Shown here: one piece after another, positions 1-64,000 of the stretch
Layout: each line of letters opens with the position of its first letter
Position numbering within the stretch: the stretch's first letter is position 1
Source of the DNA: Nannochloropsis oceanica
Taxonomy: Eukaryota > Sar > Eustigmatophyceae > Eustigmatales > Monodopsidaceae
Length of the DNA: 64,000 bases
Reading direction: 5' to 3'
Assembly (NCBI GenBank): GCA_004519485.1
Contig: CP038114.1
Coordinates: forward strand, 124,001 to 188,000
Made by a program: the position numbers and the translations under genes
The notes under the pieces: model-generated
Told to the model about the DNA's origin: nothing
What the model saw: only the letters and a program-made list of their open reading frames with translations
Database searches by the model: none

Positions 1-697
1 GACGCGTATTGATTAAGGGTGCGCGGACACGGGCGGGTGTTTTTAGGTGGAACCAGAACAAAGAGCAAGAACACCTAACGTCTTTCGTATTGAGCTCCAT
101 GCCCCCTTGAGGGGACAGCGGTTGCAGCCACACCAACAAGTCCTGAACCTGCAACTGTTGCTGACCAAGACCGTACCCGTGGGATGGCCTGGTTGTGTCC
201 GGCGGCGTGGTCAAAGAAAAGTGCAGCGCCATGTATGGGCGACGATGTACAGCACAGAAGAACGAAGCTAGACCAGCTTTGCTTAGGACATTAAGAGCTG
301 ACAAAGCCCGGAGGAACGAATGAAGCAGCGACCACAGCAATGTGAAACAAAGCTAGGGGGTGCGCGTGCTTGAACGAGGACCATGACTGGGATGTGTGTT
401 ACAAAGAGAAGGGCATGGCGAGTTAAAAACGAGCACACAGCCGTGGTGATGATTCAGGCCACAACTGGGAACAAAATCATCCGCTTCCCTTTTCTTTATC
501 CCCTCCGCAAACTACCAAAACAGGTCCCCACCTCATGCTGTGCCAGTGCCAGGCGGTGTAATTACTCTTTTGTCAGCATGGCTTGATACACTCGTAGGCG
601 GACACTCATTTCTGCTTCCCTTCCCACACCTACAGCCGGCTATCCAACGTAACACACAAGAGTGGGGGAAAGTCCTGCCTGAGGCCGCCTGTTGTTC
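1..697. other. Upstream intergenic region, no gene recognised
   Basis: Only short open frames without family motifs are present (for example 47-271 and 383-586 on the plus strand). I see no splice-bounded exon that resembles a known protein. The last part presumably holds the promoter and 5' UTR of the OTU gene that starts at 698. The 3' end of a gene lying outside the window could also be here. Confidence 0.5.
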
Positions 698-3600
698 ATG
701 ACCCTATCCTACAGCGACCTCGTCCTTGGTAAGAACTCCTTTTATGCGTGCGGTTTGGCGGGATGTGGAAAGGGGAGGCCGCATTGCCCAATCCAGTGAA
801 AACGTGTTAGCGTGTATTCCATTGGTGAACCTCGTACTCCCCACCTTGATATGAAACCCTATTACACCGCGAGGGGACGCTTATTTGCATGCGGGTGTTG
901 ACCCAGTTGTTGCTCACCATCAACTGATAATTGTGTTTTAAGGAAAGCATAGCGTCATGGCACGCTCGACTGTGTGGGCTTAGTGCCTCCTATGAACTGA
1001 CCACTTCTCCCTCTCCTATAGGTTTATGTGTCAATGCGGACACCTACGACGATGGGGAATGTGGGGGGTCTGCAGTAAACAATAGGTGTCACGGTAGTGG
1101 TGGGGCGGATCAACCACCATGTCCCCGCGAGACTGCTGATGCTGCTGTTGCGACCACTGCCGTCGCCACTACGCAATGGGAGTCGCAGCCCCGGCTGCCC
1201 GATGATGCAGAGACTCAGCCGGGCGAAGACGGGTTGGATAGTGGTGGGGAGCAACACCAGCAGCCCTTTCCAGCCGAGGCACTGGGCCGCTTCGACTTTC
1301 GAGTGAAGCCCACGAACTTTGCGCCGGGCTTTAAGACAGTGCGCTCGACGGTGCTCATGGACTGGGACGAGATAAAGTTGTGGTATCAGGGCCAGACCCT
1401 GCTAAAGGAGATAGAGCGGCGTGAATACGTTGTGAAAGGCCTGCGGTGGACTCCCTTCGAGCCCCGGCCTCCGGCCGGAGAGCCTGTCGTGCGGCATCCA
1501 ACCGAACCTCTGGATGAGGAGGAGGGTCAGAGCCTGCGCGTGTTGCGGGATTATGGCGCGAACCTGCGGCCGGTGTGGGTGGATGGTGATGGCTCTTGCT
1601 TGGTACATGCTGTGTCCACGGCGCTCACGGGCTCACAGCTCTACTACGATGCCCTCCGATGGGCCGCGCACAAGGAGCTCCGTGATCACGCCACCTTCTA
1701 CCAACAGGCTGGCTTCGTCACCGAGCAGGACAAGGCCCGTTTTTTGCCACGTTTGGAGGCGGCGGCCAAAGAGGCGGCGGCTCGTGAGCTGAGTGATCGG
1801 GAGAAGAGCATGCGCGAGGCAGCGATACAGATGCGGGACTTCGACAATAGCAGGACTGGCCGTCCCAAGTGGACGCCCGCCTTTCTGGAAGAGGCGGTGG
1901 AGAAGGCCCGGCCCTCAGAGGGCGAGATGCGCGGACCTGCCCAGTATCTGGAGGAGATTCACGTCGCAGCGCTAGCTAACGCCCTCCGTCGACCCATCAT
2001 GATCTTGGCTGAGGGTTTCCAAGGAGGTCTATTCCTGCCTCTGCGCCATGACCCTGAGGACTGCCGTTTGCCCGCTTCCCCACCGGCCACTACTCATGAG
2101 GCGGACCAGGAAAAAAAAGAGACAAATACCGACGATAGAAGAAGCAGCAGCAGCAGCAGAAGCAGCAGTAGCAGCAGCAGGGGTAGCAGTAGCAGGAGTG
2201 GGCCAGCCGCACCACCCATCTTTGTGTTTTTGCAGTACGACCACTACATCCCGCTGGTGCACCAAGACCCGCGAGACTTTTGGGATTGGGCCAAAGGGCC
2301 AGATTCGGGCTTCGCAGGCGACGACGCGGCACTGGAGGCCCTGAGGCTGTACGAGGCGGAACGAGGCAGCATCAACCACCGCATCCCGGAGTTTGCGGAG
2401 GAGATTCTAACCATGTGCGTTGGCGTGGCGGCCCAGAAAATGGAGGAAGTGCTGAGCACATACGAGGTGCCGCCCGCGGACAGGGAAGCTTATCGTCAGG
2501 CCTTTGGTCGGCCCGAGTGCATGGAGGCGCTGCCTTTGAAAGTGGTGTTCGAGGATCAGATCTCAATTGCACGCTGTGACAAGACGGTCAAGAACCTCAA
2601 GACCATGAATGCCCTCTTCCGCGCGCTGGGTATGGAGGTCAGCGGCGAGGCGGAGGCCACCAGCCAAAACAACGTGGTATACCTCAGCCTGCATGTCCAC
2701 CAGGTCGACTTCGCACGCTATCATCGCCTTGTCTGGGCTCTCTACTATCTCATGAGCTGTCAGTATCAGTCGGCAACAGCGACAGCCACCCCATCATTGA
2801 CCACGACCATGACTCAGGTCAATTCATCGGGCCTCTTTCCTCCTGCCGCGCCTACAACCCCCACAGCGAGCAGTTCTAGTAGCGCTAATAGCGTTAAGAT
2901 TAGTAAAAGTAGCAGGAGTAGCGGCAGCACCCTCAGTGGCAGCGTCATTTCAGCCACCGTCAGCAACTTTCCGCATACGGGCCAAGACCAGGACGCCTCG
3001 CTGCTGCCACAGCCATTACCATTGCAAGGGAGCAGCCCACTCGGCGCACCCCTTGCCGATATCAAATCTAGCTCGCCACCAACACTTCCCCGTGGAGTGT
3101 TGCCCTCAGCTGGAAACGTAGACCAATCAGTTTTCAAGTTTGTGCTAAACTACAGCCAGAACGACGACCTCAATCTCGGCCTGGCCCGCCTGTATTGCGA
3201 GCCGGAGGGCTGGGATTTGCGGCCCATGCTCTCCCCTGCCCGCGACCCAAAGGATTTTCTGACCCATGAGCTGGCACGATTGGAGGCCCGCTTCCGGCGC
3301 CTGACGGGATTGGATTACCGGCGAATCATGGACGAGGACGTGGCCGCCACGGCCCAGGCGGGGGGATCTCTGGGCGGGCTGGGTGGGTCGGGGCTCTTAG
3401 CGCCGACAGATTTTCGCGCCAAGGTACCTAAAGCGCTGCTGGCACTCCAGAGCGCAATCCGCACGCGTCCATATCCCGGGCGGGGTACCCTCCAGCCGTC
3501 CCATATCTTTTTGGACCAACCAGATCCCGAGCTACTCTCCTTCTGCGCCGTCGGCCATAACACAGGCGGCCTCCTCCGCACGAGCAGCAGGAGTAGTAGT

Positions 3601-4560
3601 AGTAGTCATAATAGTAGCAGTAGCAGCAGCAGAAGTGATAGCAGCAATGGAGATTGCGACCAAATGGACGTGGCTGGCCCTGCGGCAGCTGAGGGGGAAG
3701 GGCATTCATCTCGACTCATTTCGCTTGGCGAAGTCCGTCTGGCACGTGTCGAGGGGCGGCGAGAGCTGCTTCGACATCTGCTAGAGCGAGGTCTACCACA
3801 AAATCAGCAGTTTGAACAAGCAGCGTGCGCTGTGCTCTTGCCCGAGCGCTTTAACGAGGCGCGTGCCCGTTTCTGCTTTTCTGACTGGATCTTGAACGCG
3901 GCGAACGCAGGACTTCCTAATGTGGAAGTGGAGCAGCCCCCTTATACCGTGGTTCGCACCATCCGGAAGGTCACCGTCCGGCCTTTGCCCTCCCCCGCCC
4001 GAGTGCCGGCTCTCGCAGCCCTCTTCCCCGCGGCACCAGATGTTGGGCTCAATGGGCAGGCATCAGACATCGCTGCAGGGCCGCTGCATGAGCAATACTG
4101 TCAGCAGCAGCCACTACAACAGCATCATCCATCCGGTTTGCCTTCCCCGACTTCTTCCTCTACCTCGGTTGTCTCGCCCCGCTCGCCTTCCCCTGATTCA
4201 GAGAGTGTGACCACTTGTTTCATGCTAGACGACCAACCACATCATCACCACGAAGAGGAAGAAGATAAGGATGGCGAAGAGGAGCGAATCCACCCTGCCA
4301 ACCTCGACCCAGACAATCTCCTCTCGGCCAGCCCTGCTTATAAGAAGGTTGCCTGGCACGCCAAGCTGAGTGACGGAACGGCCATTCGCACAGCCCACGT
4401 TCGAGAACCAGGCGGTAGCCATAGCGGTGGGGCTAGCAGCAGTAGCAGTGGCACTCCCGGCAGTCATGCGAGCAAGATGTCATCACGAGGCGCAGGACGA
4501 GGGGAAGCAAGCAAGGATTTTGTGGCATTGGGCAAGCGTGGCATTAGCAGTCCGTTCTGA
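698..4560 (+). CDS. OTU-domain deubiquitinase, VCIP135-like (1189 aa)
   Basis: Exons 698-728 and 1022-4560. The second exon has no ATG near its 5' end. A ten-codon first exon beginning ATGACCCTATCC, then GTAAG at 729, joins in phase 1 to the AG at 1020-1021 and restores the frame; I chose this start for that reason. The OTU domain shows the D-G-S-C box (Asp200, Cys203, in WVDGDGSCLVHAVS) and the distal catalytic His418 in QYDHYIPLVH. Cys and His are about 215 residues apart, an unusually wide spacing that recalls VCIP135/VCPIP1. This family cleaves ubiquitin chains; VCIP135 works with p97/VCP in Golgi membrane fusion. The segment from about residue 530 (DKTVKNLKTMNALFRALG) is helical and could be a PUB/UBX-like partner-binding module, but this is weak. 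Ser runs near 2140-2200 and 3580-3640 come from AGC/AGT repeats. OTU assignment is firm, the VCIP135 subgroup tentative. Confidence 0.82.
2134..2202 (+). repeat. AGC-type trinucleotide repeat coding poly-Ser
   Basis: Imperfect AGC/AGT repeats inside the OTU gene encode a Ser/Arg run between the catalytic Cys and His segments. A similar tract lies at about 3580-3640. Such coding triplet repeats recur across the window. Confidence 0.8.
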
Positions 4561-5071
4561 TACACGAATCTTGCAAAGCAAGGGGGAGAAAAGCTGATTG
4601 GATAATCAGACAAAAATAATTTGATGTCTCCTAGGAAACAACCTTTTTTAGTGTGCATAAGAAGAGCGACATCAAGCGGTTAACGGCTTAAGATTCCGAG
4701 ACACAGTATGACTTAAGTTGACCTTAAAAAATGAATGAAAAGAAATTTTATTCTAGCGATGCCCCTAGCAGATGGTACTTTTTTATGAGCCACAATCACA
4801 ACTGGAGGGTTTCTTCTACCGCGCACGTGCTGAAAAAAATCTCGTCTTGTCTTCAGAGCTGCTACCGAGCGCCAAATGTGGCAGCATCCAAAAACAGCCA
4901 ATCAATTAAACTTATATTTAATTTACATGCAAAGTAGCCAAGACGTGCCCTTTTTTGAGGGTTCCAAAATGTTGTAATACACGAGAGCATGATATTATGT
5001 TTCAATCTCTAGCAACCTTTCTTTAACAATGTATTTTGCCTTCTTGATCATCCGAAATATAATGACGAAAC
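4561..5071. other. Convergent intergenic region
   Basis: A 511-bp AT-richer spacer between the 3' ends of the OTU gene (+) and the IQ/armadillo gene (-). It should hold both 3' UTRs and poly(A) signals. No coding exon or RNA gene is recognisable. Confidence 0.6.
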
Positions 5072-8000
5072 TTAACTAGATGCGCCTTTGATTCCCCCCT
5101 CACTTAGCCGCCGCTTCAAGGAATCGAGCGTGCGATGGCCCGGGCTGCCCCGGTCGATGCGGGCTTGGAATGTCGCCAAGATGTTTAGTCCATATACAGG
5201 CAGGGCAGATCGGATCATCTCTCGGTTCTTGGCAGTCTCAGTCAGCCCCATTAAAATTAACAAGCCATCCTCTATGATCTCGTTCTCGTCCACATGCGCC
5301 TGCATCGCGTCAAACAGGATACGGACAGCCTCAGCTGTTGTGAGAATATTGCAGGCATCGGGCTCGTAGGCCACGTAAAACCGGAGCACAGAGAATGAGC
5401 TGCTCACCAGACGCCGACTTTCGGGAAATGCCTCGAGGCTCGCCAAAAGCTTATGTACTTGCTTTTTAAGCGCCGTTTTTGCAACAGCCGGGGAATCTGG
5501 GGTCTTCAAGTCCTCTCTCACCATGACCATTAATGATTCCATGTCGGATGCGGCACCTGTGTAAAAGTGAAGAGAGGAATATGAAGGACTCAAATCAGAT
5601 TTAAAGTCAAATAGACCCCTTCAGGAAAATACGACCATTACTTACGGTAACGACGGGCTCTTTCCTCCTTGGTCAAAGGTCCCTCCTGGTCAGGCATATC
5701 TTCGAAGCGGAGTATGCTCACTTGTCCCACAGCCGTAGCTTCTTTCTTCCCATCACGGTCGATCAGCCACGGTTGAAGACCCTCGACACTTAAGACCAGC
5801 CGCTCGCACTGTTTTCGGTAAAAACGAGCTACCTCTACCTCGGATGTCCCGGGGACCGACTTCTGCGAGCGGTATCTGCCCGGAAGTTTTCTCAGATTAC
5901 CTTCTCCGCTTCTGCTGTGGTAGTCAAGGTACTCCACGCCTTGATTCATGTACTTGGCTCCACGTTGTGCAGGCTTGGCCACACAGTGCTTGGTCCGTCG
6001 AGGCAATTGCTCCTGTCGCTTGTGGGCATTGCCGCAGACATTTTGGTGGGAGGACACGCGTATTGTCTTCTTGGGCTTGCGAAGGGCTAATGATTTCTTG
6101 GGCGTAGCCAAAGTCCTAAATTGGGCCTGAGTACGGACCATGGGGAGAATAGGGATGGGACCCTTAAAAGGTGTCTCGTGAGAAGGGATACAGGATAAAG
6201 TAGATGTGGTGTCACGGAGGGCCGGCCGCGCGGATGACGCCTTTCTGCTGTACCCCATGCTGACGGTCCGACTGCTCCGTTCGGGCCCCGACGCCCCTAA
6301 CCCTAGCCCTGCTGACGTAAAAGACGGTTGCTGACCATCACAGGAATAGCGATCTTTCCTAACTGCTGCTGTTGCCGATATGGTGGGTGCTGACGGGCGC
6401 CTTGCTGCCGCATGACCTTCGGGTTTAGGGGGAAAGGGGTCCAAAGCGAGCTTAATGGCCTGGAAAGCACGGGAAAGCCGCTCTCCCGATGAGCTCGTAA
6501 TGAGCTTTTTGCAATGAGAGTCTCGGTCACACTGCAATTGGTGAATCGTTGACGATGCGGCTTTCGCTAAGTCGAGCTGTGCTAGGTTCAGCTCACCCTC
6601 GCCCGAGATTATAGACTTGATGGCTGCTATTGGTGATTCTGGTGTCGCCGCCATGAGCGTGACGGATGGGTTGCTGGCCGATGGTGACACATGAAGAAGG
6701 GACAACAGAGCAAAAGGATTGCATCCGATTGCGTGCATTTTGCCAACTACCGGCAGAGCAGGCATCTCTGGTTTTTCCTGGTGATGCGTCACCAGCGTGG
6801 GTAGGTACTCCTCCACCCCACCGTCTTCTAGCCATGGACAAGGGCTCAACAATTGCTCAACGGGCCGATTATCCCCCTCCTCCTGCACTTCTACCTCTAA
6901 CGGCTGTAAAAGGGCAGACTGCTGCACATGCGCCTTTTCTTTTTTATACGTGTCACTAGAGAGGCGGGTAAATAAGTCGAAAGTGCGGCCTATGCGCTCC
7001 ATCTCCTCTACTGTCCCTTGGGTGGCCTGCGTAGATGTGGTCCGGGAACGAGTCCGTGTGTTTAGATCGCCCATCTTGCCATCTTCTACGCTCTCCGTAC
7101 GTCCTGGGCGCAACCATCCACCGAGACCAAGCAGAGAAGACTTACGAGAAGCCCGAACTGATTGAGAGATGTCTGTTCCTCCCCAATCCTGGTTGGTGTC
7201 CTCGTCATTAAACACCTGTCGGGATGAAACTGGAGATGTAAAACCTGCTGCATTTGCAGTAGTGGCCTCTGGGCTATCTGCCTGTTCTCGCTCCTCCACT
7301 GACTTGTCCATTGTTTTACGTCTCAAAATGGCCATGAGACGACCGGGCCGCAGAGACGAAGACAACGAAGAGGTCAGCTGAAATGGATTGGACAGGACCG
7401 AGGAAACGTCCACAACTGTACCGACAACGTCCAGAGACCTCTTTTTTGCCACAGGAGGCGCTCCGTGTTGTTCCAGAGTAGAGACTGTGGGCTGAAGAAG
7501 ATGGGCATCAGCTACGATTGTTGTCACTTCCTCTTGTTCCATATTTTCTACCTGCACGCGGGGATATTGGGGCTTGACTTGAGCCATGCGGCCTCGAATG
7601 CTCCCCTGAAGTGGGATAGTGGCTTCGCTTTCCTCGACCAATGGAGCCGATTGAGCAGCCATCCTCCCCAAACACCTTCGCATCATGCGCTGGATCGTTA
7701 AGACAGCCTGCATGCGAACAGATAGGTCAGCGAGAGCTTCCTTGCGCTGCTGGGCCTCCTGAGCGGCTAGCAAATCTCGGGCCATGCCTTGCAGCTTCAA
7801 CAATGCATTCTGAGTTGAAAATAAGTCTTGCTTCTCCACGGAGCAATGGCAGCGCAGCTGGCATTTACGGTACCAGACCTGGATTCGAAGGATGGCGACT
7901 TGAGAACGCTGGAAGTGCAGGCGAGCCAGGTGCCCTCGGATTAGTCGCTGTAGATGTACAACTGTAAGGGTCTGGGCGCGCCAGGTGCAGAAGGCGATGC

Positions 8001-11000
8001 TCTTACTACGTAGACTATGCGCGGAAACCAATTTTTGGATGAGGCGATGGGCGCCCTCCTGAGAGGGATAGTCACGCACGGCCATCCAGCGCCGAAAGGC
8101 CGTATGGACCTTTGTTGCAGAAGCTTGACAGTGAGCCGTATGAAGCTCGGCTTCTGCAACGAGGGTAGCAGCAACACTTGTGGCAGCATAATTTTGCTGG
8201 AGGGTATGGAGGTACTTAAATGCAAGTCGCGAATGTATCTTGCTTGTGGCGTGCTCAAGTTTATCCGTAACCTTCTCCATAATTGCATATTGCAGCTTGG
8301 TAAAGGTCCTTTGAAGCATGAATCGCCCTTGGATACGCTCACTGTAGCTGTTTAGCAGCTTTACAGCGCGAGCTTGCCGCTCACTTGTTGCCAGGGGTAG
8401 CGCTTTGGTCGCATCTGCCGCGGTGGCAGAAATATTTCCTGCTGCATGTGCCTGGGCACACACTTGGACCTGAACTTCAGCGGCAGCAAAAGCACTCTCT
8501 TCAGCCATCTGTATTACCCTTTCATATTGGACAGGCAAACTGGCACTTCGAATATTCACCAAGAATTGCGCAGTGACTGTTGCCGCCGCTGCTGATCGCG
8601 TCTCGTTCTCTTTCCGCTGCAAAATTAGTTCTCTGGCCTGGCTTGTCACACGCCTTTCCAAAATCATCCGCCATTTGCTCTGCAATCTCAGTGCTGCGGC
8701 TGTCCTCTTGGCAGCCATTACCACAGCCTCATCTTCGAGAGCCACACCATATCCCGACAAGGGCGCATGTCCATGGGTTGCGCGGTCTTGCACAGCCACA
8801 ATCCTACCCACCTCGTTGTCTTCATCGTCCTCGTCCGACCCCCCATCGCCCTCACATATATAATCCTGAGTATTCTGAGAAGGAGATTTCTCCTGAGAAA
8901 GAGTACCATCTTCCTCTGCACTTTCTTTTCCATCATCGTCCTCCGCATCTTTCTTCTCCGCATCCTCCTCCTCCTGCTGCTTCTGCTCCTCTTCATCCTC
9001 CTCCTCCCAGTGCTCTTGCTCCTCTTCGTCCTTCTCCTCCTCCTCCTGCTCTTTCACAGAGGCAAGAATGGGAGTAATGGGGGGAGTCTCATCCAACACG
9101 CTACCTTCTGCGATCCTAGACTCTTCTGCTAAGGCAGGGGAAGAAGAAGCCTGGCTAGCATTACCCCCACCTGCCATGACTGTTTGACATGAAGGAACAT
9201 TCCCCTTTCTAGCATCAGCCATAAATCGGCGACTGTTGTTGCCCCTGCTGCCGCCGTTGTCGCTACTACTGCTTCTAATGCTGCTGCTGGTGCTGGTGCT
9301 GCTGCTGGTTCTGCTTCTGCAAATACTACTACTACTACTACTGCTTCGACTAGCACTGCTGTCAACGCTGTTGCTGCTGTTACTGCTGCTGCCGCTGCCG
9401 CTCTGACTCCTGCTGCCACCGTTGTAAATGGAGGCGACGCTTGGATCAGGTAAGAGCACAACATTGCCTATCTGAACCGTGCCATGGAGGGTAACAGACG
9501 CCAATTCTTCTTCCTTGACACACGACGCCAGCAAAACGGAGGAACCTGAAGACGAGGATGGTGACAAATAGGGGGGGAAATCCTCCTCTTTTTTTGTCTC
9601 CTGATTCCTGGGATTAGTGGGCACGGTGGACGGGACCGATGGGGTGGGAAGGCTAAGGTCCCACGAGTTAAAGGCTGCTGCATCCGTATTTTCGTCCTCC
9701 TCTACAGTATCGAGCGGAGAGATATGGCGGGAAGGCATCAGCATATCGATCGCTGCAAGGGTTGGGTGGGTTGTGCGCGACAGCGCTAGTGTGGTCACAG
9801 CAAGAGGGGCAGGATGCGAGTCATGGGGTGTGTTCAATGCCGCACTGTTGGTGATGCTGCGCGTATTGCCCACGTACTTGGCAATAGGAAACAAGCTCCA
9901 CACGTCATCCTCCTCCTCTTTCTTCAGCTTGTTTTCACTCTCTTCTTCCTCTTTACCCTCCTCAAGTATAGATTCCACTATTGCGGAGCGTCGGTATTCC
10001 GGAGTGCCATCTACCGTGGAAACGGGGGTCATGGACGAGGATGAAGGTGAGACAGTAGGGCTTTCCAAGGGGCTGATGAGGGTATGTAGACTCTCCGAAG
10101 GCGACGTCAGGGCGAGAGGAGGCACGAACCAACTTGTGGCAGCTACCACATGCTGTTCATCGGAGAGGGCACCCTGTAGACAACCACCACTAAAGCTGGA
10201 GCGCGCGGCAGGCGGCGCAAAAACGCTAGTGTTGGGGCTCAGCGAGATCGCGGAGAAAGTAGAGGTAGTGGGCGCAATTGATGACGACTGGGTTGCTGGC
10301 ACGATGATTTCCGCGTCGATCGTTATATTTTGTTGGAGGGCGTGTGACGGGAGTGACTGGTCGTCGTCGTTCTCGTTGCTTTTTTCCTCCTCCTCTTCGC
10401 CTCCGCCCACACAGCCATGCACAACTAAGTCCTGAATGTAATCCGCACGATCATGCTCATCCTCCTTGAAAACCGAAGAGGAGACAAGAATGGTCTGAAT
10501 TGAAGGCGCAACCGCCGTGACACAATGGGAAGGAGTACTTATAAATGGTGCTACCATTACGGTTTGTGCCGGCGCTTTGACGTCCGCGAGTATCTCGTCA
10601 TTTGCAGCGGACGCGCTATCCAGCGTCTCCATTGGCGGAAGGCGCCCGAAAAGGGACAAAAATTCACCCTTTATGGCATCTCCACCCTGCTTCCAAGACG
10701 TCATGACTTTCCCCCCTACTTCTTTCTCAATTGCCTGTCCCGCCGAACCTGCATTTCTCATCTTTTCTTTCTCTTCTTCTTCCTCTTTCTCATCTTTTCT
10801 CTTCTTCTCCAACGCTGTATTCAAAGGCTTTGTTGTGGCCTCCTTGGATTCTGCATTTGAATGGGAGGAAACGGAAGAGGAAGAGGAAGAGGACGAGGAC
10901 AAGAAAGACAAGGAGGACCGGGACGCGATTGAGGAGGACCCTGAGACCGACGACACGGACGAGGCTGTAGAAGAGGGTGAGGAGAAAGAAGAGGAGGACG

Positions 11001-13086
11001 AGCCGGAAGAGAAAGGCAGCGAAGACGCCGAAGAAGAAGCAGACGAGGGTTGGGAGTGCAACTCCTGCCCTGCGCCCAAAGTTATCAACAGTGGGGCTAC
11101 TTGGCTCCACCCCCACTCAAAGATGGAGGGCTGATCTCCTGCCTCGGCCGAAAATGGCATCGCCGAGCTCGTCACAGCTCTGATGGGCGTAGTGCCATTA
11201 CTAGTGGTTGTGAGCATTATATTGGCCGTGGAGCTACTTACGAGGGTAGTGAGGTCACCCTCTTCCGCTGTCTCAAAGCCATGTAAGCTCTCAAAAGACG
11301 ACATGCGCACATCCCTCCAATTGTAGCTGCCCTCATACGAGCCCACCTCATGAGCATCCTCAAAGGAGTGGCTTTCCAAGGTCGCAGCCTCCTCGCCCCT
11401 CTCCAAAACCTCACTCCGATCGTCGTCCTCCAAATCTCCCTCGTTCTCACCCTCGTTCTCACCCTCGTCCTCATCCTCGTCCTCATTGATCCCCTCTTTC
11501 TCGCGCTGAATGGCGATACTTGAGCCCGAGAAGGGGAGCGAGGCGGCTGGCATAATGTTTCCAATGTCTATCGATTTAGTACTTACTACCTCGTCTATCC
11601 TTTCTTCTTCCTTCTTGATCTCTTTCACTCCCTCCTCAACATCAACTAAGGGAAAGGCCTCCCCCACAATCACGGGGAGGCGGATTGGATCGGGCCTTAT
11701 GGCAATGTCTGACGCCGAATGCTTTGGTTGCTGGTCTGGCAGTTGTGAAACTATGGAGAATGTCACAGGGGAGGGCAGTTCTGGCGGCAGTGTCACCGAT
11801 GCTGCTGAAGAGGCCATCGCCGGTGGAGGCCACTGAGACACTTGCCTCCTCTCCGCCGTGTTTGGAGAGATGCTGCTCACTGACAACGCTGCAGTTACCA
11901 GCGACCATCTGATTGGTGGAACCATAGCCTCAGCATCTCTCTCGAAGTCCGCCACGAGGACGGACCCGATAAGGTGATTGACCTTATTCTCCTCATATTC
12001 CTCTTCTCCTTCCTCCTCCCCTCCCCTCCCTACCTCCGCCTCTTCCTCTTCTCTTCTTTCCTCCGTATCATCATCTTCTACCCCTAAATCCCCTAAATTA
12101 TCCGCACTAGTGGCCAGAACGACATCAACCGAATTGTTGTCCTCTATCAAAGACGAAAGCTCGCCCTCCATCCCTCCCCAGCTGCTGTCCCTACTGCCTC
12201 CGGAGTTGATGGTTTGCTCGTCCGCCTCGTCTTGCACACCGCCCCACGAGTTGTCTTCCAGTTCCTCCAACTCGGCCACAACCTCCTCCTCCGACGTTAA
12301 GAGTAGCGAATCTGCCACCACGGCAGGTGCCAGAAAATGCAATCCCACCTCCATCTCCTCGTCTTCTTCCTCGCCCCCCGGTGCAGAGACATGGAGCGAG
12401 GGTGTGTTTGAGGCACTGCTGCTCGACAGAGAGGACGAGGATAAAAAAGATGGAGAACAACATGATGACGAGGCCTGACTCTGTATGGCCTCATCCCTTC
12501 TTTCCACCTGTTTTTGCAGTCCAGGCTCGGAGCTCTCCAGCTGAGATGGGACATGCTGCGGCGTACCTATGAAAGTGTTTGACGGAGAGCGTGTGGCTGC
12601 TGCCCGAAAGGCGGGGCTGAAGCTACGCAAGGCCGTACCGATGATAAGATTTGGCGAAACAAGGCTCTCACGACCAATGCTCGAAGATTGAGTCGTGAGA
12701 GGCGGCGCCGGCGACAATAGAGAAGGAGGCGTAGGAACCGCTTCGTGGCCGTTGGTGCCTGAAGAAGAATTAACATTAGTCACAGATACGGTTACCTGCT
12801 TCCGTGTTAGCGAACCCTGTTCAACGGGACAGTAGAATAAAAGCTGTGATGTTCCTCCTACCCAGGCCCTCATTTGCTGCTGGTGCGGTGGAGTAGCGCT
12901 TCCTAAGATTTCCTCGCCGCTCCCCCAACCATTGTCCCTTTCAACCCTGATGGGTGATGGAATAGAGTTCGGAAGTCTGCGCCGTGGCGGGCTGATGGTG
13001 GGCATTGTGAAGTTTCCTATGTTCATCGACGCTGGCGGTGACGGTATCCGAGGATCTGGTGGGGGTTCAGATGGGTGCAGATCCAT
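5072..13086 (-). CDS. Giant IQ-motif protein with C-terminal armadillo-like domain (2641 aa)
   Basis: Exons 13086-5646 and 5556-5072, with an 89-nt intron (GTAAGT donor, ACACAG acceptor). Translation must pass through this intron because exon 1 would otherwise stop four bases after the donor. The ATG at 13086 is the first in frame. The first roughly 1450 residues are low-complexity Ser- and Glu/Asp-rich and probably disordered. Then come several IQ-like calmodulin-binding motifs between about residues 1460 and 1810, such as LQRLIRGHLARLHFQR and IQRMMRRCLGRM. A further disordered segment follows, and the protein ends in a helical armadillo-like domain encoded mainly by exon 2. IQ motifs bind calmodulin or myosin light chains, so a calcium-responsive scaffold or cytoskeletal role is likely by inference. 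No motor or kinase domain is visible. The divergent neighbour at 14130 appears to share the C-terminal domain. Confidence 0.78.
9229..9425 (-). repeat. Ser-coding triplet repeats in the IQ protein gene
   Basis: GCT/ACT-rich (plus-strand) triplet repeats encode Ser/Asn/Arg runs on the minus strand. Acidic repeats (GAG/GAC type) recur at about 8890-9060 and 11430-11500. They explain the many long open frames seen on the opposite strand. Confidence 0.75.
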
Positions 13087-14129
13087 CGCGCGCTGTGGAA
13101 GGAGTATTTGCGTTGGCCACGGATTAGACAAATGCGCATGGGGTGATATGCCTGATATAATCTTCGTTTTGTGGGGGTGAAAAATCAAAATGTAAATACA
13201 TGTGGATAGGCGATGAATGCTGACTTAACATGCGGCGACAGGGCGAGGACATGTAAATTGAGATCTCGCGAGGGACGAAGAACGAAGCTCTCCGTAACGG
13301 CTGTTTTTACTAAACGGCTGGGCTGAGACGTCTACTGCCTTGCCTTGCCCAGGCCATTGGGTGTGTGGATGCTTGCTTGTTCTTCTGCTTGCATTGAACA
13401 CGAGCCTTAACCGGATGCACACCAAGGAAATGCAAGGCTGATCAAGATGGCTTCACTCAAAGCGCAATTGGCAGTATGGTCGCGCCGGGCCATACTCAAA
13501 TTCTCTATTATCGTACTCGCAATTGCCCACCAAATCCCACAAACTACGTCACAAACACACACCCTCTGAAGCCAGAAAGTTAACATTCAGCATAAAGCGC
13601 ATGACGACTGAGTAGAAAGTCAGAGAGCACGACCAGGACCATATTAGAAAAGGATGGCCGAGGCAGCGCGACCGCGTCATCGAGGCGCCGACCCGGGTGC
13701 TTACTCGTCTCTGATCGCTCCCATGCCATATTTCAACAACCATCAATATGCATCTGGGAAGAAGGTGAGCTTGTGAATATAGTTGACAGCGGCTAGTGTC
13801 TAGATCTTTGGTCTTGATTCGGTGAATACCCACACCAATACTCCTCGCAAGTGTAGTGCGGAGGCCAAGTTCATGATTGAGATCTCCCCTGCAAATTTTA
13901 AGTATTTATCCCCACTTACCTTCTGGATAATCATTCTCTCTCCATACCATATCTTCAATTTGATAAGACGATTGAAGAAAGCCCCTCACTGATCCCAGAG
14001 CCGCCTCCCAAGCAAGACCTGCCACCACCACATCACGAGCGACGCAACAGCGAGAAGTTGAGCCCCGAAGCATTCCTGCCCGTCAAGCTAGAAGTCAAGA
14101 GTCGTGCCCATCGCCAGATAGGCAGTGGT
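13087..14129. other. Shared divergent upstream region of the two armadillo-like genes
   Basis: About 1 kb separates the start codons of the IQ/armadillo gene (-) and the armadillo-like gene (+). It must carry both promoters and 5' UTRs. No additional exon with family similarity is seen. Confidence 0.5.
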
Positions 14130-15917
14130 ATGAGCGGAAATTTGGGAGGGGAAATCGCCACTTCAATTGGGAATTTTAACATCTACCAAGGCGCCCAGGG
14201 CCGGGAGTTGGAGCTTCAACATATGGCCGCCCCGCATGACACTCAGACTCACCCGCAGCCGTACATATCCCGTCAACAAGTGAGGGGCCAAAGCCAGTCA
14301 CGGCTGGATCCTCGTCAAACTGCACGTTCCTTGGCTACAAACAGCTCCACGGGCCAGCGCCTCGGCTTGCCCTTCAACAGCATCCAACGCACGGCCCCGA
14401 AAGGCGACAAAATCAGTTCGACCTTGGCGTCACAGGCCAATCAGCACAATCACAATCTTGAAGAGAGCCCAATTCCGCTCACCACCAACTCCAATTTCAC
14501 AAGCGCAGTCATTCGCACCACCCAGCCACGACGCTTAGGCATGCGCTGCCCAAGCACTCCATTCCAGCAGAGGCACTCTAGAACGAACAGCACCGGTAGC
14601 AGCAGTACAGTCGGAAACATCGCTACCCACCGGTGCTCAGACGGAGATTCTCTAGGAAGCCCTTCCCTCCCCGCATTTGCGCCACCAGACCTGAGTTCCC
14701 GCGCAGCGTCTCTGTCGCTCGATAGCTCCATCCAAACTCTCCGAGTTTCGTCCTCTTCAGAGGAATCGGAAGTCGGGGAATTAGGTAGCCGTCCCTATCG
14801 AAGTTGGAGCTACTCGTCATCCTCGCCAAATCGCCGTACCCAAACAAATAATGGTGGCAGCGACAAGTCAAGGTTGACCTCGGATGTGTTGTCGCCCATG
14901 AGTTCTACTTCCTCTCCCAGCCGCTACCGCACCGGATCGGACCCCTATGGTACGCGTAATCTGGGCTCTGTGGCCGCCCGCACCAGCACAAGCGTCGCCA
15001 CCGTCCCTGGCGTCAAGAAAGTCGTTCCAGATGCAAACGAAGAGAAGGCTCCCACTGTGCGACATCGTGGTTACACGAAGTCTTCTGGTTTCCTGGGGCA
15101 ACTGCGCGAGAGCTCTTTGAACCTTCTGGTCAACATGGGCATTTTCACCCCCCCCATCCCCCCCCGGGAGGAGTCGTGCGCCTTCGCTCCTATCCCTCTT
15201 CCTCCCTTGACGTTGCCTGATAGACGACCAGGCCACCATTTTCGATCCTCGACGAACAGCAGCGCATCCTTGGTCAATAGCTCAGCGATGGAGTACAGTC
15301 TCGACCATAGCAGCAACACCCTTAGCCTCTCTTCCTCTGTCTCACACAAAAATGAATGTCTGCGTGCGGTCACCCGTAGCAGCCTGGACCGTTCTCTTTC
15401 CTCGAAGGGCAGCAAGGCAAAAGAATGCATGGAGGCGATTATTGAGCGGATCATGAATGCACAAGGCATGGGCAAAGACGCCACCACGTGGGAAGTCCAA
15501 AAGTTCTTGGAGGGCGGTGGGGTGGAGGCTTTGGTCCGTGGCATTGAGACCCTCGGAGGACACGATCCCGGCCTAGCCTTCAATCTTATGTACGTCTTGC
15601 GTGTAACTATGATGGAACCCCAGGCCCGTCACCAGGCAGTCAGCGACGCCAAGGGCCACATACTCGTTGAGCACGTGCCTGCGGTCATGGAAGCACATTT
15701 GAACTCCACCCCCATTTTCCGTGACGGTTTGAATATTATGACGATTCTCCTCTCCGATCCTAAGACCGTCAAGCTCGCCCGGACTCTTATGCTCACCCCT
15801 AACACACTAGCGATGGTGCGAAAGGTCCGCGACTTGGCCACCCCCGGCAGTCGTGAGAACAAGTTATGCGTGGACTTCTTGACGCTTGCCAACAGTGACT
15901 TCGTGAACTCCTCGTAG
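14130..15917 (+). CDS. Armadillo-like helical-repeat protein (595 aa)
   Basis: Single exon from the first in-frame ATG at 14130. The frame is open upstream to 14058, so an additional 5' exon cannot be excluded. The first roughly 420 residues are Ser/Thr/Asn-rich and probably disordered. From about residue 430 the protein is helical and ends in an armadillo/HEAT-like block containing WEVQKFLEGGGVEALVRGIE and FRDGLNIMTILL. That block shares spacing and several residues (LR...EP.A, then M.AH..., then DGL.I...L, then PG near the end) with the C-terminus of the divergent neighbour, which suggests an old local duplication. No enzymatic motif is visible; function unknown. Confidence 0.72.
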   Translation: MSGNLGGEIATSIGNFNIYQGAQGRELELQHMAAPHDTQTHPQPYISRQQVRGQSQSRLDPRQTARSLATNSSTGQRLGLPFNSIQRTAPKGDKISSTLASQANQHNHNLEESPIPLTTNSNFTSAVIRTTQPRRLGMRCPSTPFQQRHSRTNSTGSSSTVGNIATHRCSDGDSLGSPSLPAFAPPDLSSRAASLSLDSSIQTLRVSSSSEESEVGELGSRPYRSWSYSSSSPNRRTQTNNGGSDKSRLTSDVLSPMSSTSSPSRYRTGSDPYGTRNLGSVAARTSTSVATVPGVKKVVPDANEEKAPTVRHRGYTKSSGFLGQLRESSLNLLVNMGIFTPPIPPREESCAFAPIPLPPLTLPDRRPGHHFRSSTNSSASLVNSSAMEYSLDHSSNTLSLSSSVSHKNECLRAVTRSSLDRSLSSKGSKAKECMEAIIERIMNAQGMGKDATTWEVQKFLEGGGVEALVRGIETLGGHDPGLAFNLMYVLRVTMMEPQARHQAVSDAKGHILVEHVPAVMEAHLNSTPIFRDGLNIMTILLSDPKTVKLARTLMLTPNTLAMVRKVRDLATPGSRENKLCVDFLTLANSDFVNSS

Positions 15918-16820
15918 AGGAGATGAGATATATAATTATAGGGAAGCTCGTGAAGAAATATTAGTCCGCATTTTTGGATCAACGCAAGAACATATTCTTA
16001 CAATCATTATTCTTGGAGAGTGGTAGTGAAGGATAATAAGGGGAGAATTTGAAACGCAAAGCAAGGCTTGGATAAAGTTGAAAGCTCATCCTGCCATACT
16101 GTCTTATTTTGGGAGTCTTGGTTAAATCTAAAGGAGAAGCACGGAAATTCCACCTCCATTTCAAGTGGAAATCGAGTTTCCCGTCTCTCCCTTTTCCCCT
16201 TCCACACTCTTACTTGCGTCTCTCTACCTGTTCTTTTCACATTTTTTCCCTCCACCCTTTTTTCTCATTCCCCTTCTTCTCTTTCTCCCCCCATCTCTTT
16301 TTCTTCCTCTTTTAAATCTTTTCTTAATTCTTTATCCATCTTCATTTTTCTTCCCTCCAGAGCGGTTTCTCCTCTTCCCGACTTATGTAATTTCCCCCAA
16401 TTCTTCGGTCGCCCTCTCACTTTGACGTCCTTTCTTCCCGGCCTTAAATTTCCAGTCCCATCCTCTTCCTTCATTTGATTTAATCTGATCAATACCACTT
16501 ATAATATTCATCTTACTACAACCCATATTAGTGTTTTGACTGCATTCTTGAATTTTGACCCTCCTCGAATGTATTAACATTATCTATTTCTCCACCATTG
16601 ACGGTTCGTCCAAGACACCACACTCAGAACAGGATGCCTCCCTTAAGCCAATGTATCATCAAGTCCCTATGGAAACAAATCACGAATTAAGGTGCACACC
16701 TTTAAAATGCAAACGAGAGTAAAGCAGTAAAAGTAGATCAAAACTTCGTCAATCAAGGGACCCATCATTCGCGCATGTTGTGTGCTTTGTTGCTTTAAGT
16801 GTGAACACTCCCTGTATTTT
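15918..16820. other. Convergent intergenic region with long C/T-rich tract
   Basis: About 900 bp between two 3' ends. From about 16155 to 16480 the plus strand is strongly pyrimidine-rich, which produces spurious open frames on both strands. No gene is recognised. Confidence 0.6.
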
Positions 16821-19180
<2,360 letters not shown>

Positions 19181-19342
19181 GGCGCCGATGAAGGGGGGCA
19201 GATGAGAGGTCCAACCTCCTACCTCGGCCTGCGTCTCCTCTCCCACAGTTCTATATACGTGCTGCCCCCGTTGCCCCTGTATAGGTGTGGTGCGAAGGCT
19301 CCAGATGGTCTCCAATGTGCAAGGCAACTCAAAGGGAGGCAT

Positions 19343-19683
19343 TTTGCTCGCGTTTGGGAACGTGGTATGTAACAGCAAGGTAGGCGCTGACGATGTGTTA
19401 CATAACTATGCCGAAGATGGAAAATGCCGAGGTTGATACAAGAAGCCCTCATTCTTCTCATAGCCACTTAAACCACCACACATTACATCAGCCGTGCGAT
19501 TATGGGAAGAGGGGTGATCATCAGCATCTAAATGCCGAAGCACCTCACACTGATATTGTTTTTTTACCGAAAAAACAATAAGTGCGTCTCAAATCTCCCC
19601 CATCCCCGCGGCTATCCACGCGCGCCATCGAAGACTTTTTCGTGACTCACTTCACCCATCTCCAACTCCACAATCGACAGGCA
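19343..19683. other. Divergent promoter region, monooxygenase/TrmO
   Basis: A 341-bp spacer if the upstream ATG of the monooxygenase is used, about 500 bp otherwise. It should contain both promoters. On the minus strand a TATATAG-like sequence at about 19250 lies upstream of the 19180 start. Confidence 0.45.
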
Positions 19684-21115
19684 ATGCCATCCCTCCCTAA
19701 AACCGCGGTAATTGGCGGGGGCGCGTTACTTTGGCTGCTGATCTCGTGCTATGCTGTGCTTCAATCACTCGACGCGAACCGACAGCTAACAGACACGCGA
19801 AAGAGGCTCAAGAAGGAGCAAGAGCTGAGAAAAATGGAGCGCACAGGGCGCACGAAGGCGGAGCGACGTCTACGTCTGGAATTGAAGGCATTAATCAGGG
19901 GTCAGACAGACGGTGGGGTCAATTTGAAGCCTGTGGCACGCATGCAGTCGCCCTTCAAAGGCCGGTGCGGCACTCCGCGGCAGGGTCTCCTCGCACCCAA
20001 TGCCAAGTACGTCGTTTAAAGAGAACAAGGAACGTGTGCGTGCGTGTATGTACATGATACCTTCAGGGAAGTGAGAGGGACTTCCATCACCATCTCGTGA
20101 GCACGTGGCCGCTGCTGCTGCTGCTAGTCGCCTTGTTATCCAATCTTCCCCGTCTGATTCCTCTCGGAGGCCAAAGATGGTAGATATACTTTTCCTACTG
20201 TGGACTCAACATTAGGCATAGGTATTTGAAAGTTTCCATACCGATATCCTTTCTTCTATTTCTCTTACAATTCTTCCTTCAATCATAATCAGGGGTCAGA
20301 TTAAACTCGAACCTGGAGTCTGCCGGACGTCCCTGGACCAGCTAGACAAATTTACGCACCTCTGGGTCATTTTTCTCTTTGACCAAAATACAAACTGGAC
20401 CGATGCCCTGTGTTCCGACAGCCAACGCTTCACCTATACCGCTAAGATCGCACCCCCGCGGCTGTTCGGAAAGCGGGTGGGTGTCTTTAGTACTCGCAGC
20501 CCACATCGGCCAAACCCGATCGGCCTCAGCGTGGTGGCTATTGACTCAGTGGATGAAGAGGGCGGCATCATCCACGTGTCAGGAGTGGACTTGACCGATG
20601 GCACGCCCATCCTGGACCTGAAGCCCTACATCCCCTACGACTTAGTTTTGGATCATCAGGTTCCAAGCTGGGTCATGGCCGACGATGTGCCAGCGTGGCA
20701 ACTTCGGATTGCACCTGAGGCAGAGATCGCGCTCTCGGAGCTGGCGATGGAGCGGAACTCACCCTTCTACTCTACTTACGAGGACCTGGTGGCCCTCTTG
20801 AGGGACGTGCTGCTGCAGGACGTGCGCAGCATTCACAAGGGTCGCGGCACGACGGTCAAGGCTGGCAACGGCACCAAATCAGGAAATGAGGCCCCCGAGT
20901 CCTTCACCTGCAATATCGATGACATCGCCATAGAATTTGTAGCCTTAAAAGACGCCATTCACATTCTGCGCTGTTTCGAGGAGTGCCGCGACGCGCTGGA
21001 TCCAGAGCCAGCAGACGACGCGGTGGTAGCTGCCGAGGGGACAGGTACATTGCAACGAAAAGATAAAGCCGTCAGCAAACGGGCTGCTTCCACTACTTCG
21101 TCGTGCTTGGAATAA
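19684..21115 (+). CDS. TRMO: tRNA (t6A37-N6)-methyltransferase, TrmO/TsaA family (381 aa)
   Basis: Exons 19684-20006 and 20293-21115. The 286-nt intron has a GTACGT donor and a CAG acceptor in phase 2. The junction completes the YaeB-type fold: exon 1 ends in MQSPFKGRCGTPRQG, and exon 2 continues with FTHLWVIF, GVFSTRSPHRPNPIGLS and DGTPILDLKPYIPYD, the S-adenosylmethionine-binding and active-site signatures. The enzyme methylates N6 of threonylcarbamoyladenosine at tRNA position 37. The N-terminus is unusual: a hydrophobic segment (about residues 7-28) followed by a charged helix rich in Lys/Arg/Glu precedes the catalytic domain, so a membrane-anchored or organelle form is possible. The C-terminal extension (VALKDAIHILRCFEEC) resembles that of eukaryotic TRMO proteins. 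Confidence 0.88.
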
Positions 21116-21257
21116 ACGGAGGTGCAATGAGGAAAAGCCTTGATATGAATGACTGATGACCACACACAAAGCAAACGAAATGTCTACAGTATAGCAAATT
21201 AAAAAAAGTTAATCCACGTTTTATTGCATGAAAAGGTCTGTGAAGAGCGAACCTTAC

Positions 21258-21419
21258 ATAGGCTGAGGTTGCGTGGATACCCGCACCTTTCTTTTCAAGT
21301 AATAGCACGACTAGGGATGGGCGTCGTTCTTCCCTAGCAGCATCGATCAACGGTGTTATATTAGCCTTGTTCCTATCATGGATCCCCCGCCGTGGTTTAC
21401 TTCCATCCATTAGGGCAGT
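21258..21419 (-). pseudogene. Ankyrin-repeat-like exon, probably gene remnant
   Basis: On the minus strand, 54 open codons lie between an AG at 21421-21420 and a GTAAGG donor at 21257. The encoded TALMDGS, TPLIDAARE and VVLLLEKKGAGIHA fit the ankyrin consensus (TPL..A, then LLL..GA.I). No flanking exons with similar quality could be joined, so it is either a leftover of a decayed ankyrin gene or one exon of a poorly conserved gene. Confidence 0.38.
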
Positions 21420-23505
21420 CTAGTCGTGTTCACGTTCTGAAACAAGAGCTCATCCCACCACGCCGGCATGATCCTTAATTTTGCTTTCCTACGACCGCTC
21501 CACCGTTATTGCGATTCTTCCATCACCTTATTGAAGGTGATGCTGCTGTGCTGCTACTTCAGCTAAGCAAATGTATGGCAAATATATGGCCTTCGTATCA
21601 TCGGCCATTGGCTATCAAACTTCTTGCAAATAATAAGTAAGCACAAATACAATTGTCGCTGCTGCCGCAATAGATTTATCTTGTTCACCCAATCCGCAGT
21701 TCAGCTGCGCAACAACGGCCCTTATCGGGCATCATCAGATCCACAAATCCCCAAAAAATATCACGCAGCATGCCCTTCCCCCCAAATTCCGAATTGCATG
21801 AGATAAAAGTGGGAAGCTTGCAGCCTTTCCTACTCCATTGATCTTTATTCTCAGCATTCGTCTGGGGCGGATTGCATGGCGGCGGGCCTTGACAGTCGTT
21901 GTTTCTCATGCCCCGAATTTGTTTGCAAAAGATGGTAAGAGCGTGGTGCACGAGACAACAGGTCCAACCGTAACTAGATAGCGATCCCTGAATGTCGGTG
22001 ATGGTCAAATTGGCGTCTCCTTGGGCGAAGTGAATGGACTTTGATGTAATTGTAGCTTCGTCTTTCATGGCAATCTAGGCTTACTGGCCTGCTGTTCCAA
22101 TTATGTATGTTGTACATTCATAGTTTTCGGCTCGAGGATGCCGTTTCGTAGCAGACGTGCCACACTATCGGTCATCAAGAGTAAGGCAAGCGTGTAAGTG
22201 TTTTGTCATCTGGGATGTGTAGCTTCGCTTCCGCTGCGAGAAAAATTGATGTTTGACTGACATATGCTCCTGAGGCTCTCCGCTCTCCCCCATGTGGTCG
22301 ACATGATGGAGGGCTGTGCGATCTTCCCGTTCTCCCATCTCGCTCAGATGTAAGAGTCTTTTACTAGGTGTTTCTTATCGATCGATTCATAGACCGCTTT
22401 GGATACGAGAGGAAGCTCACTGTCTTAATCTGTCATAATGGAACATGTGCAATGGCCGCCCCCACACCTGTCGTCCATAATGTCCCATTTTTTCGCGCTT
22501 GCTGCTTGCAGTTTGTAAAGTGTGCGTAGTACGAGGGGTTGTGAGTGCACGAGAGCGTAGAGGAGTACTTGGTATGACTTGACATATGTACGAGGGCATT
22601 CGAGAATTTCGCGTTTCTTTATACATCCAGGAAAAGGCAGGCTACATGGGAACTACGAGTCACTTCACACATATTTACTTTTCATTCTTTGCCTGCTGAA
22701 GCGAGGACATCAGCATCGTTGGGAATTTAGCAGCGGTGAACACTTTTCGAAAGTTTGCCAGTAAGACAATGTTACACCAAGATGCCGCATGCACGTTCTT
22801 AGTTATGGTCTCATTGACCTATAAAAGGCAAATTCAACCTACCATCGAGCTTTCAAAAACGTACCATCCCCTTTCCGAGAAGGGCACAGCCGAAAGATGG
22901 GACCCGTGCAGGGGTAAGGGGGAAAAAGGACGGGAGGGGGAATCACAAAGTAGAGAAAAATCACGGGTTATCTAGACTGGTAGACTTGCACAACGCGGAT
23001 GGTTTCCCTTGAGTATGAAAGGAATGAAAGCGCGAAGGAATTCATGAAGTCTGTTGTGAATGAGCGTGCCGAGTTGGCTGGAAGGTGACTGGAGATAATC
23101 TGCTGCTATCTTTCCATGCCAATGGCATGAATCGTGGAGGTGCCGTGAATTATTGAGGTCGAATCAAAATAACCTATTTTCCTTCTGTCGAACGCCACCG
23201 AAGGATGGTCTTAATGTGATTAGGAGACATTTATCGAAGAGAATTTGGTATGCAATGAATGACTCATATGCTCGCAAAGACTCGCGGGTACTGGTAAGGT
23301 GTACAGGAGATTCAGAATGCGAATGGTAATGTACACAGAGGTCAGAAAGCTAGGAGCAACAGAGATGGAGGAGGAGCACTTTGAGTGGATGCACTAAATT
23401 CAGCAGCAGGTCGTAAAACAAATCCGCTGAAGTCAACGTTTCTGCATCCGTCTAGGATGAAATGACAAAATTAATTAGAACCTGTATACTACACGTAGAT
23501 ATCCA

Positions 23506-23569
23506 TCTGTACGTACAATTGTTTCTTTCCCGGAAAATCTGTACGTACAATTGTTTCTTTCCCGGAAAG
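23506..23569. repeat. 32-bp direct tandem repeat, two copies
   Basis: Two adjacent copies of a 32-bp unit begin at 23506 and 23538, each with the TCTGTACGTACAATTG core and ending TTTCCCGGAAA. CAATTG and GTAC palindromes lie inside each unit. No gene is associated. Confidence 0.85.
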
Positions 23570-24956
23570 ATGCCTCCCCCTGACTTCTGGGTGTTTTTTT
23601 CTTTGCATTCAGGACTAAACACATCAGTCGTACTATTTTTTGACGTAGAACAAGCCCGTAAATGCCAGGCACATTCGTTGGTCGATTGGGCTCTAGCCCC
23701 GTACGAGCCAGTCGTGGAGTAAGTCCAGAGACAGCCGTGTGGGAGCCCCGGCCCATGGCAAGGGAAGCTGCTTGGCAAGCGGCGAGCACGACTAGTGCTG
23801 CCAAGGTATTGTGACTGTGACTGAATCTGCGACTAGCACAAACACATCATACTTTTCAAAGGGAATGTATGGTAAGGGGTGTGACTCAAATCATCAACAG
23901 GAAGGGAGGAAAGTAGGGACAAGTACAAGGCGTAGCTGGAATAAGAATCGTTGGCCCACGGTGTCTTCGGGAAGCCCTTCGGTCCCCAAGCCAAGGGGAC
24001 CCATACTAAACTCTTGATCGTATAGACCCCCTTGCCCCAGTCATAGACGCTTCCGGCGAGCAATATGAAAATGCTGTCGCCCAAGTGCTTAATCAATATT
24101 TCCAGAGGCGCTCTATCTCTTCTCCATAAGTCGCAAGCGCTTGAGCGCTTTTTGCCCCCACACGCGCACTCTGTCATCAAAATCTCAAAGCTCTTTTAAA
24201 TAACATCATGAAGTCCTTTTTGACGAAAGCGCATTTTCAGCCTCACGGACGGAGCTCACATGCGAATCGTTGGATTTTTCAAAGAAATAAAGTGCTCGTA
24301 GAGGGAGAGAGCGAATGCTTTACCGAAGAAGAGGAGTTGACTGTTGCCCCAGCATCTAATGATGAGAGGCGAAAACAACCATACTCAAAACCAACCGTAG
24401 AAAAGCAGGGAGAAGGAGGAGGACAACGATGAAAGGCAGTAACGGGTGGCAGCGGCGGCAGCGGCCTTTGCGAAACCTGTGCCTGTTCGCATCCCTACGA
24501 CGGAGCCGGGCAATAATAATAGACGCCCAGCACCAGAAGCTTGCTGAAACACTCTCCGCGGCACCAGCACAACCACCACCATCCGCGCCACCCTTTTCCT
24601 CTGCACGACAGAAATATCAGAAGCATCATTCAATGTGTCTCCCCGCAGCTCAGGAAGAGCTTGCAGAGCTTCATTGCCAGGGGTCGCAAGAGGTACGCCG
24701 GAAAGGTGATGGGACATGTGATTGAGAACAACCTGGCGACGACAACTCAAGAGAGGCCACGAAAAACCGCATAACTATAGCCAGATTTGTTCAGTGTTTG
24801 ACTCTTCTCATGTCCACTTGCACCACCCCTGCCTTGCTCGTCTCACCTCCCCTCGCCCAATCCTCTCCCACGCACACCAACTAATAGGTAAAGTCAGATA
24901 GCCCTCCTCCCGCCCACGGCAGTAAGCGGCACAGGCCAAGGCAAGAAGGCGACCAC

Positions 24957-25742
24957 ATGAGTTCTCCCCCCTTTCTGTCGTCCATGCCGCTATCCTGTAG
25001 GGCTGTCTCCTCCTCTTCTTTTCATTACCATCACCACTGGAGCTACTCTCACAACCGCCACCATTACCCTCACCGGCAGCCCGAGACACCATGTAGCGCT
25101 GACCGTGCAGGAGGGGGAGATATTTCAATACCATCACAACTGCCAACCTTTAGCCTCGATTCACCATGTTACGATACGAGTGCTGGCGCTGGTGGCGGTG
25201 GTCATTTGGTGCTGTTGCCAGCGACGGACACGCAAGGTCCTCTCTCTCTCCGAATGCAGGCAGAAGAGGAGGAAGAAGAAGCAGAAAAAGACTTCGCTGC
25301 TACTACCAGTACTTCCCGTATGGCGACCTGGGAGCTATTTCCCGGTCCGGGGGTACTAGAGGCTGTGCGTGCAAAGCTGAGACAAGACGTTGTGCATCTT
25401 AAAAATCACGGACAGGAAGGGTCTCATCGCTACGTGATGCAAGAAATGGCTTTGATGGTTCTAGAGAGAGACAATGTGGAATATGTCGTTCAAGAAGTGA
25501 AGACAGAGGAGAGAAAAAAGAGGAGGGGTTGGAGGAGAGGGAGAAAAGTGGGGAGTGACACTCAACAGTTGGGATTTGCCCTTGAAGAACTACAAAAGGG
25601 AGTGATGGCGCCTGCGGGGTTGGATCCACGACAAACGCATATTTTGGGCCTTGCTCCTGATATTTTGGCGGATATAAGTCTGATGGTGCAGGGATATGGA
25701 GGGGAGCAGGAGCAGGAGAGATGGGTGCGTGGTGAGGGATGA
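24957..25742 (+). CDS. Hypothetical protein (261 aa)
   Basis: Starts at a true ATG and is open for 261 codons. The first roughly 95 residues are Ser/His/Pro-rich. A Glu run near residue 105 is followed by a helical segment (about 120-180, including LFPGPGVLEAVRAKLRQDV and VMQEMALMVLERDNVEYVV), a basic stretch and an acidic helical tail. I do not recognise the family. Sequence just upstream (24590-24770, +) contains another helical, basic open frame (RSIIQCVSPQLRKSLQSF) that may be a 5' exon, but I could not fix a splice junction. Codon use is less biased than in neighbours, so the gene call is uncertain. Confidence 0.42.
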   Translation: MSSPPFLSSMPLSCRAVSSSSFHYHHHWSYSHNRHHYPHRQPETPCSADRAGGGDISIPSQLPTFSLDSPCYDTSAGAGGGGHLVLLPATDTQGPLSLRMQAEEEEEEAEKDFAATTSTSRMATWELFPGPGVLEAVRAKLRQDVVHLKNHGQEGSHRYVMQEMALMVLERDNVEYVVQEVKTEERKKRRGWRRGRKVGSDTQQLGFALEELQKGVMAPAGLDPRQTHILGLAPDILADISLMVQGYGGEQEQERWVRGEG

Positions 25743-25860
25743 AAGGCAGGGGCGCCACGCATGGATGAGAAAGCGTCGCCTGAGGGGAGCAAAAGCAGGA
25801 GCAAATGCAGGAGATGGGTTGCGTGGTGAGGGAGAGGAGGGGAAAAGGCAGGGAGTGAAT
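25690..25860 (+). repeat. Imperfect duplication at the 3' end of the hypothetical gene
   Basis: The block GGAGCAGGAGCAGG...GATGGGTGCGTGGTGAGGG near 25700-25740 recurs in diverged form at about 25787-25835. The first copy encodes the last residues of the hypothetical protein and contains its stop codon. Confidence 0.55.
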
Positions 25861-26504
25861 GTTTTGAGTGTTAATGTATTGATTGTAGTGTCTTATTTAA
25901 CCGGACGCTCAAAGGATGTAAATAAATATGAAATTGAGCCTTAAGGAGAAAAGTACGACACTCTCCTTTCATTAAAAAAAATATAAGTCCCAGATAGGCA
26001 GACCGATAACAACTCTTAGCCCTTCTTGTTTTCTCGATTCTTTCCTCGTGCTTGCTTGGCTTCTTTCACCAAAGAGGCCTTCGACATCTCAACCCACTCT
26101 CTCATACACAAACACAACGTCCACTTTTACATATATACACAATGATATAAGTAGTTAAACAACCCTTTTGCTCGCCTTCCTGCGATTTCACATTTTTCCA
26201 CTTCTTGCCTCTGCTTCCTCTATGGCAGAACCTGCATATACCTTTCATTAATTTCCCTGACACATTTAGTTGCCTCTTCTTTCCACTCTCATCCCTTCAC
26301 CCGTCAAGCCTTCCCTCCAATCCACCTCCTTTCCCGATCGGGGGAAGAAAGCGTGCAGGGAATGAACCTCGTCGGAGACCGTTAGTGACTCAAATCGTCA
26401 CTGTATAAATTGGTGGAAAGCAGATCAGCTGACCGCGCCTTCTTTCTCCATTCGCTTCCACTCTAATCCATACAAGCAACAATTTTCCTCCTCTCCATCT
26501 CTCC
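25861..26504. other. Convergent intergenic region
   Basis: Spacer between the hypothetical gene (+) and the Sec14-like gene (-). AT-rich, with a C/T-rich part from about 26160 to 26340. No gene recognised. Confidence 0.55.
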
Positions 26505-27520
26505 CTACTGCCCTCCCTTCGACAAGACATACCGGGCCAGCTGCCGCATCTCCTCCGCATCTCCCAACAAGCGATCACTCCCCCCCCCATACTCTCCCGG
26601 GATATTCTCCCTCTCGATCACCGCCTCCAGGTCCTCCGCAGATTTACACACCAAAATATCATTCTTCGCTCCAGCGGGCAAGACCCCACTAACCAACCCC
26701 CAGAGTTTCTCAAACAATGTCGGCGGCCTAACCAGGGCATACTTAGTGATCACGCGGGGATAGAGCGCCCCCAAACAATCACTCAGCATGCGGACAGTCG
26801 CAAGAAAATCACTGTTAAGAACAGAAAAGAGCCCCAGCCCATCAAGATCATAGACCATCAACACCTTCGTCTGTTCAGTTCCCATTTGCCTCAAGATGTA
26901 CTCAAAAAACAGGCAGTAATACCGCACAATCTCTTTGCGGCTCACACCTGCCTTTTTCAAAGAGGCCAAGTCCATGCGTCCAATGCTTTCGACCAGCACT
27001 ACCTCTCCATTCTTGCTGCGCCCATGGATGGCTTTTCTATAATGCTGCTTCAGTGTCTCCCAGTGAGGGTAGGGCTCCTGAGAGAGATGGGAAGGGAGGA
27101 GCAGGGGTAGGGAGGAATGGAAATAAAATAGTTATTATTTGATGAAATAAAATTTAAGAGGTCATTTGTAAGTTTCTTTCTTAGCATCTCGAAGCTTGAA
27201 AGCGGCGGCGTCTATATGCTTACCTGGAGGATTGTATCAAGTCCCAACTCCTTCCGAATGGCCTGCCCGTGAGAGTACAGGGCCCAGGCCTTCTCCCTGT
27301 CTTGCCGACAGAAAGCAATGTAAGGACCTATGCCGGGAAGTTCATCCATGTTCTCGGGAGGCGAAGTCACTGTAGCAACAGTGGTGTCAGTGATCGTGGC
27401 ATTGTCTCCACCTGCGGGCTTCGGGGTGCTAGCAACGCTCGAGATCATCCCCATGAGGTTGCTAAAAAAGGAGCCATTCTCGTCCGAAAACATGCCCTTG
27501 TCGGTGGATGAGGTATGCAT
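26505..27520 (-). CDS. Sec14/CRAL-TRIO lipid-binding protein (289 aa)
   Basis: Exons 27520-27224 and 27077-26505. The 146-nt intron has GTAAGC and CTCTCAG borders in phase 0. The junction adds the missing lead-in to the lipid-binding domain (EPYPHWETLKQHYRKAIHG), which runs directly into LVESIGRMDL. The CRAL-TRIO core is clear: VRYYCLFFEYILRQM, VLMVYDLDGLGL, then ALYPRVITKYALVRPP. Such proteins exchange phosphatidylinositol or other hydrophobic ligands between membranes. Exon 1 holds an N-terminal low-complexity part and a short helical segment (GPYIAFCRQDREKAWALY). No GOLD or other added domain is present. The gene is divergent from the PUF gene, with 332 bp between start codons. Confidence 0.8.
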
Positions 27521-27852
27521 AGTGCTTACTCTGTGAGAGGATGGGTAAGTCTGTGAGGGCTATGTTCGTGTGGTGTGCGTGTCAAGCAATGCATCTACGG
27601 GCAGCCAAACATATCATCTATTGAGAGGTTTGAAGGGCCTGTATATCCAACTTTCGCTCTTCTTGGATGATGAGATTAAGACCCTGTCCCAGCCATCCGA
27701 TTCGCTTTGCTTGCTGTGTGAATGGCAGGCTCGTATCTTGAAGAGCACACGAACATCGCGCAGTAAATGAATGATATCATCACCAAAGTTGGAGCGGGGA
27801 GGTTTAATGGCCCAGCCCTGTCCTCTCCTTTGCATGCCCTTGTACGACGACA
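27521..27852. other. Divergent promoter region, Sec14-like/PUF
   Basis: 332 bp between the two start codons, presumably holding two back-to-back promoters. Nothing else is recognised. Confidence 0.5.
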
Positions 27853-30321
27853 ATGCCCCTACAATATGTCCCTCGACTCGCATTCACTCGTCGCCTACCA
27901 CCACTCATTATGTCACATCTCACAGGACGATACCTCCCGGTCCGAAGTCGTACGTACCTCGCTCCAGTCCATTTTCCTATGGAAGGCAAGGATACTAGAG
28001 CAGGCAGCAAGCCGAAGCCCGCGTTCAAAGCCTCTTCCAAGAGCGGCGCCGGCGGCAGCGGCGGCAAGAATCCCTGGGCCAGCAACAAGATGCAGCAAGG
28101 ACCGCACAAGCGCCCCTACTCGGCCGGCGGCGGGAGCAGCGGCGGGGACAAGCCTTACCACAGCAATATCGACGACGTGGGTTGCCCTGCCAATAAGAAG
28201 CGGCACGTCAAGTACGAACGGGCCAAGACCAAGCCTGCTTTTGACCTGGTTGCACGCGCCAAAGCCATTTGGGCCATTTTCCGCTCCAAGCGGCTAGACA
28301 AAAACGAGCGAGAGAAGCTGTCGGAGGAGCTCTACTCCCTGATCAAGGGCAAGCTCCACCAGATTGCCGTCAAGCATGACGCTGCCCGCGTGGTCCAAGC
28401 TGCCCTGAAGCATGGGAACAGAATGCAACAAGAGACTTACATTACTGAGCTACTTGAATATCTGCTCGAGTTTTCTAAAGTCCAATATGCGCATTTCATC
28501 GTCCTTCGCCTTCTCGACGTCACCTCCACCATCCCCTCCGAACGCAAGCGGGTCCTGCGCGTCTTTGCCAACAAGGCCCACACGCTCGCAACCCATGCCG
28601 TCGGTGCCAAGGTTTTGGAAGGCATCTTCTCTAACTATCCGAAGCAAGAAACACAGGCCCTGCGCGCGGAGCTCTACGGGCGAGAGACCACCCTCTTGCT
28701 GGGCGACCTGACAGGGTCAACCACGACTACCAAAGCCCGTGACCTGCAAGCGATCCTGGCCGAGTTGCCAGAGCGGAGGGAAAAAATTTTAAGCAACGTA
28801 TTAGGGATGCTTCAGAAAATTTTGGTGAAGGACCTAGTGACTTTGCCCTTCGTCCAGGAACTGATGTGGGAGTACGTCTGTAATGCCGGACCAGTCCTGA
28901 TAAGGGAATTGGTGCCGACATTAGTGGATTACTTGCTGCTCTTGACGGGGACGAGACCGGGCTGTAAGGTGTTGGCGGAATGCGCGGCATATGGCACACC
29001 GAAGGATAGGAAGAAGATGCTCAAAGCATTAAAGGGCTATGTAATTCCGACCCTCCTCCACAAGGACGCATATCTCTTCCTCCTCCGCCTTGCCGATGTG
29101 GTGGATGATACAGTGACGTTCAATAAGGTGATCTGGACGGAGTTGCTGGAAAAGGATGAGAAGGAGGCTGCGATGCTGAGATTCGTTACTCATGTCAAGG
29201 CGTCCAAGTTGTTGTTGTGTCTTCTAGCCCCGACCAAGAGGGACACATTTCTGATGAAGGATGAAGTGGAATTGCTAAAGCCCGCATTTATTCCCGCGGG
29301 AGAGAAAAAAGAGGAGAACGAGGTGATGAAGGGAGTGGGAGAGGGCGAGGAGGGGGGGAAGAAGACAACAGCAGTAGTAGCAGCCAGAAAGGTCAGCAAG
29401 CCCACCCTCCCCTCTTCCAGCGATACTTCCCCCGTGACGATGGTCCCGACCAGTAAAAAAGACGCCGAACGTCGCCGTCAGGAGTTGCTAGCGCCATTGA
29501 AAGACCCTCTGATTAGATTAGGGAGAACGCACGCACACGAAATGTTGCTCTCGGCGGAGGGTAGTTTTATTTTGTATGAAGTCGCGACTCGTTGGAGGGA
29601 CCCGACCTTGCTAGAGGCGATTGCACAGGCCGTAGATGGAGGGATGCATGTGCCTATGGTAGGTAACAAGGAGGACAAAGAGGATGAAGGAGGCGCGATG
29701 GAGGAGGAGGGGGGGGAAGAGGAGGGAGAGGAGGAGGAGGACGGGATGGACGAAGATAAGGACGAGGAGGAGATGGCGAAGGGTAAGAATGAGAACGGAA
29801 AATCCGCGCCAACAAAATATAAAGAGGTTGAGAATGAGAATGCTGGCCCTCCATATGAGCATCGGATTGCATACAAGACAATCAAACGCCTGATTCTTTT
29901 CGAACTCGGCCCCAAGCCGGTCGACGAAGCCCAAGCAGCAGAAAAAACAACAGCGATTGCCCCGCCTGCGCCTCTGTTTTGCGACGCGCTCCTTCGCCAT
30001 GTGACGGGTCGTTGGATGAAGTGGCTGTCTTCGATCCGTGGTGGATTTTTGGTGGAGGCTTTGGTGAAGGTTCCTGTGGTGGGACCTCAGGTAATGAAAG
30101 AGCTAGCCCCACACGAAGCGGAGTTAAAAGAGTTGGCAATCACATTCAAGGGCGCGGCGGCGGTGCGTGATATCATGGTGAGTGGGGCGAAGACACCGCC
30201 GAAAGAGACGGGGGCTTGGCCCGCTCAAGGAGTAGCAGGAGGAGGATCGGGAGGAGGGAAGGCGGCAGTTGGCGGGGCGGGGTCCGGGAGGAAAAGCAAA
30301 GGGGGGAAAGGCAAGAAGTAG
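27853..30321 (+). CDS. PUM3: PUF6/PUM3-type nucleolar pumilio protein (822 aa)
   Basis: Single exon. Pumilio-type helical repeats are visible from about residue 150 (KLHQIAVKHDAARVVQAALK, YAHFIVLRLLDV, THAVGAKVLEGIF, PFVQELMWEYV), followed by the CPL region typical of Puf6/PUM3 (LLHKDAYLFLLRLADVVDDT). Known members bind RNA or DNA without strict sequence preference and act in ribosome biogenesis in the nucleolus. A long acidic tract (about residues 595-650, GAG repeats) interrupts the C-terminal half, and the protein ends in a Gly/Lys-rich tail. The first ATG is at 27853; an in-frame ATG at 27979 (MEGKDTRAG) gives a protein that starts with the Lys-rich region expected for the family and may be the real start. 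Confidence 0.85.
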   Translation: MPLQYVPRLAFTRRLPPLIMSHLTGRYLPVRSRTYLAPVHFPMEGKDTRAGSKPKPAFKASSKSGAGGSGGKNPWASNKMQQGPHKRPYSAGGGSSGGDKPYHSNIDDVGCPANKKRHVKYERAKTKPAFDLVARAKAIWAIFRSKRLDKNEREKLSEELYSLIKGKLHQIAVKHDAARVVQAALKHGNRMQQETYITELLEYLLEFSKVQYAHFIVLRLLDVTSTIPSERKRVLRVFANKAHTLATHAVGAKVLEGIFSNYPKQETQALRAELYGRETTLLLGDLTGSTTTTKARDLQAILAELPERREKILSNVLGMLQKILVKDLVTLPFVQELMWEYVCNAGPVLIRELVPTLVDYLLLLTGTRPGCKVLAECAAYGTPKDRKKMLKALKGYVIPTLLHKDAYLFLLRLADVVDDTVTFNKVIWTELLEKDEKEAAMLRFVTHVKASKLLLCLLAPTKRDTFLMKDEVELLKPAFIPAGEKKEENEVMKGVGEGEEGGKKTTAVVAARKVSKPTLPSSSDTSPVTMVPTSKKDAERRRQELLAPLKDPLIRLGRTHAHEMLLSAEGSFILYEVATRWRDPTLLEAIAQAVDGGMHVPMVGNKEDKEDEGGAMEEEGGEEEGEEEEDGMDEDKDEEEMAKGKNENGKSAPTKYKEVENENAGPPYEHRIAYKTIKRLILFELGPKPVDEAQAAEKTTAIAPPAPLFCDALLRHVTGRWMKWLSSIRGGFLVEALVKVPVVGPQVMKELAPHEAELKELAITFKGAAAVRDIMVSGAKTPPKETGAWPAQGVAGGGSGGGKAAVGGAGSGRKSKGGKGKK

Positions 30322-30669
30322 TACTTGTCAGATTGTCGAAAAACTCAGCTGAAAAGAATCCATCGCTCGAATATGAAATAGAAGGTTTTTGTTCGGCAAA
30401 TGTAAAGTACTTCGCGGAGTGTGAGGAGGTTTGCGATTCTCGCCCCAACTGGTAGCCCATGTCTTAAGTCGAATGAAAATTTCTTTGCTTGTTTTCCGCT
30501 CGCACGCCCACGTACCCACCAGCATTCCTGCCTTCCATATGCATAAAACAGACGGGTTGCACCCCAATCCACTGCCTGGCCGGGCCAATCGCTACCGCCA
30601 GTGCAGGGGGAGGCTTGCGAGCACTATCCCTTCTCCTTATTGCCCCTTGAAGTCTTCAGAGGCAGAGGC
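30322..30669. other. Intergenic spacer
   Basis: 348 bp between two plus-strand genes. It should hold the PUF 3' end and the promoter of the oxidoreductase. No exon recognised. Confidence 0.5.
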
Positions 30670-31878
30670 ATGCGACGAAGAGGAATAATACCACTAGAGC
30701 CTACCAAGGCCGTGGCGGCCAAGCATGTGCTCGGTTTACTCATGCTAAAAGTGCTGCTGCAGCTCTCCACGCCAGCAACTGCCTTCCAAACCCCCGCCCC
30801 GTGGCGAGTAAGACATGCCCCTCTGCGCTCCGTAACGATGGCCACGCCGAACTCCGCCTCTCAGCAAAAGCATGACAACGGCAACGAGGCCATCCTCACA
30901 ATAGTAATCGAGCGGGCTGCCTCGCACACCATCTTGCCTGGCGCCTTGGCCACCCACGGACGGCTCCTTAAAAGCAGCAACTCCCAGCCCGTAATTTTTA
31001 TCCCGCCGAACGAGGAAATCTCCTTCAACTTGGTAGCGGGCCGATGTGCCGCGACTCAAGATCCCGTCCTAGCCTTTGTCGGACCCTCTGCTACCACCAA
31101 TAAGCCTGGAACCGAATTGCGCGTGCCCGCCGGAGCGGTGCTCCCTCGGCCAGCATCATTAAGTTTGGAAGAATGTGCCTTGTTGCCTTACCATGCTGTG
31201 TCTTTGCTTCCACCACTGATGCGCGCAGGGATCCACGGAGGGGAGGGATCTTCAGGCCCAGCCTCGTCAAAGGTTTGCATTGTCACCGGCTGTGGTCCTG
31301 CTGCGATATTTGCCGTTCAAGTGCTGCGTGCGTGGGGTTGCAGAGTAGTGGGTGTGTCACGACGAAATCCCGAGGTCTTGACAATGGCAGGGGCGGAAGA
31401 GGTGGTGGACTGCCGCACCACTTCCTTCTCCGAGCACGTTCCCCATTTCGCAGCCGTTATCGATACGGTCGGCACAGACACGGAGGCTCTCGCGGCCAAC
31501 TTACTCAAATTCAAAGATGCTGCTTACGTATCGACCATGCCCTCAGCCACGCGTCGAATGCAGGCTCAAGGCCTCTTCCAAGCTGCCTCCACGTTCGCAT
31601 CCGTCTTCTGGGGGAAACCCGATCTAGCCCCAACTAACGTACACTGGCTCCCGGAAAAGTTGGGATTAGAAGTAATTTCTTATGTTCTGAACCTGGCGGA
31701 AGCGAGGCATTTAACAATGCCTCTGACCCCTCCCACGCTTGATGACTACATGGATGGAGTCGTGTGGGCAAGAGATTCGGAGACCCAAGCAAGGTTTGGG
31801 TTTCCGGCACCTGTTGCCGAGGAGGGGCTGACGGATGCGTTGATTTCAAGTTTCAAAAAGAGAATGAGGGAGGAGTAG
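30670..31878 (+). CDS. Plastid-targeted MDR/quinone-type oxidoreductase (402 aa)
   Basis: Starts at the ATG at 30670; the open frame further upstream has no ATG. The N-terminus has a hydrophobic core (VLGLLMLKVLLQLSTPA) followed by ATA/FQTPAPWRVRHAP. This fits a bipartite plastid presequence of red-plastid algae, with Phe at +1 after signal-peptide cleavage and an Arg-rich transit part. The mature part matches the medium-chain dehydrogenase superfamily: a GroES-like N-half and a Rossmann segment, here VCIVTGCGPAAIFAVQVLRAWG (read in two parts) with VVGVSRRN and EEVVDCRTTSF. Family members reduce quinones, enals or related carbonyls with NADPH. No zinc-ligand set is visible, so it is probably zinc-independent. 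The substrate is unknown. Confidence 0.78.
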   Translation: MRRRGIIPLEPTKAVAAKHVLGLLMLKVLLQLSTPATAFQTPAPWRVRHAPLRSVTMATPNSASQQKHDNGNEAILTIVIERAASHTILPGALATHGRLLKSSNSQPVIFIPPNEEISFNLVAGRCAATQDPVLAFVGPSATTNKPGTELRVPAGAVLPRPASLSLEECALLPYHAVSLLPPLMRAGIHGGEGSSGPASSKVCIVTGCGPAAIFAVQVLRAWGCRVVGVSRRNPEVLTMAGAEEVVDCRTTSFSEHVPHFAAVIDTVGTDTEALAANLLKFKDAAYVSTMPSATRRMQAQGLFQAASTFASVFWGKPDLAPTNVHWLPEKLGLEVISYVLNLAEARHLTMPLTPPTLDDYMDGVVWARDSETQARFGFPAPVAEEGLTDALISSFKKRMREE

Positions 31879-32402
31879 AATAGGAGTAGCTGTGAGGAGT
31901 AGTAGTAGTAATTGCAGCTGTAGTGGTAGTCGTAGCCATTATATCTTTTGCTTATCGTTGTGAGGGAGAAAAGGAATGTGTTATGTGTGAGAGAGGGACG
32001 GAGAGAAGAAAATTACCAGTGCTTTATCTACTTTGATCCAGCCGCCTTGATGTGTGGCTGGATTTCATTTAAATCAAAGTCGCGGCAGCCCGCAGCAGCA
32101 ATAGCAGAAGCACCCTTTGTAATTCGTCACTCTCAGCCAATTACATCCAGCGGCAACAGCAGCAGCAGTAAGTGAATCATCATCAACAACAATAACAATA
32201 ACATGATACGATAAACAGAGATAAAAATGAAGAGAATGTGTTGGAAATAAAAGCGGCAAGGCAAAAAAGGGGTAAGCAGCGAAAAGAAGATGATGATTTC
32301 GTCTTCTTCTTTAGCCTCTCTTTGTTAAGGCCTACTGTACACATTTTTTTCCAAACTCCTTTCTAGGTCTCCCTTGTTCCTCTCTCTATGGACGCGTTGT
32401 CC
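31879..32402. other. Convergent intergenic region
   Basis: Spacer of 524 bp between two 3' ends. It includes a short (AGT)n stretch just after 31890. No gene recognised. Confidence 0.55.
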
Positions 32403-34131
32403 CTATCTTTTATCTGCAGCTGCTGCTGCTGCCAGCACCTGCGCTCTGCAATCTGTCGCTCTCCTAACCAACGTTTCCAACTTGTCCCCTGTCAGTCCTT
32501 CCAATATCTTTGACGTGTACGCCTTCATTCTCTTTCCTTCCATCATGTTCTCCTTCCTCAATGCTTCTTGCGCGCCCCCCCTCCTCCTCTCGAAATGACT
32601 CATCTCGTCCTCCTTAAAGGAGGCATGAAGGGAGGCGAGAGCGGGAGCGAGGTCGAGCAGGTTCCATCTCAACCAGATGAACTCAGGCTGCGCTCGATAC
32701 CACACCATTTGTTGCTTGGCGTAGCGACGGGTGGCCGTGGCAAAATCCTTGAGGAAGAGCTGAGGGAGGGGGGGAGGGTGGGAGGGAGGAAGGGAGGAAA
32801 GGGGTAAAACGATATATGGGGATGAAATAAAAATTCAGTCAGGGATGGAAAAAATTTCAGGCCGGTAGTTGGAAAAGAAACCTCTCTAACCTCCTTTCCT
32901 GCCTACTTACCTTCAATGCTACAGCTTCCTCCTCCTTATTCTTCACTCCTTCCTTGCTCAAATACTCAATTGCTTGTCTATAGCCAATGGCGCGCCCTGG
33001 GGGTGATGAAGGGTCTAGGACGCCTGCAGATAACAGAGAGGCAGTTTCTTCCAGGAGCCCTTTTTCGACCATTTGAAGACAGCGTTGATCTATGACGTGG
33101 CAGAGTTCTTCCCGCGGGGCTATGAGGAAAAAACAGCGAAAGTCGTATTTGCTGGTTAGCGATTGGGAGCGGACGCCATTAAAAGAGGAGCAGGAAGAGG
33201 AGGAGGAGAAAGAGGAAGGGGGGGAAGTCATGAAAGTGACCTCTAGGGCACGTTCAAGGCGGTACCAATCGTTAGCATGTAGCTTGCTGGCGCGATCGGG
33301 GTTCCGGGCGGCTAAGAGAGCCAGGCCGCCCTGTGTGTTGATAAAAGTGGGAAGGGGGGGGGAGAGAAGGGGAAAAGGAATAATTTGTAGGCCACTTCCT
33401 GTATCTTCAGAAAAGGCACTCAACAGCCTATGCTTCCCCCCACATATCACATCACTAACCTCCCAATCATTTTTGTTCTGAAAAGGTGCCAGTATCCCTC
33501 TTGCCTTTAACTCCACCTCAGGGTCCGACTTGGGGGCGTCCGGCCGTCCCTGCACCAGCCACTGCGTATACATAGACGTCCCGCCTACCACCACCGGTAT
33601 TCTTCCGCGTGCCAAAGCGTCATCAATCGCTTCCTCTGCTTTCCGGACGAAATCACCCGCGGTGAAGGCCTCGGGGGCATTGGGCTCCAGGACATCGAGT
33701 AAGTGGTGGGGGACCTCAGCCTGTTCTTCCTTTGAGGGTTTGTTCGACCCAATATCCAACGCTCGATAGACTTGAACGGAGTCCACCGTAATTATCTCCC
33801 CTGTCACAGACTGGGAGGCATTTCGACAAAGTGTCAAAGCTAGGTTGGATTTGCCCACGGCCGTAGGGCCTGTGATGACAATGACTTTGGGTCGTGAGGG
33901 AGAGGTGGAGGAGGTAGACATACTGGCGACGCGGAATCTGTCGGTAAGGTGACACGAGTACAAGCGCTGTAGGAATAAGCGAGGGCACACAGGGCCAAGG
34001 AGGATTTTGTTCACGATGAAAATGGTTGTAGTGGCTGCTGAGGCTGCTGAGGCGAGGACCATTAATAGAAGGCAGTTGCAGAGGAAGACGAGGAGGAGGA
34101 TTGCAGGAAGGGAGAAGGCGCGGAGGATCAT
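32403..34131 (-). CDS. TRIT1: tRNA dimethylallyltransferase (MiaA/Mod5/TRIT1 family)
   Basis: Exons 34131-33460, 33330-32911 and 32759-32403 (482 aa). The 151-nt intron at 32910-32760 is certain because it links EEAVALK to LFLKDFATATRRYAKQQMVWYR, the family C-terminus. The 129-nt segment 33459-33331 stays open but begins GTTAGTG and ends in a pyrimidine tract plus ACACAG. Removing it joins NDWE to GGLALLAARNPDRASKLH, matching the family's WEGGL...DP..A..LH pattern, so I treat it as an intron. Motifs: P-loop GPTAVGKSNLAL, DSVQVYRALDIGSNKP, VPHHLLDVLEP, VVVGGTSMYTQWLVQG. The enzyme adds a dimethylallyl group to N6 of A37 in tRNAs reading UNN codons. The N-terminus has a strong hydrophobic segment (residues about 8-32). 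An internal Met (MSTSSTSPSRPK) just before the catalytic domain could give a second, soluble form. Confidence 0.88.
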
Positions 34132-34761
34132 GCCGCCATGGAAAAGGCCTTGGTCACTGGATGATCGGCGTTGTTATCACTATGTATGTGCGAATGGCGT
34201 ATGTTCGTTTTAGGTTTTTAATTTTCCGGTTGATTTTGATTCATAAGACTTTTTGTGAGATTGGTTGAATGACCTTTAATAACCTCCTCCGAGAGTCTCC
34301 TTGATGCCACGTCGATCTATACATGATATGTGTTTTGCCTGCTCTGCCTTTTCACCCCGGTGCCTTAGCACTGCGATTGCAATCCACGCCTTCTGCTCGT
34401 TGTGTTGGTGCGAGTGTAGCTCGTTTTGCTGCTGTTGATTGTGTCGGGCTCCATTGGGACAAGGCAGCACCGATCTGCTTCTGTTGGCGATGGCGAGGCC
34501 ACCTCCTAGGGTACAGAACCACGATGCTGACTCCCTCTCTCTCCCTCAATCACACACACATATATATTCACACACACACTCTCATGTCGAATACCCTGGT
34601 GGGACACACGCACTGATTCTCGCTGTCCCTTCCCATTCCCACCTCAACGATTTAAGATCGGACGATGGCGTCGAGTCTTCCGTGGACGAAATAAGAAGTC
34701 AAGATCACCACCCGCAAGCTGTAGCAGCATCATTCTCACCTCGTGCAGAAGACCAAGGACT
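34132..34761. other. Divergent promoter region, IPT/UBR ligase
   Basis: 630 bp between start codons. Contains a CA/TA-rich microsatellite at about 34549-34580. No exon recognised. Confidence 0.5.
34549..34580. repeat. CA/TA dinucleotide microsatellite
   Basis: Runs of CACACACACA, TATATAT and CACACACACAC lie in the upstream region of the UBR ligase gene. Confidence 0.8.
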
Positions 34762-37700
34762 ATGGTAACTTCCACCAATACCTTTACCCCCGCCCTCACA
34801 CCCTCGTCCGGCCCTTGTGCTCGACTGCATGTCACGAAGCGCGACGGCTGCGTCGTTGTGAGCAATGTGCTGGCGGATGGGAGCGTGGATCCGACGTACC
34901 CTAACCCCGCCGATTCTGTCGCTACTCTAGCGGAATCAGACGACCCTAGCACGTGTGCCTTGCTCCAAGAATGTGCGCGACAAGTCTTCCGCTCGGGGCC
35001 TTTGGAAAAATTGGGGGAGTGGTGTAATCATCTTTTGTGCGCCGAAGTGGGGCCTAGGGAGGGCGGCGGGGCTACTACTGCGGGCACCAAAAGCGCGGCC
35101 GTGGACATGGATCGGCTCAAGACGCTGCACCTGACCAATCGGCGGGGCGTGTGCGGGTACACATTCAAAAACGGTGACTTGTGCTGGTAAGAATGGATGG
35201 AAGGAATAGAGGGAGGGAGGGCTACTTGCGGAGGGCAAGAAAAGTAAGAAATGGAGGGGAATAGAAGGAGAAGATGAGGCAAGCTCATACTGTGTTGGTC
35301 GTCTCTGACACTCATTCGTATCTATCCATTCATTCAAACCACTTTAATGCAGGAATTGTCGCTCCTGCCAAACGGACTCCACTTGCGTCCAATGTGACAC
35401 CTGCTTCCGCGGTAGCAACCACGCCGGACATGACGTCTATTTCCACCACGCCAGCCCCGGTGGCTGCTGTGATTGTGGCGACCTTGAAGCATGGGATCGC
35501 ATGGGTTGCTGTGCTCAACATTCAGGCGCTGACCCGGGTAGAGACCCGATTGAGAACTTGCCCGCGTCGATGCGGAGGCCCGCCCGGGTGGTGATTGGGG
35601 AAGCAGTGAGACTGGTCACAGAGGCCTGCCTCCACGCCGTCCAGGGGTATAACTGCTCGGATCGACATGGATTTTTGGTGCTTGCAGACGGCGCTGCTGC
35701 TCCTACTGTTGCTGCAGGTGGAGCTGCTGCTGATGAAGGACATTGTCTTGTGCTGTTGCACAACGATGATGTGCACACCTACAATCAAGTCACAGACGCC
35801 TTGCTCGGCCTGAGATTTAATGCAAGCGCCGCTCAAATCCTTACCGAGAGAGTCGATAGCCAGGGACATGCCGTAATAAAACGAGGCACAGCTAGAGAGC
35901 TTGAGCCTATGCTTGACTTCCTTGCGGCGCGCGGGCTGCTTGTCTCCCTTGTCGATGAGTTTCAAATGGATAGAGGGGAGAGGGCTGCGCGACTCCTCGT
36001 ATGGCTCACCAGGCTAAGCACACAGGTAGACGGACTCGCACGGATAGTGGCAGAATTATTGGCGGAAGCCTGCCCCCTGGAGCTGTCTCAGTTGTCGTAC
36101 AAGGAGGGGACGAGGTGGGGGACCCCGTGGGTGAGGATTTATCAGCCGGCACCGGATGATGCGTCCCTGGCTTTGAGTACGGAGGACGCAAGTCTTAATT
36201 TGTCGGAGGGACGCTCGTCCTCACGCTTGGCTCTTCTAATGATGTCTGATTTCTTTTTAATAAAAAATCTGCGGGTAGAGCTACACGCGCTGTACCTCCA
36301 CTTGTTGGTCGACGCCCATTTTAAGCCGGCGCTGGCCAAGGCTTTGACGTGGTGTTACCCGGCATTGAACTCTCTATATTCCCGCGGGGTCGGCACGCAT
36401 GAGGACAATTTGTTCTCGTTCTCTGTGCAATTATACACCACACCTAGTATTGTCCGTTGGCTTGTCACCTCGACTGAAGACGAGGAGGAGCTTGGATCGC
36501 GGGGGTTGCTCCGTGTGCTGGTCGAGGCGGTGCGACAGGCCTTCAAGATAGCGGGGTGGAGAGAAGGACATCCTCTGCCTGAGACATTTTGGGGACACCT
36601 AGTATTGCAACATCGCCGATACGCGCATTTGTTGAGGGATATTGACTATGCGCTGCAGACGGAGGGCACGGCGGCTGCCATGCTGAGGCAGGAATACCCC
36701 GGGCCAGGACCTGACCCTTTGCCGCTGTGGGTGAGCGTGTTGGGGGCCTTGCAGCATGTAGACGGGACGATGAGGAAGACTGGGGCACACATGGAGTTTG
36801 AATCCATAGTCTGGACGCAGGTGAAAGGCGGGATAGAGGGAGGGAGGGATGGGAGGGAATGGAGAAAGGAAATATGTATGTGTGTGAAACTCTCCTTTGC
36901 TCTCCCTTATCACTCTTTTCATTTCCCTGAACCCTCTTTCCTACCTCCCTTCTTCACAGGCGTTTACCTTGTCCTTCCCACTGTACTCCACATCTGCGAC
37001 TCTGATTTCATATGGACTGCGGTTGCCTTCCCTCGCTCAATCTACCCCTTCATTCTCCTCCTTCACTTATTTCTCACCCTCGTTGGCGGTGGAAGGGGAT
37101 AGTGGTGAGGAGATAGAACGCAAGGCCCGCCTGAAAGGCTACAGAGCACTCATTAAGCAAGGGATGGAAGGGTTGATGGGCTGGTTGAAGAAAGAGGAGG
37201 ACCGAGCCCGACTAGGGGATCATAGGAATGCATCCATTCTGTTCGATCGCGTGCCGCTGCAGGTGTATCGGGAGATGGGGACGGGGCTAGTGATGAGGCG
37301 GACGTGTGTGTATTTTAAATTACATTCCGGGCTGGTGTCCTTCCACTTGCCCTTGCACCGGTTTCTGGCGGCAGTTGTATTGGAGGGCTCGTCGCAGGGA
37401 CTGCCATTTCCGAGTTATTTGGTGGAGGTGAAAGGAGGGAGAGAGGAATTGAGGGAATCGAAGGCGGAAATGAGGAAGGCATGGGACCGATTGGCGGTCG
37501 ATCTTGCTGCTTCAGGTAATCATGGCGCGTCTGTCCAAGGGCAGAAGGAGGAGCAGATAAGGGATGATGATGATTTGTTGGTTGTGGGGCTGGCAGACTT
37601 TCCCTTGAGGTGCCTGGCTCTGAATGCACAGGTGTCTGCGGGGCTGTGGAGAAGGAATGGGCTGGCGATGCAGGCTTCAGGGATGCATTACTCGTCCCCC

Positions 37701-40700
37701 CCATTTTGTCGAGCTTTTCGAGACATGGACTTGGCGGCGGTGCAGCTTGCTGTGGTGTTGGGGGGGAATGAGGTGGTGCTTGGCTTGTTATTGGACAGAT
37801 TTTGTCTATCTGAATGGGCGGGAGTCCCGATTGGGGAGGAGTGGAAGAAGGTGGTGCCGTTTGAGGAGAAGGATATGGTGGTGTTGGCGGAGGAGGGATT
37901 CTTGCTCTTGATACAGTTGGTGACGGAGCTTCCGCGGCCACCGGGTGTAGGGCATCGAGAAGCAGTGTTGAGGAGGGAGATGGTTCATAGGCTGGCTTGT
38001 AGGAAGGGGTTGACACATTCAGAGGTGCAGCAAGTGAATGCTTTGATGGACCGGACGGGGAGGGAAGGGATGGAAGATGAAGAGGAGGAACGGGGGGACG
38101 AATCTTACAATAGAGGAGTGGCGTTCGATAGGATTTTGGAGTGCGTAAGCACCAGAAAAACGGGAACCGATGGAGCAGCGAGGTTTGACTTAAGGCCCGA
38201 ATGTGCTTGGGAATATGACCCGACCTTTTACCACATTTGTAGACAAGAGCACGAGGCGGCCTTGGAGCGGATTGCGGGTATGCGCAAGCAAGCAGCACCA
38301 GCAGCGTCGTCATTAACAGCCGTAGAGGGAGAATTGAGGCCGTGCGTAGGATTCCTTCCCGTCGCTCATCCTGATTTCACCTGTGTAAGGTTGTTGCTCT
38401 TTTGGCCGGAGGTGGTGGGATTTCAATACACTGTGTTGCAGGCAGCGGCGAGGGAGACAGTCGAACCGGAAGGCAGCAGGAACAACAGTACTCATATCCA
38501 TTTGGCGGCGCCTCGGACGAAGCGGTCGCCGTTGCTATTGGTCCGGTGTTTGCATTTATTGACTTTGCAGTTACATGTGTATGAGGAGGCGTTGGGATGG
38601 GAGGAGGAGCAGGAGAAGGAACATCAGGAGGAGAAGGGGATGGAGAAAAAGAAATTGCGTGCTTACCGGGAGAGAAAGGATCGGCCGGTCAGGGGATTTT
38701 GGGAGGCGTTGACCCGACGACGGTGTAAGACGAATGGATTGATGCTGCCTTGGAAAGAAGAAGGGGCAGGAGCAGCGGCAGTAGGGGCAGCGAGGAGGAG
38801 CAGCGGTGTAAGTAATGGTGGCTTTGATGATGGAGTAGGGGCGGACGAATTGCCGATGGAAGAAAAGCATTCTACTGTAGGTGCTTCTTCTTCTGCTTTG
38901 GATGGTGAGGGTATGCAAATGGAAGATGTTGGAGAGAAAGTGGTCAAGGACGTGGAAAATTGGCAAGACGGACCAAGCATCCTCGAGCTATTAGTAACTC
39001 TTGCGCAAGACAGCGGCAGTATGAACAGTATCAACAGCGGTAGCGGCTGTTGTAGCAAGGATAACGGATTGAACATTGGACCACTTTATGAAGAAGGATT
39101 GCTGTGGATATTCCGTGAGCTACACGACAAGCACCTGGGTCGTTTCCCAGCTGATGCGAAGGCAGAATTTGAAGTGCTGTTGCGGTCGCTTGGGAAGCGG
39201 AGTGCACCAGCAACAGCAGCAATGACAACTGCGACGGCAGCAGTAGCAGCACAGGGGGGAGTAGGAAAGGGCAAAAGAGGTGAGAGTGGGAGTAAAGGGG
39301 ATAATGCTCGGCGAGCACAGGCGAAAGCGATGAAGTTCTTTCAGCAGCAGCAGATAAAATTTTTGGAGGAACAGGCCTCAGGTGAGAGAGGGGAAGAAGA
39401 AGAAGAAGAAGCAGGGGCAATGGCAGTGATGGGAAGGGAGAAGGAAGAGACGAGTCTGGAGAAGGGGGCTCCGGCGTGTTTGTATTGTCATGAGCGGACA
39501 GGAGCAGCGTTGGCCCATATTGGGTTTGCGCAGCGATCGAATGCATTGGGGCAAGCCATTGTGGATGCTCCGGCTCAAGAGGGGTTGAGACAACGGTACC
39601 GCGTGGCTTCTTTTGAGGTTTTAGTGAGGGAGGATAAGGGGATGGATTCAGCAGAGGTGGGGAAGTTGAAGAGGGGGACGATGATTGTCGTGGAAGAGAA
39701 GCAGGGGCCAAGGATGAGGATTTCTTTTCCAGTCAGGGGGTGGGTGAGTGAGTTTACCTTGGAAAGGCTGAGATTATGTGAGTCAGTGGCGACGAAGTAT
39801 TGCTTCCAGCAGTGGGGGAAGACGAGACTGATGGTGACGACGTGCGGGCATGTATGTCATCAGGATTGTTGGGATAGTTTTTATGCGTCGGTGTTGCAGG
39901 AGCTGTTTAGCGAGGAGAGATTCGATGGACGGCATGCCATCGATGTGAATCGACGGGAGTTTTTATGTCCCCTATGTAAGTCCTTGTCGAATATCTTGAT
40001 CCCGCATATCCCCCCTCATTTACGCCCCTATGCTGAGGAAAATGAAAATGTAGAGGGGATAGCGGAATGGAAGGAGGGGGAAATGTCACAGCAGAAGGAG
40101 GCAGTTGGCGGTGCATGGTTGTCTGGCTTGGCACAATGGGCATTGCGAAAGGTGTGTGATGGTGAACGGGATTCAGGCAGCAGTGGCAGCTGCTGCTTGA
40201 AACATGCCTTGTCCACCTCCTCTTCCTCCCTCACCTCGTTCTCTCCCTCTTCCTCACCCTCGTCTTCGCCCTTGTTGTCCCCTACGAGCAGCAGAGGCAA
40301 CCCCTCCGGTCTTCCTGATGTCTTAATTCGAAATGTCAGTCGATTCGCGGATTCTTTGGGGGAGGTGCTTGAAGTGTCATGGGCCAAGCTAGGGTTAGAA
40401 GGGGAGGAGGAGGGGAGGGGGTCATTGGGATCGGGCCCGAAGAAGTTGGTGAAGGCTTTGCATGTGGGCTGGTCGACAGCGGCTTATTCATTGTTGTTGG
40501 AGGTGGTGAATGTCAATGCGGCTGCTCGTGCTCGTGCTGCTGCTGCTGGTGGTAGAGAGGGAAAGGGAAGGGATAGAAGCATGAGCGTGAATGTCGGCGA
40601 AGGAGGATTAAATAAGAACGAGGAGGAACATCAGAAGCACCTACACCAGCTGCTAGTAGCCGTCGGGTCCTTAACTGCTTTATCAAATGAAAATCAGTTT

Positions 40701-43028
40701 TTAGAAACGATGGTCCTCCAGCCGATGGCCCGCCTCTTCGCCGCTGAAGAACTTGTCTCCTTTGACCAAATGGTCTACATCCAATCCGCCCTTCACGAAG
40801 GTCCTTATCCCCTCCTTCGAGGCAAGTCCGACCTCAACAACCCTTCCCGCCTTACCCAACGCCGAGTGGCCGCCATGCGTGAGGTTCCCCTGTCCCTCCT
40901 CCTCGATCACGAGATCGTCTTCAAGCAGGGGACCCCCCCCCCTCTTGATCGAGAACAAGTTACCTTTGTTGACCGCCTGCGGACCTTACACAAGCACAGA
41001 CGGGCGGCAGGCGAACCGGGGCTAGTTGAAGCTTGGCCCTTCTGGGAGCGGCCTCTTCTAGCACATGATTTGAATACATTAGCTGTTGGGACGGTGATGT
41101 TGACAACGTCCTTCTCGAAATCGAAGAATATGAGGGCGGATGTAATGAGGTATGTCCAGCTTTTGGCGTTGGCGAGGCTGGCCCAGGCGCTGTTAGAGCC
41201 AGGGTGCGTGAGAGTGTCTAATGGGAAGAAGAAAGAGAAGGAGGAGGGTGGTCGAGAGGGAGGGATGGAGGAAGGGGCAGACGGGAAAGGAAGGGGGGTG
41301 TACAAAAGGGGCAGCGGGGCATTGATTCGCTTGTGGGGTGTTCTGCATCGGAAGAGCCAGGAGGGGCTAGAGCTCAGGGAGGAGATCATCATGTCTCGTT
41401 GGCGGCCTTTCCTACAGCTGCTCCTCCTCTTAGTCACGACGCTAAAATTGACACCTCGGAGCAGCAGCAACAGTAGTAGTGGTGTTGGCGGCAGCTCGTT
41501 GGTGCAGGCGACGGAGACAGTGACGGAGTTGCTGGCACAGCTTCGGCTGTCCGATGCATTTATGCACGAAGGTGAGACGCTGGGATCACAGGGAGAGTTT
41601 GGGGGAGTAAAGTCCTTGTTTGAGAAGTGGGGAGGGCAGTATTGCCGATTTGTACTCCTGTCACCGAATGGTATGATGCAGACGACGCAGCCAGAGGACG
41701 CGGAGAGAATAAAAAGAATGGTGGCAGAGGCTGGGGAAAGCGTGGAGGCGGCTGTGCTTGCTTCTATAGTTGCAGCTAGAATCTGCGTTACATCTGATTC
41801 TACTCCTTTGGAGACGACGACTGCAATGGACGGCAGAAGCACTTACACCGCGTCCTCTGCTACTGCTGCCTCGACGCCTCCACACACCACCACCACTCAT
41901 CCACCACCACCACTACCACCACCGACCTCTTCTTCCTCTTCTTTTTCTGCTTCGTCTACTCTTCAAGGGACAGCAGTAGCAGCGGAAGATCTAGCATTGC
42001 CGGTGTCTTTCTCCTCGACTTCCTCCTTAATTCCTGTCCTTGTCACGCCACAAGTGCCTGAGCGCACTCAGGAAGAAGAGGGGGAAAGGGAGGAGAGAAG
42101 AGGGGGGGAGGAGGAGGAGGAGGGAGTGGATATTGAGTCGGGGGACGAGCTAGTTTCGGAATCAGAAGGTCAATTTGATGAGGAAGAGGAGGCGGAGGAG
42201 GAGGAGGAGGAGGAGAGGGAGGAAGAGAAAGAAGAGCACCCGCTGGCGCAAATACTGTCACCGCACCTGCAGCAACAGCAAATGCAGCACCAGCGGCTGC
42301 AGCAGGCGCTCCGCCCACCCCAATACTTCTCTACTCCCTTTCTCTCCGTCTTAGACGGGCTGATGGCCGGACACGACGGTGTAACCTACCATGGAGTGCC
42401 CGTGAATGAATCAGGGAGGAGTCTGCCCCTCTATGACCTTTCTCATTTTGGGATGACTGACGACCTTGTCCTCCGCCTTGTCAATCTTCCTCCGCACTAT
42501 ACCCAGCTTTACGGAATTGTCAAACAGCACACGCGACCGACCACAGTCTCAGGGACTGGCAGCCTTGCTGCTGATACTGCAGCTGCTTCTGGTCCTCCTC
42601 GTCCACCTGCTGGCGGTAGTACTGCTGTTTCTGCTGCGTTGAGACGTGATATTGAAGATCCTGCCATTTGTCTTATCTGTGGTGAAATCGTTCCAGCTGG
42701 TCCCAATGTCCCCGGCCGAACGAGATTTGGGGCTCCGGGTGGGTGTACCTTGCATGCGCGGGCGTGTGGGGCGGGGTCAGGGATGATGCTGCTGGTTAAT
42801 AAAGGCACGGTGTTATTGTTCAGAGACGACCGCGCGACGTTCTACCCGAGTCCTTATCTGGACCAGTATGGGGAGGAGGATGTGAATCTGAGGAGGGGGA
42901 GGCCATTGATGCTGAGTGAAGGGAGGTTCGAAGGATTGTTGAGTCTGTATCGCGAGCATGCAGTAGGGCGGACAGTGGCGAGCCGACGGTTGAATGCTGA
43001 GAGGGTGATTAGGGAAGGGTACTACTAA
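34762..43028 (+). CDS. UBR-type N-recognin E3 ubiquitin ligase (2653 aa)
   Basis: Exons 34762-35186, 35353-36820 and 36960-43028; introns of 166 and 139 nt. The first junction completes the UBR zinc box (GVCGYTFKNGDLCW/NCRSCQ, then CDTCFRGSNHAGHDV and GGCCDCGD). The second joins WTQ to AFTLSFPLYSTSATL. Downstream are the UBR1-family core helices (LHSGLVSFHLPLHRFLA), a RING-type region (CLYC, then TTCGHVCHQDCW and FLCPLCKSL), and the C-terminal zinc/autoinhibitory domain (CLICGEIVP, then GGCTLHARACG and FYPSPYLDQYGEEDVNLRRG). Known UBR1/2 enzymes recognise destabilising N-terminal residues and ubiquitinate the protein. Unusual: the RING's first loop contains an SH3-like segment ending GWVSEFTLERL. 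A Lys/Glu/Ser-rich acidic tract precedes the C-terminal domain. All domains look intact. Confidence 0.9.
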
Positions 43029-43632
43029 AGGGAGGGGAGGGAAAACAGAGAGGAAGGGAGGGAGGGAGGATGAAGGGTTGTGCTATTTTGAGATCAAAGA
43101 GTGTACATAAATAAAACAAAGACGTCAGAACGCAGTGAAAGGATCGAATGGATGACGCGAGACAAGTAGACTGGAGCGAGAAAATATCAAGAAATTCCTC
43201 CAATACTTATTCAAAACAAATGTGGAACGTGAAGCGGAGTAGGAGCATCATGGAGGGAAAACAAAGACACGTAGACACGAGGAAGAGGAGGAGGAACCCA
43301 CAGCACTTCAAGACAGACGAAGCCAAGGACGAATGCAAGAGTAGCAAGAGTAATATACAGATACGATCAAATACTGTCCTCTCGCTTCTTCATTTTTCTT
43401 TCCAAGTGTCTGTTCATTCGAGTCTCGACTTGCTTTATATGTACAGATGTTGACTGCAAAATATATGCCCATCCAAACGCCTCTCCCCGGTCCTCCTACC
43501 CTCCCCTTACCGTTCCCCACCCACACCACTCCCGTCTGAAACAAGAAAAACTATATCACCTCAGTTTCTGTCGACTCATACCGCTATAAAATTAACACAA
43601 GGCTACATTAATGACTCCTCTGTGCGTATCTA
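43029..43632. other. Convergent intergenic region
   Basis: 604 bp between two 3' ends. Purine-rich immediately after the UBR stop. No gene recognised. Confidence 0.6.
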
Positions 43633-44946
43633 TCATCTGGTAAGCGGATGACGAGATGTTGATTTCCCCATCAACTGGTAATCCTCGCTCGAGGCCATCG
43701 AACGCAAATCAAAACCTCTCCCTGACCCTCCCATCCCACTACTCCCACTCCCATGTCCCATCGCCATCAAAGTGGACCGCCGCCCTTGAAGACTCGAGAC
43801 AGATGCAGATGAAGGAGGCAGTACCGTCGGGCCTGTCTGTCGTTCCTCCAGGACATTGCGTCTCACCAAAGGAATTCTTGCCCCAAGGTCAATCGCTCGC
43901 GGGCCTACCCAAGGGTTGAATATGGCTGCAAATACTACGAACACAACTAATGCTACCACGAAGGTAACCGTCCATAGCCTCGCAGGTGGCACGCGAGGAG
44001 GTTGATTATTAAATTGACCAGAGACAGTGACGTTTGCCGTGTTCTCCCTTCTTCCCTCCCCCGGTGCCTCTATATTCAAATACTGTAAAACCCAAAAAGC
44101 ATAGGGGAATCCCACGTTGTTGAAGTCTTGAAAATTAAAACGATACTCTCCAGGACCATACAATCCATGAGCTTGCACATGCACTTCCTCCCTCCCTTCC
44201 CCAACACCTTCCTTCCCAAAGCCATGAACCTTGGTAGCATTCACACTATAAATCGTGCACAACGCTGGCCCGTCAGATCCAACAGGTGCTGCCTGCCCAC
44301 CCAGCGTACAAACTGACGTAAGATTTTGCAGTCGATTACCTTCCGGGCAAGTGCCACCCAAAGTACTAGTCAGAAATGAAAACAACTCACTGGCCTCGGG
44401 GAAGAAAAAACGGGACCCGACGAGGTGCACCAACACCGTGTCGTTTGTTTTTAGTGTGAGGTTGGTGAATACGGGGGCGACACCCATATGTGCCCCCAAG
44501 GTGACGAAAGAACACTCTGAAAAGAGGTTAGAAAAAGCCATGGGTGCCCCGGGGGTGCAACCGTAGCAAGGGCGCAAGGGAGTGGATTTCCGCCAGTTTG
44601 CAATCATCCCTCCGCGGATCTCGATCCCGCTGCTGTCATCGTCTTGGTATTGGTCGTCATTGTCATCGTTGATCGGTGGTATTGGCGATGGTAGTCCATG
44701 AGAAGAGGACACGGAGTACAAGGAAGAAATGGATGAGGTGTCGTCGACGGGCATTTCTCGAAGGAGAGAGCGTCCGGCAGGGCGAAAGAACAGTGATGGA
44801 GGTGGTGGCGCTACGTAACCCGTCGTCAAAGCTGCTGCTGCGGAACTTCTTGTCGTCGTCGTCAGTCTCGCGGCGGTCGCCCCAGTTTTTGCTTGGGCTA
44901 CGAAGATGAGAAGGACAATCACGAGCTTCGATGCCGAAAAAGCCAT
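43633..44946 (-). CDS. Type I membrane glycoprotein of unknown function (437 aa)
   Basis: Chosen start 44946, which places a clear signal peptide at the N-terminus (SKLVIVLLIFVAQAKTGATA); an in-frame ATG at 45051 would add 35 charged residues before it. The lumenal part begins with a low-complexity acidic stretch, then a Cys-containing globular region (PCYGCTPGAP, ECSFVTLGAHMG, GGTCPEG, SVCTLGG) with several N-glycosylation sequons (NLT, NDT, NLT, NAT, NVT). One transmembrane helix follows near residue 340 (TVTFVVALVVFVVFAAIF). The cytosolic tail of about 75 residues is Ser/Gly-rich. This layout fits a secretory-pathway or plasma-membrane protein. I do not recognise the family. Confidence 0.7.
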   Translation of the reverse strand: MAFSASKLVIVLLIFVAQAKTGATAARLTTTTRSSAAAALTTGYVAPPPPSLFFRPAGRSLLREMPVDDTSSISSLYSVSSSHGLPSPIPPINDDNDDQYQDDDSSGIEIRGGMIANWRKSTPLRPCYGCTPGAPMAFSNLFSECSFVTLGAHMGVAPVFTNLTLKTNDTVLVHLVGSRFFFPEASELFSFLTSTLGGTCPEGNRLQNLTSVCTLGGQAAPVGSDGPALCTIYSVNATKVHGFGKEGVGEGREEVHVQAHGLYGPGEYRFNFQDFNNVGFPYAFWVLQYLNIEAPGEGRRENTANVTVSGQFNNQPPRVPPARLWTVTFVVALVVFVVFAAIFNPWVGPRAIDLGARIPLVRRNVLEERQTGPTVLPPSSASVSSLQGRRSTLMAMGHGSGSSGMGGSGRGFDLRSMASSEDYQLMGKSTSRHPLTR

Positions 44947-46236
44947 CCTGATTGATGTTGTGCGTCTGCCGCTCCTCTTTGCTGTGGTAACATCGTCGAT
45001 GCCTGGCTGTAATGATGGTATACTAAATGTATGTGGGTCCCTCCTGGGCATCACGATATTAAGGGTTTGGCTGCAAGAACTGAGGAGAAAGCTTGGGCGC
45101 TGCTAGGACGGATGACGCAGAATGATGAGGATGACGATTGGCACGGGGAAAAAGGACGCAGGGTGCCAAGCTCTTAGCCTGTGTAAAGGTGGGGAGTAGA
45201 TGCAAGTGATTCGTGGGTGAGAGGGTGTTATGTGGTGTCGTGATGAGTGGCGCATTAAAATAGCACGTGATGGTCATTTTTTGAATTCGGTTTTCCATGT
45301 CATGTCGTGGCGCGGGGGAAGCAGCAATTGTTTTCGTCCTTTCAGTTGAAAACCCCTGTCCATACACCACGATTGTAAGCTGCATACAACTGTTTTCCAA
45401 CCTCGTGACGTAGAGCGTCCTCTCTCGTGCCAGACTGCGCACAATATCCTGCCCAAATTTCCTCACTACCTCCCATGGAACCGAACAGATGAAGTAAATT
45501 AATGATGCGCTGGACCAGAGGACCAGCGGCTTTCGTGCTTGCGCTCAACACAAGACAATACAGAGGAGCTACCACCTTCTTCTTTGCAACCAAGCATTCG
45601 TGCCCCATGTCGTCCTTCTTTCAGGTAAGGATAATCTATGGGAAGGAGAGGCACGGATCTGTGGAGGCCTTAAGTCATGTGGAAGTGTTCGCGCTCGCTC
45701 GGGTCCCGTGTGCACAAGGCGGGAGGCGTACTCCTTCATGCGAAATCGTGTGGGCGGGATATCTCACCGCTAAAAGATGTCTCGGCGTGCGTGGATGGTT
45801 CTAGGCGAGTGTAGACACGTCAGCGGTGTCAAGCTGCTACTCGTAAACCTCCCCATCGCTTCTTCGTTTTGCGAGCTCCCCGCCCGGCATCGCACATGAC
45901 CTTTCTCACGGCGTTGTATCTGTTTCTTCCTTGTTTGGGTGCCTTATACGCCTAAGGAGTGTCACCCCCCGCTCTCCAACTTGAAGCCATAGCCCCTGCA
46001 CATCCGCTCCATTCGTCTCACACCATCACCAACATCCCATCAACACCTACATACACTTCACACAGACAGGAAGTGCACGCGGCTCCTGCCACTCCTTCTC
46101 CTCATCCCTTCACCCAACTCTTAAACGCGCTTCTGTCTCCCGCCCGCTCGACGAGGAGCTTGGTGACTCGTCACATCAGCAAAACCAACAACAAGACACG
46201 ATCCCTCAACAACTACCACCACACGGCACCACAACC
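44947..46236. other. Divergent upstream region, membrane protein/trehalase
   Basis: About 1.3 kb. A plus-strand open frame at 45502-45804 starts with an Arg/Ala-rich leader and contains CAG/GTAAGG near 45625; on the opposite strand two frames of 88 and 135 codons overlap. None shows a family motif, so I do not call a gene. Trehalase promoter and 5' UTR must lie in the part nearest 46237. Confidence 0.45.
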
Positions 46237-48459
46237 ATGGCTAGCGTCCATGTCGATGCCTTCCATGTCGCCTCCCCCCCATGTTCTCCCCGTGGCGGGT
46301 TTGCGGGCGGAGGCCCTACCAGCCCCCAAAAAATGAATGACCTGGTGGTGGAGGCGGAGCATCCCTCCTCTAGCGTTACAGCCGCTTCGGTGATGATGCG
46401 AATGGCCAATTCCGATTGTGTCTCCACCCCAGACGAGGCCCGGGCGGCCACTACGGCTGCGGCTGCTGCACCTGGCGCTGCCTCGGCTGTGGCAGCCTCT
46501 GTGGTGAAGGTCCCGACGCTGATGGGGGCGAATGATGACGAGGACGCATTGGCGCATGTAGCGCGGGCGGCCAAGGTGTATTGTCAGGGGGAACTGTTGC
46601 ACATTGTCCAGACGGCCGGAATTTTTGAAGACTCCAAAGAATTTGTGGACATGCCCATGAGGGTCGACCCTGAAGTGGTCCTAGAGCAATTCCATGCTCT
46701 CGCTCCCTCCCTCCGTCGTGACCCCACCGTCCTCAAAGCTTTCCTCGCGCAGTACTTCTCGGCCCCAGGCTCGGATCTAGTGCCGCACGTCCCTACTGAT
46801 CACACCGACTCCCCACCCCTCCTCGAGGGCCTAGCTGGTCATGCCCCATACCAGCGGTGGGCCAGTGACTTGAACGATTTCTGGAAGCAGCTCTGTCGCA
46901 AGGTCTCGCCTGATGTTGACCTGAACCCCCAACGCTACTCGATTTTGAAACGGACGCATCCGGTGGTTATCCCCGGGGGGAGGTTCCGGGAGAGTTATTA
47001 TTGGGACTCGTACTGGATCGTGCTGGGGCTGTTGGCATGTGATATGAAGGAGACAGCAAGGGGGCTTGTCCAGAATTTGCTAGACGACGTGGCCAATTTT
47101 GGGTTTGTACCGAATGGGGGACGGATTTATTACTTGAATCGCAGCCAGCCCCCGCTGTTGTCAGAGATGGTCCTTGCACTCGTGAAGCACGACCCGGTGG
47201 GGATCGATAGGCATTTTGTCTCGAGCGCCCTAGCGGTGCTGGAGAAAGAGTATGAATTTTGGATGAACGACGGCGAGAGGGCGATTACCTTCTCCTCCCT
47301 ACCTTCTTCCATCGATGGAGATGCGCATGGATCTTCCTCGCCTCCAACTCCATGCCGTAAGCACCAGCCTCACCACCCACAGCATGTACTGAATCGGTAT
47401 TGGACTGCGTCGAATCATCCTCGGCCCGAGTCTTTCAAGGAGGACCTCCATCACGCGGGCTTGGCTGATTGTGCGCAGGGCTTCTACGCGAACATTGCTG
47501 CTGGTGCAGAGAGTGGATGGGATTTTTCAAGCCGATGGATTGCACCTTGTGAGAAAGGAGAATACGCTCTTGAGCGGATCGCGACAACGACGATTGTCCC
47601 CGTTGATTTGAACACATTTTTGTACCGGATGGAGCGGAATTTGGCTCGGTTGCATGACTTTGTTCTCACGCGCCAGACCTCTCCTCCGACTGCTGCTGCC
47701 GGACGCACTGCCGCTACCATTCCCTCGGATGCGCGTGAGTCGTGGGTCTCGTCCAAAGCGCAGATGTTCGCCGACGCTTCCACCCGTCGCGCCTTAGCCA
47801 TGGACCACCTGCTTTGGGATAATCACAAGGGAATGTGGCGTGACCTGTGGGTATCATCCAATACCAACAGCAGCAGCACATATAGCAGCAGTAGCCGCAG
47901 TGTGATCAATAGCACTGGTTGCACATTTGCGCTTGAATTTGCGAAGGTCCTTCCGGCGAGCAACTTTTTGCCTCTGTGGGGTCGCGTATTGGATAATCCT
48001 GCTTTGGCCTCTGTGGCGTCTAGTCGGAAGCTGGCAGCGCTTGAGGGGCTGGGAATGAGTGGGTTGATTACTAAGGGGGGGTTGCAGACCACCGATACGG
48101 AAACAAAAGAGCAGTGGGACGCTCCGAATGCCTGGAGTCCAATTGTGCATATGATTATTGAGGGACTTGAGAATTTGCAGGCTGGGGATAGTGGGAGGTT
48201 GGCAATTTCGCTTGCGAAGGCGTGGTTGGAAAGTAATTATCTGGGCTGGGCGAATACGGGGTATATGTACGAGAAGTATAACGGTGGGGTGCCGGGGGCG
48301 AGGGGGGAGGGCGGGGAGTACTATCCGCAGGTGGGGTTTGGGTGGACGAATGGGGTGGTGTTGCATTTGTTGAAGGTGTATGGGGGAAAGATAAGTGAGA
48401 AAATGGAGCCAGAGATGTCTAATGCTTCTTCTTCTTCTACGACGACCTCCTCTCCTTAG
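46237..48459 (+). CDS. TREH: Trehalase, glycoside hydrolase family 37 (740 aa)
   Basis: Single exon with the start in a strong context (ACAACCATGG). Both GH37 signatures are present: PGGRFRESYYWDSYW at about residue 246 and EQWDAPNAWSP at about 624. The catalytic acid region AESGWDFSSRW lies at about 423 and the base region EYYPQVGFGWTNG at about 694. The enzyme hydrolyses trehalose to two glucose molecules. There is no signal peptide, so it should be the cytosolic (neutral) form, though without the calcium-binding and phosphorylation region of fungal neutral trehalases. The first roughly 130 residues are Ala/Ser-rich, and short Ser and Pro/His insertions near residues 365 and 545 lengthen it relative to bacterial TreA. 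It is the only carbohydrate enzyme in the window. Confidence 0.93.
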   Translation: MASVHVDAFHVASPPCSPRGGFAGGGPTSPQKMNDLVVEAEHPSSSVTAASVMMRMANSDCVSTPDEARAATTAAAAAPGAASAVAASVVKVPTLMGANDDEDALAHVARAAKVYCQGELLHIVQTAGIFEDSKEFVDMPMRVDPEVVLEQFHALAPSLRRDPTVLKAFLAQYFSAPGSDLVPHVPTDHTDSPPLLEGLAGHAPYQRWASDLNDFWKQLCRKVSPDVDLNPQRYSILKRTHPVVIPGGRFRESYYWDSYWIVLGLLACDMKETARGLVQNLLDDVANFGFVPNGGRIYYLNRSQPPLLSEMVLALVKHDPVGIDRHFVSSALAVLEKEYEFWMNDGERAITFSSLPSSIDGDAHGSSSPPTPCRKHQPHHPQHVLNRYWTASNHPRPESFKEDLHHAGLADCAQGFYANIAAGAESGWDFSSRWIAPCEKGEYALERIATTTIVPVDLNTFLYRMERNLARLHDFVLTRQTSPPTAAAGRTAATIPSDARESWVSSKAQMFADASTRRALAMDHLLWDNHKGMWRDLWVSSNTNSSSTYSSSSRSVINSTGCTFALEFAKVLPASNFLPLWGRVLDNPALASVASSRKLAALEGLGMSGLITKGGLQTTDTETKEQWDAPNAWSPIVHMIIEGLENLQAGDSGRLAISLAKAWLESNYLGWANTGYMYEKYNGGVPGARGEGGEYYPQVGFGWTNGVVLHLLKVYGGKISEKMEPEMSNASSSSTTTSSP

Positions 48460-49914
48460 GTTTGGTGCGTGATGAGACACAAAATGGAAATGGGCGGGTG
48501 GGGGGGGGGGGGGGCGTTTTTGAAAAGAAAAGGAGAGTGAGTGAGAAATCATTTTTTGGCAAATTGGAGTGCTGAGACAGAGTGGGTATTTTAAGTATGT
48601 AGGGTGGGTATGAAGGGTTGTAGAAAGAAAACAAAGGGTGGCCAGCCGAAGACAGCGGAAGGCAGCGACCTATCTCCTTCTTTTTGAAAGGCTGGGCACC
48701 ACACCCTTTGCAGAGTATTATTTATTATTGAGATGAAAAAATTCGAGTGAAAAAATTCGAGAAGAAGAACGTAGAAAGAGAAAAAAGGGGAATGGAGAAT
48801 GAAGGGTGGGAAATGAGGGGAAAGAGAGAAATAGAAATAGGGAGGAAACAAAGAATGGGAAATGTGAAAAGTGAGAGAGGAAATAACGACAACACAAAAC
48901 TGCTGTACAATGATGGTGCTTCACCAAAAGACAGTGGGAGCGAAATTAAATATCCACGTAGAAGGTTTGAGACCTCTGCACGAAAGAAACTTTTTACTGT
49001 ATCCATCCATCTCCCCGTTTCCATGTCCTACCACACGAACCCGTAACAGCAGATGCTTTCTATAAATCTTTCGTAGGATTTGAGACATGTGTTTATACAG
49101 GCGCAGTGTTAGAGTCATTTAGCCACAAGCGAGCCGATCTCCTTATTTTGTTCTTTCAAGTTATGATCCTAGGATTCGTGAGTCGAGTCGAATCGAACGA
49201 CTGACGGCATGCGAGGTATGTAGCGTGTGTGTGGCCGACGCGGCAGCCGGCCAAGAGACCTGAACGAGGGGGGGAAGCTCACACTGCGCCCGCCTTTATG
49301 GGTAGGGCGTTCTTTCCGCAGATCTTGAACGACGAGAAAAGAAAAACGTCTCGTGAACAAGGGACAGAAAAGGTGTAATAAGGGTATCAATAGGGGCACG
49401 CACGAGAGTGAGGGAAAGTGACCGGAATACGAAGCTACACGAAAAGTGATGTTTTTTAACACACATAAAAAAGGGATACTCAAAGGATAAATGAAAAGTA
49501 GTAAAATTGAATCACATCAGAGGAACTTTATATTTCGGGTGTCTGCATCTTTTTTTTTGCGCTTTAATAAACTCCCCAATTTTTGAATCTCTGGGTGGAA
49601 AGACGCACAAACATAGATTAGGCACTGGCTTCCGCTCTACGGAATCGATGCATTTCCTCCTGACGTACCGAGGCAAGGTCACTGCACTTCAACCAACCTA
49701 CCACATCCTCCCTCACCCTACCACACAGAGTCAATCAGGCTTCAGCTTCTTATATTTGTTCGACATCGTGCAACCTTACACACGTATTTCAATCACGTCT
49801 CCAGTTTCCCGACTCCATATCTTGTCACTTCACTGTCTTCCAACAGCAGCCCCCCCCTCGTGAAGGTAGCCTTTCCCTTCGATCCAACCGAAAGCAGCAC
49901 TTTTCTATCTCTCT
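48460..49914. other. Convergent intergenic region with G-run
   Basis: About 1.45 kb between trehalase (+) and the magnesium channel gene (-). It starts with a run of about 14 G at 48501-48514, able to form a quadruplex. A purine-rich stretch follows at about 48725-48890 and includes a short duplicated AAAAAATTCGAG. No gene recognised. Confidence 0.55.
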
Positions 49915-52170
49915 TCAAGTGACAATTATCCGTGACATGTACATGTAAGCCAATACACTCCCAGTGATCACCGTCATCATGAAAACAATAAACGAAATCG
50001 TTCCCACGAAAAAAGGAAAGCTATCTTCACTCCCACTCCCCTCACTCACCCCATTATAAAGATTCATCCCGAAAATTCCCGATACAAGCGCACCAAATGC
50101 AAAACACAGGTTAACCAACGCGAACAACGTTCCGATCGTCAAAAGCTTGTTGCGGGCCATGTCCAACTTTACTGTCACATAGTTCTCAGTATTCTGCATA
50201 TCCTCCTTCACCAACTCCCACTTTATTATCAACTCATTAAAGTCCCCCAAAAAGCTTTCCAACAAAATCTCAGCTTCGTCGTTGTCCTCCGCTTCCAAAG
50301 GCAGCCATGTTGAGATGAGCTGCTGCTGTTCGTAGTTGCTATTGCTCTCCCCGTTTCCACTATCACCACCACAAGCAACACTGCTGTTTCTGCCTCCCAT
50401 CCTGCTCCCACCTCCTGCTCTCCCTTCACTGGCACCTAGCGCCATGCCAGCATCAGTGTTAACACTTTCCAGTCCCCCATTCTGCAGGAAAAAGTGCTGT
50501 TGCTGCTGTTGCTGGTGGTTCTGATTATTGGTGATAATACGGGTGAGGTGCAGCATTTGGAGGTGTTCCTCGTCGTCGAGAAGAGCAAAAATAGCCTTGT
50601 GGAGAGAGCGGACTTTAGCTTGGTGATTGGCGACTTGACTCTTTAGCTGCCGGAGAGTATCTTGAAGCTGGGTGTTTAGCGTTCCGTTTCCTAACAATGC
50701 CTTGCTATTCTTGATAATGTGCGGCCGTATATCCTTCAAGCGATTCCTAAAATGGTTATTAATCGTCATCAACACTGCTTCCAACGCCAAGAATTCAAAC
50801 TCCTCCTCCTCCTCCCCTCCCTCACCCATGTCGAACGCCCGCTGCTGCACTCTCAACCAACGCAAATTTCTCTCCAGCTCTCCGAAGCAATTCGATTCAG
50901 CGCCGTCCGGCACGACGACAATTATCCGATCCCACAAAATGAGACAACGTATGATATCTAAACTTAGCACGATCGTATGCCTACGCACGGCAATACTCAT
51001 CTCTTTACTCTTCACACTCTCCGTGTCCAACCCACTTACCAACCGCCTCACATCTCGGGCATTCAACAAACCACCCACCAGAGCGGGTGGTGCCTGCAAT
51101 GGCATGCGGGTTACTGGCCCTCCTCCTCCCATCATGATACTCTCATTATTACCGGTGCTCATTGTCCTAGAATGAAGCATCCCCTTTCGATTGAAAGAAT
51201 TGGCGGCATTACTCACGCTATCCTCCTTGCACTGACCACCGGTGGAAAAAGGAGGTACATACGCGTTTTGGCTTAAATTTATCGAAAATTGTTGTTGCTG
51301 GCTTACATGCACTGCACGGACGGCGTTCTGGATGTAACGGAGTAAATCCTTTAAGGCCAATTCCATTTCCATCGTCTGCCCTTGCTTCGGCAGCGTCAAA
51401 GTACGGACATGCTGCTGTTTGGCTGTCAATACCTTACGGCCCGCCTTAGGACAAGTAGGTAAAGCTTTACTACGGGAGAGAGTCGTGTTCCCGTTCTCTT
51501 GTGTTAATGTCGTCGTCGACGAGGTCGAATGCTGCCCCTCCTCCTTCACCCCGCTCGAAACCCGCTGCGTCTCACTCAAGGATCCCATCAGCAACGGCTG
51601 CCGGGTGCCCGCATTTCGTCCATCGCCCTCCGCGGCAGCGTACGCCTCAGCCGCTTCGACCTCGGCTGCACGATTGTCTGCAGCCACGGCATGTGCTAGC
51701 AGCTCCAACCCTTCTTCCTCTTCATCGCTGATCAAAGCGGGGATCAAATTATGGACGCTACGTGCCTGGACATAGTCAGGTAGCCGAAAAGGACTCTTTT
51801 TACCTCCTGCGCTTGTCCCGTCCCCATTCCCGTCAATATCCAGCACCATGGATGAGGAGAGATCCCCACCATTATTCTTCTCCTCCAGGCCCTCCTCATC
51901 CTCTCCCTCGTCATCGTCGAGCTCAGGAATGGCCATATTACGACCATATTTGTCGTCTCGGCTGCGGTGGCGCCGCGCTTGGGATGCAACCCCCAAGGCC
52001 TTGCGTAGTGGCCGCCACAAAGATGCGATACCCTCTTTGCGTCCTCCTCCTATGTTCTCGTCAGAACAGGCACCCACGTCGCTTGGGGGCGAGTCAGCGC
52101 CGGCTTCAATGGTAATGGGCAAGCCAATGACGTCATCGCCAGAGGCATTGACCTGATGTTGGTGGGCCAT
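49915..52170 (-). CDS. MRS2: MRS2/CorA-type magnesium channel (751 aa)
   Basis: Single exon. The diagnostic GMN selectivity motif sits in SGIFGMNLYNG (about residue 700), at the end of the first of two C-terminal transmembrane helices (LFALVNLCFAFGALV and TISFIVFMMTVITGSVLAY). Upstream are the Mrs2 core pieces: ARDVRRLVSGL, AVRRHTIVLSLDIIRCLI, EFEFLALEAVLM, LLDDEEHLQML, and EILLESFLGDFNELI followed by NTENYVTVKLDMARN. The family forms pentameric Mg2+ channels in mitochondria, plastids or vacuoles. At 751 residues it is nearly twice the usual length because of a long Ser/Asp/Gly-rich N-terminal region and Gln/Asn-rich insertions. No clear import signal is seen. The ATG at 52170 lies 63 nt after a good AG acceptor (52234), so a 5' UTR intron is likely. 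Confidence 0.88.
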   Translation of the reverse strand: MAHQHQVNASGDDVIGLPITIEAGADSPPSDVGACSDENIGGGRKEGIASLWRPLRKALGVASQARRHRSRDDKYGRNMAIPELDDDEGEDEEGLEEKNNGGDLSSSMVLDIDGNGDGTSAGGKKSPFRLPDYVQARSVHNLIPALISDEEEEGLELLAHAVAADNRAAEVEAAEAYAAAEGDGRNAGTRQPLLMGSLSETQRVSSGVKEEGQHSTSSTTTLTQENGNTTLSRSKALPTCPKAGRKVLTAKQQHVRTLTLPKQGQTMEMELALKDLLRYIQNAVRAVHVSQQQQFSINLSQNAYVPPFSTGGQCKEDSVSNAANSFNRKGMLHSRTMSTGNNESIMMGGGGPVTRMPLQAPPALVGGLLNARDVRRLVSGLDTESVKSKEMSIAVRRHTIVLSLDIIRCLILWDRIIVVVPDGAESNCFGELERNLRWLRVQQRAFDMGEGGEEEEEFEFLALEAVLMTINNHFRNRLKDIRPHIIKNSKALLGNGTLNTQLQDTLRQLKSQVANHQAKVRSLHKAIFALLDDEEHLQMLHLTRIITNNQNHQQQQQQHFFLQNGGLESVNTDAGMALGASEGRAGGGSRMGGRNSSVACGGDSGNGESNSNYEQQQLISTWLPLEAEDNDEAEILLESFLGDFNELIIKWELVKEDMQNTENYVTVKLDMARNKLLTIGTLFALVNLCFAFGALVSGIFGMNLYNGVSEGSGSEDSFPFFVGTISFIVFMMTVITGSVLAYMYMSRIIVT

Positions 52171-53050
52171 GGTGTAACGGCAGCAAGGGTTCGAAGCGGC
52201 AGCGGCGGTGTGGTTGATTGCGGCAGCAGGTGCCTGTTAGAGGAAATGAATCAAAATAAACAATAACGCAGACTTGGTTATTAGTCAGGGCAGAAATGTG
52301 GAGACAAAAGGAAAGGACGTGCATGCTGCTTTGGGTGTGAGATTCACTTTGCGACGTCGTTATTGAACCGTTACGAAACTGCCTCGTAACCCCTCCTTTA
52401 TGCGATCCCGGCATTGCCCACGAGCATCCATTTGTCGTCGTGCAGTCTTCCAAGGCCCACCAAAACCCCACCACGGACTGAGGCTCCGTGTACAAAAAGG
52501 TGCCGTCTTGGTGCGCCCCCACCTTCCTCCCTATCCTCGGCTGCTTGAAAATATACATGCTTTGGGCGACCAAGGGGACGCTCAGGCCCCCCACAGCTCG
52601 AGCCAACTTGCCGATTTGAGGAGTGTAGGTTACTTGCTGGAAAATTGGGTCAAGATCATGCAATGCATGTCCAATTTTATTGATGCTGGCGGCCCGGGGT
52701 TGTCGGAATGCACCCGTCTCCTTGTCAAAGGCATCTGCCTCCCAGAAGAAACGAATCTTGTCGCCACTCCCGAGGAAGTAATCGTCGGAAATGCGGCTTT
52801 AATCGTCCGTGGAGAAGACGGAGCGGTGTGCGGCCAGGTCAAACCCTTGAATCAAGGCGTTCATTCGGCCACGGAGTGCTGCGCACTTTGCCCGGGACCA
52901 GTATCCTTCCAAGACGAGGTATCCCTCCGTCTCGAAGCGCGTGCGATAGTCCTCCCACACCTCGGGGTCATCCATGAGTTGGAGCTCCTTGTTGCCATTG
53001 TCAAGCGCAAGTGTTGGTTGTGCGATGGCGTTAGTGCTGGTGGTCGTCAT
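52133..53050 (-). pseudogene. Phytanoyl-CoA dioxygenase-like gene, interrupted and 3'-truncated
   Basis: The frame from the ATG at 53050 to 52133 encodes the N-terminal and central part of a PhyH family Fe(II)/2-oxoglutarate dioxygenase: YRTRFETEGYLVLEGYWS, SDDYFLGSGDKIRFFWE, SINKIGHALHDLDPIF, AQSMYIFKQP, VGAHQDGTFLYTEP (iron-binding H and D), GCSWAMPGSHKGG. One in-frame TAA at 52801-52799 interrupts it in the loop after VFSTDD. From memory of plant homologues the loop keeps its length and has Gln at this place, which a CAA-to-TAA change would explain. After VTRQFRN the family's last 70 or so residues, with the distal iron-binding His and the Arg that holds 2-oxoglutarate, are missing. The frame runs through a probable 142-nt intron into the start of the magnesium channel gene. 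It is probably a decayed host gene; sequencing error at the TAA remains possible, but would not explain the missing tail. Confidence 0.68.
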
Positions 53051-54144
53051 GGCTAAATGGCTCTGGTGTTATGGGTTGGGACACGGAGTGGGGAGGTCAG
53101 ACGCTTTGTCATTTGTACTTCCTGGCGGCAGCTTGGCGGCCTGCCTGCCTGCCCATCAGGTGTACGTGGGGATTGTATGGCAGGTTAAACATCGTTTTAT
53201 TGCCTTGCACCGAATCTTGCTGCACAGTCGATCAGGCTGATTTGAGCAGGCGCCGCAAGTGCCTTCAATCATCATCAAAACGCCAGCAAGCAGCCAGTGC
53301 CCCTCACATTATGCTCACCCCTCTCAATATTCACATTCCCCCAGCAGGTATGTCTAGTCCTTTGTATAGCGGCTCTCCGGGTCGCCAAAGCCACCGTGAT
53401 CGGGACAGAGGCCACCGATATACATATCTTTCTCTTTTTATTCGTCCTGTTCTTTTCCTCCTATCTTTCTCTTGGTCGAATCTTCTTCTCCTTCTTCTAT
53501 ATTGCATTGTCATTCTCCCTTCCTCTTCCTTCTTTGTCGCCCACCAAAATTGATGTAAATGTGAACGCGGAAACCCTCCCTGGCAGTCAACGGCTCAGAC
53601 TTGTCAGGGAAAAATCAAGATAGAAAAAATATGAGGCGACGACCACCTGGGAAGAAATTACTTGGGAACGCCAAATGCACAACACGGAGGAAAAAGACAC
53701 ACCAAGTCACGTAGTGAAATATGTAGACCTGATTCTTCTTTATCTTTTGAGCGACAGGTCAAGTGGCGGGGTGGTGCTTGGGAAAAACACAAAGGTGAAA
53801 ATCGTAAATATTTTGGTATGTGCCCGTTGCAGGGCACATACCTTGTGTTGGAAATATACCAAAAGGTACACCTGGCAATTTATCATTGCCAGGTGATCAT
53901 TTTTGCATAATAGCAACGATAAAATTGGACGCAGAAGAGGGTATCTTGCTTTTCAGGCCGCACATTCTCATGATCCCTTGGGGAGAACGGAAAGGCCAGG
54001 CTCGAAGTTGTCGAATCTTTCGGTGATTCCAGCGCGTGCGTGCATCTGCTTTTCCGTTGGGTGGTATGTGCGCCCTCGGCAAGGCCGGCGCTACCCGAAA
54101 GTCCTAGAAAGGAAAGTCCCGTCGTCTTTAAAGTCAACAACCCA
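53051..54144. other. Accessory-type intergenic region upstream of the Fanzor remnant
   Basis: No convincing gene in 1.1 kb. Open frames of 60-160 codons exist on both strands without motifs. The part from 53811 to 53895 folds into two adjacent hairpins. If the nuclease gene was once complete, its N-terminal exons would be expected here, but I could not recognise RuvC-I. Confidence 0.45.
53811..53895. repeat. Two adjacent perfect hairpins within a larger inverted repeat
   Basis: Hairpin 1: GGTATGTGCCC at 53815-53825 pairs with GGGCACATACC at 53832-53842 around a 6-nt loop. Hairpin 2: CACCTGGCAAT at 53869-53879 pairs with ATTGCCAGGTG at 53885-53895 around a 5-nt loop. In addition TTTTGGTAT (53811-53819) is complementary to ATACCAAAA (53856-53864), so the first stem has an alternative partner. 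Could be a structured RNA or transposon-end relic. Confidence 0.8.
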
Positions 54145-54228
54145 CGTATGCGGTCTTGGATGGAAGCCAGGCAGAAACAAAGCATGTATATACGGCCGTG
54201 GATGAAAGCCAAGCAGAAACAAAGCATG
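54145..54228 (+). repeat. 42-bp tandem duplication, two copies
   Basis: Units 54145-54186 and 54187-54228 encode, on the plus strand, two 14-residue repeats of the form R-x-R-S/P-W-M-x-A-x-QKQSM. The second unit ends at ATG/GTATGA, a possible splice donor. It may be part of an exon of the neighbouring nuclease remnant. Confidence 0.75.
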
Positions 54229-54524
54229 GTATGAAATCTGGCCTGTGCGTCAGATAATGTAAGCACATCCCGCCCCAAATCCGAACGAGTCGCCGAGCTC
54301 GCCCCAAGGAAAGTGCATTCGTTGACTCTTCCTCTCTTCTTCTACAAAAAAATAGTTTGACAAGCTTTTTGTGACATTCTGGGACGAGGCATGCGTACTT
54401 GGGCATTGGCTTCAGGCTAGTCCAGGCCAGTTGTTACATGTTGGACAACAGCTGCTACACTACCATGATGGTAGATTACCAGGTGCAGTAGAATGTTTTC
54501 CCCTCCTCCCAAGAACCAAGGCAA

Positions 54525-54797
54525 GCGTGCGTGGCACGCGGCTGTTTTGTTTACTGCCGCCGCACCCACCTATCCCCCCCCCCCCTCCCTTCCCTCCTTC
54601 CTACCCACCCGCGCCACACACCACACACCCACAGCTGATTCCCCCGCGCGTCAGCCTGGAGTGAACAACAGTATCGTGGCCACACCAAAGGGACAGGAGG
54701 GCGCCGAGGCAGGCGTGCGTGGCACGCGGCTGTTTTGTTTACTGCCGCCGCACCCACCTATCCCCCCCCCCTTCCCTTCCCTCCTTCCTACCCACCC
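54525..54797. repeat. 188-bp-spaced direct duplication (about 85 bp per copy)
   Basis: The block starting GCGTGCGTGGCACGCGGCTG at 54525 and running through a C-tract to about 54609 recurs at 54713-54797 with few changes. Both copies contain a C-run of about 10-13. They lie in the presumed intron of the Fanzor remnant. Confidence 0.88.
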
Positions 54798-54984
54798 ATT
54801 CACCGCGACTGCAACTTACATTTTGCCATTGTGCCAAGGACAATACCACACCCTCCATTAGCGCCGTCAAACTTCCTCTCTATTTCCCCCCCTCCCCGCC
54901 CCCCCCCCCCCTCCTCAAATCACAGACAAAGGTACACCTCGATTGTGGGCAGCGTCTAAACCCAATTGCGAGAAGGGCAGAAGG

Positions 54985-55265
54985 AGAAGGAGGTGAAGGA
55001 GGAGAAGGAGGAGAAGGAGGAAGAGGAAGAGGAGGAGGAGGTGGTGGAGGAGGGGGGGAAGGTGGAGGAGGAGGAGAAGGGGGAGGAGGAGGAGGAGGAG
55101 GAAGGGAAAGGCAGAAGGAGAAGGAGGTGAAGGAGGAGAAGGAGGAGGAGGAGGGGGCGGAGGCGGTGGAAGCAGAGGAGGAGGAGGAGGCGGAGGCGGA
55201 GGAGGCGGAGGCGGAGGAGACGGAGGAGGAGGCGGAGGAGGACGAGGACGAGGCAGAGGAGGAGG
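54985..55265 (+). repeat. Purine-only GGA/GAG low-complexity tract
   Basis: Nearly 280 bp of G and A with GGA, GAG and GAA units. Read in one frame it gives poly-Gly/Glu, in another poly-Arg, so it opens long artificial frames on both strands. It separates the two presumed zinc-knuckle halves of the Fanzor remnant. Confidence 0.9.
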
Positions 55266-55387
55266 TCATGAGCGGGCCATCCGAGGACTTTGTTGGTGTG
55301 ACACCTGTGAACAGTTCGTGTCCCGGGACGGCAATGGGGCACGCAACATCCTGCGGGTGTACAGGAGCATGGTCCGTGGGTAAGCTC

Positions 55388-55982
55388 GTCCCCATGATCT
55401 TCGGTTTGGTCAACCGCGGCAAGATATGCGGACACTCTATGTGCAGCCTTCCCGCTGACCTCCTCTTTTATCCTCCTTCCCCCCCTCCTCCTGGCCCTGT
55501 GTGGGCCGTCCGGGGACTTTGCCTGATCAAAAAACCTGTCAAAGTCGCTAGAAAAACTCGGACAAGGAAATAAGGGATGAATACGCAACAATTTCTTGTT
55601 GGAAGGCTCCCCCTCGTATGCAAGTCCTACTGGGACGTCAGGTTGCATGCGATAGTTCTACAGGAGTGTAGGAGCGGCAGAAAAAAAGAACTTGAAGACC
55701 TTCATTCTTTCTCTTTCTTTGGACATGCTTACGGCAATGGTCAATTCCTTTTGTAGATCTATACTGACTCTCTTCCCTTTCTTTCACACCGTATGAACTG
55801 TTTGATAATTTCGTCTATGCTTCTGGAGGTGGCCGAAGAGGCCTCTCCTTGTCCTGATGTTCTTCTTGGCATCAGGCTCTCTATACTCAGCTCTCTATGA
55901 TTTTGTTTCTTTCTTTCCAACAAACCCTCTTACCTTTTCTTTCGTTTTTTAACATCCCTACCTTATCCTACCTCACCTCATA
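55388..55982. other. Region after the Fanzor tail, with a diverged copy of its knuckle sequence
   Basis: At about 55500-55522 the sequence matches the RAIRGLC coding stretch of the tail (20 of about 23 bases), then diverges (encoding AVRGLC, then LIKKPVK). The rest, to the 3' end of the PYROXD2-like gene, shows no gene. If the element was active, its guide RNA would be expected near here by analogy with other Fanzors. Confidence 0.45.
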
Positions 55983-58434
55983 TTATCGCTGTAAGTCACT
56001 TAAAACCACACGCGCACAGTTCCTACCAGGAGCACCCATCACCCCTCCCCCGGGATGCGTGCCTGCCCCACACAAATATAGACCAGGCAGCGGAGTGCGG
56101 TATCCCGGCCGCGCGTACGCCAATTGATGCAAGCCCAAGCTACCATGAAATATATTCCCTCCACGTAATCCAAACACTCTTTCCAGATCTAAAGGTGACA
56201 ATAGATCTCTCCCCAAAATCGACGAGGAAAAGTGTGGAGCCCTCTCGTCGATAATTCTAAATACACGATCAGCGAATGCATTCTTGAATCCCTCATCCTC
56301 CCAGCTTCCCACTTTCGGATCGAGGTCATAGGGCGCATACTGGACGAACAACGATGCGACATGCTTGCCCGGTGGAGCTAATGTGGTGTCCAAGGAGGAA
56401 GGTAGCGTCATCTCAATCACTGGTCGAGAGCTAGGACGACGGTGGGCATGAGCCTCCAAATAAGCATCTTCTATCTCTTGAACTCTTTCTTCAAAGTGGA
56501 TAGTGCCCCGATGCTGGGGACCTGCCTCGTTCGAAGCAGAGGAGGGGCAGCAGATGAAGTCAGGAAGGCGCTCCAATGCCAAATTAATTTTGAAGACCCC
56601 GGAGGCGTAGTCAGTGTGGCGAATGCGCTGGAGGAAAGCCGGGGGCAGAGGCGAGGAGGAGGAGGGAGGGAGGGAGGAGGGGGGGAAGAGCTCGACAAAT
56701 GTGTGGTAAGGGGTGCCGCTTGAGAGGGTGACAGAGGCTTCTAGTCTGTGTATGAGAGGGAGGAGAAAGGGTTGATAAACATATGTCATCGCTATGGCGA
56801 GGGGGAAGACTGCCATTGTGAATGTGACCATACACATATGCCACTCTCCCTCTCCTCTCCCTTGGTCCCTTGGTCCCTTGGTCCCTTGCTTACCGTGTCC
56901 CACACGCCATCTCCACGCCCGTCACTCGCCCCAACCCTTCACTATACACAAACTGTTGCACCTGCGCGCTGGTCACTATCTCTGCCCCCCACGCCTTGGC
57001 TGCCTTGGCGATGCTGTGACTAACGGCACCCATCCCTCCTTCAACATAAGCCCACACGCCCTTCCGTCCCGCTGCCTCTCCTGTGTCAATAGTGAACAAA
57101 GAATTAGGGAAAAGCGAAGTACAAGAGCATTATGAAGGATGTAAAACATAAAAATAAACACATACAACAAATAAGAAATGAAATGAATGAAACACGAATT
57201 AGGGTAAGTGAGAATAATTTCCAAATTAATAGCAGGGTATTTTCGAGTCTTGTATGCGCCCTTCCCTCCCGCCCTTCCTCCCTCCCTCTTCACCCATGAC
57301 ATGGTGCAACAGCACATATGCGGATCCTGGCGATTTGGGCCCCACCATCGCACCGATAACCGCATCTGTCGCGAGCGTCGCCTTAACCACCTCGCTCTCA
57401 AACCATCGGTCCAACAAATTGGTTGCCGGGGCCGTGAAAAGCTCATAAAAAGAGACGAGCCTTCCGCGACTCTTCCATCCTAGCCTCAGTAACTTTCCGA
57501 GGGTGGCGAAGGTATGTTTCCTTTCGCTCCACTTAGCTTGCCCATCCCATGGGTTAGGAGGAGAGGAATCGAGCAACGGCTCGATTAACTCACGTGCTTG
57601 GCCCAGAAATCTTTCGTACTCGATGAAGGCATCAGCGTCTCGCAGAGAAAATTGAGCGATGGATTGCCAGTTCTTCTCCTGCATGGGAGGAGGCGAGGGG
57701 GAGGGATAGGGAGAAAGGTAAGGAGCAGCATTTAGAGGAGGAATAATTACTACGACCGGGACAGTGAGAAGTAAGTAGATTGGCATGGGCAAAATTACGA
57801 CTTAACAATTAACCCTTCCGTCCCTTTTGCCCACTCTCCCTCCACGCCCTACCTCATTACTCCCCAACATCAAATACTTTCCAACTTCACCTGTAGGAGT
57901 GAACGAGGAAGGGTCCCTTGGTAGGTATTTAAAGCCATGTTTCTCAAGCGCTAGATCAGTAATAATCTGAGGGCGGAGCAACCCAGCCAGGTACGAAGCT
58001 CTGCTGAATTTGAATCCATTGACCAGCTCCTCTGTGACTGCTGCCCCGCCCACCACATGACGACGTTCCAGGACAAGGACATCAAGACCTTGTTTTGCGA
58101 GGTAGGCAGCGGCGACTAGACCGTTGTGGCCCCCACCGACGACGATGGCGTCGCGTTTGATGCGGGTAGGAGCGATGAAGTGGTAGGGGGAAGCAAGGTA
58201 CTTGCGGCTGAGAGGAAGCGGGGAGGAAGAGGAAGATGAGGATGAGGGCGAGGAGGAGGAGGAGGAGGAGGAGGAGGAGGAGGAGGAGGAGGAGGAGGAG
58301 GAGGAGGAGGCGAAGCTAACGCAGCAGCCGCATCTTGTGGTCGAGAGCACAGAGGGTGTTGAGAGGATGCGAGAGCGGCGGATGAAATGGGTCGTCGCAG
58401 TGATTGCTGTTTCTGCTCCTGCCGACCATGGCAT
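55983..58434 (-). CDS. PYROXD2: PYROXD2-like FAD oxidoreductase, phytoene-desaturase superfamily (638 aa)
   Basis: Exons 58434-57853, 57678-57294, 57080-56894 and 56745-55983; introns of 174, 213 and 148 nt. All three junctions rebuild conserved sequence: LMLGSNE/EKNWQSIAQF, HHVMG/EAAGRKGVWAYVEGG and EMACGTR/LEASVTLSSGTPYHTF. The Rossmann motif VVGGGHNGLVAAAYLAKQG lies at about residue 97; GFKFSRASYLAGLLRP and the C-terminal GLYLCGAGTHPGGGV (FAD-binding) are typical. Human PYROXD2 is a mitochondrial matrix protein of uncertain reaction. The first 95 residues form a probable presequence (MPWSAGAETAITATTHFIRR) followed by a Ser run coded by a GGA microsatellite at 58250-58310. An open frame continues upstream to 58812, but the ATG at 58434 gives the better presequence. 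It is divergent from uS19. Confidence 0.88.
56858..56889. repeat. 8-bp tandem repeat at an intron 5' end
   Basis: Four copies of TCCCTTGG (last one TCCCTTGC) on the plus strand. On the coding (minus) strand they lie directly downstream of the GTAAGC donor of the third PYROXD2-like intron; the last unit overlaps the donor. Confidence 0.85.
58250..58310. repeat. (GGA)n microsatellite, about 20 units
   Basis: An almost perfect GGA/GAG array on the plus strand encodes a run of Ser (TCC) in the leader of the PYROXD2-like protein. Its length is probably variable between strains. Confidence 0.9.
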
Positions 58435-58994
58435 GGTGTGCTGTTGGGTGGATTGGATGAATGTAATGAAAAAAGGAAGCCGCCATGATTTCGATGCAGT
58501 GCGTGAGGCAGGGCAATCAAAAGCTGGCCATCGCGGGGTTCGCGTCCGGTCATAATCTGCCCAACCACAGCCACCCCTCGCCGCCTCTCGTCCATCGCTC
58601 CCCTGGTCATCCCTCTCTTCCTCCTGCTGATCCACGCTACGCGTAGCACTCACCTCTAGGGCCTCAATGCCTTGCAAGGCTAAACTGATGTGCGTACTGG
58701 GAGATCCTGTGATGCCTGGAAGGGCACGTCCTACTCCATTCTCTCGCTGTGTGGTGAGGAGGGGATCAAGAAAGAAGAATGGGGGGGGCTGCCGCTCGAG
58801 CATCACCCTCATGCCCTACACACAGCAAAGGCACATTTACCTCTGCATACACAGCTCTTAAAAGGCATAGGGGAAAGGGCATGCGAGGGCGTGGCCGCTG
58901 TGGCGTTGCCTCAATCCACTCTGCTGCCTCCCTCCTCTTCCTTGTCATCATGGTACTCATGACCTCTCTACCCCAAACCCACCCAACAGGAACC
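58435..58994. other. Divergent promoter region, PYROXD2-like/uS19
   Basis: 560 bp between the chosen starts. A pyrimidine-rich stretch and CAACAG end five bases before the uS19 ATG, so a 5' UTR intron in the ribosomal protein gene is possible. Confidence 0.5.
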
Positions 58995-59600
58995 ATGGCT
59001 GACGCACTCGAGGGTCTGTCCCCTGAGGAGATTGCCCGCATTGCGGAGTCTCGTAAAAAGCGCTCTTTCAAGAAGTTTACCTTCCGTGGCATCGACCTGG
59101 ACAAGCTGCTGGACCTGAAGCCTGAGGAGCTCCTGCCACTCTTCACCTCCCGTATCCGCCGCCGCCTCCAACGGCCTATTAAGCGCAAGCACAAGGCCCT
59201 GGTGAAGAAGCTGAAGAACGCGAAGAAGAACACGGGCCCCCTGGAGAAGCCTGCCATCATCAAGACCCACCTTCGTGACTTGATCATCACCCCCGAGCTG
59301 ATTGGCTCCATCGTGGCAATCTACAACGGCAAGCTTTTCAACCCCGTCGAGATCAAGCCCGAGATGGTGGGCATGTACACTGGCGAGTTTTCTATGTCTT
59401 ATCGGTACGTGTTGTGGCATGTGCGTTGGTTGGAAGGACTGAAGCTTAATCAGGAAGGAGATAGAAGTGCCCCCGTGCACGATTATTATATGACAAAAAG
59501 GTCTCACATTTCTTTGCTATTCCTCCAACACAGACCCGTGAAGCACGGTCGACCCGGCATTGGCTCTACCAATTCCTCCCGTTTTATCCCTCTCCATTAA
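58995..59600 (+). CDS. RPS15: Cytosolic ribosomal protein uS19 (S15, 158 aa)
   Basis: Exons 58995-59404 and 59534-59600. The protein begins [20 protein letters not shown] and ends [18 protein letters not shown]. It contains the conserved [34 protein letters not shown] and [19 protein letters not shown], and matches eukaryotic S15 along its whole length. The 129-nt intron (GTACGT donor, CAACACAG acceptor) happens to be open and a multiple of three. Leaving it in would insert 43 residues between SYR and PVKHG, which are adjacent in all S15 proteins I know. The protein sits in the head of the 40S subunit near the decoding centre and the subunit bridge. Very strong family match. Confidence 0.96.
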
Positions 59601-60075
59601 GCAAAATGAGCCTTATGGCGTGCTAGTGCATGGTACCTGATCCCTGAGTTGCTCTGCGGGGGGAAAGAAGGAGGGGACTTTTTATCTCGTCTCCTTCCTC
59701 CCGTCGCTGTATGGCATGAGTGGATGTGGCCAGGTCAGAGTGAGTTCTCCTGGGGGTGACATTGGGGTGGGGAGAATAGGACACGAAGACAGACGAGGGA
59801 AAGCGTGAAGGAAGACGGCGAGACAAGGGCAAGGAGAAAGAAACAAAATCGAACCCTTATTTCAGAAGACAGATTAAAGCGAGAGAGACGGCCCTCTTCT
59901 TCTTTGTCATACCACCTGTCGTGAAAGTTCCTCTTTTCCCCTAGGACACAAATTTACTACACATACAGCACTGTACAAAGCCCTTTCTTCTTCCCTACCC
60001 TCCTCTTCTTACTATCCCCCGTCCAGTGACTGCTCCACTGAATGTTAACCTACTCACCAGTGTGCAGTTGTCTTT
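59601..60075. other. Convergent intergenic region
   Basis: 475 bp between the 3' ends of uS19 (+) and the ICT1-type gene (-). No exon recognised. Confidence 0.6.
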
Positions 60076-60744
60076 CTACTCATCCCACTTTCTATTCTGC
60101 CTCCGCGCGCTCTTCGTTTCAGACCTCTTTTTCTTCTCCCGCAACCTGTTTTCCTTCTCCCATTCCTGCAATCCAACTCGCATATTCCTCGTCTTGGGCA
60201 CAATCGCCGCCCGAGCCAATGCCTCCTCTAACTTTGATAGGCAATCTTCACGATTCTTAAGCTGTGTCCGATGCTCCTGCGAGGATAGTACCAGCTCCCC
60301 CGCCTTGTTGACTCGATGCCGCTGCTGCTCCAAAAGCCGCCCGCGCATGCCCTGCGGTATCCATTCAGCACTCTCCACATGGAAACGCAATTCCACCCGT
60401 GTGTTAAGTTTATTGACATTCTGTCCACCCGGGCCCGATGACTTGGAGTAGCTGAAGTCGAGGCGATCATGGGGAATGGTCAGCCCGCTGCGGGGCATGT
60501 CGCAGCGAGGGGTCAGGCGGAAGGAACGGCTGGAGGCGGGAGGGGCAAAAGCTTGGACGGTGGGAATAAGACGCCCTACGTACCACCCTCCTCTTGTTGT
60601 CGTTGTTGTTGTTGTTGTTCTGGAAACTGCTGTGGTTAGGCTGCTGAGGCCAGCCCTGGCCAGCGTAGTCAGGATGGCGGACATAATGGTAGTAAGGGCG
60701 ATGATGGTGCTGCGGGTGATCGAAAAAAGGTTGGATTGTGGCAT
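60076..60744 (-). CDS. ICT1: ICT1/ArfB-type peptidyl-tRNA hydrolase, organellar (222 aa)
   Basis: The first in-frame ATG is at 60744. The RF-1 catalytic domain has the GGQ tripeptide in YSKSSGPGGQNVNKLNTRVE (about residue 104) and the family's basic tail (EKENRLREKKKRSETKSARR). This short form without codon-recognition domain rescues stalled ribosomes by hydrolysing peptidyl-tRNA; ICT1/MRPL58 is also part of the mitochondrial large subunit. The leader of about 85 residues is hydrophobic then Ser/Thr/Arg-rich, with a Thr run coded by a plus-strand GTT repeat at about 60600-60618. It contains VQAFAPPAS, which resembles the plastid-import motif, so plastid targeting is an alternative to mitochondria. 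Confidence 0.87.
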   Translation of the reverse strand: MPQSNLFSITRSTIIALTTIMSAILTTLARAGLSSLTTAVSRTTTTTTTTRGGWYVGRLIPTVQAFAPPASSRSFRLTPRCDMPRSGLTIPHDRLDFSYSKSSGPGGQNVNKLNTRVELRFHVESAEWIPQGMRGRLLEQQRHRVNKAGELVLSSQEHRTQLKNREDCLSKLEEALARAAIVPKTRNMRVGLQEWEKENRLREKKKRSETKSARRQNRKWDE

Positions 60745-60987
60745 CCTCCACGGCCCACAGCCGGACAATCAAGTCAGTGCAAATGCACCCCTGTCTTTAT
60801 CTTGTTTCCAGGTGGAAGGAAGGGCATGTTTGAGTTTGGCTTGTGAGACACGCACAAGGGCCGTCGTCCTGATCATGCTCGTCGAACTGCAGAACGGATC
60901 CGATCTCCAGCATAAAAACGGAAAGCAAAAACTCATTTTCCATGAAACAAGGGTCAAAGCTTAAGACAGGTCTATGGATTTTTTGGT
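60745..60987. other. Short intergenic spacer
   Basis: 243 bp between two minus-strand genes. It holds the 3' end of the proteasome gene and the promoter of the ICT1-type gene. Confidence 0.55.
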
Positions 60988-62232
60988 TCAGTGCTGTGGT
61001 AGCTTTAATTTCTCCACCCTAGGTCGGTGTCCTTTTCGCAAAACCACAATCTCCACCCCATCCCCAATGCTTATCTCTCTTTCGGCCCCGGACAAAAACG
61101 CGTCCTTCATCACCCTCAGTGCCTCTTCACACGACAAGGGCACACACCCCTGTCGTACGCTCTGATTACGATCTTCGGTCGTGAACTGATCCAGGACAGG
61201 CTGCATCAATTCCTGGAAATGGGCAGGGAGTGAAGGGAGGGAAGGGAGGATGTTGGTGCTTTGGAGGTTCCTTGCCGTGTACATTATACTCACCTGCCCC
61301 CTGCCACAGCACGCGGCGGCTACTCGATTAAACGAGCCAATAACGTCATAGCTGTAAATAGCGCCCCGGCCTGGTGTGGTGTATGTGGATGGAGAGAAAG
61401 AAAAAGAAAGATGTGAGTGCGCGATGAGAAAGAGGTCCGCCTCTGCTTTCCATTCATTCCTCCCCTACCTTTATCATCCAAACCCGCGACCAAATTGAGG
61501 GCATACATAGGCTGCAGGCGGTGCAAATAAAGGCAATTCGACAAGAATGTGCCAAGGGCCGCCGTACCAATCGGCCGTCCATGCTTAGCTTCGAAGCAGC
61601 TCAAGTCATACGCCATCTAGTCCATTACGAATGGAGTAGAAAGACAAGTAAATCAGGACCTTAAATTCATCAAAGCAGTATAAAGTTCGCAGTAGGAAGT
61701 GACCTGATTTGACCGTACTCATGTTTCTTACCTCGCGACGCAAGGCCGTCGAATCTGCCCAGCTCCCCGCCATGCCCATGTACGTGTGCGACGACACCTC
61801 CATCAGCCGACTCACATTCCGCGTCCGAATCCGATAATCGGAGCTCAACCGCGTATCTGCCCCGATAATGCAATAATCGGACCCGGCCAATGCTAGGACC
61901 GTGCCGCCGTTGTCCTCCACCATCTCGGGCCCCCATTTGTAAGCTTGAGGGCGGTGCGTCGGAAGCGACGCCTCGAGGGAGGACAACCAAGAGTCGGTAA
62001 CCATGCCCGAGGCATCCGAGCTTGAACTTCTGCAGGAAGGTTTTATCCCACTTCCTACAAAGGGTAGGTAAGGCTCTTCGTCTAGGATGGCGCCCCAAAT
62101 GGAAGGTCCGCTTGTCGAGGAGGACGACGATAACGAGTAGCGGGCTTGAGAAGGATGGAGAAGGAGAGAAGTGAGGAGGACGAGGGGTAGGACAACGAAG
62201 ACAACACTACCACGCGCAGTTGCGCAACCCAT
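60988..62232 (-). CDS. PSMB1: 20S proteasome subunit beta type-6 (PBF1/PSMB1), with N-terminal extension
   Basis: Exons 62232-61732, 61616-61469, 61370-61294 and 61212-60988; introns of 115, 98 and 81 nt. The splice-joined core matches the plant PBF1/animal PSMB1 subunit: NGGTVLALAGSDYCIIGADT, then TALRRE/MAYDLSCFEAKHG, LNLVAGLDDK/GRGAIYSYDVIGSFNR, and EEALRVMKDAFLSGAERE. Beta-6 is a non-catalytic ring subunit. Exon 3 is only 77 nt and exists in no long open frame, but restores the family sequence exactly. From the ATG at 62232 the protein has 316 residues and starts with a signal-peptide-like stretch (VVFVVLPLVLLTSLLLHPSQA), strange for a cytosolic/nuclear complex. Starting at the in-frame ATG at 62004 (MVTDSWLSSLEA) gives 240 residues, the usual size. 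I list the longer form but consider the shorter equally likely. Confidence 0.88.
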
Positions 62233-62659
62233 AGTACGATACCCTGTTGACTTTCGGGGTTCGACGGATGTCGGTGGGTGGAAGATGGAGGATAGCGGGC
62301 TTGAAAAGGGTTGGACGTGTTGGGGGATGGGGAGGTTGGCCTTTTTGAGAGGGAAAAATTGTCGTAAAGCAATCTCTTTGCGTCGGCCCTTGGACAAAGG
62401 CCCTTGGAACCAAGGTTCGTCAAAAGCTTATGAAGCTGCAGCAGAACTAATTTATCGTACATCTCAGATAGTGCACAAGCAATGCACAGCTGCAGACACA
62501 GAACTGGCAAATAAATGTTTAAATCGCCGGAGTCTGAATTCTGCACCCAAACTCAAACGCAAACGCCTCACCACATTCAACAACCACAGCCCGCGGCAGT
62601 GACAAAGGAAGCAGGACGACGGCGACAATCTTCGCATTTGTTCGTTGCACGGCTTTGGT
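62233..62659. other. Divergent promoter region, proteasome/coiled-coil gene
   Basis: 427 bp between the two starts. Open frames here have no family motifs. Both promoters should lie here. Confidence 0.5.
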
Positions 62660-64000
62660 ATGACCGACCGCGATTTCGAGGCTGAGGTAAGCAAGGAGGG
62701 GACAAAGAGGGAGGGAATGCGGGCAAAGGGAGGCAGGGGAGAATTCAGGGCTTCCTATCTCTTGCTCACTCTCTGTCCTGTAAGGATCGCAAGCATCTCT
62801 TACACACTCTCTGTCCTGTAAGGATAGCACACATGAAATAAGAAGACCATGAAGAAGAGGAGCGCGCTACGCTGAATCTTGACCTTGGCTTTTCATGTTG
62901 CTCATAATCCTCCATCTATTTCCACCCGCCGCTTAACACAACACAACACAATAGTTGGCCTCCTTAGAGCTGGATGATTCGGGGCCGCATGGCGGACCAG
63001 ACACAAGCGTTGCCAGCTCCCAGCTAACCGATTTCTTGGTGCAACACGGCGTTCTTTCCCCATCCCGCGCCAGTAGCAGGGAGCAACTCGCTGCTCTTTC
63101 CTCCTCCGTTTCCTCCTCCGCGTCCTCCTCCCCTTCCTCCTCCCCTTACCGGGAAACTGCTGCTGCCACCACCACCACCAGCAGGGGTGTAAAAGACACA
63201 AACACAAGCACACCCGAACGTCGAAATCTAGCCAACCGCCTCCATGCTGCCGGTTTTCCAGACCGTGACTCGCACACAGCTTCTTCCTTCCATTCCCGAG
63301 GGGAAGAGAAAGAAGACAGTTGTCTTAACCATTCTCCCCGCAGTGGCGTCTCCAGCCTCGGGCTCGCCTCTCCTCCTCGTCATCCTTATCAACCCATTAT
63401 GCAAGGCACGGGCGGCGAAGCCCTTCCTCTCCCCCGACGCCCCCTCGATACCCCTGCTGCTGCTCCTCCTGCTTCTGCTTCTTCCACACCCTCCTCCTCC
63501 ACCTCTTGGGAAGCGTTAAGTCGGGTACTGCGTCAGGAGGGATACCGAACCGTGAGTGGAAGTGAAGAACCGAGAGAGGTGCTGGGGGTGGTGAGACAGG
63601 TTTTGAGAGACAGGAGGGAGTTGAGTGAATTGCTGAAATCGTACCAAATGGAAAGACAGAGGAGGGATAGCGAGCAGAGAGTGGTGGAGGGACGGTTGGA
63701 AGGAGTAGAACGCGAGAGGGGCAGTTTGAGTGAGACTTTGCAGGCAGCAGAGGACACGGTCAAGGAGTTACTTGGGGAGGTGGAGAGGGCAAAAAGGGAG
63801 GGAGTGGAGGGAGTGAGGGAGCAGAAGGGGAAGAACGCCCAGTTGGTGGCCAAATTGAGGCAAAGCGAGCACCGGGTCAAGCAGAGAGAGGCGCACATCG
63901 ACAAGATGAATAGCAAGCTGGAGGCCATGGTAAGAGAAATGAAGGGGAGGAAGGGAGGGATGGACGGATGGAGGGGTGACAAATTGACGTGTGGGAGGAT
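62660..64000 (+). CDS. Coiled-coil protein, possibly ADIP/SSX2IP-like (partial, runs off window)
   Basis: Assembled from splice sites: exon 1 62660-62686 (MTDRDFEAE, then GTAAGC), exon 2 62955-63929 (after ACAATAG, ending before GTAAGAG). Both are phase 0 and exon 2 has 325 open codons, although no start codon opens it. The first roughly 200 residues are Ser/Thr/Pro-rich with a short helical segment (SSQLTDFLVQHGVLSPSR). From about residue 205 comes SWEALSRVLRQEGYRTV, then a continuous Glu/Arg-rich coiled coil (LRDRRELSELLKSYQMERQR through HRVKQREAHIDKMNSKLEAM). The small globular lead before the coil and the coil's wording recall afadin- and alpha-actinin-binding proteins of centrosomes/basal bodies, but coils align easily and this is tentative. 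The gene continues past 64000. Confidence 0.62.
62767..62825 (+). repeat. 21-bp direct repeat inside intron 1 of the coiled-coil gene
   Basis: CACTCTCTGTCCTGTAAGGA-T occurs at 62767-62787 and 62805-62825 (period 38). Each copy carries CTGTAAGG, which resembles a 5' splice site, so the intron holds two extra donor-like sequences. Confidence 0.85.

Follow-up and report, generated by a model that had tools for sequence, protein, structure and literature searches.

A decayed Fanzor1 transposon copy with an internal deletion in Nannochloropsis oceanica, from a family whose spread was most likely Helitron2-like

A 64,000-nucleotide stretch of the Nannochloropsis oceanica genome (contig CP038114.1, positions 124,001 to 188,000 of the forward strand; hereafter the window) contains what we read, with a probability of roughly 0.6, as the decayed copy, marked by an internal deletion, of a transposon with Fanzor1 that was most likely spread in a Helitron2-like manner. 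Fanzor1 is a eukaryotic RNA-guided DNA-cutting protein, the Fanzors being eukaryotic relatives of TnpB and Cas12, and it occurs in many kinds of transposon. In the mechanism that we propose, (i) source elements would encode an RNA-guided DNA nuclease; (ii) copying would be anchored at the 3' end, by one-ended rolling-circle replication of the Helitron2-like kind, driven in trans; (iii) the 3' region together with flanking DNA would serve as guide RNA; and (iv) CCTA would be insertion target and TAM alike.

A Fanzor1 tail, its paralogues and its homologues

An earlier note on this DNA had proposed, at 55262-55387 on the plus strand, the zinc knuckle and RuvC-III tail of a Fanzor nuclease. On re-reading the sequence, the peptide comprises 38 residues (HERAIRGLCWCDTCEQFVSRDGNGARNILRVYRSMVRG) encoded at 55267-55380 and followed by TAA; its Cys codons are 55297-55299 and 55306-55308, its RuvC-III-like Asp is codon 55327-55329, and the surrounding stop-to-stop frame (54997-55383, 128 aa) lies behind a purine tract. 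By itself, the peptide stays under the Pfam and PDB thresholds: a 47-aa piece of the tail matched PF07282 at E 0.06, the 128-aa frame had no match in Pfam, and in the PDB the peptide matched the Mimivirus TnpB-like protein L79 at E 0.73. Paralogues and homologues were therefore needed to decide its identity.

When the peptide was searched against its own genome (29.26 Mb, 32 contigs), all 91 places that were scored as candidates, the window among them, gave a match at E≤10, and 89 reached E≤0.001. Against the C-terminus of P0001, an intact 658-aa homologue, the tail showed 26 identities over 36 positions (72%), and a first zinc knuckle stands ~280 nt upstream of it, where 54926-54988 agrees with P0001 at 14 of 20 residues. 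The proposed Fanzor tail is thus borne out: the stretch encodes a second zinc knuckle of Fanzor1 type together with the RuvC-III Asp. Chance similarity within low-complexity DNA would fit the position of the peptide after a long purine tract, as well as its weak scores when searched alone; the tail itself, however, is not low-complexity, and the genomic matches, the identity to an intact Fanzor1, and the first knuckle in its place all speak against coincidence. Paralogues that contain RuvC have already refuted this explanation, to which we give practically no credence.

The paralogue in question, a RuvC-containing copy that also carries the peptide, had been named as the thing to look for, and was found on contig C4 (L029, C4:1090015-1091169). 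This copy lacks the N-terminus and has one stop-free frame from before RuvC-I to the C-terminus, which runs through VAIDPGRVNLVTALD (RuvC-I), TTKVHLDCGQRLNPIAR (first knuckle), a 62-codon Gly-rich linker, IRGLYWCNTCEQFVSRDGNGARNIL (second knuckle and RuvC-III), and GEARPHDLRFGQPRQDMRTLYV, and then stops. The RuvC core survives in a few other genomic copies as well: a search with the 267-aa core of the C4 copy gave 41 matches from 44 candidates, and among the best five of these, four were 98-100% identical and stop-free, and the fifth was 91% identical with one stop.

Homology to solved Fanzor1 proteins supports the assignment of the element to Fanzor1 rather than to Fanzor2, TnpB, or Cas12. 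Residues 1-350 of the C27 frame (L062), used as a protein query, returned 45 proteins at E≤0.001, of which the best was P0001 (ending TTKVHHACGHRLNPIASRMAGPPVRAIRGLCWCNTCTKFVSRDGNAAQNILRIFKTDVRGEPRPHELRFGQRRQ...); identities for P0001-P0003, with lengths of 658-710 aa, were 50, 48, and 48%. A profile, A1, made of 36 sequences (35 of the 45 homologues and L062) matched the PDB entries 9cf0 from P. parasitica (2e-18), 8gkh from S. punctatus (2.3e-14), and 9cer from G. theta (1.9e-7), and the next match after these three Fanzor1s, at 0.072, was unrelated noise. Searched alone, the 707-aa L062 frame found nothing in PDB at E≤0.01 and nothing in Pfam at E≤1, and its 350-aa piece found nothing in Pfam or NCBIfam. 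Among five homologues scanned, P0001, P0006, P0015, and P0020 passed the PF07282 cut-off, with P0003 just under it; the profile match anticipated in the earlier note is therefore present in relatives, but not in the window peptide itself, which remains under the cut-off.

The Fanzor1 motif has been given as D-X(125,275)-[TS][TS]XX-[C4 zinc finger]-X(5,50)-RD (PMC3627910). In the fuller paralogues, D168, TT at 328-329 (A1 numbering), TTKV, and RD follow one another in the order of the motif, and the first finger ligand is His (TTKVHLDC) rather than Cys. The same His is present in the intact P0001-P0003, and we accordingly rejected the idea that the His in TKVHLDC reflects decay. The window copy is without the RuvC-I Asp of the motif.

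Elsewhere in the genome, the loci L031-L035 (C1:1034208, C8:749907, C4:174104, C8:721866, and C11:980306) carry TnpB-like zinc ribbons, also decayed, that form a set distinct from the Fanzor1 family; they pass the PF07282 cut-off and are likely Fanzor2 or TnpB remnants; the closest PDB match of the L032 peptide was Mimivirus TnpB-like L79, at E 7.4e-8.

The window copy, its deletion and its coding history

The earlier note had also suggested a mobile element, which the data bear out; the tail lies in one copy of a dispersed repeat family (Table 1). Its homology to other copies starts at 53610 (L002, L006, and L057), 53653 (C9 and L017), or 53742 (L043) and stops at 55692-55693, the first of these positions being where the homology of the window copy stops and not a proven 5' terminus. 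The segment 53610-53652 is common to L002, L006, and L057. No clear duplication flanks the window copy. The repeat-rich island described between host genes does exist, with the refinement that it is largely the element itself (~53610-55693). The host genes on either side, at window positions 49915-53068 and 55983-58815 on the minus strand, include an MRS2-like magnesium transporter, a PhyH dioxygenase, and an FAD oxidoreductase, the last of which is related to phytoene dehydrogenase-like proteins.

Table 1. Features of the Fanzor1-bearing element copy, in window coordinates
Feature	Position	Strand	Remarks
Window copy of the Fanzor1-bearing element	~53610-55693	+	internally deleted, ~2.1 kb
5' untranslated-like segment	53610-54471	+	53653-54471 88% identical to C9
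Putative 5' intron, retained	54472-54925	+	GT...polypyrimidine...CACAG, starts GTAGATTACC; from sequence
First zinc knuckle, TKVHLDCGQRLNPIARRAEG	54926-54985	+	frame 2; 14/20 identical to P0001 residues 577-596
Purine microsatellite in place of the inter-knuckle linker	54975-55266	+	frame differs between the knuckles on either side
Second zinc knuckle with RuvC-III Asp	55267-55380	+	26/36 to P0001; 91 own-genome matches
C-terminal extension frame	55381-55449	+	closed by TAA 55381-55383; GEARPHDLRFGQPRQDMRTLYV or near in most sister copies
3' non-coding region, candidate guide RNA	55450-55693	+	hairpins, then GAACTA-type end (GAACTT here)
Hairpins	55517-55523/55542-55548; 55586-55590/55597-55601; 55615-55623/55643-55651	+	plus terminal hairpin before the end

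In the window copy, the first knuckle (ACAAAGGTACACC) follows directly after the putative intron; the copy has neither the start-codon exon nor the RuvC-I/II core. In C11 and C15, the start-codon exon is preceded by the same 3' part that ends the putative intron of the window. This intron also contains a 68-bp direct repeat (97%), at window 54516-54583 and 54704-54771. The deletion junction of the window was read exactly in L043 too, which lies on another contig, and six matches to the C4 core, window included, begin at the same residue 250, the junction itself having been read in two of the six. Because the window and L043 have the same junction, the deletion is older than at least one of the two insertions, and this site may at no time have held a complete nuclease gene. 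To judge by its sequence, the window copy is a deletion derivative whose move came later than the deletion, and it is predicted to make no working nuclease.

The 128-aa open frame could also be taken for a living gene encoding a short zinc-knuckle protein. However, the two knuckles lie in different frames, 305 nt apart, RuvC-I/II is absent, and the C-terminus is cut by a TAA codon that is open in the other 35 of the 36 copies read in frame. We regard a living short gene as very improbable.

Unusually, the knuckles are separated by a long, purine-rich, Gly-coding stretch in place of the 9 codons that lie between RLNPIAS and IRGL in P0001. Its length varies widely among copies, the distance from RLNPIAR to IRGL being 305 nt in the window, 186 nt in C4, 734 nt in C8 (a figure that includes a gap of 100 N), 1146 nt in C9, 1171 nt in C27, and 1237 nt in C11. 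Across the tract, C4 keeps its frame without a stop, C9 keeps it too but meets stops inside the tract, and in the assembled sequences of C27, C11, and C8 the two knuckles fall in different frames. Further, C9, C27, C8, and C15 contain a non-repetitive block, PTILSLPGEQAARALATI.RIRAALA or close to it, that is flanked by two Gly-rich stretches; this block is conserved among the longer inserts, interrupted in C8 by its gap, and absent from the window and C4. We infer that the zinc ribbon of the source element tolerates a Gly-rich loop, and the stretch would offer a natural test of insertion tolerance in that domain.

Selection was examined over the 38 codons of the tail plus the following 22, in 36 of 56 mapped copies, the rest having been dropped as partial or too divergent. 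Alleles found in at least two copies numbered 32 over 60 third positions versus 26 over 120 first and second positions (Fisher p=3.7e-5), whereas singleton alleles numbered 34 and 64, respectively (p=0.75), with all allele counts back-calculated from per-site rates and alleles treated as independent. Among the 26 closest copies, the shared alleles lean the same way and the singletons slightly toward third positions too, both as apparent trends. The third-position excess of shared alleles suggests that the source lineage was probably constrained as a protein, the part beyond the tract included; the individual copies probably decay largely freely.

Copies, their ends and how the family may spread

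A DNA search of the genome with 55256-55700 gave 199 first-look candidates, while the last 101 bases as query yielded 158 and a 145-base query from L029 yielded 161; 40 candidates were scored in each case. Twenty further places, which hold the 3' part alone, were also read (L068-L087). Copies were seen at a minimum of ~110 places, and there are perhaps 160-200 in all.

Copies agree at the 3' end and differ at the 5' end. The 3' end ...AAAGAACTA is present within one mismatch in 37 of the 46 copies with a recognisable tail, and sequences diverge after it; of the remaining tailed copies, eight are without such an end and one is poor. The terminus consists of a hairpin and then CTA; the hairpin, GTTC...GAAC, has 90.2% of cells paired and stands ~9-27 nt ahead of the final CTA. 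A 3'-terminal hairpin near a fixed 3' end is a feature of Helitron2, but it is not Helitron-specific. On the 5' side, eight short copies (L068-L075) have eight different starts within the last 320 bases, two of them 1 base apart, and the lengths of twelve young short copies (L076-L087) span 156-324 bp. Moreover, two different 5' regions occur on the same Fanzor1 3' part, one in L010, L014, L017, and C9, and the other in L002, L006, and L057; the true 5' end of the element was not found among the copies compared. When the inverse of the 3' end was scanned in L001-L030, an upstream match appeared in one of the 30 copies (L023), with a mismatch, and we do not claim terminal inverted repeats.

Some copies are arranged as inverted structures. 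L063:123-1897 (C11:734622-736396) is a ~1.8-kb palindrome, 98.8% identical to its own reverse complement, that is made of the putative intron and the N-terminal part of a Fanzor1 copy. Head-to-head and tail-to-tail pairs are formed by C27:183476 (-) and C27:186272 (+), and by C11:850204-850344 (+) and 850357-850497 (-), the latter two being 12 bp apart.

A first scan of 37 copies found four with upstream duplications of 9-13 nt that start at the terminal CTA. In those four loci, none of 36 swapped flanks matched as long, but swapped flanks reached up to 10 nt at other loci, so only a junction-limited test carries weight. In this test, 6 of 22 copies had an exact match of at least 8 nt, compared with none of the 462 swapped controls, which went no further than 7 nt. 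L004, L029, and L042 (13, 10, and 9 nt) were among the 22 because the first scan had singled them out; in the unselected set of 19, three copies had exact matches of 8, 12, or 15 nt (L077, L082, and L087). A duplication with one mismatch, recognised by eye in L084, would raise this to 4 of 19, the controls having been run with exact matches only, and the other 15 showed no duplication. The base before CTA is C in six of the seven duplication copies (L004, L029, L042, L077, L082, L084, and L087), and in L087 eight bases stand between the duplication and the start of homology. A 9-nt match in L008 was not counted, its 5' junction being unconfirmed. In L042, CCPKRYRRA... had been considered as a first knuckle and was dropped as host flank, because the 9-nt duplication ends just before the element.

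A Helitron2-like rolling-circle copying from the 3' end has been proposed for CRe-1/2/3 of Chlamydomonas reinhardtii, which carry Fanzor1 and belong to the non-autonomous Helitron2 class (Bao & Jurka 2013, PMC3627910). Copies that are truncated at the 5' end and carry duplications of variable length, a further Helitron2 feature, occur in the present family in a minority of copies; against this reading, the target here is YCTA and not the TTTT of CRe-1/2/3. Decayed Helitrons of RepHel type are present in the genome. A helicase fragment (L088, C17:662900-664500) had Helraiser as its best PDB match, at 7.8e-49 versus PIF1 at 1e-7; across the genome it matched 63 pieces, and 30 of these fall entirely inside the last 57 residues, which suggests a similar bias towards 3' ends. 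An autonomous partner with the 3' end of the family was not found, and the 3' regions of two Helitron helicase copies do not share the terminus of the Fanzor1 family, so that a common Helitron 3' end was not borne out in the two regions read. A genome search for Helitron_like_N gave 0 matches in a search that had no working control. According to the account of strain CCMP1779, simple repeats dominate the repeats of N. oceanica, and Helitrons are its most abundant transposable elements (PMC3499364).

The fixed 3' end, the variable 5' truncation, and the 8-15-nt duplications from CTA would also be expected of LINE-like target-primed reverse transcription, in which the CUA end of an RNA would pair at a TAG/G nick; slippage of small repeats close to the 3' end, as in L017 and L008, points the same way. 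Against this, (i) the whole genome yielded only two weak RVT_1 matches, both below the cut-off, of which, by eye, L067 lies in a gypsy-like fragment and L066 is without a recognisable RT; (ii) no RT frame was noticed in the copies read; (iii) there is no poly(A) at the 3' end; (iv) the putative 5' intron is at least partly kept in four of the five copies read at that place (the window, L043, C11, and C15); and (v) retrotransposons are reported as few, and none as intact, in the same account of CCMP1779 (PMC3499364). In the fifth copy, C9, the putative intron is gone together with the first part of the next exon, at a TGG microhomology. Its junction, ATGATG joined to GCGCCAGG, was rejected as a precise intron loss, since there is no AG at the acceptor and the microhomology fits a deletion. 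The genome-wide RVT_1 search thus disclosed no LINE partner, although an extinct or diverged LINE would escape it, and we consider a LINE-like origin unlikely.

A different proposal is that Fanzor drives its own copying, by a guided cut at CCTA plus guide and a repair whose copying starts at the 3' end, proceeds inward, and breaks off at random points. The insertion target (C)CTA sits exactly at the TAM position, 5' of the 3'-flank guide, and a like TnpB/Fanzor logic is seen in SpuFz1, which has CATA as TAM and the 3' flank of its omega RNA as guide (PMC10432273). However, the duplications begin at CTA itself, whereas SpuFz1 cuts ~16-20 nt from its TAM (PMC10432273), and a guide derived from the flank would match the old site and not a new one. 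We think it quite improbable, and retain Helitron2-like copying as the preferred reading.

Candidate guide RNA and comparison with known systems

The omega RNAs of Fanzors carry 3' flanking sequence as guide (PMC10432273), and the 3' region of the present family is a plausible, if weakly supported, candidate for such an RNA. In one copy, L008, this region folds better than shuffles (z -3.0). A hairpin test on 46 aligned copies of 49 (L005, L051, and L057 left out) gave 93.4% of cells paired in the named hairpins versus 93.1% in shuffles. Pairs with a change on both sides numbered 4, a count reached by 38 of 500 shuffles (shuffle mean 1.7), against 3-7 in slid versions; further pair types alone were prominent, numbering 25, which was reached by 1 of 500 shuffles, with 11-21 in slid versions. 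The RNAalifold covariation term was -0.59, and an Rfam search of the 3' region returned nothing over a gathering score. Little covariation signal would be expected if the decay of most copies is neutral. The results agree with a guide RNA but do not suffice to establish one, and a conserved fold is weakly supported.

A more ambitious synthesis, which we regard as a long shot, would hold that every dispersed 3' end, including those of the 130-325-bp core-less copies, is or was an omega-RNA gene with its own 3' flank as guide, so that one Fanzor1 would be served in trans by >100 guides. CCTA would then be both target and TAM, the ACTA end of the element would be spared for want of a C, and a working zinc ribbon would be split by the Gly-rich stretch as a loop that it tolerates at various lengths. 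With its many copies, sharp 3' end, readable target, and one copy that is open from RuvC-I to the C-terminus, this compact alga makes two questions testable: does the insertion target double as TAM, and do guides come from copies without protein?

Our search of the literature on Fanzor and on Nannochloropsis Helitrons gave no title about this Fanzor1 family. The table in PMC3627910 has NOc as its sole Fanzor1 entry for Nannochloropsis oceanica, and NOc may be the present family. Compared with the solved Fanzor1s (8gkh, 9cf0, and 9cer), the family is homologous over RuvC and the zinc ribbon, but has HxxC for the first CxxC and knuckles that are far apart. P0001-P0003 share the same zinc ribbon (TTKVH..C...RAIRGLCWCNTC.KFVSRDGNAA.NIL) and a similar C-terminus, but differ in a compact 9-residue linker, RLNPIAS-IRGL, without a microsatellite.

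Among described elements, the SPu-1 element of S. punctatus has 33-bp inverted repeats and TA duplications, and the two 5' regions on one 3' part are reminiscent of the MCi-2 subfamilies (PMC3627910). CRe-1/2/3 resemble the present family in (i) a Fanzor1 cargo in an algal host, with a hairpin near the 3' end; (ii) mostly intact 3' ends with frequent 5' truncation and internal deletions; and (iii) duplications of variable length, ~7-19 bp there and 8-15 nt here (PMC3627910). They differ in their target (TTTT there, YCTA here), in the share of loci with duplications (~70, 57, and 10% there, 3-4 of 19 unselected copies here), and in termini that are shared with a verified Helitron there but not with the two Helitron 3' regions here, whereas the Gly-rich stretch inside the zinc ribbon sets the present family apart from them (PMC3627910).
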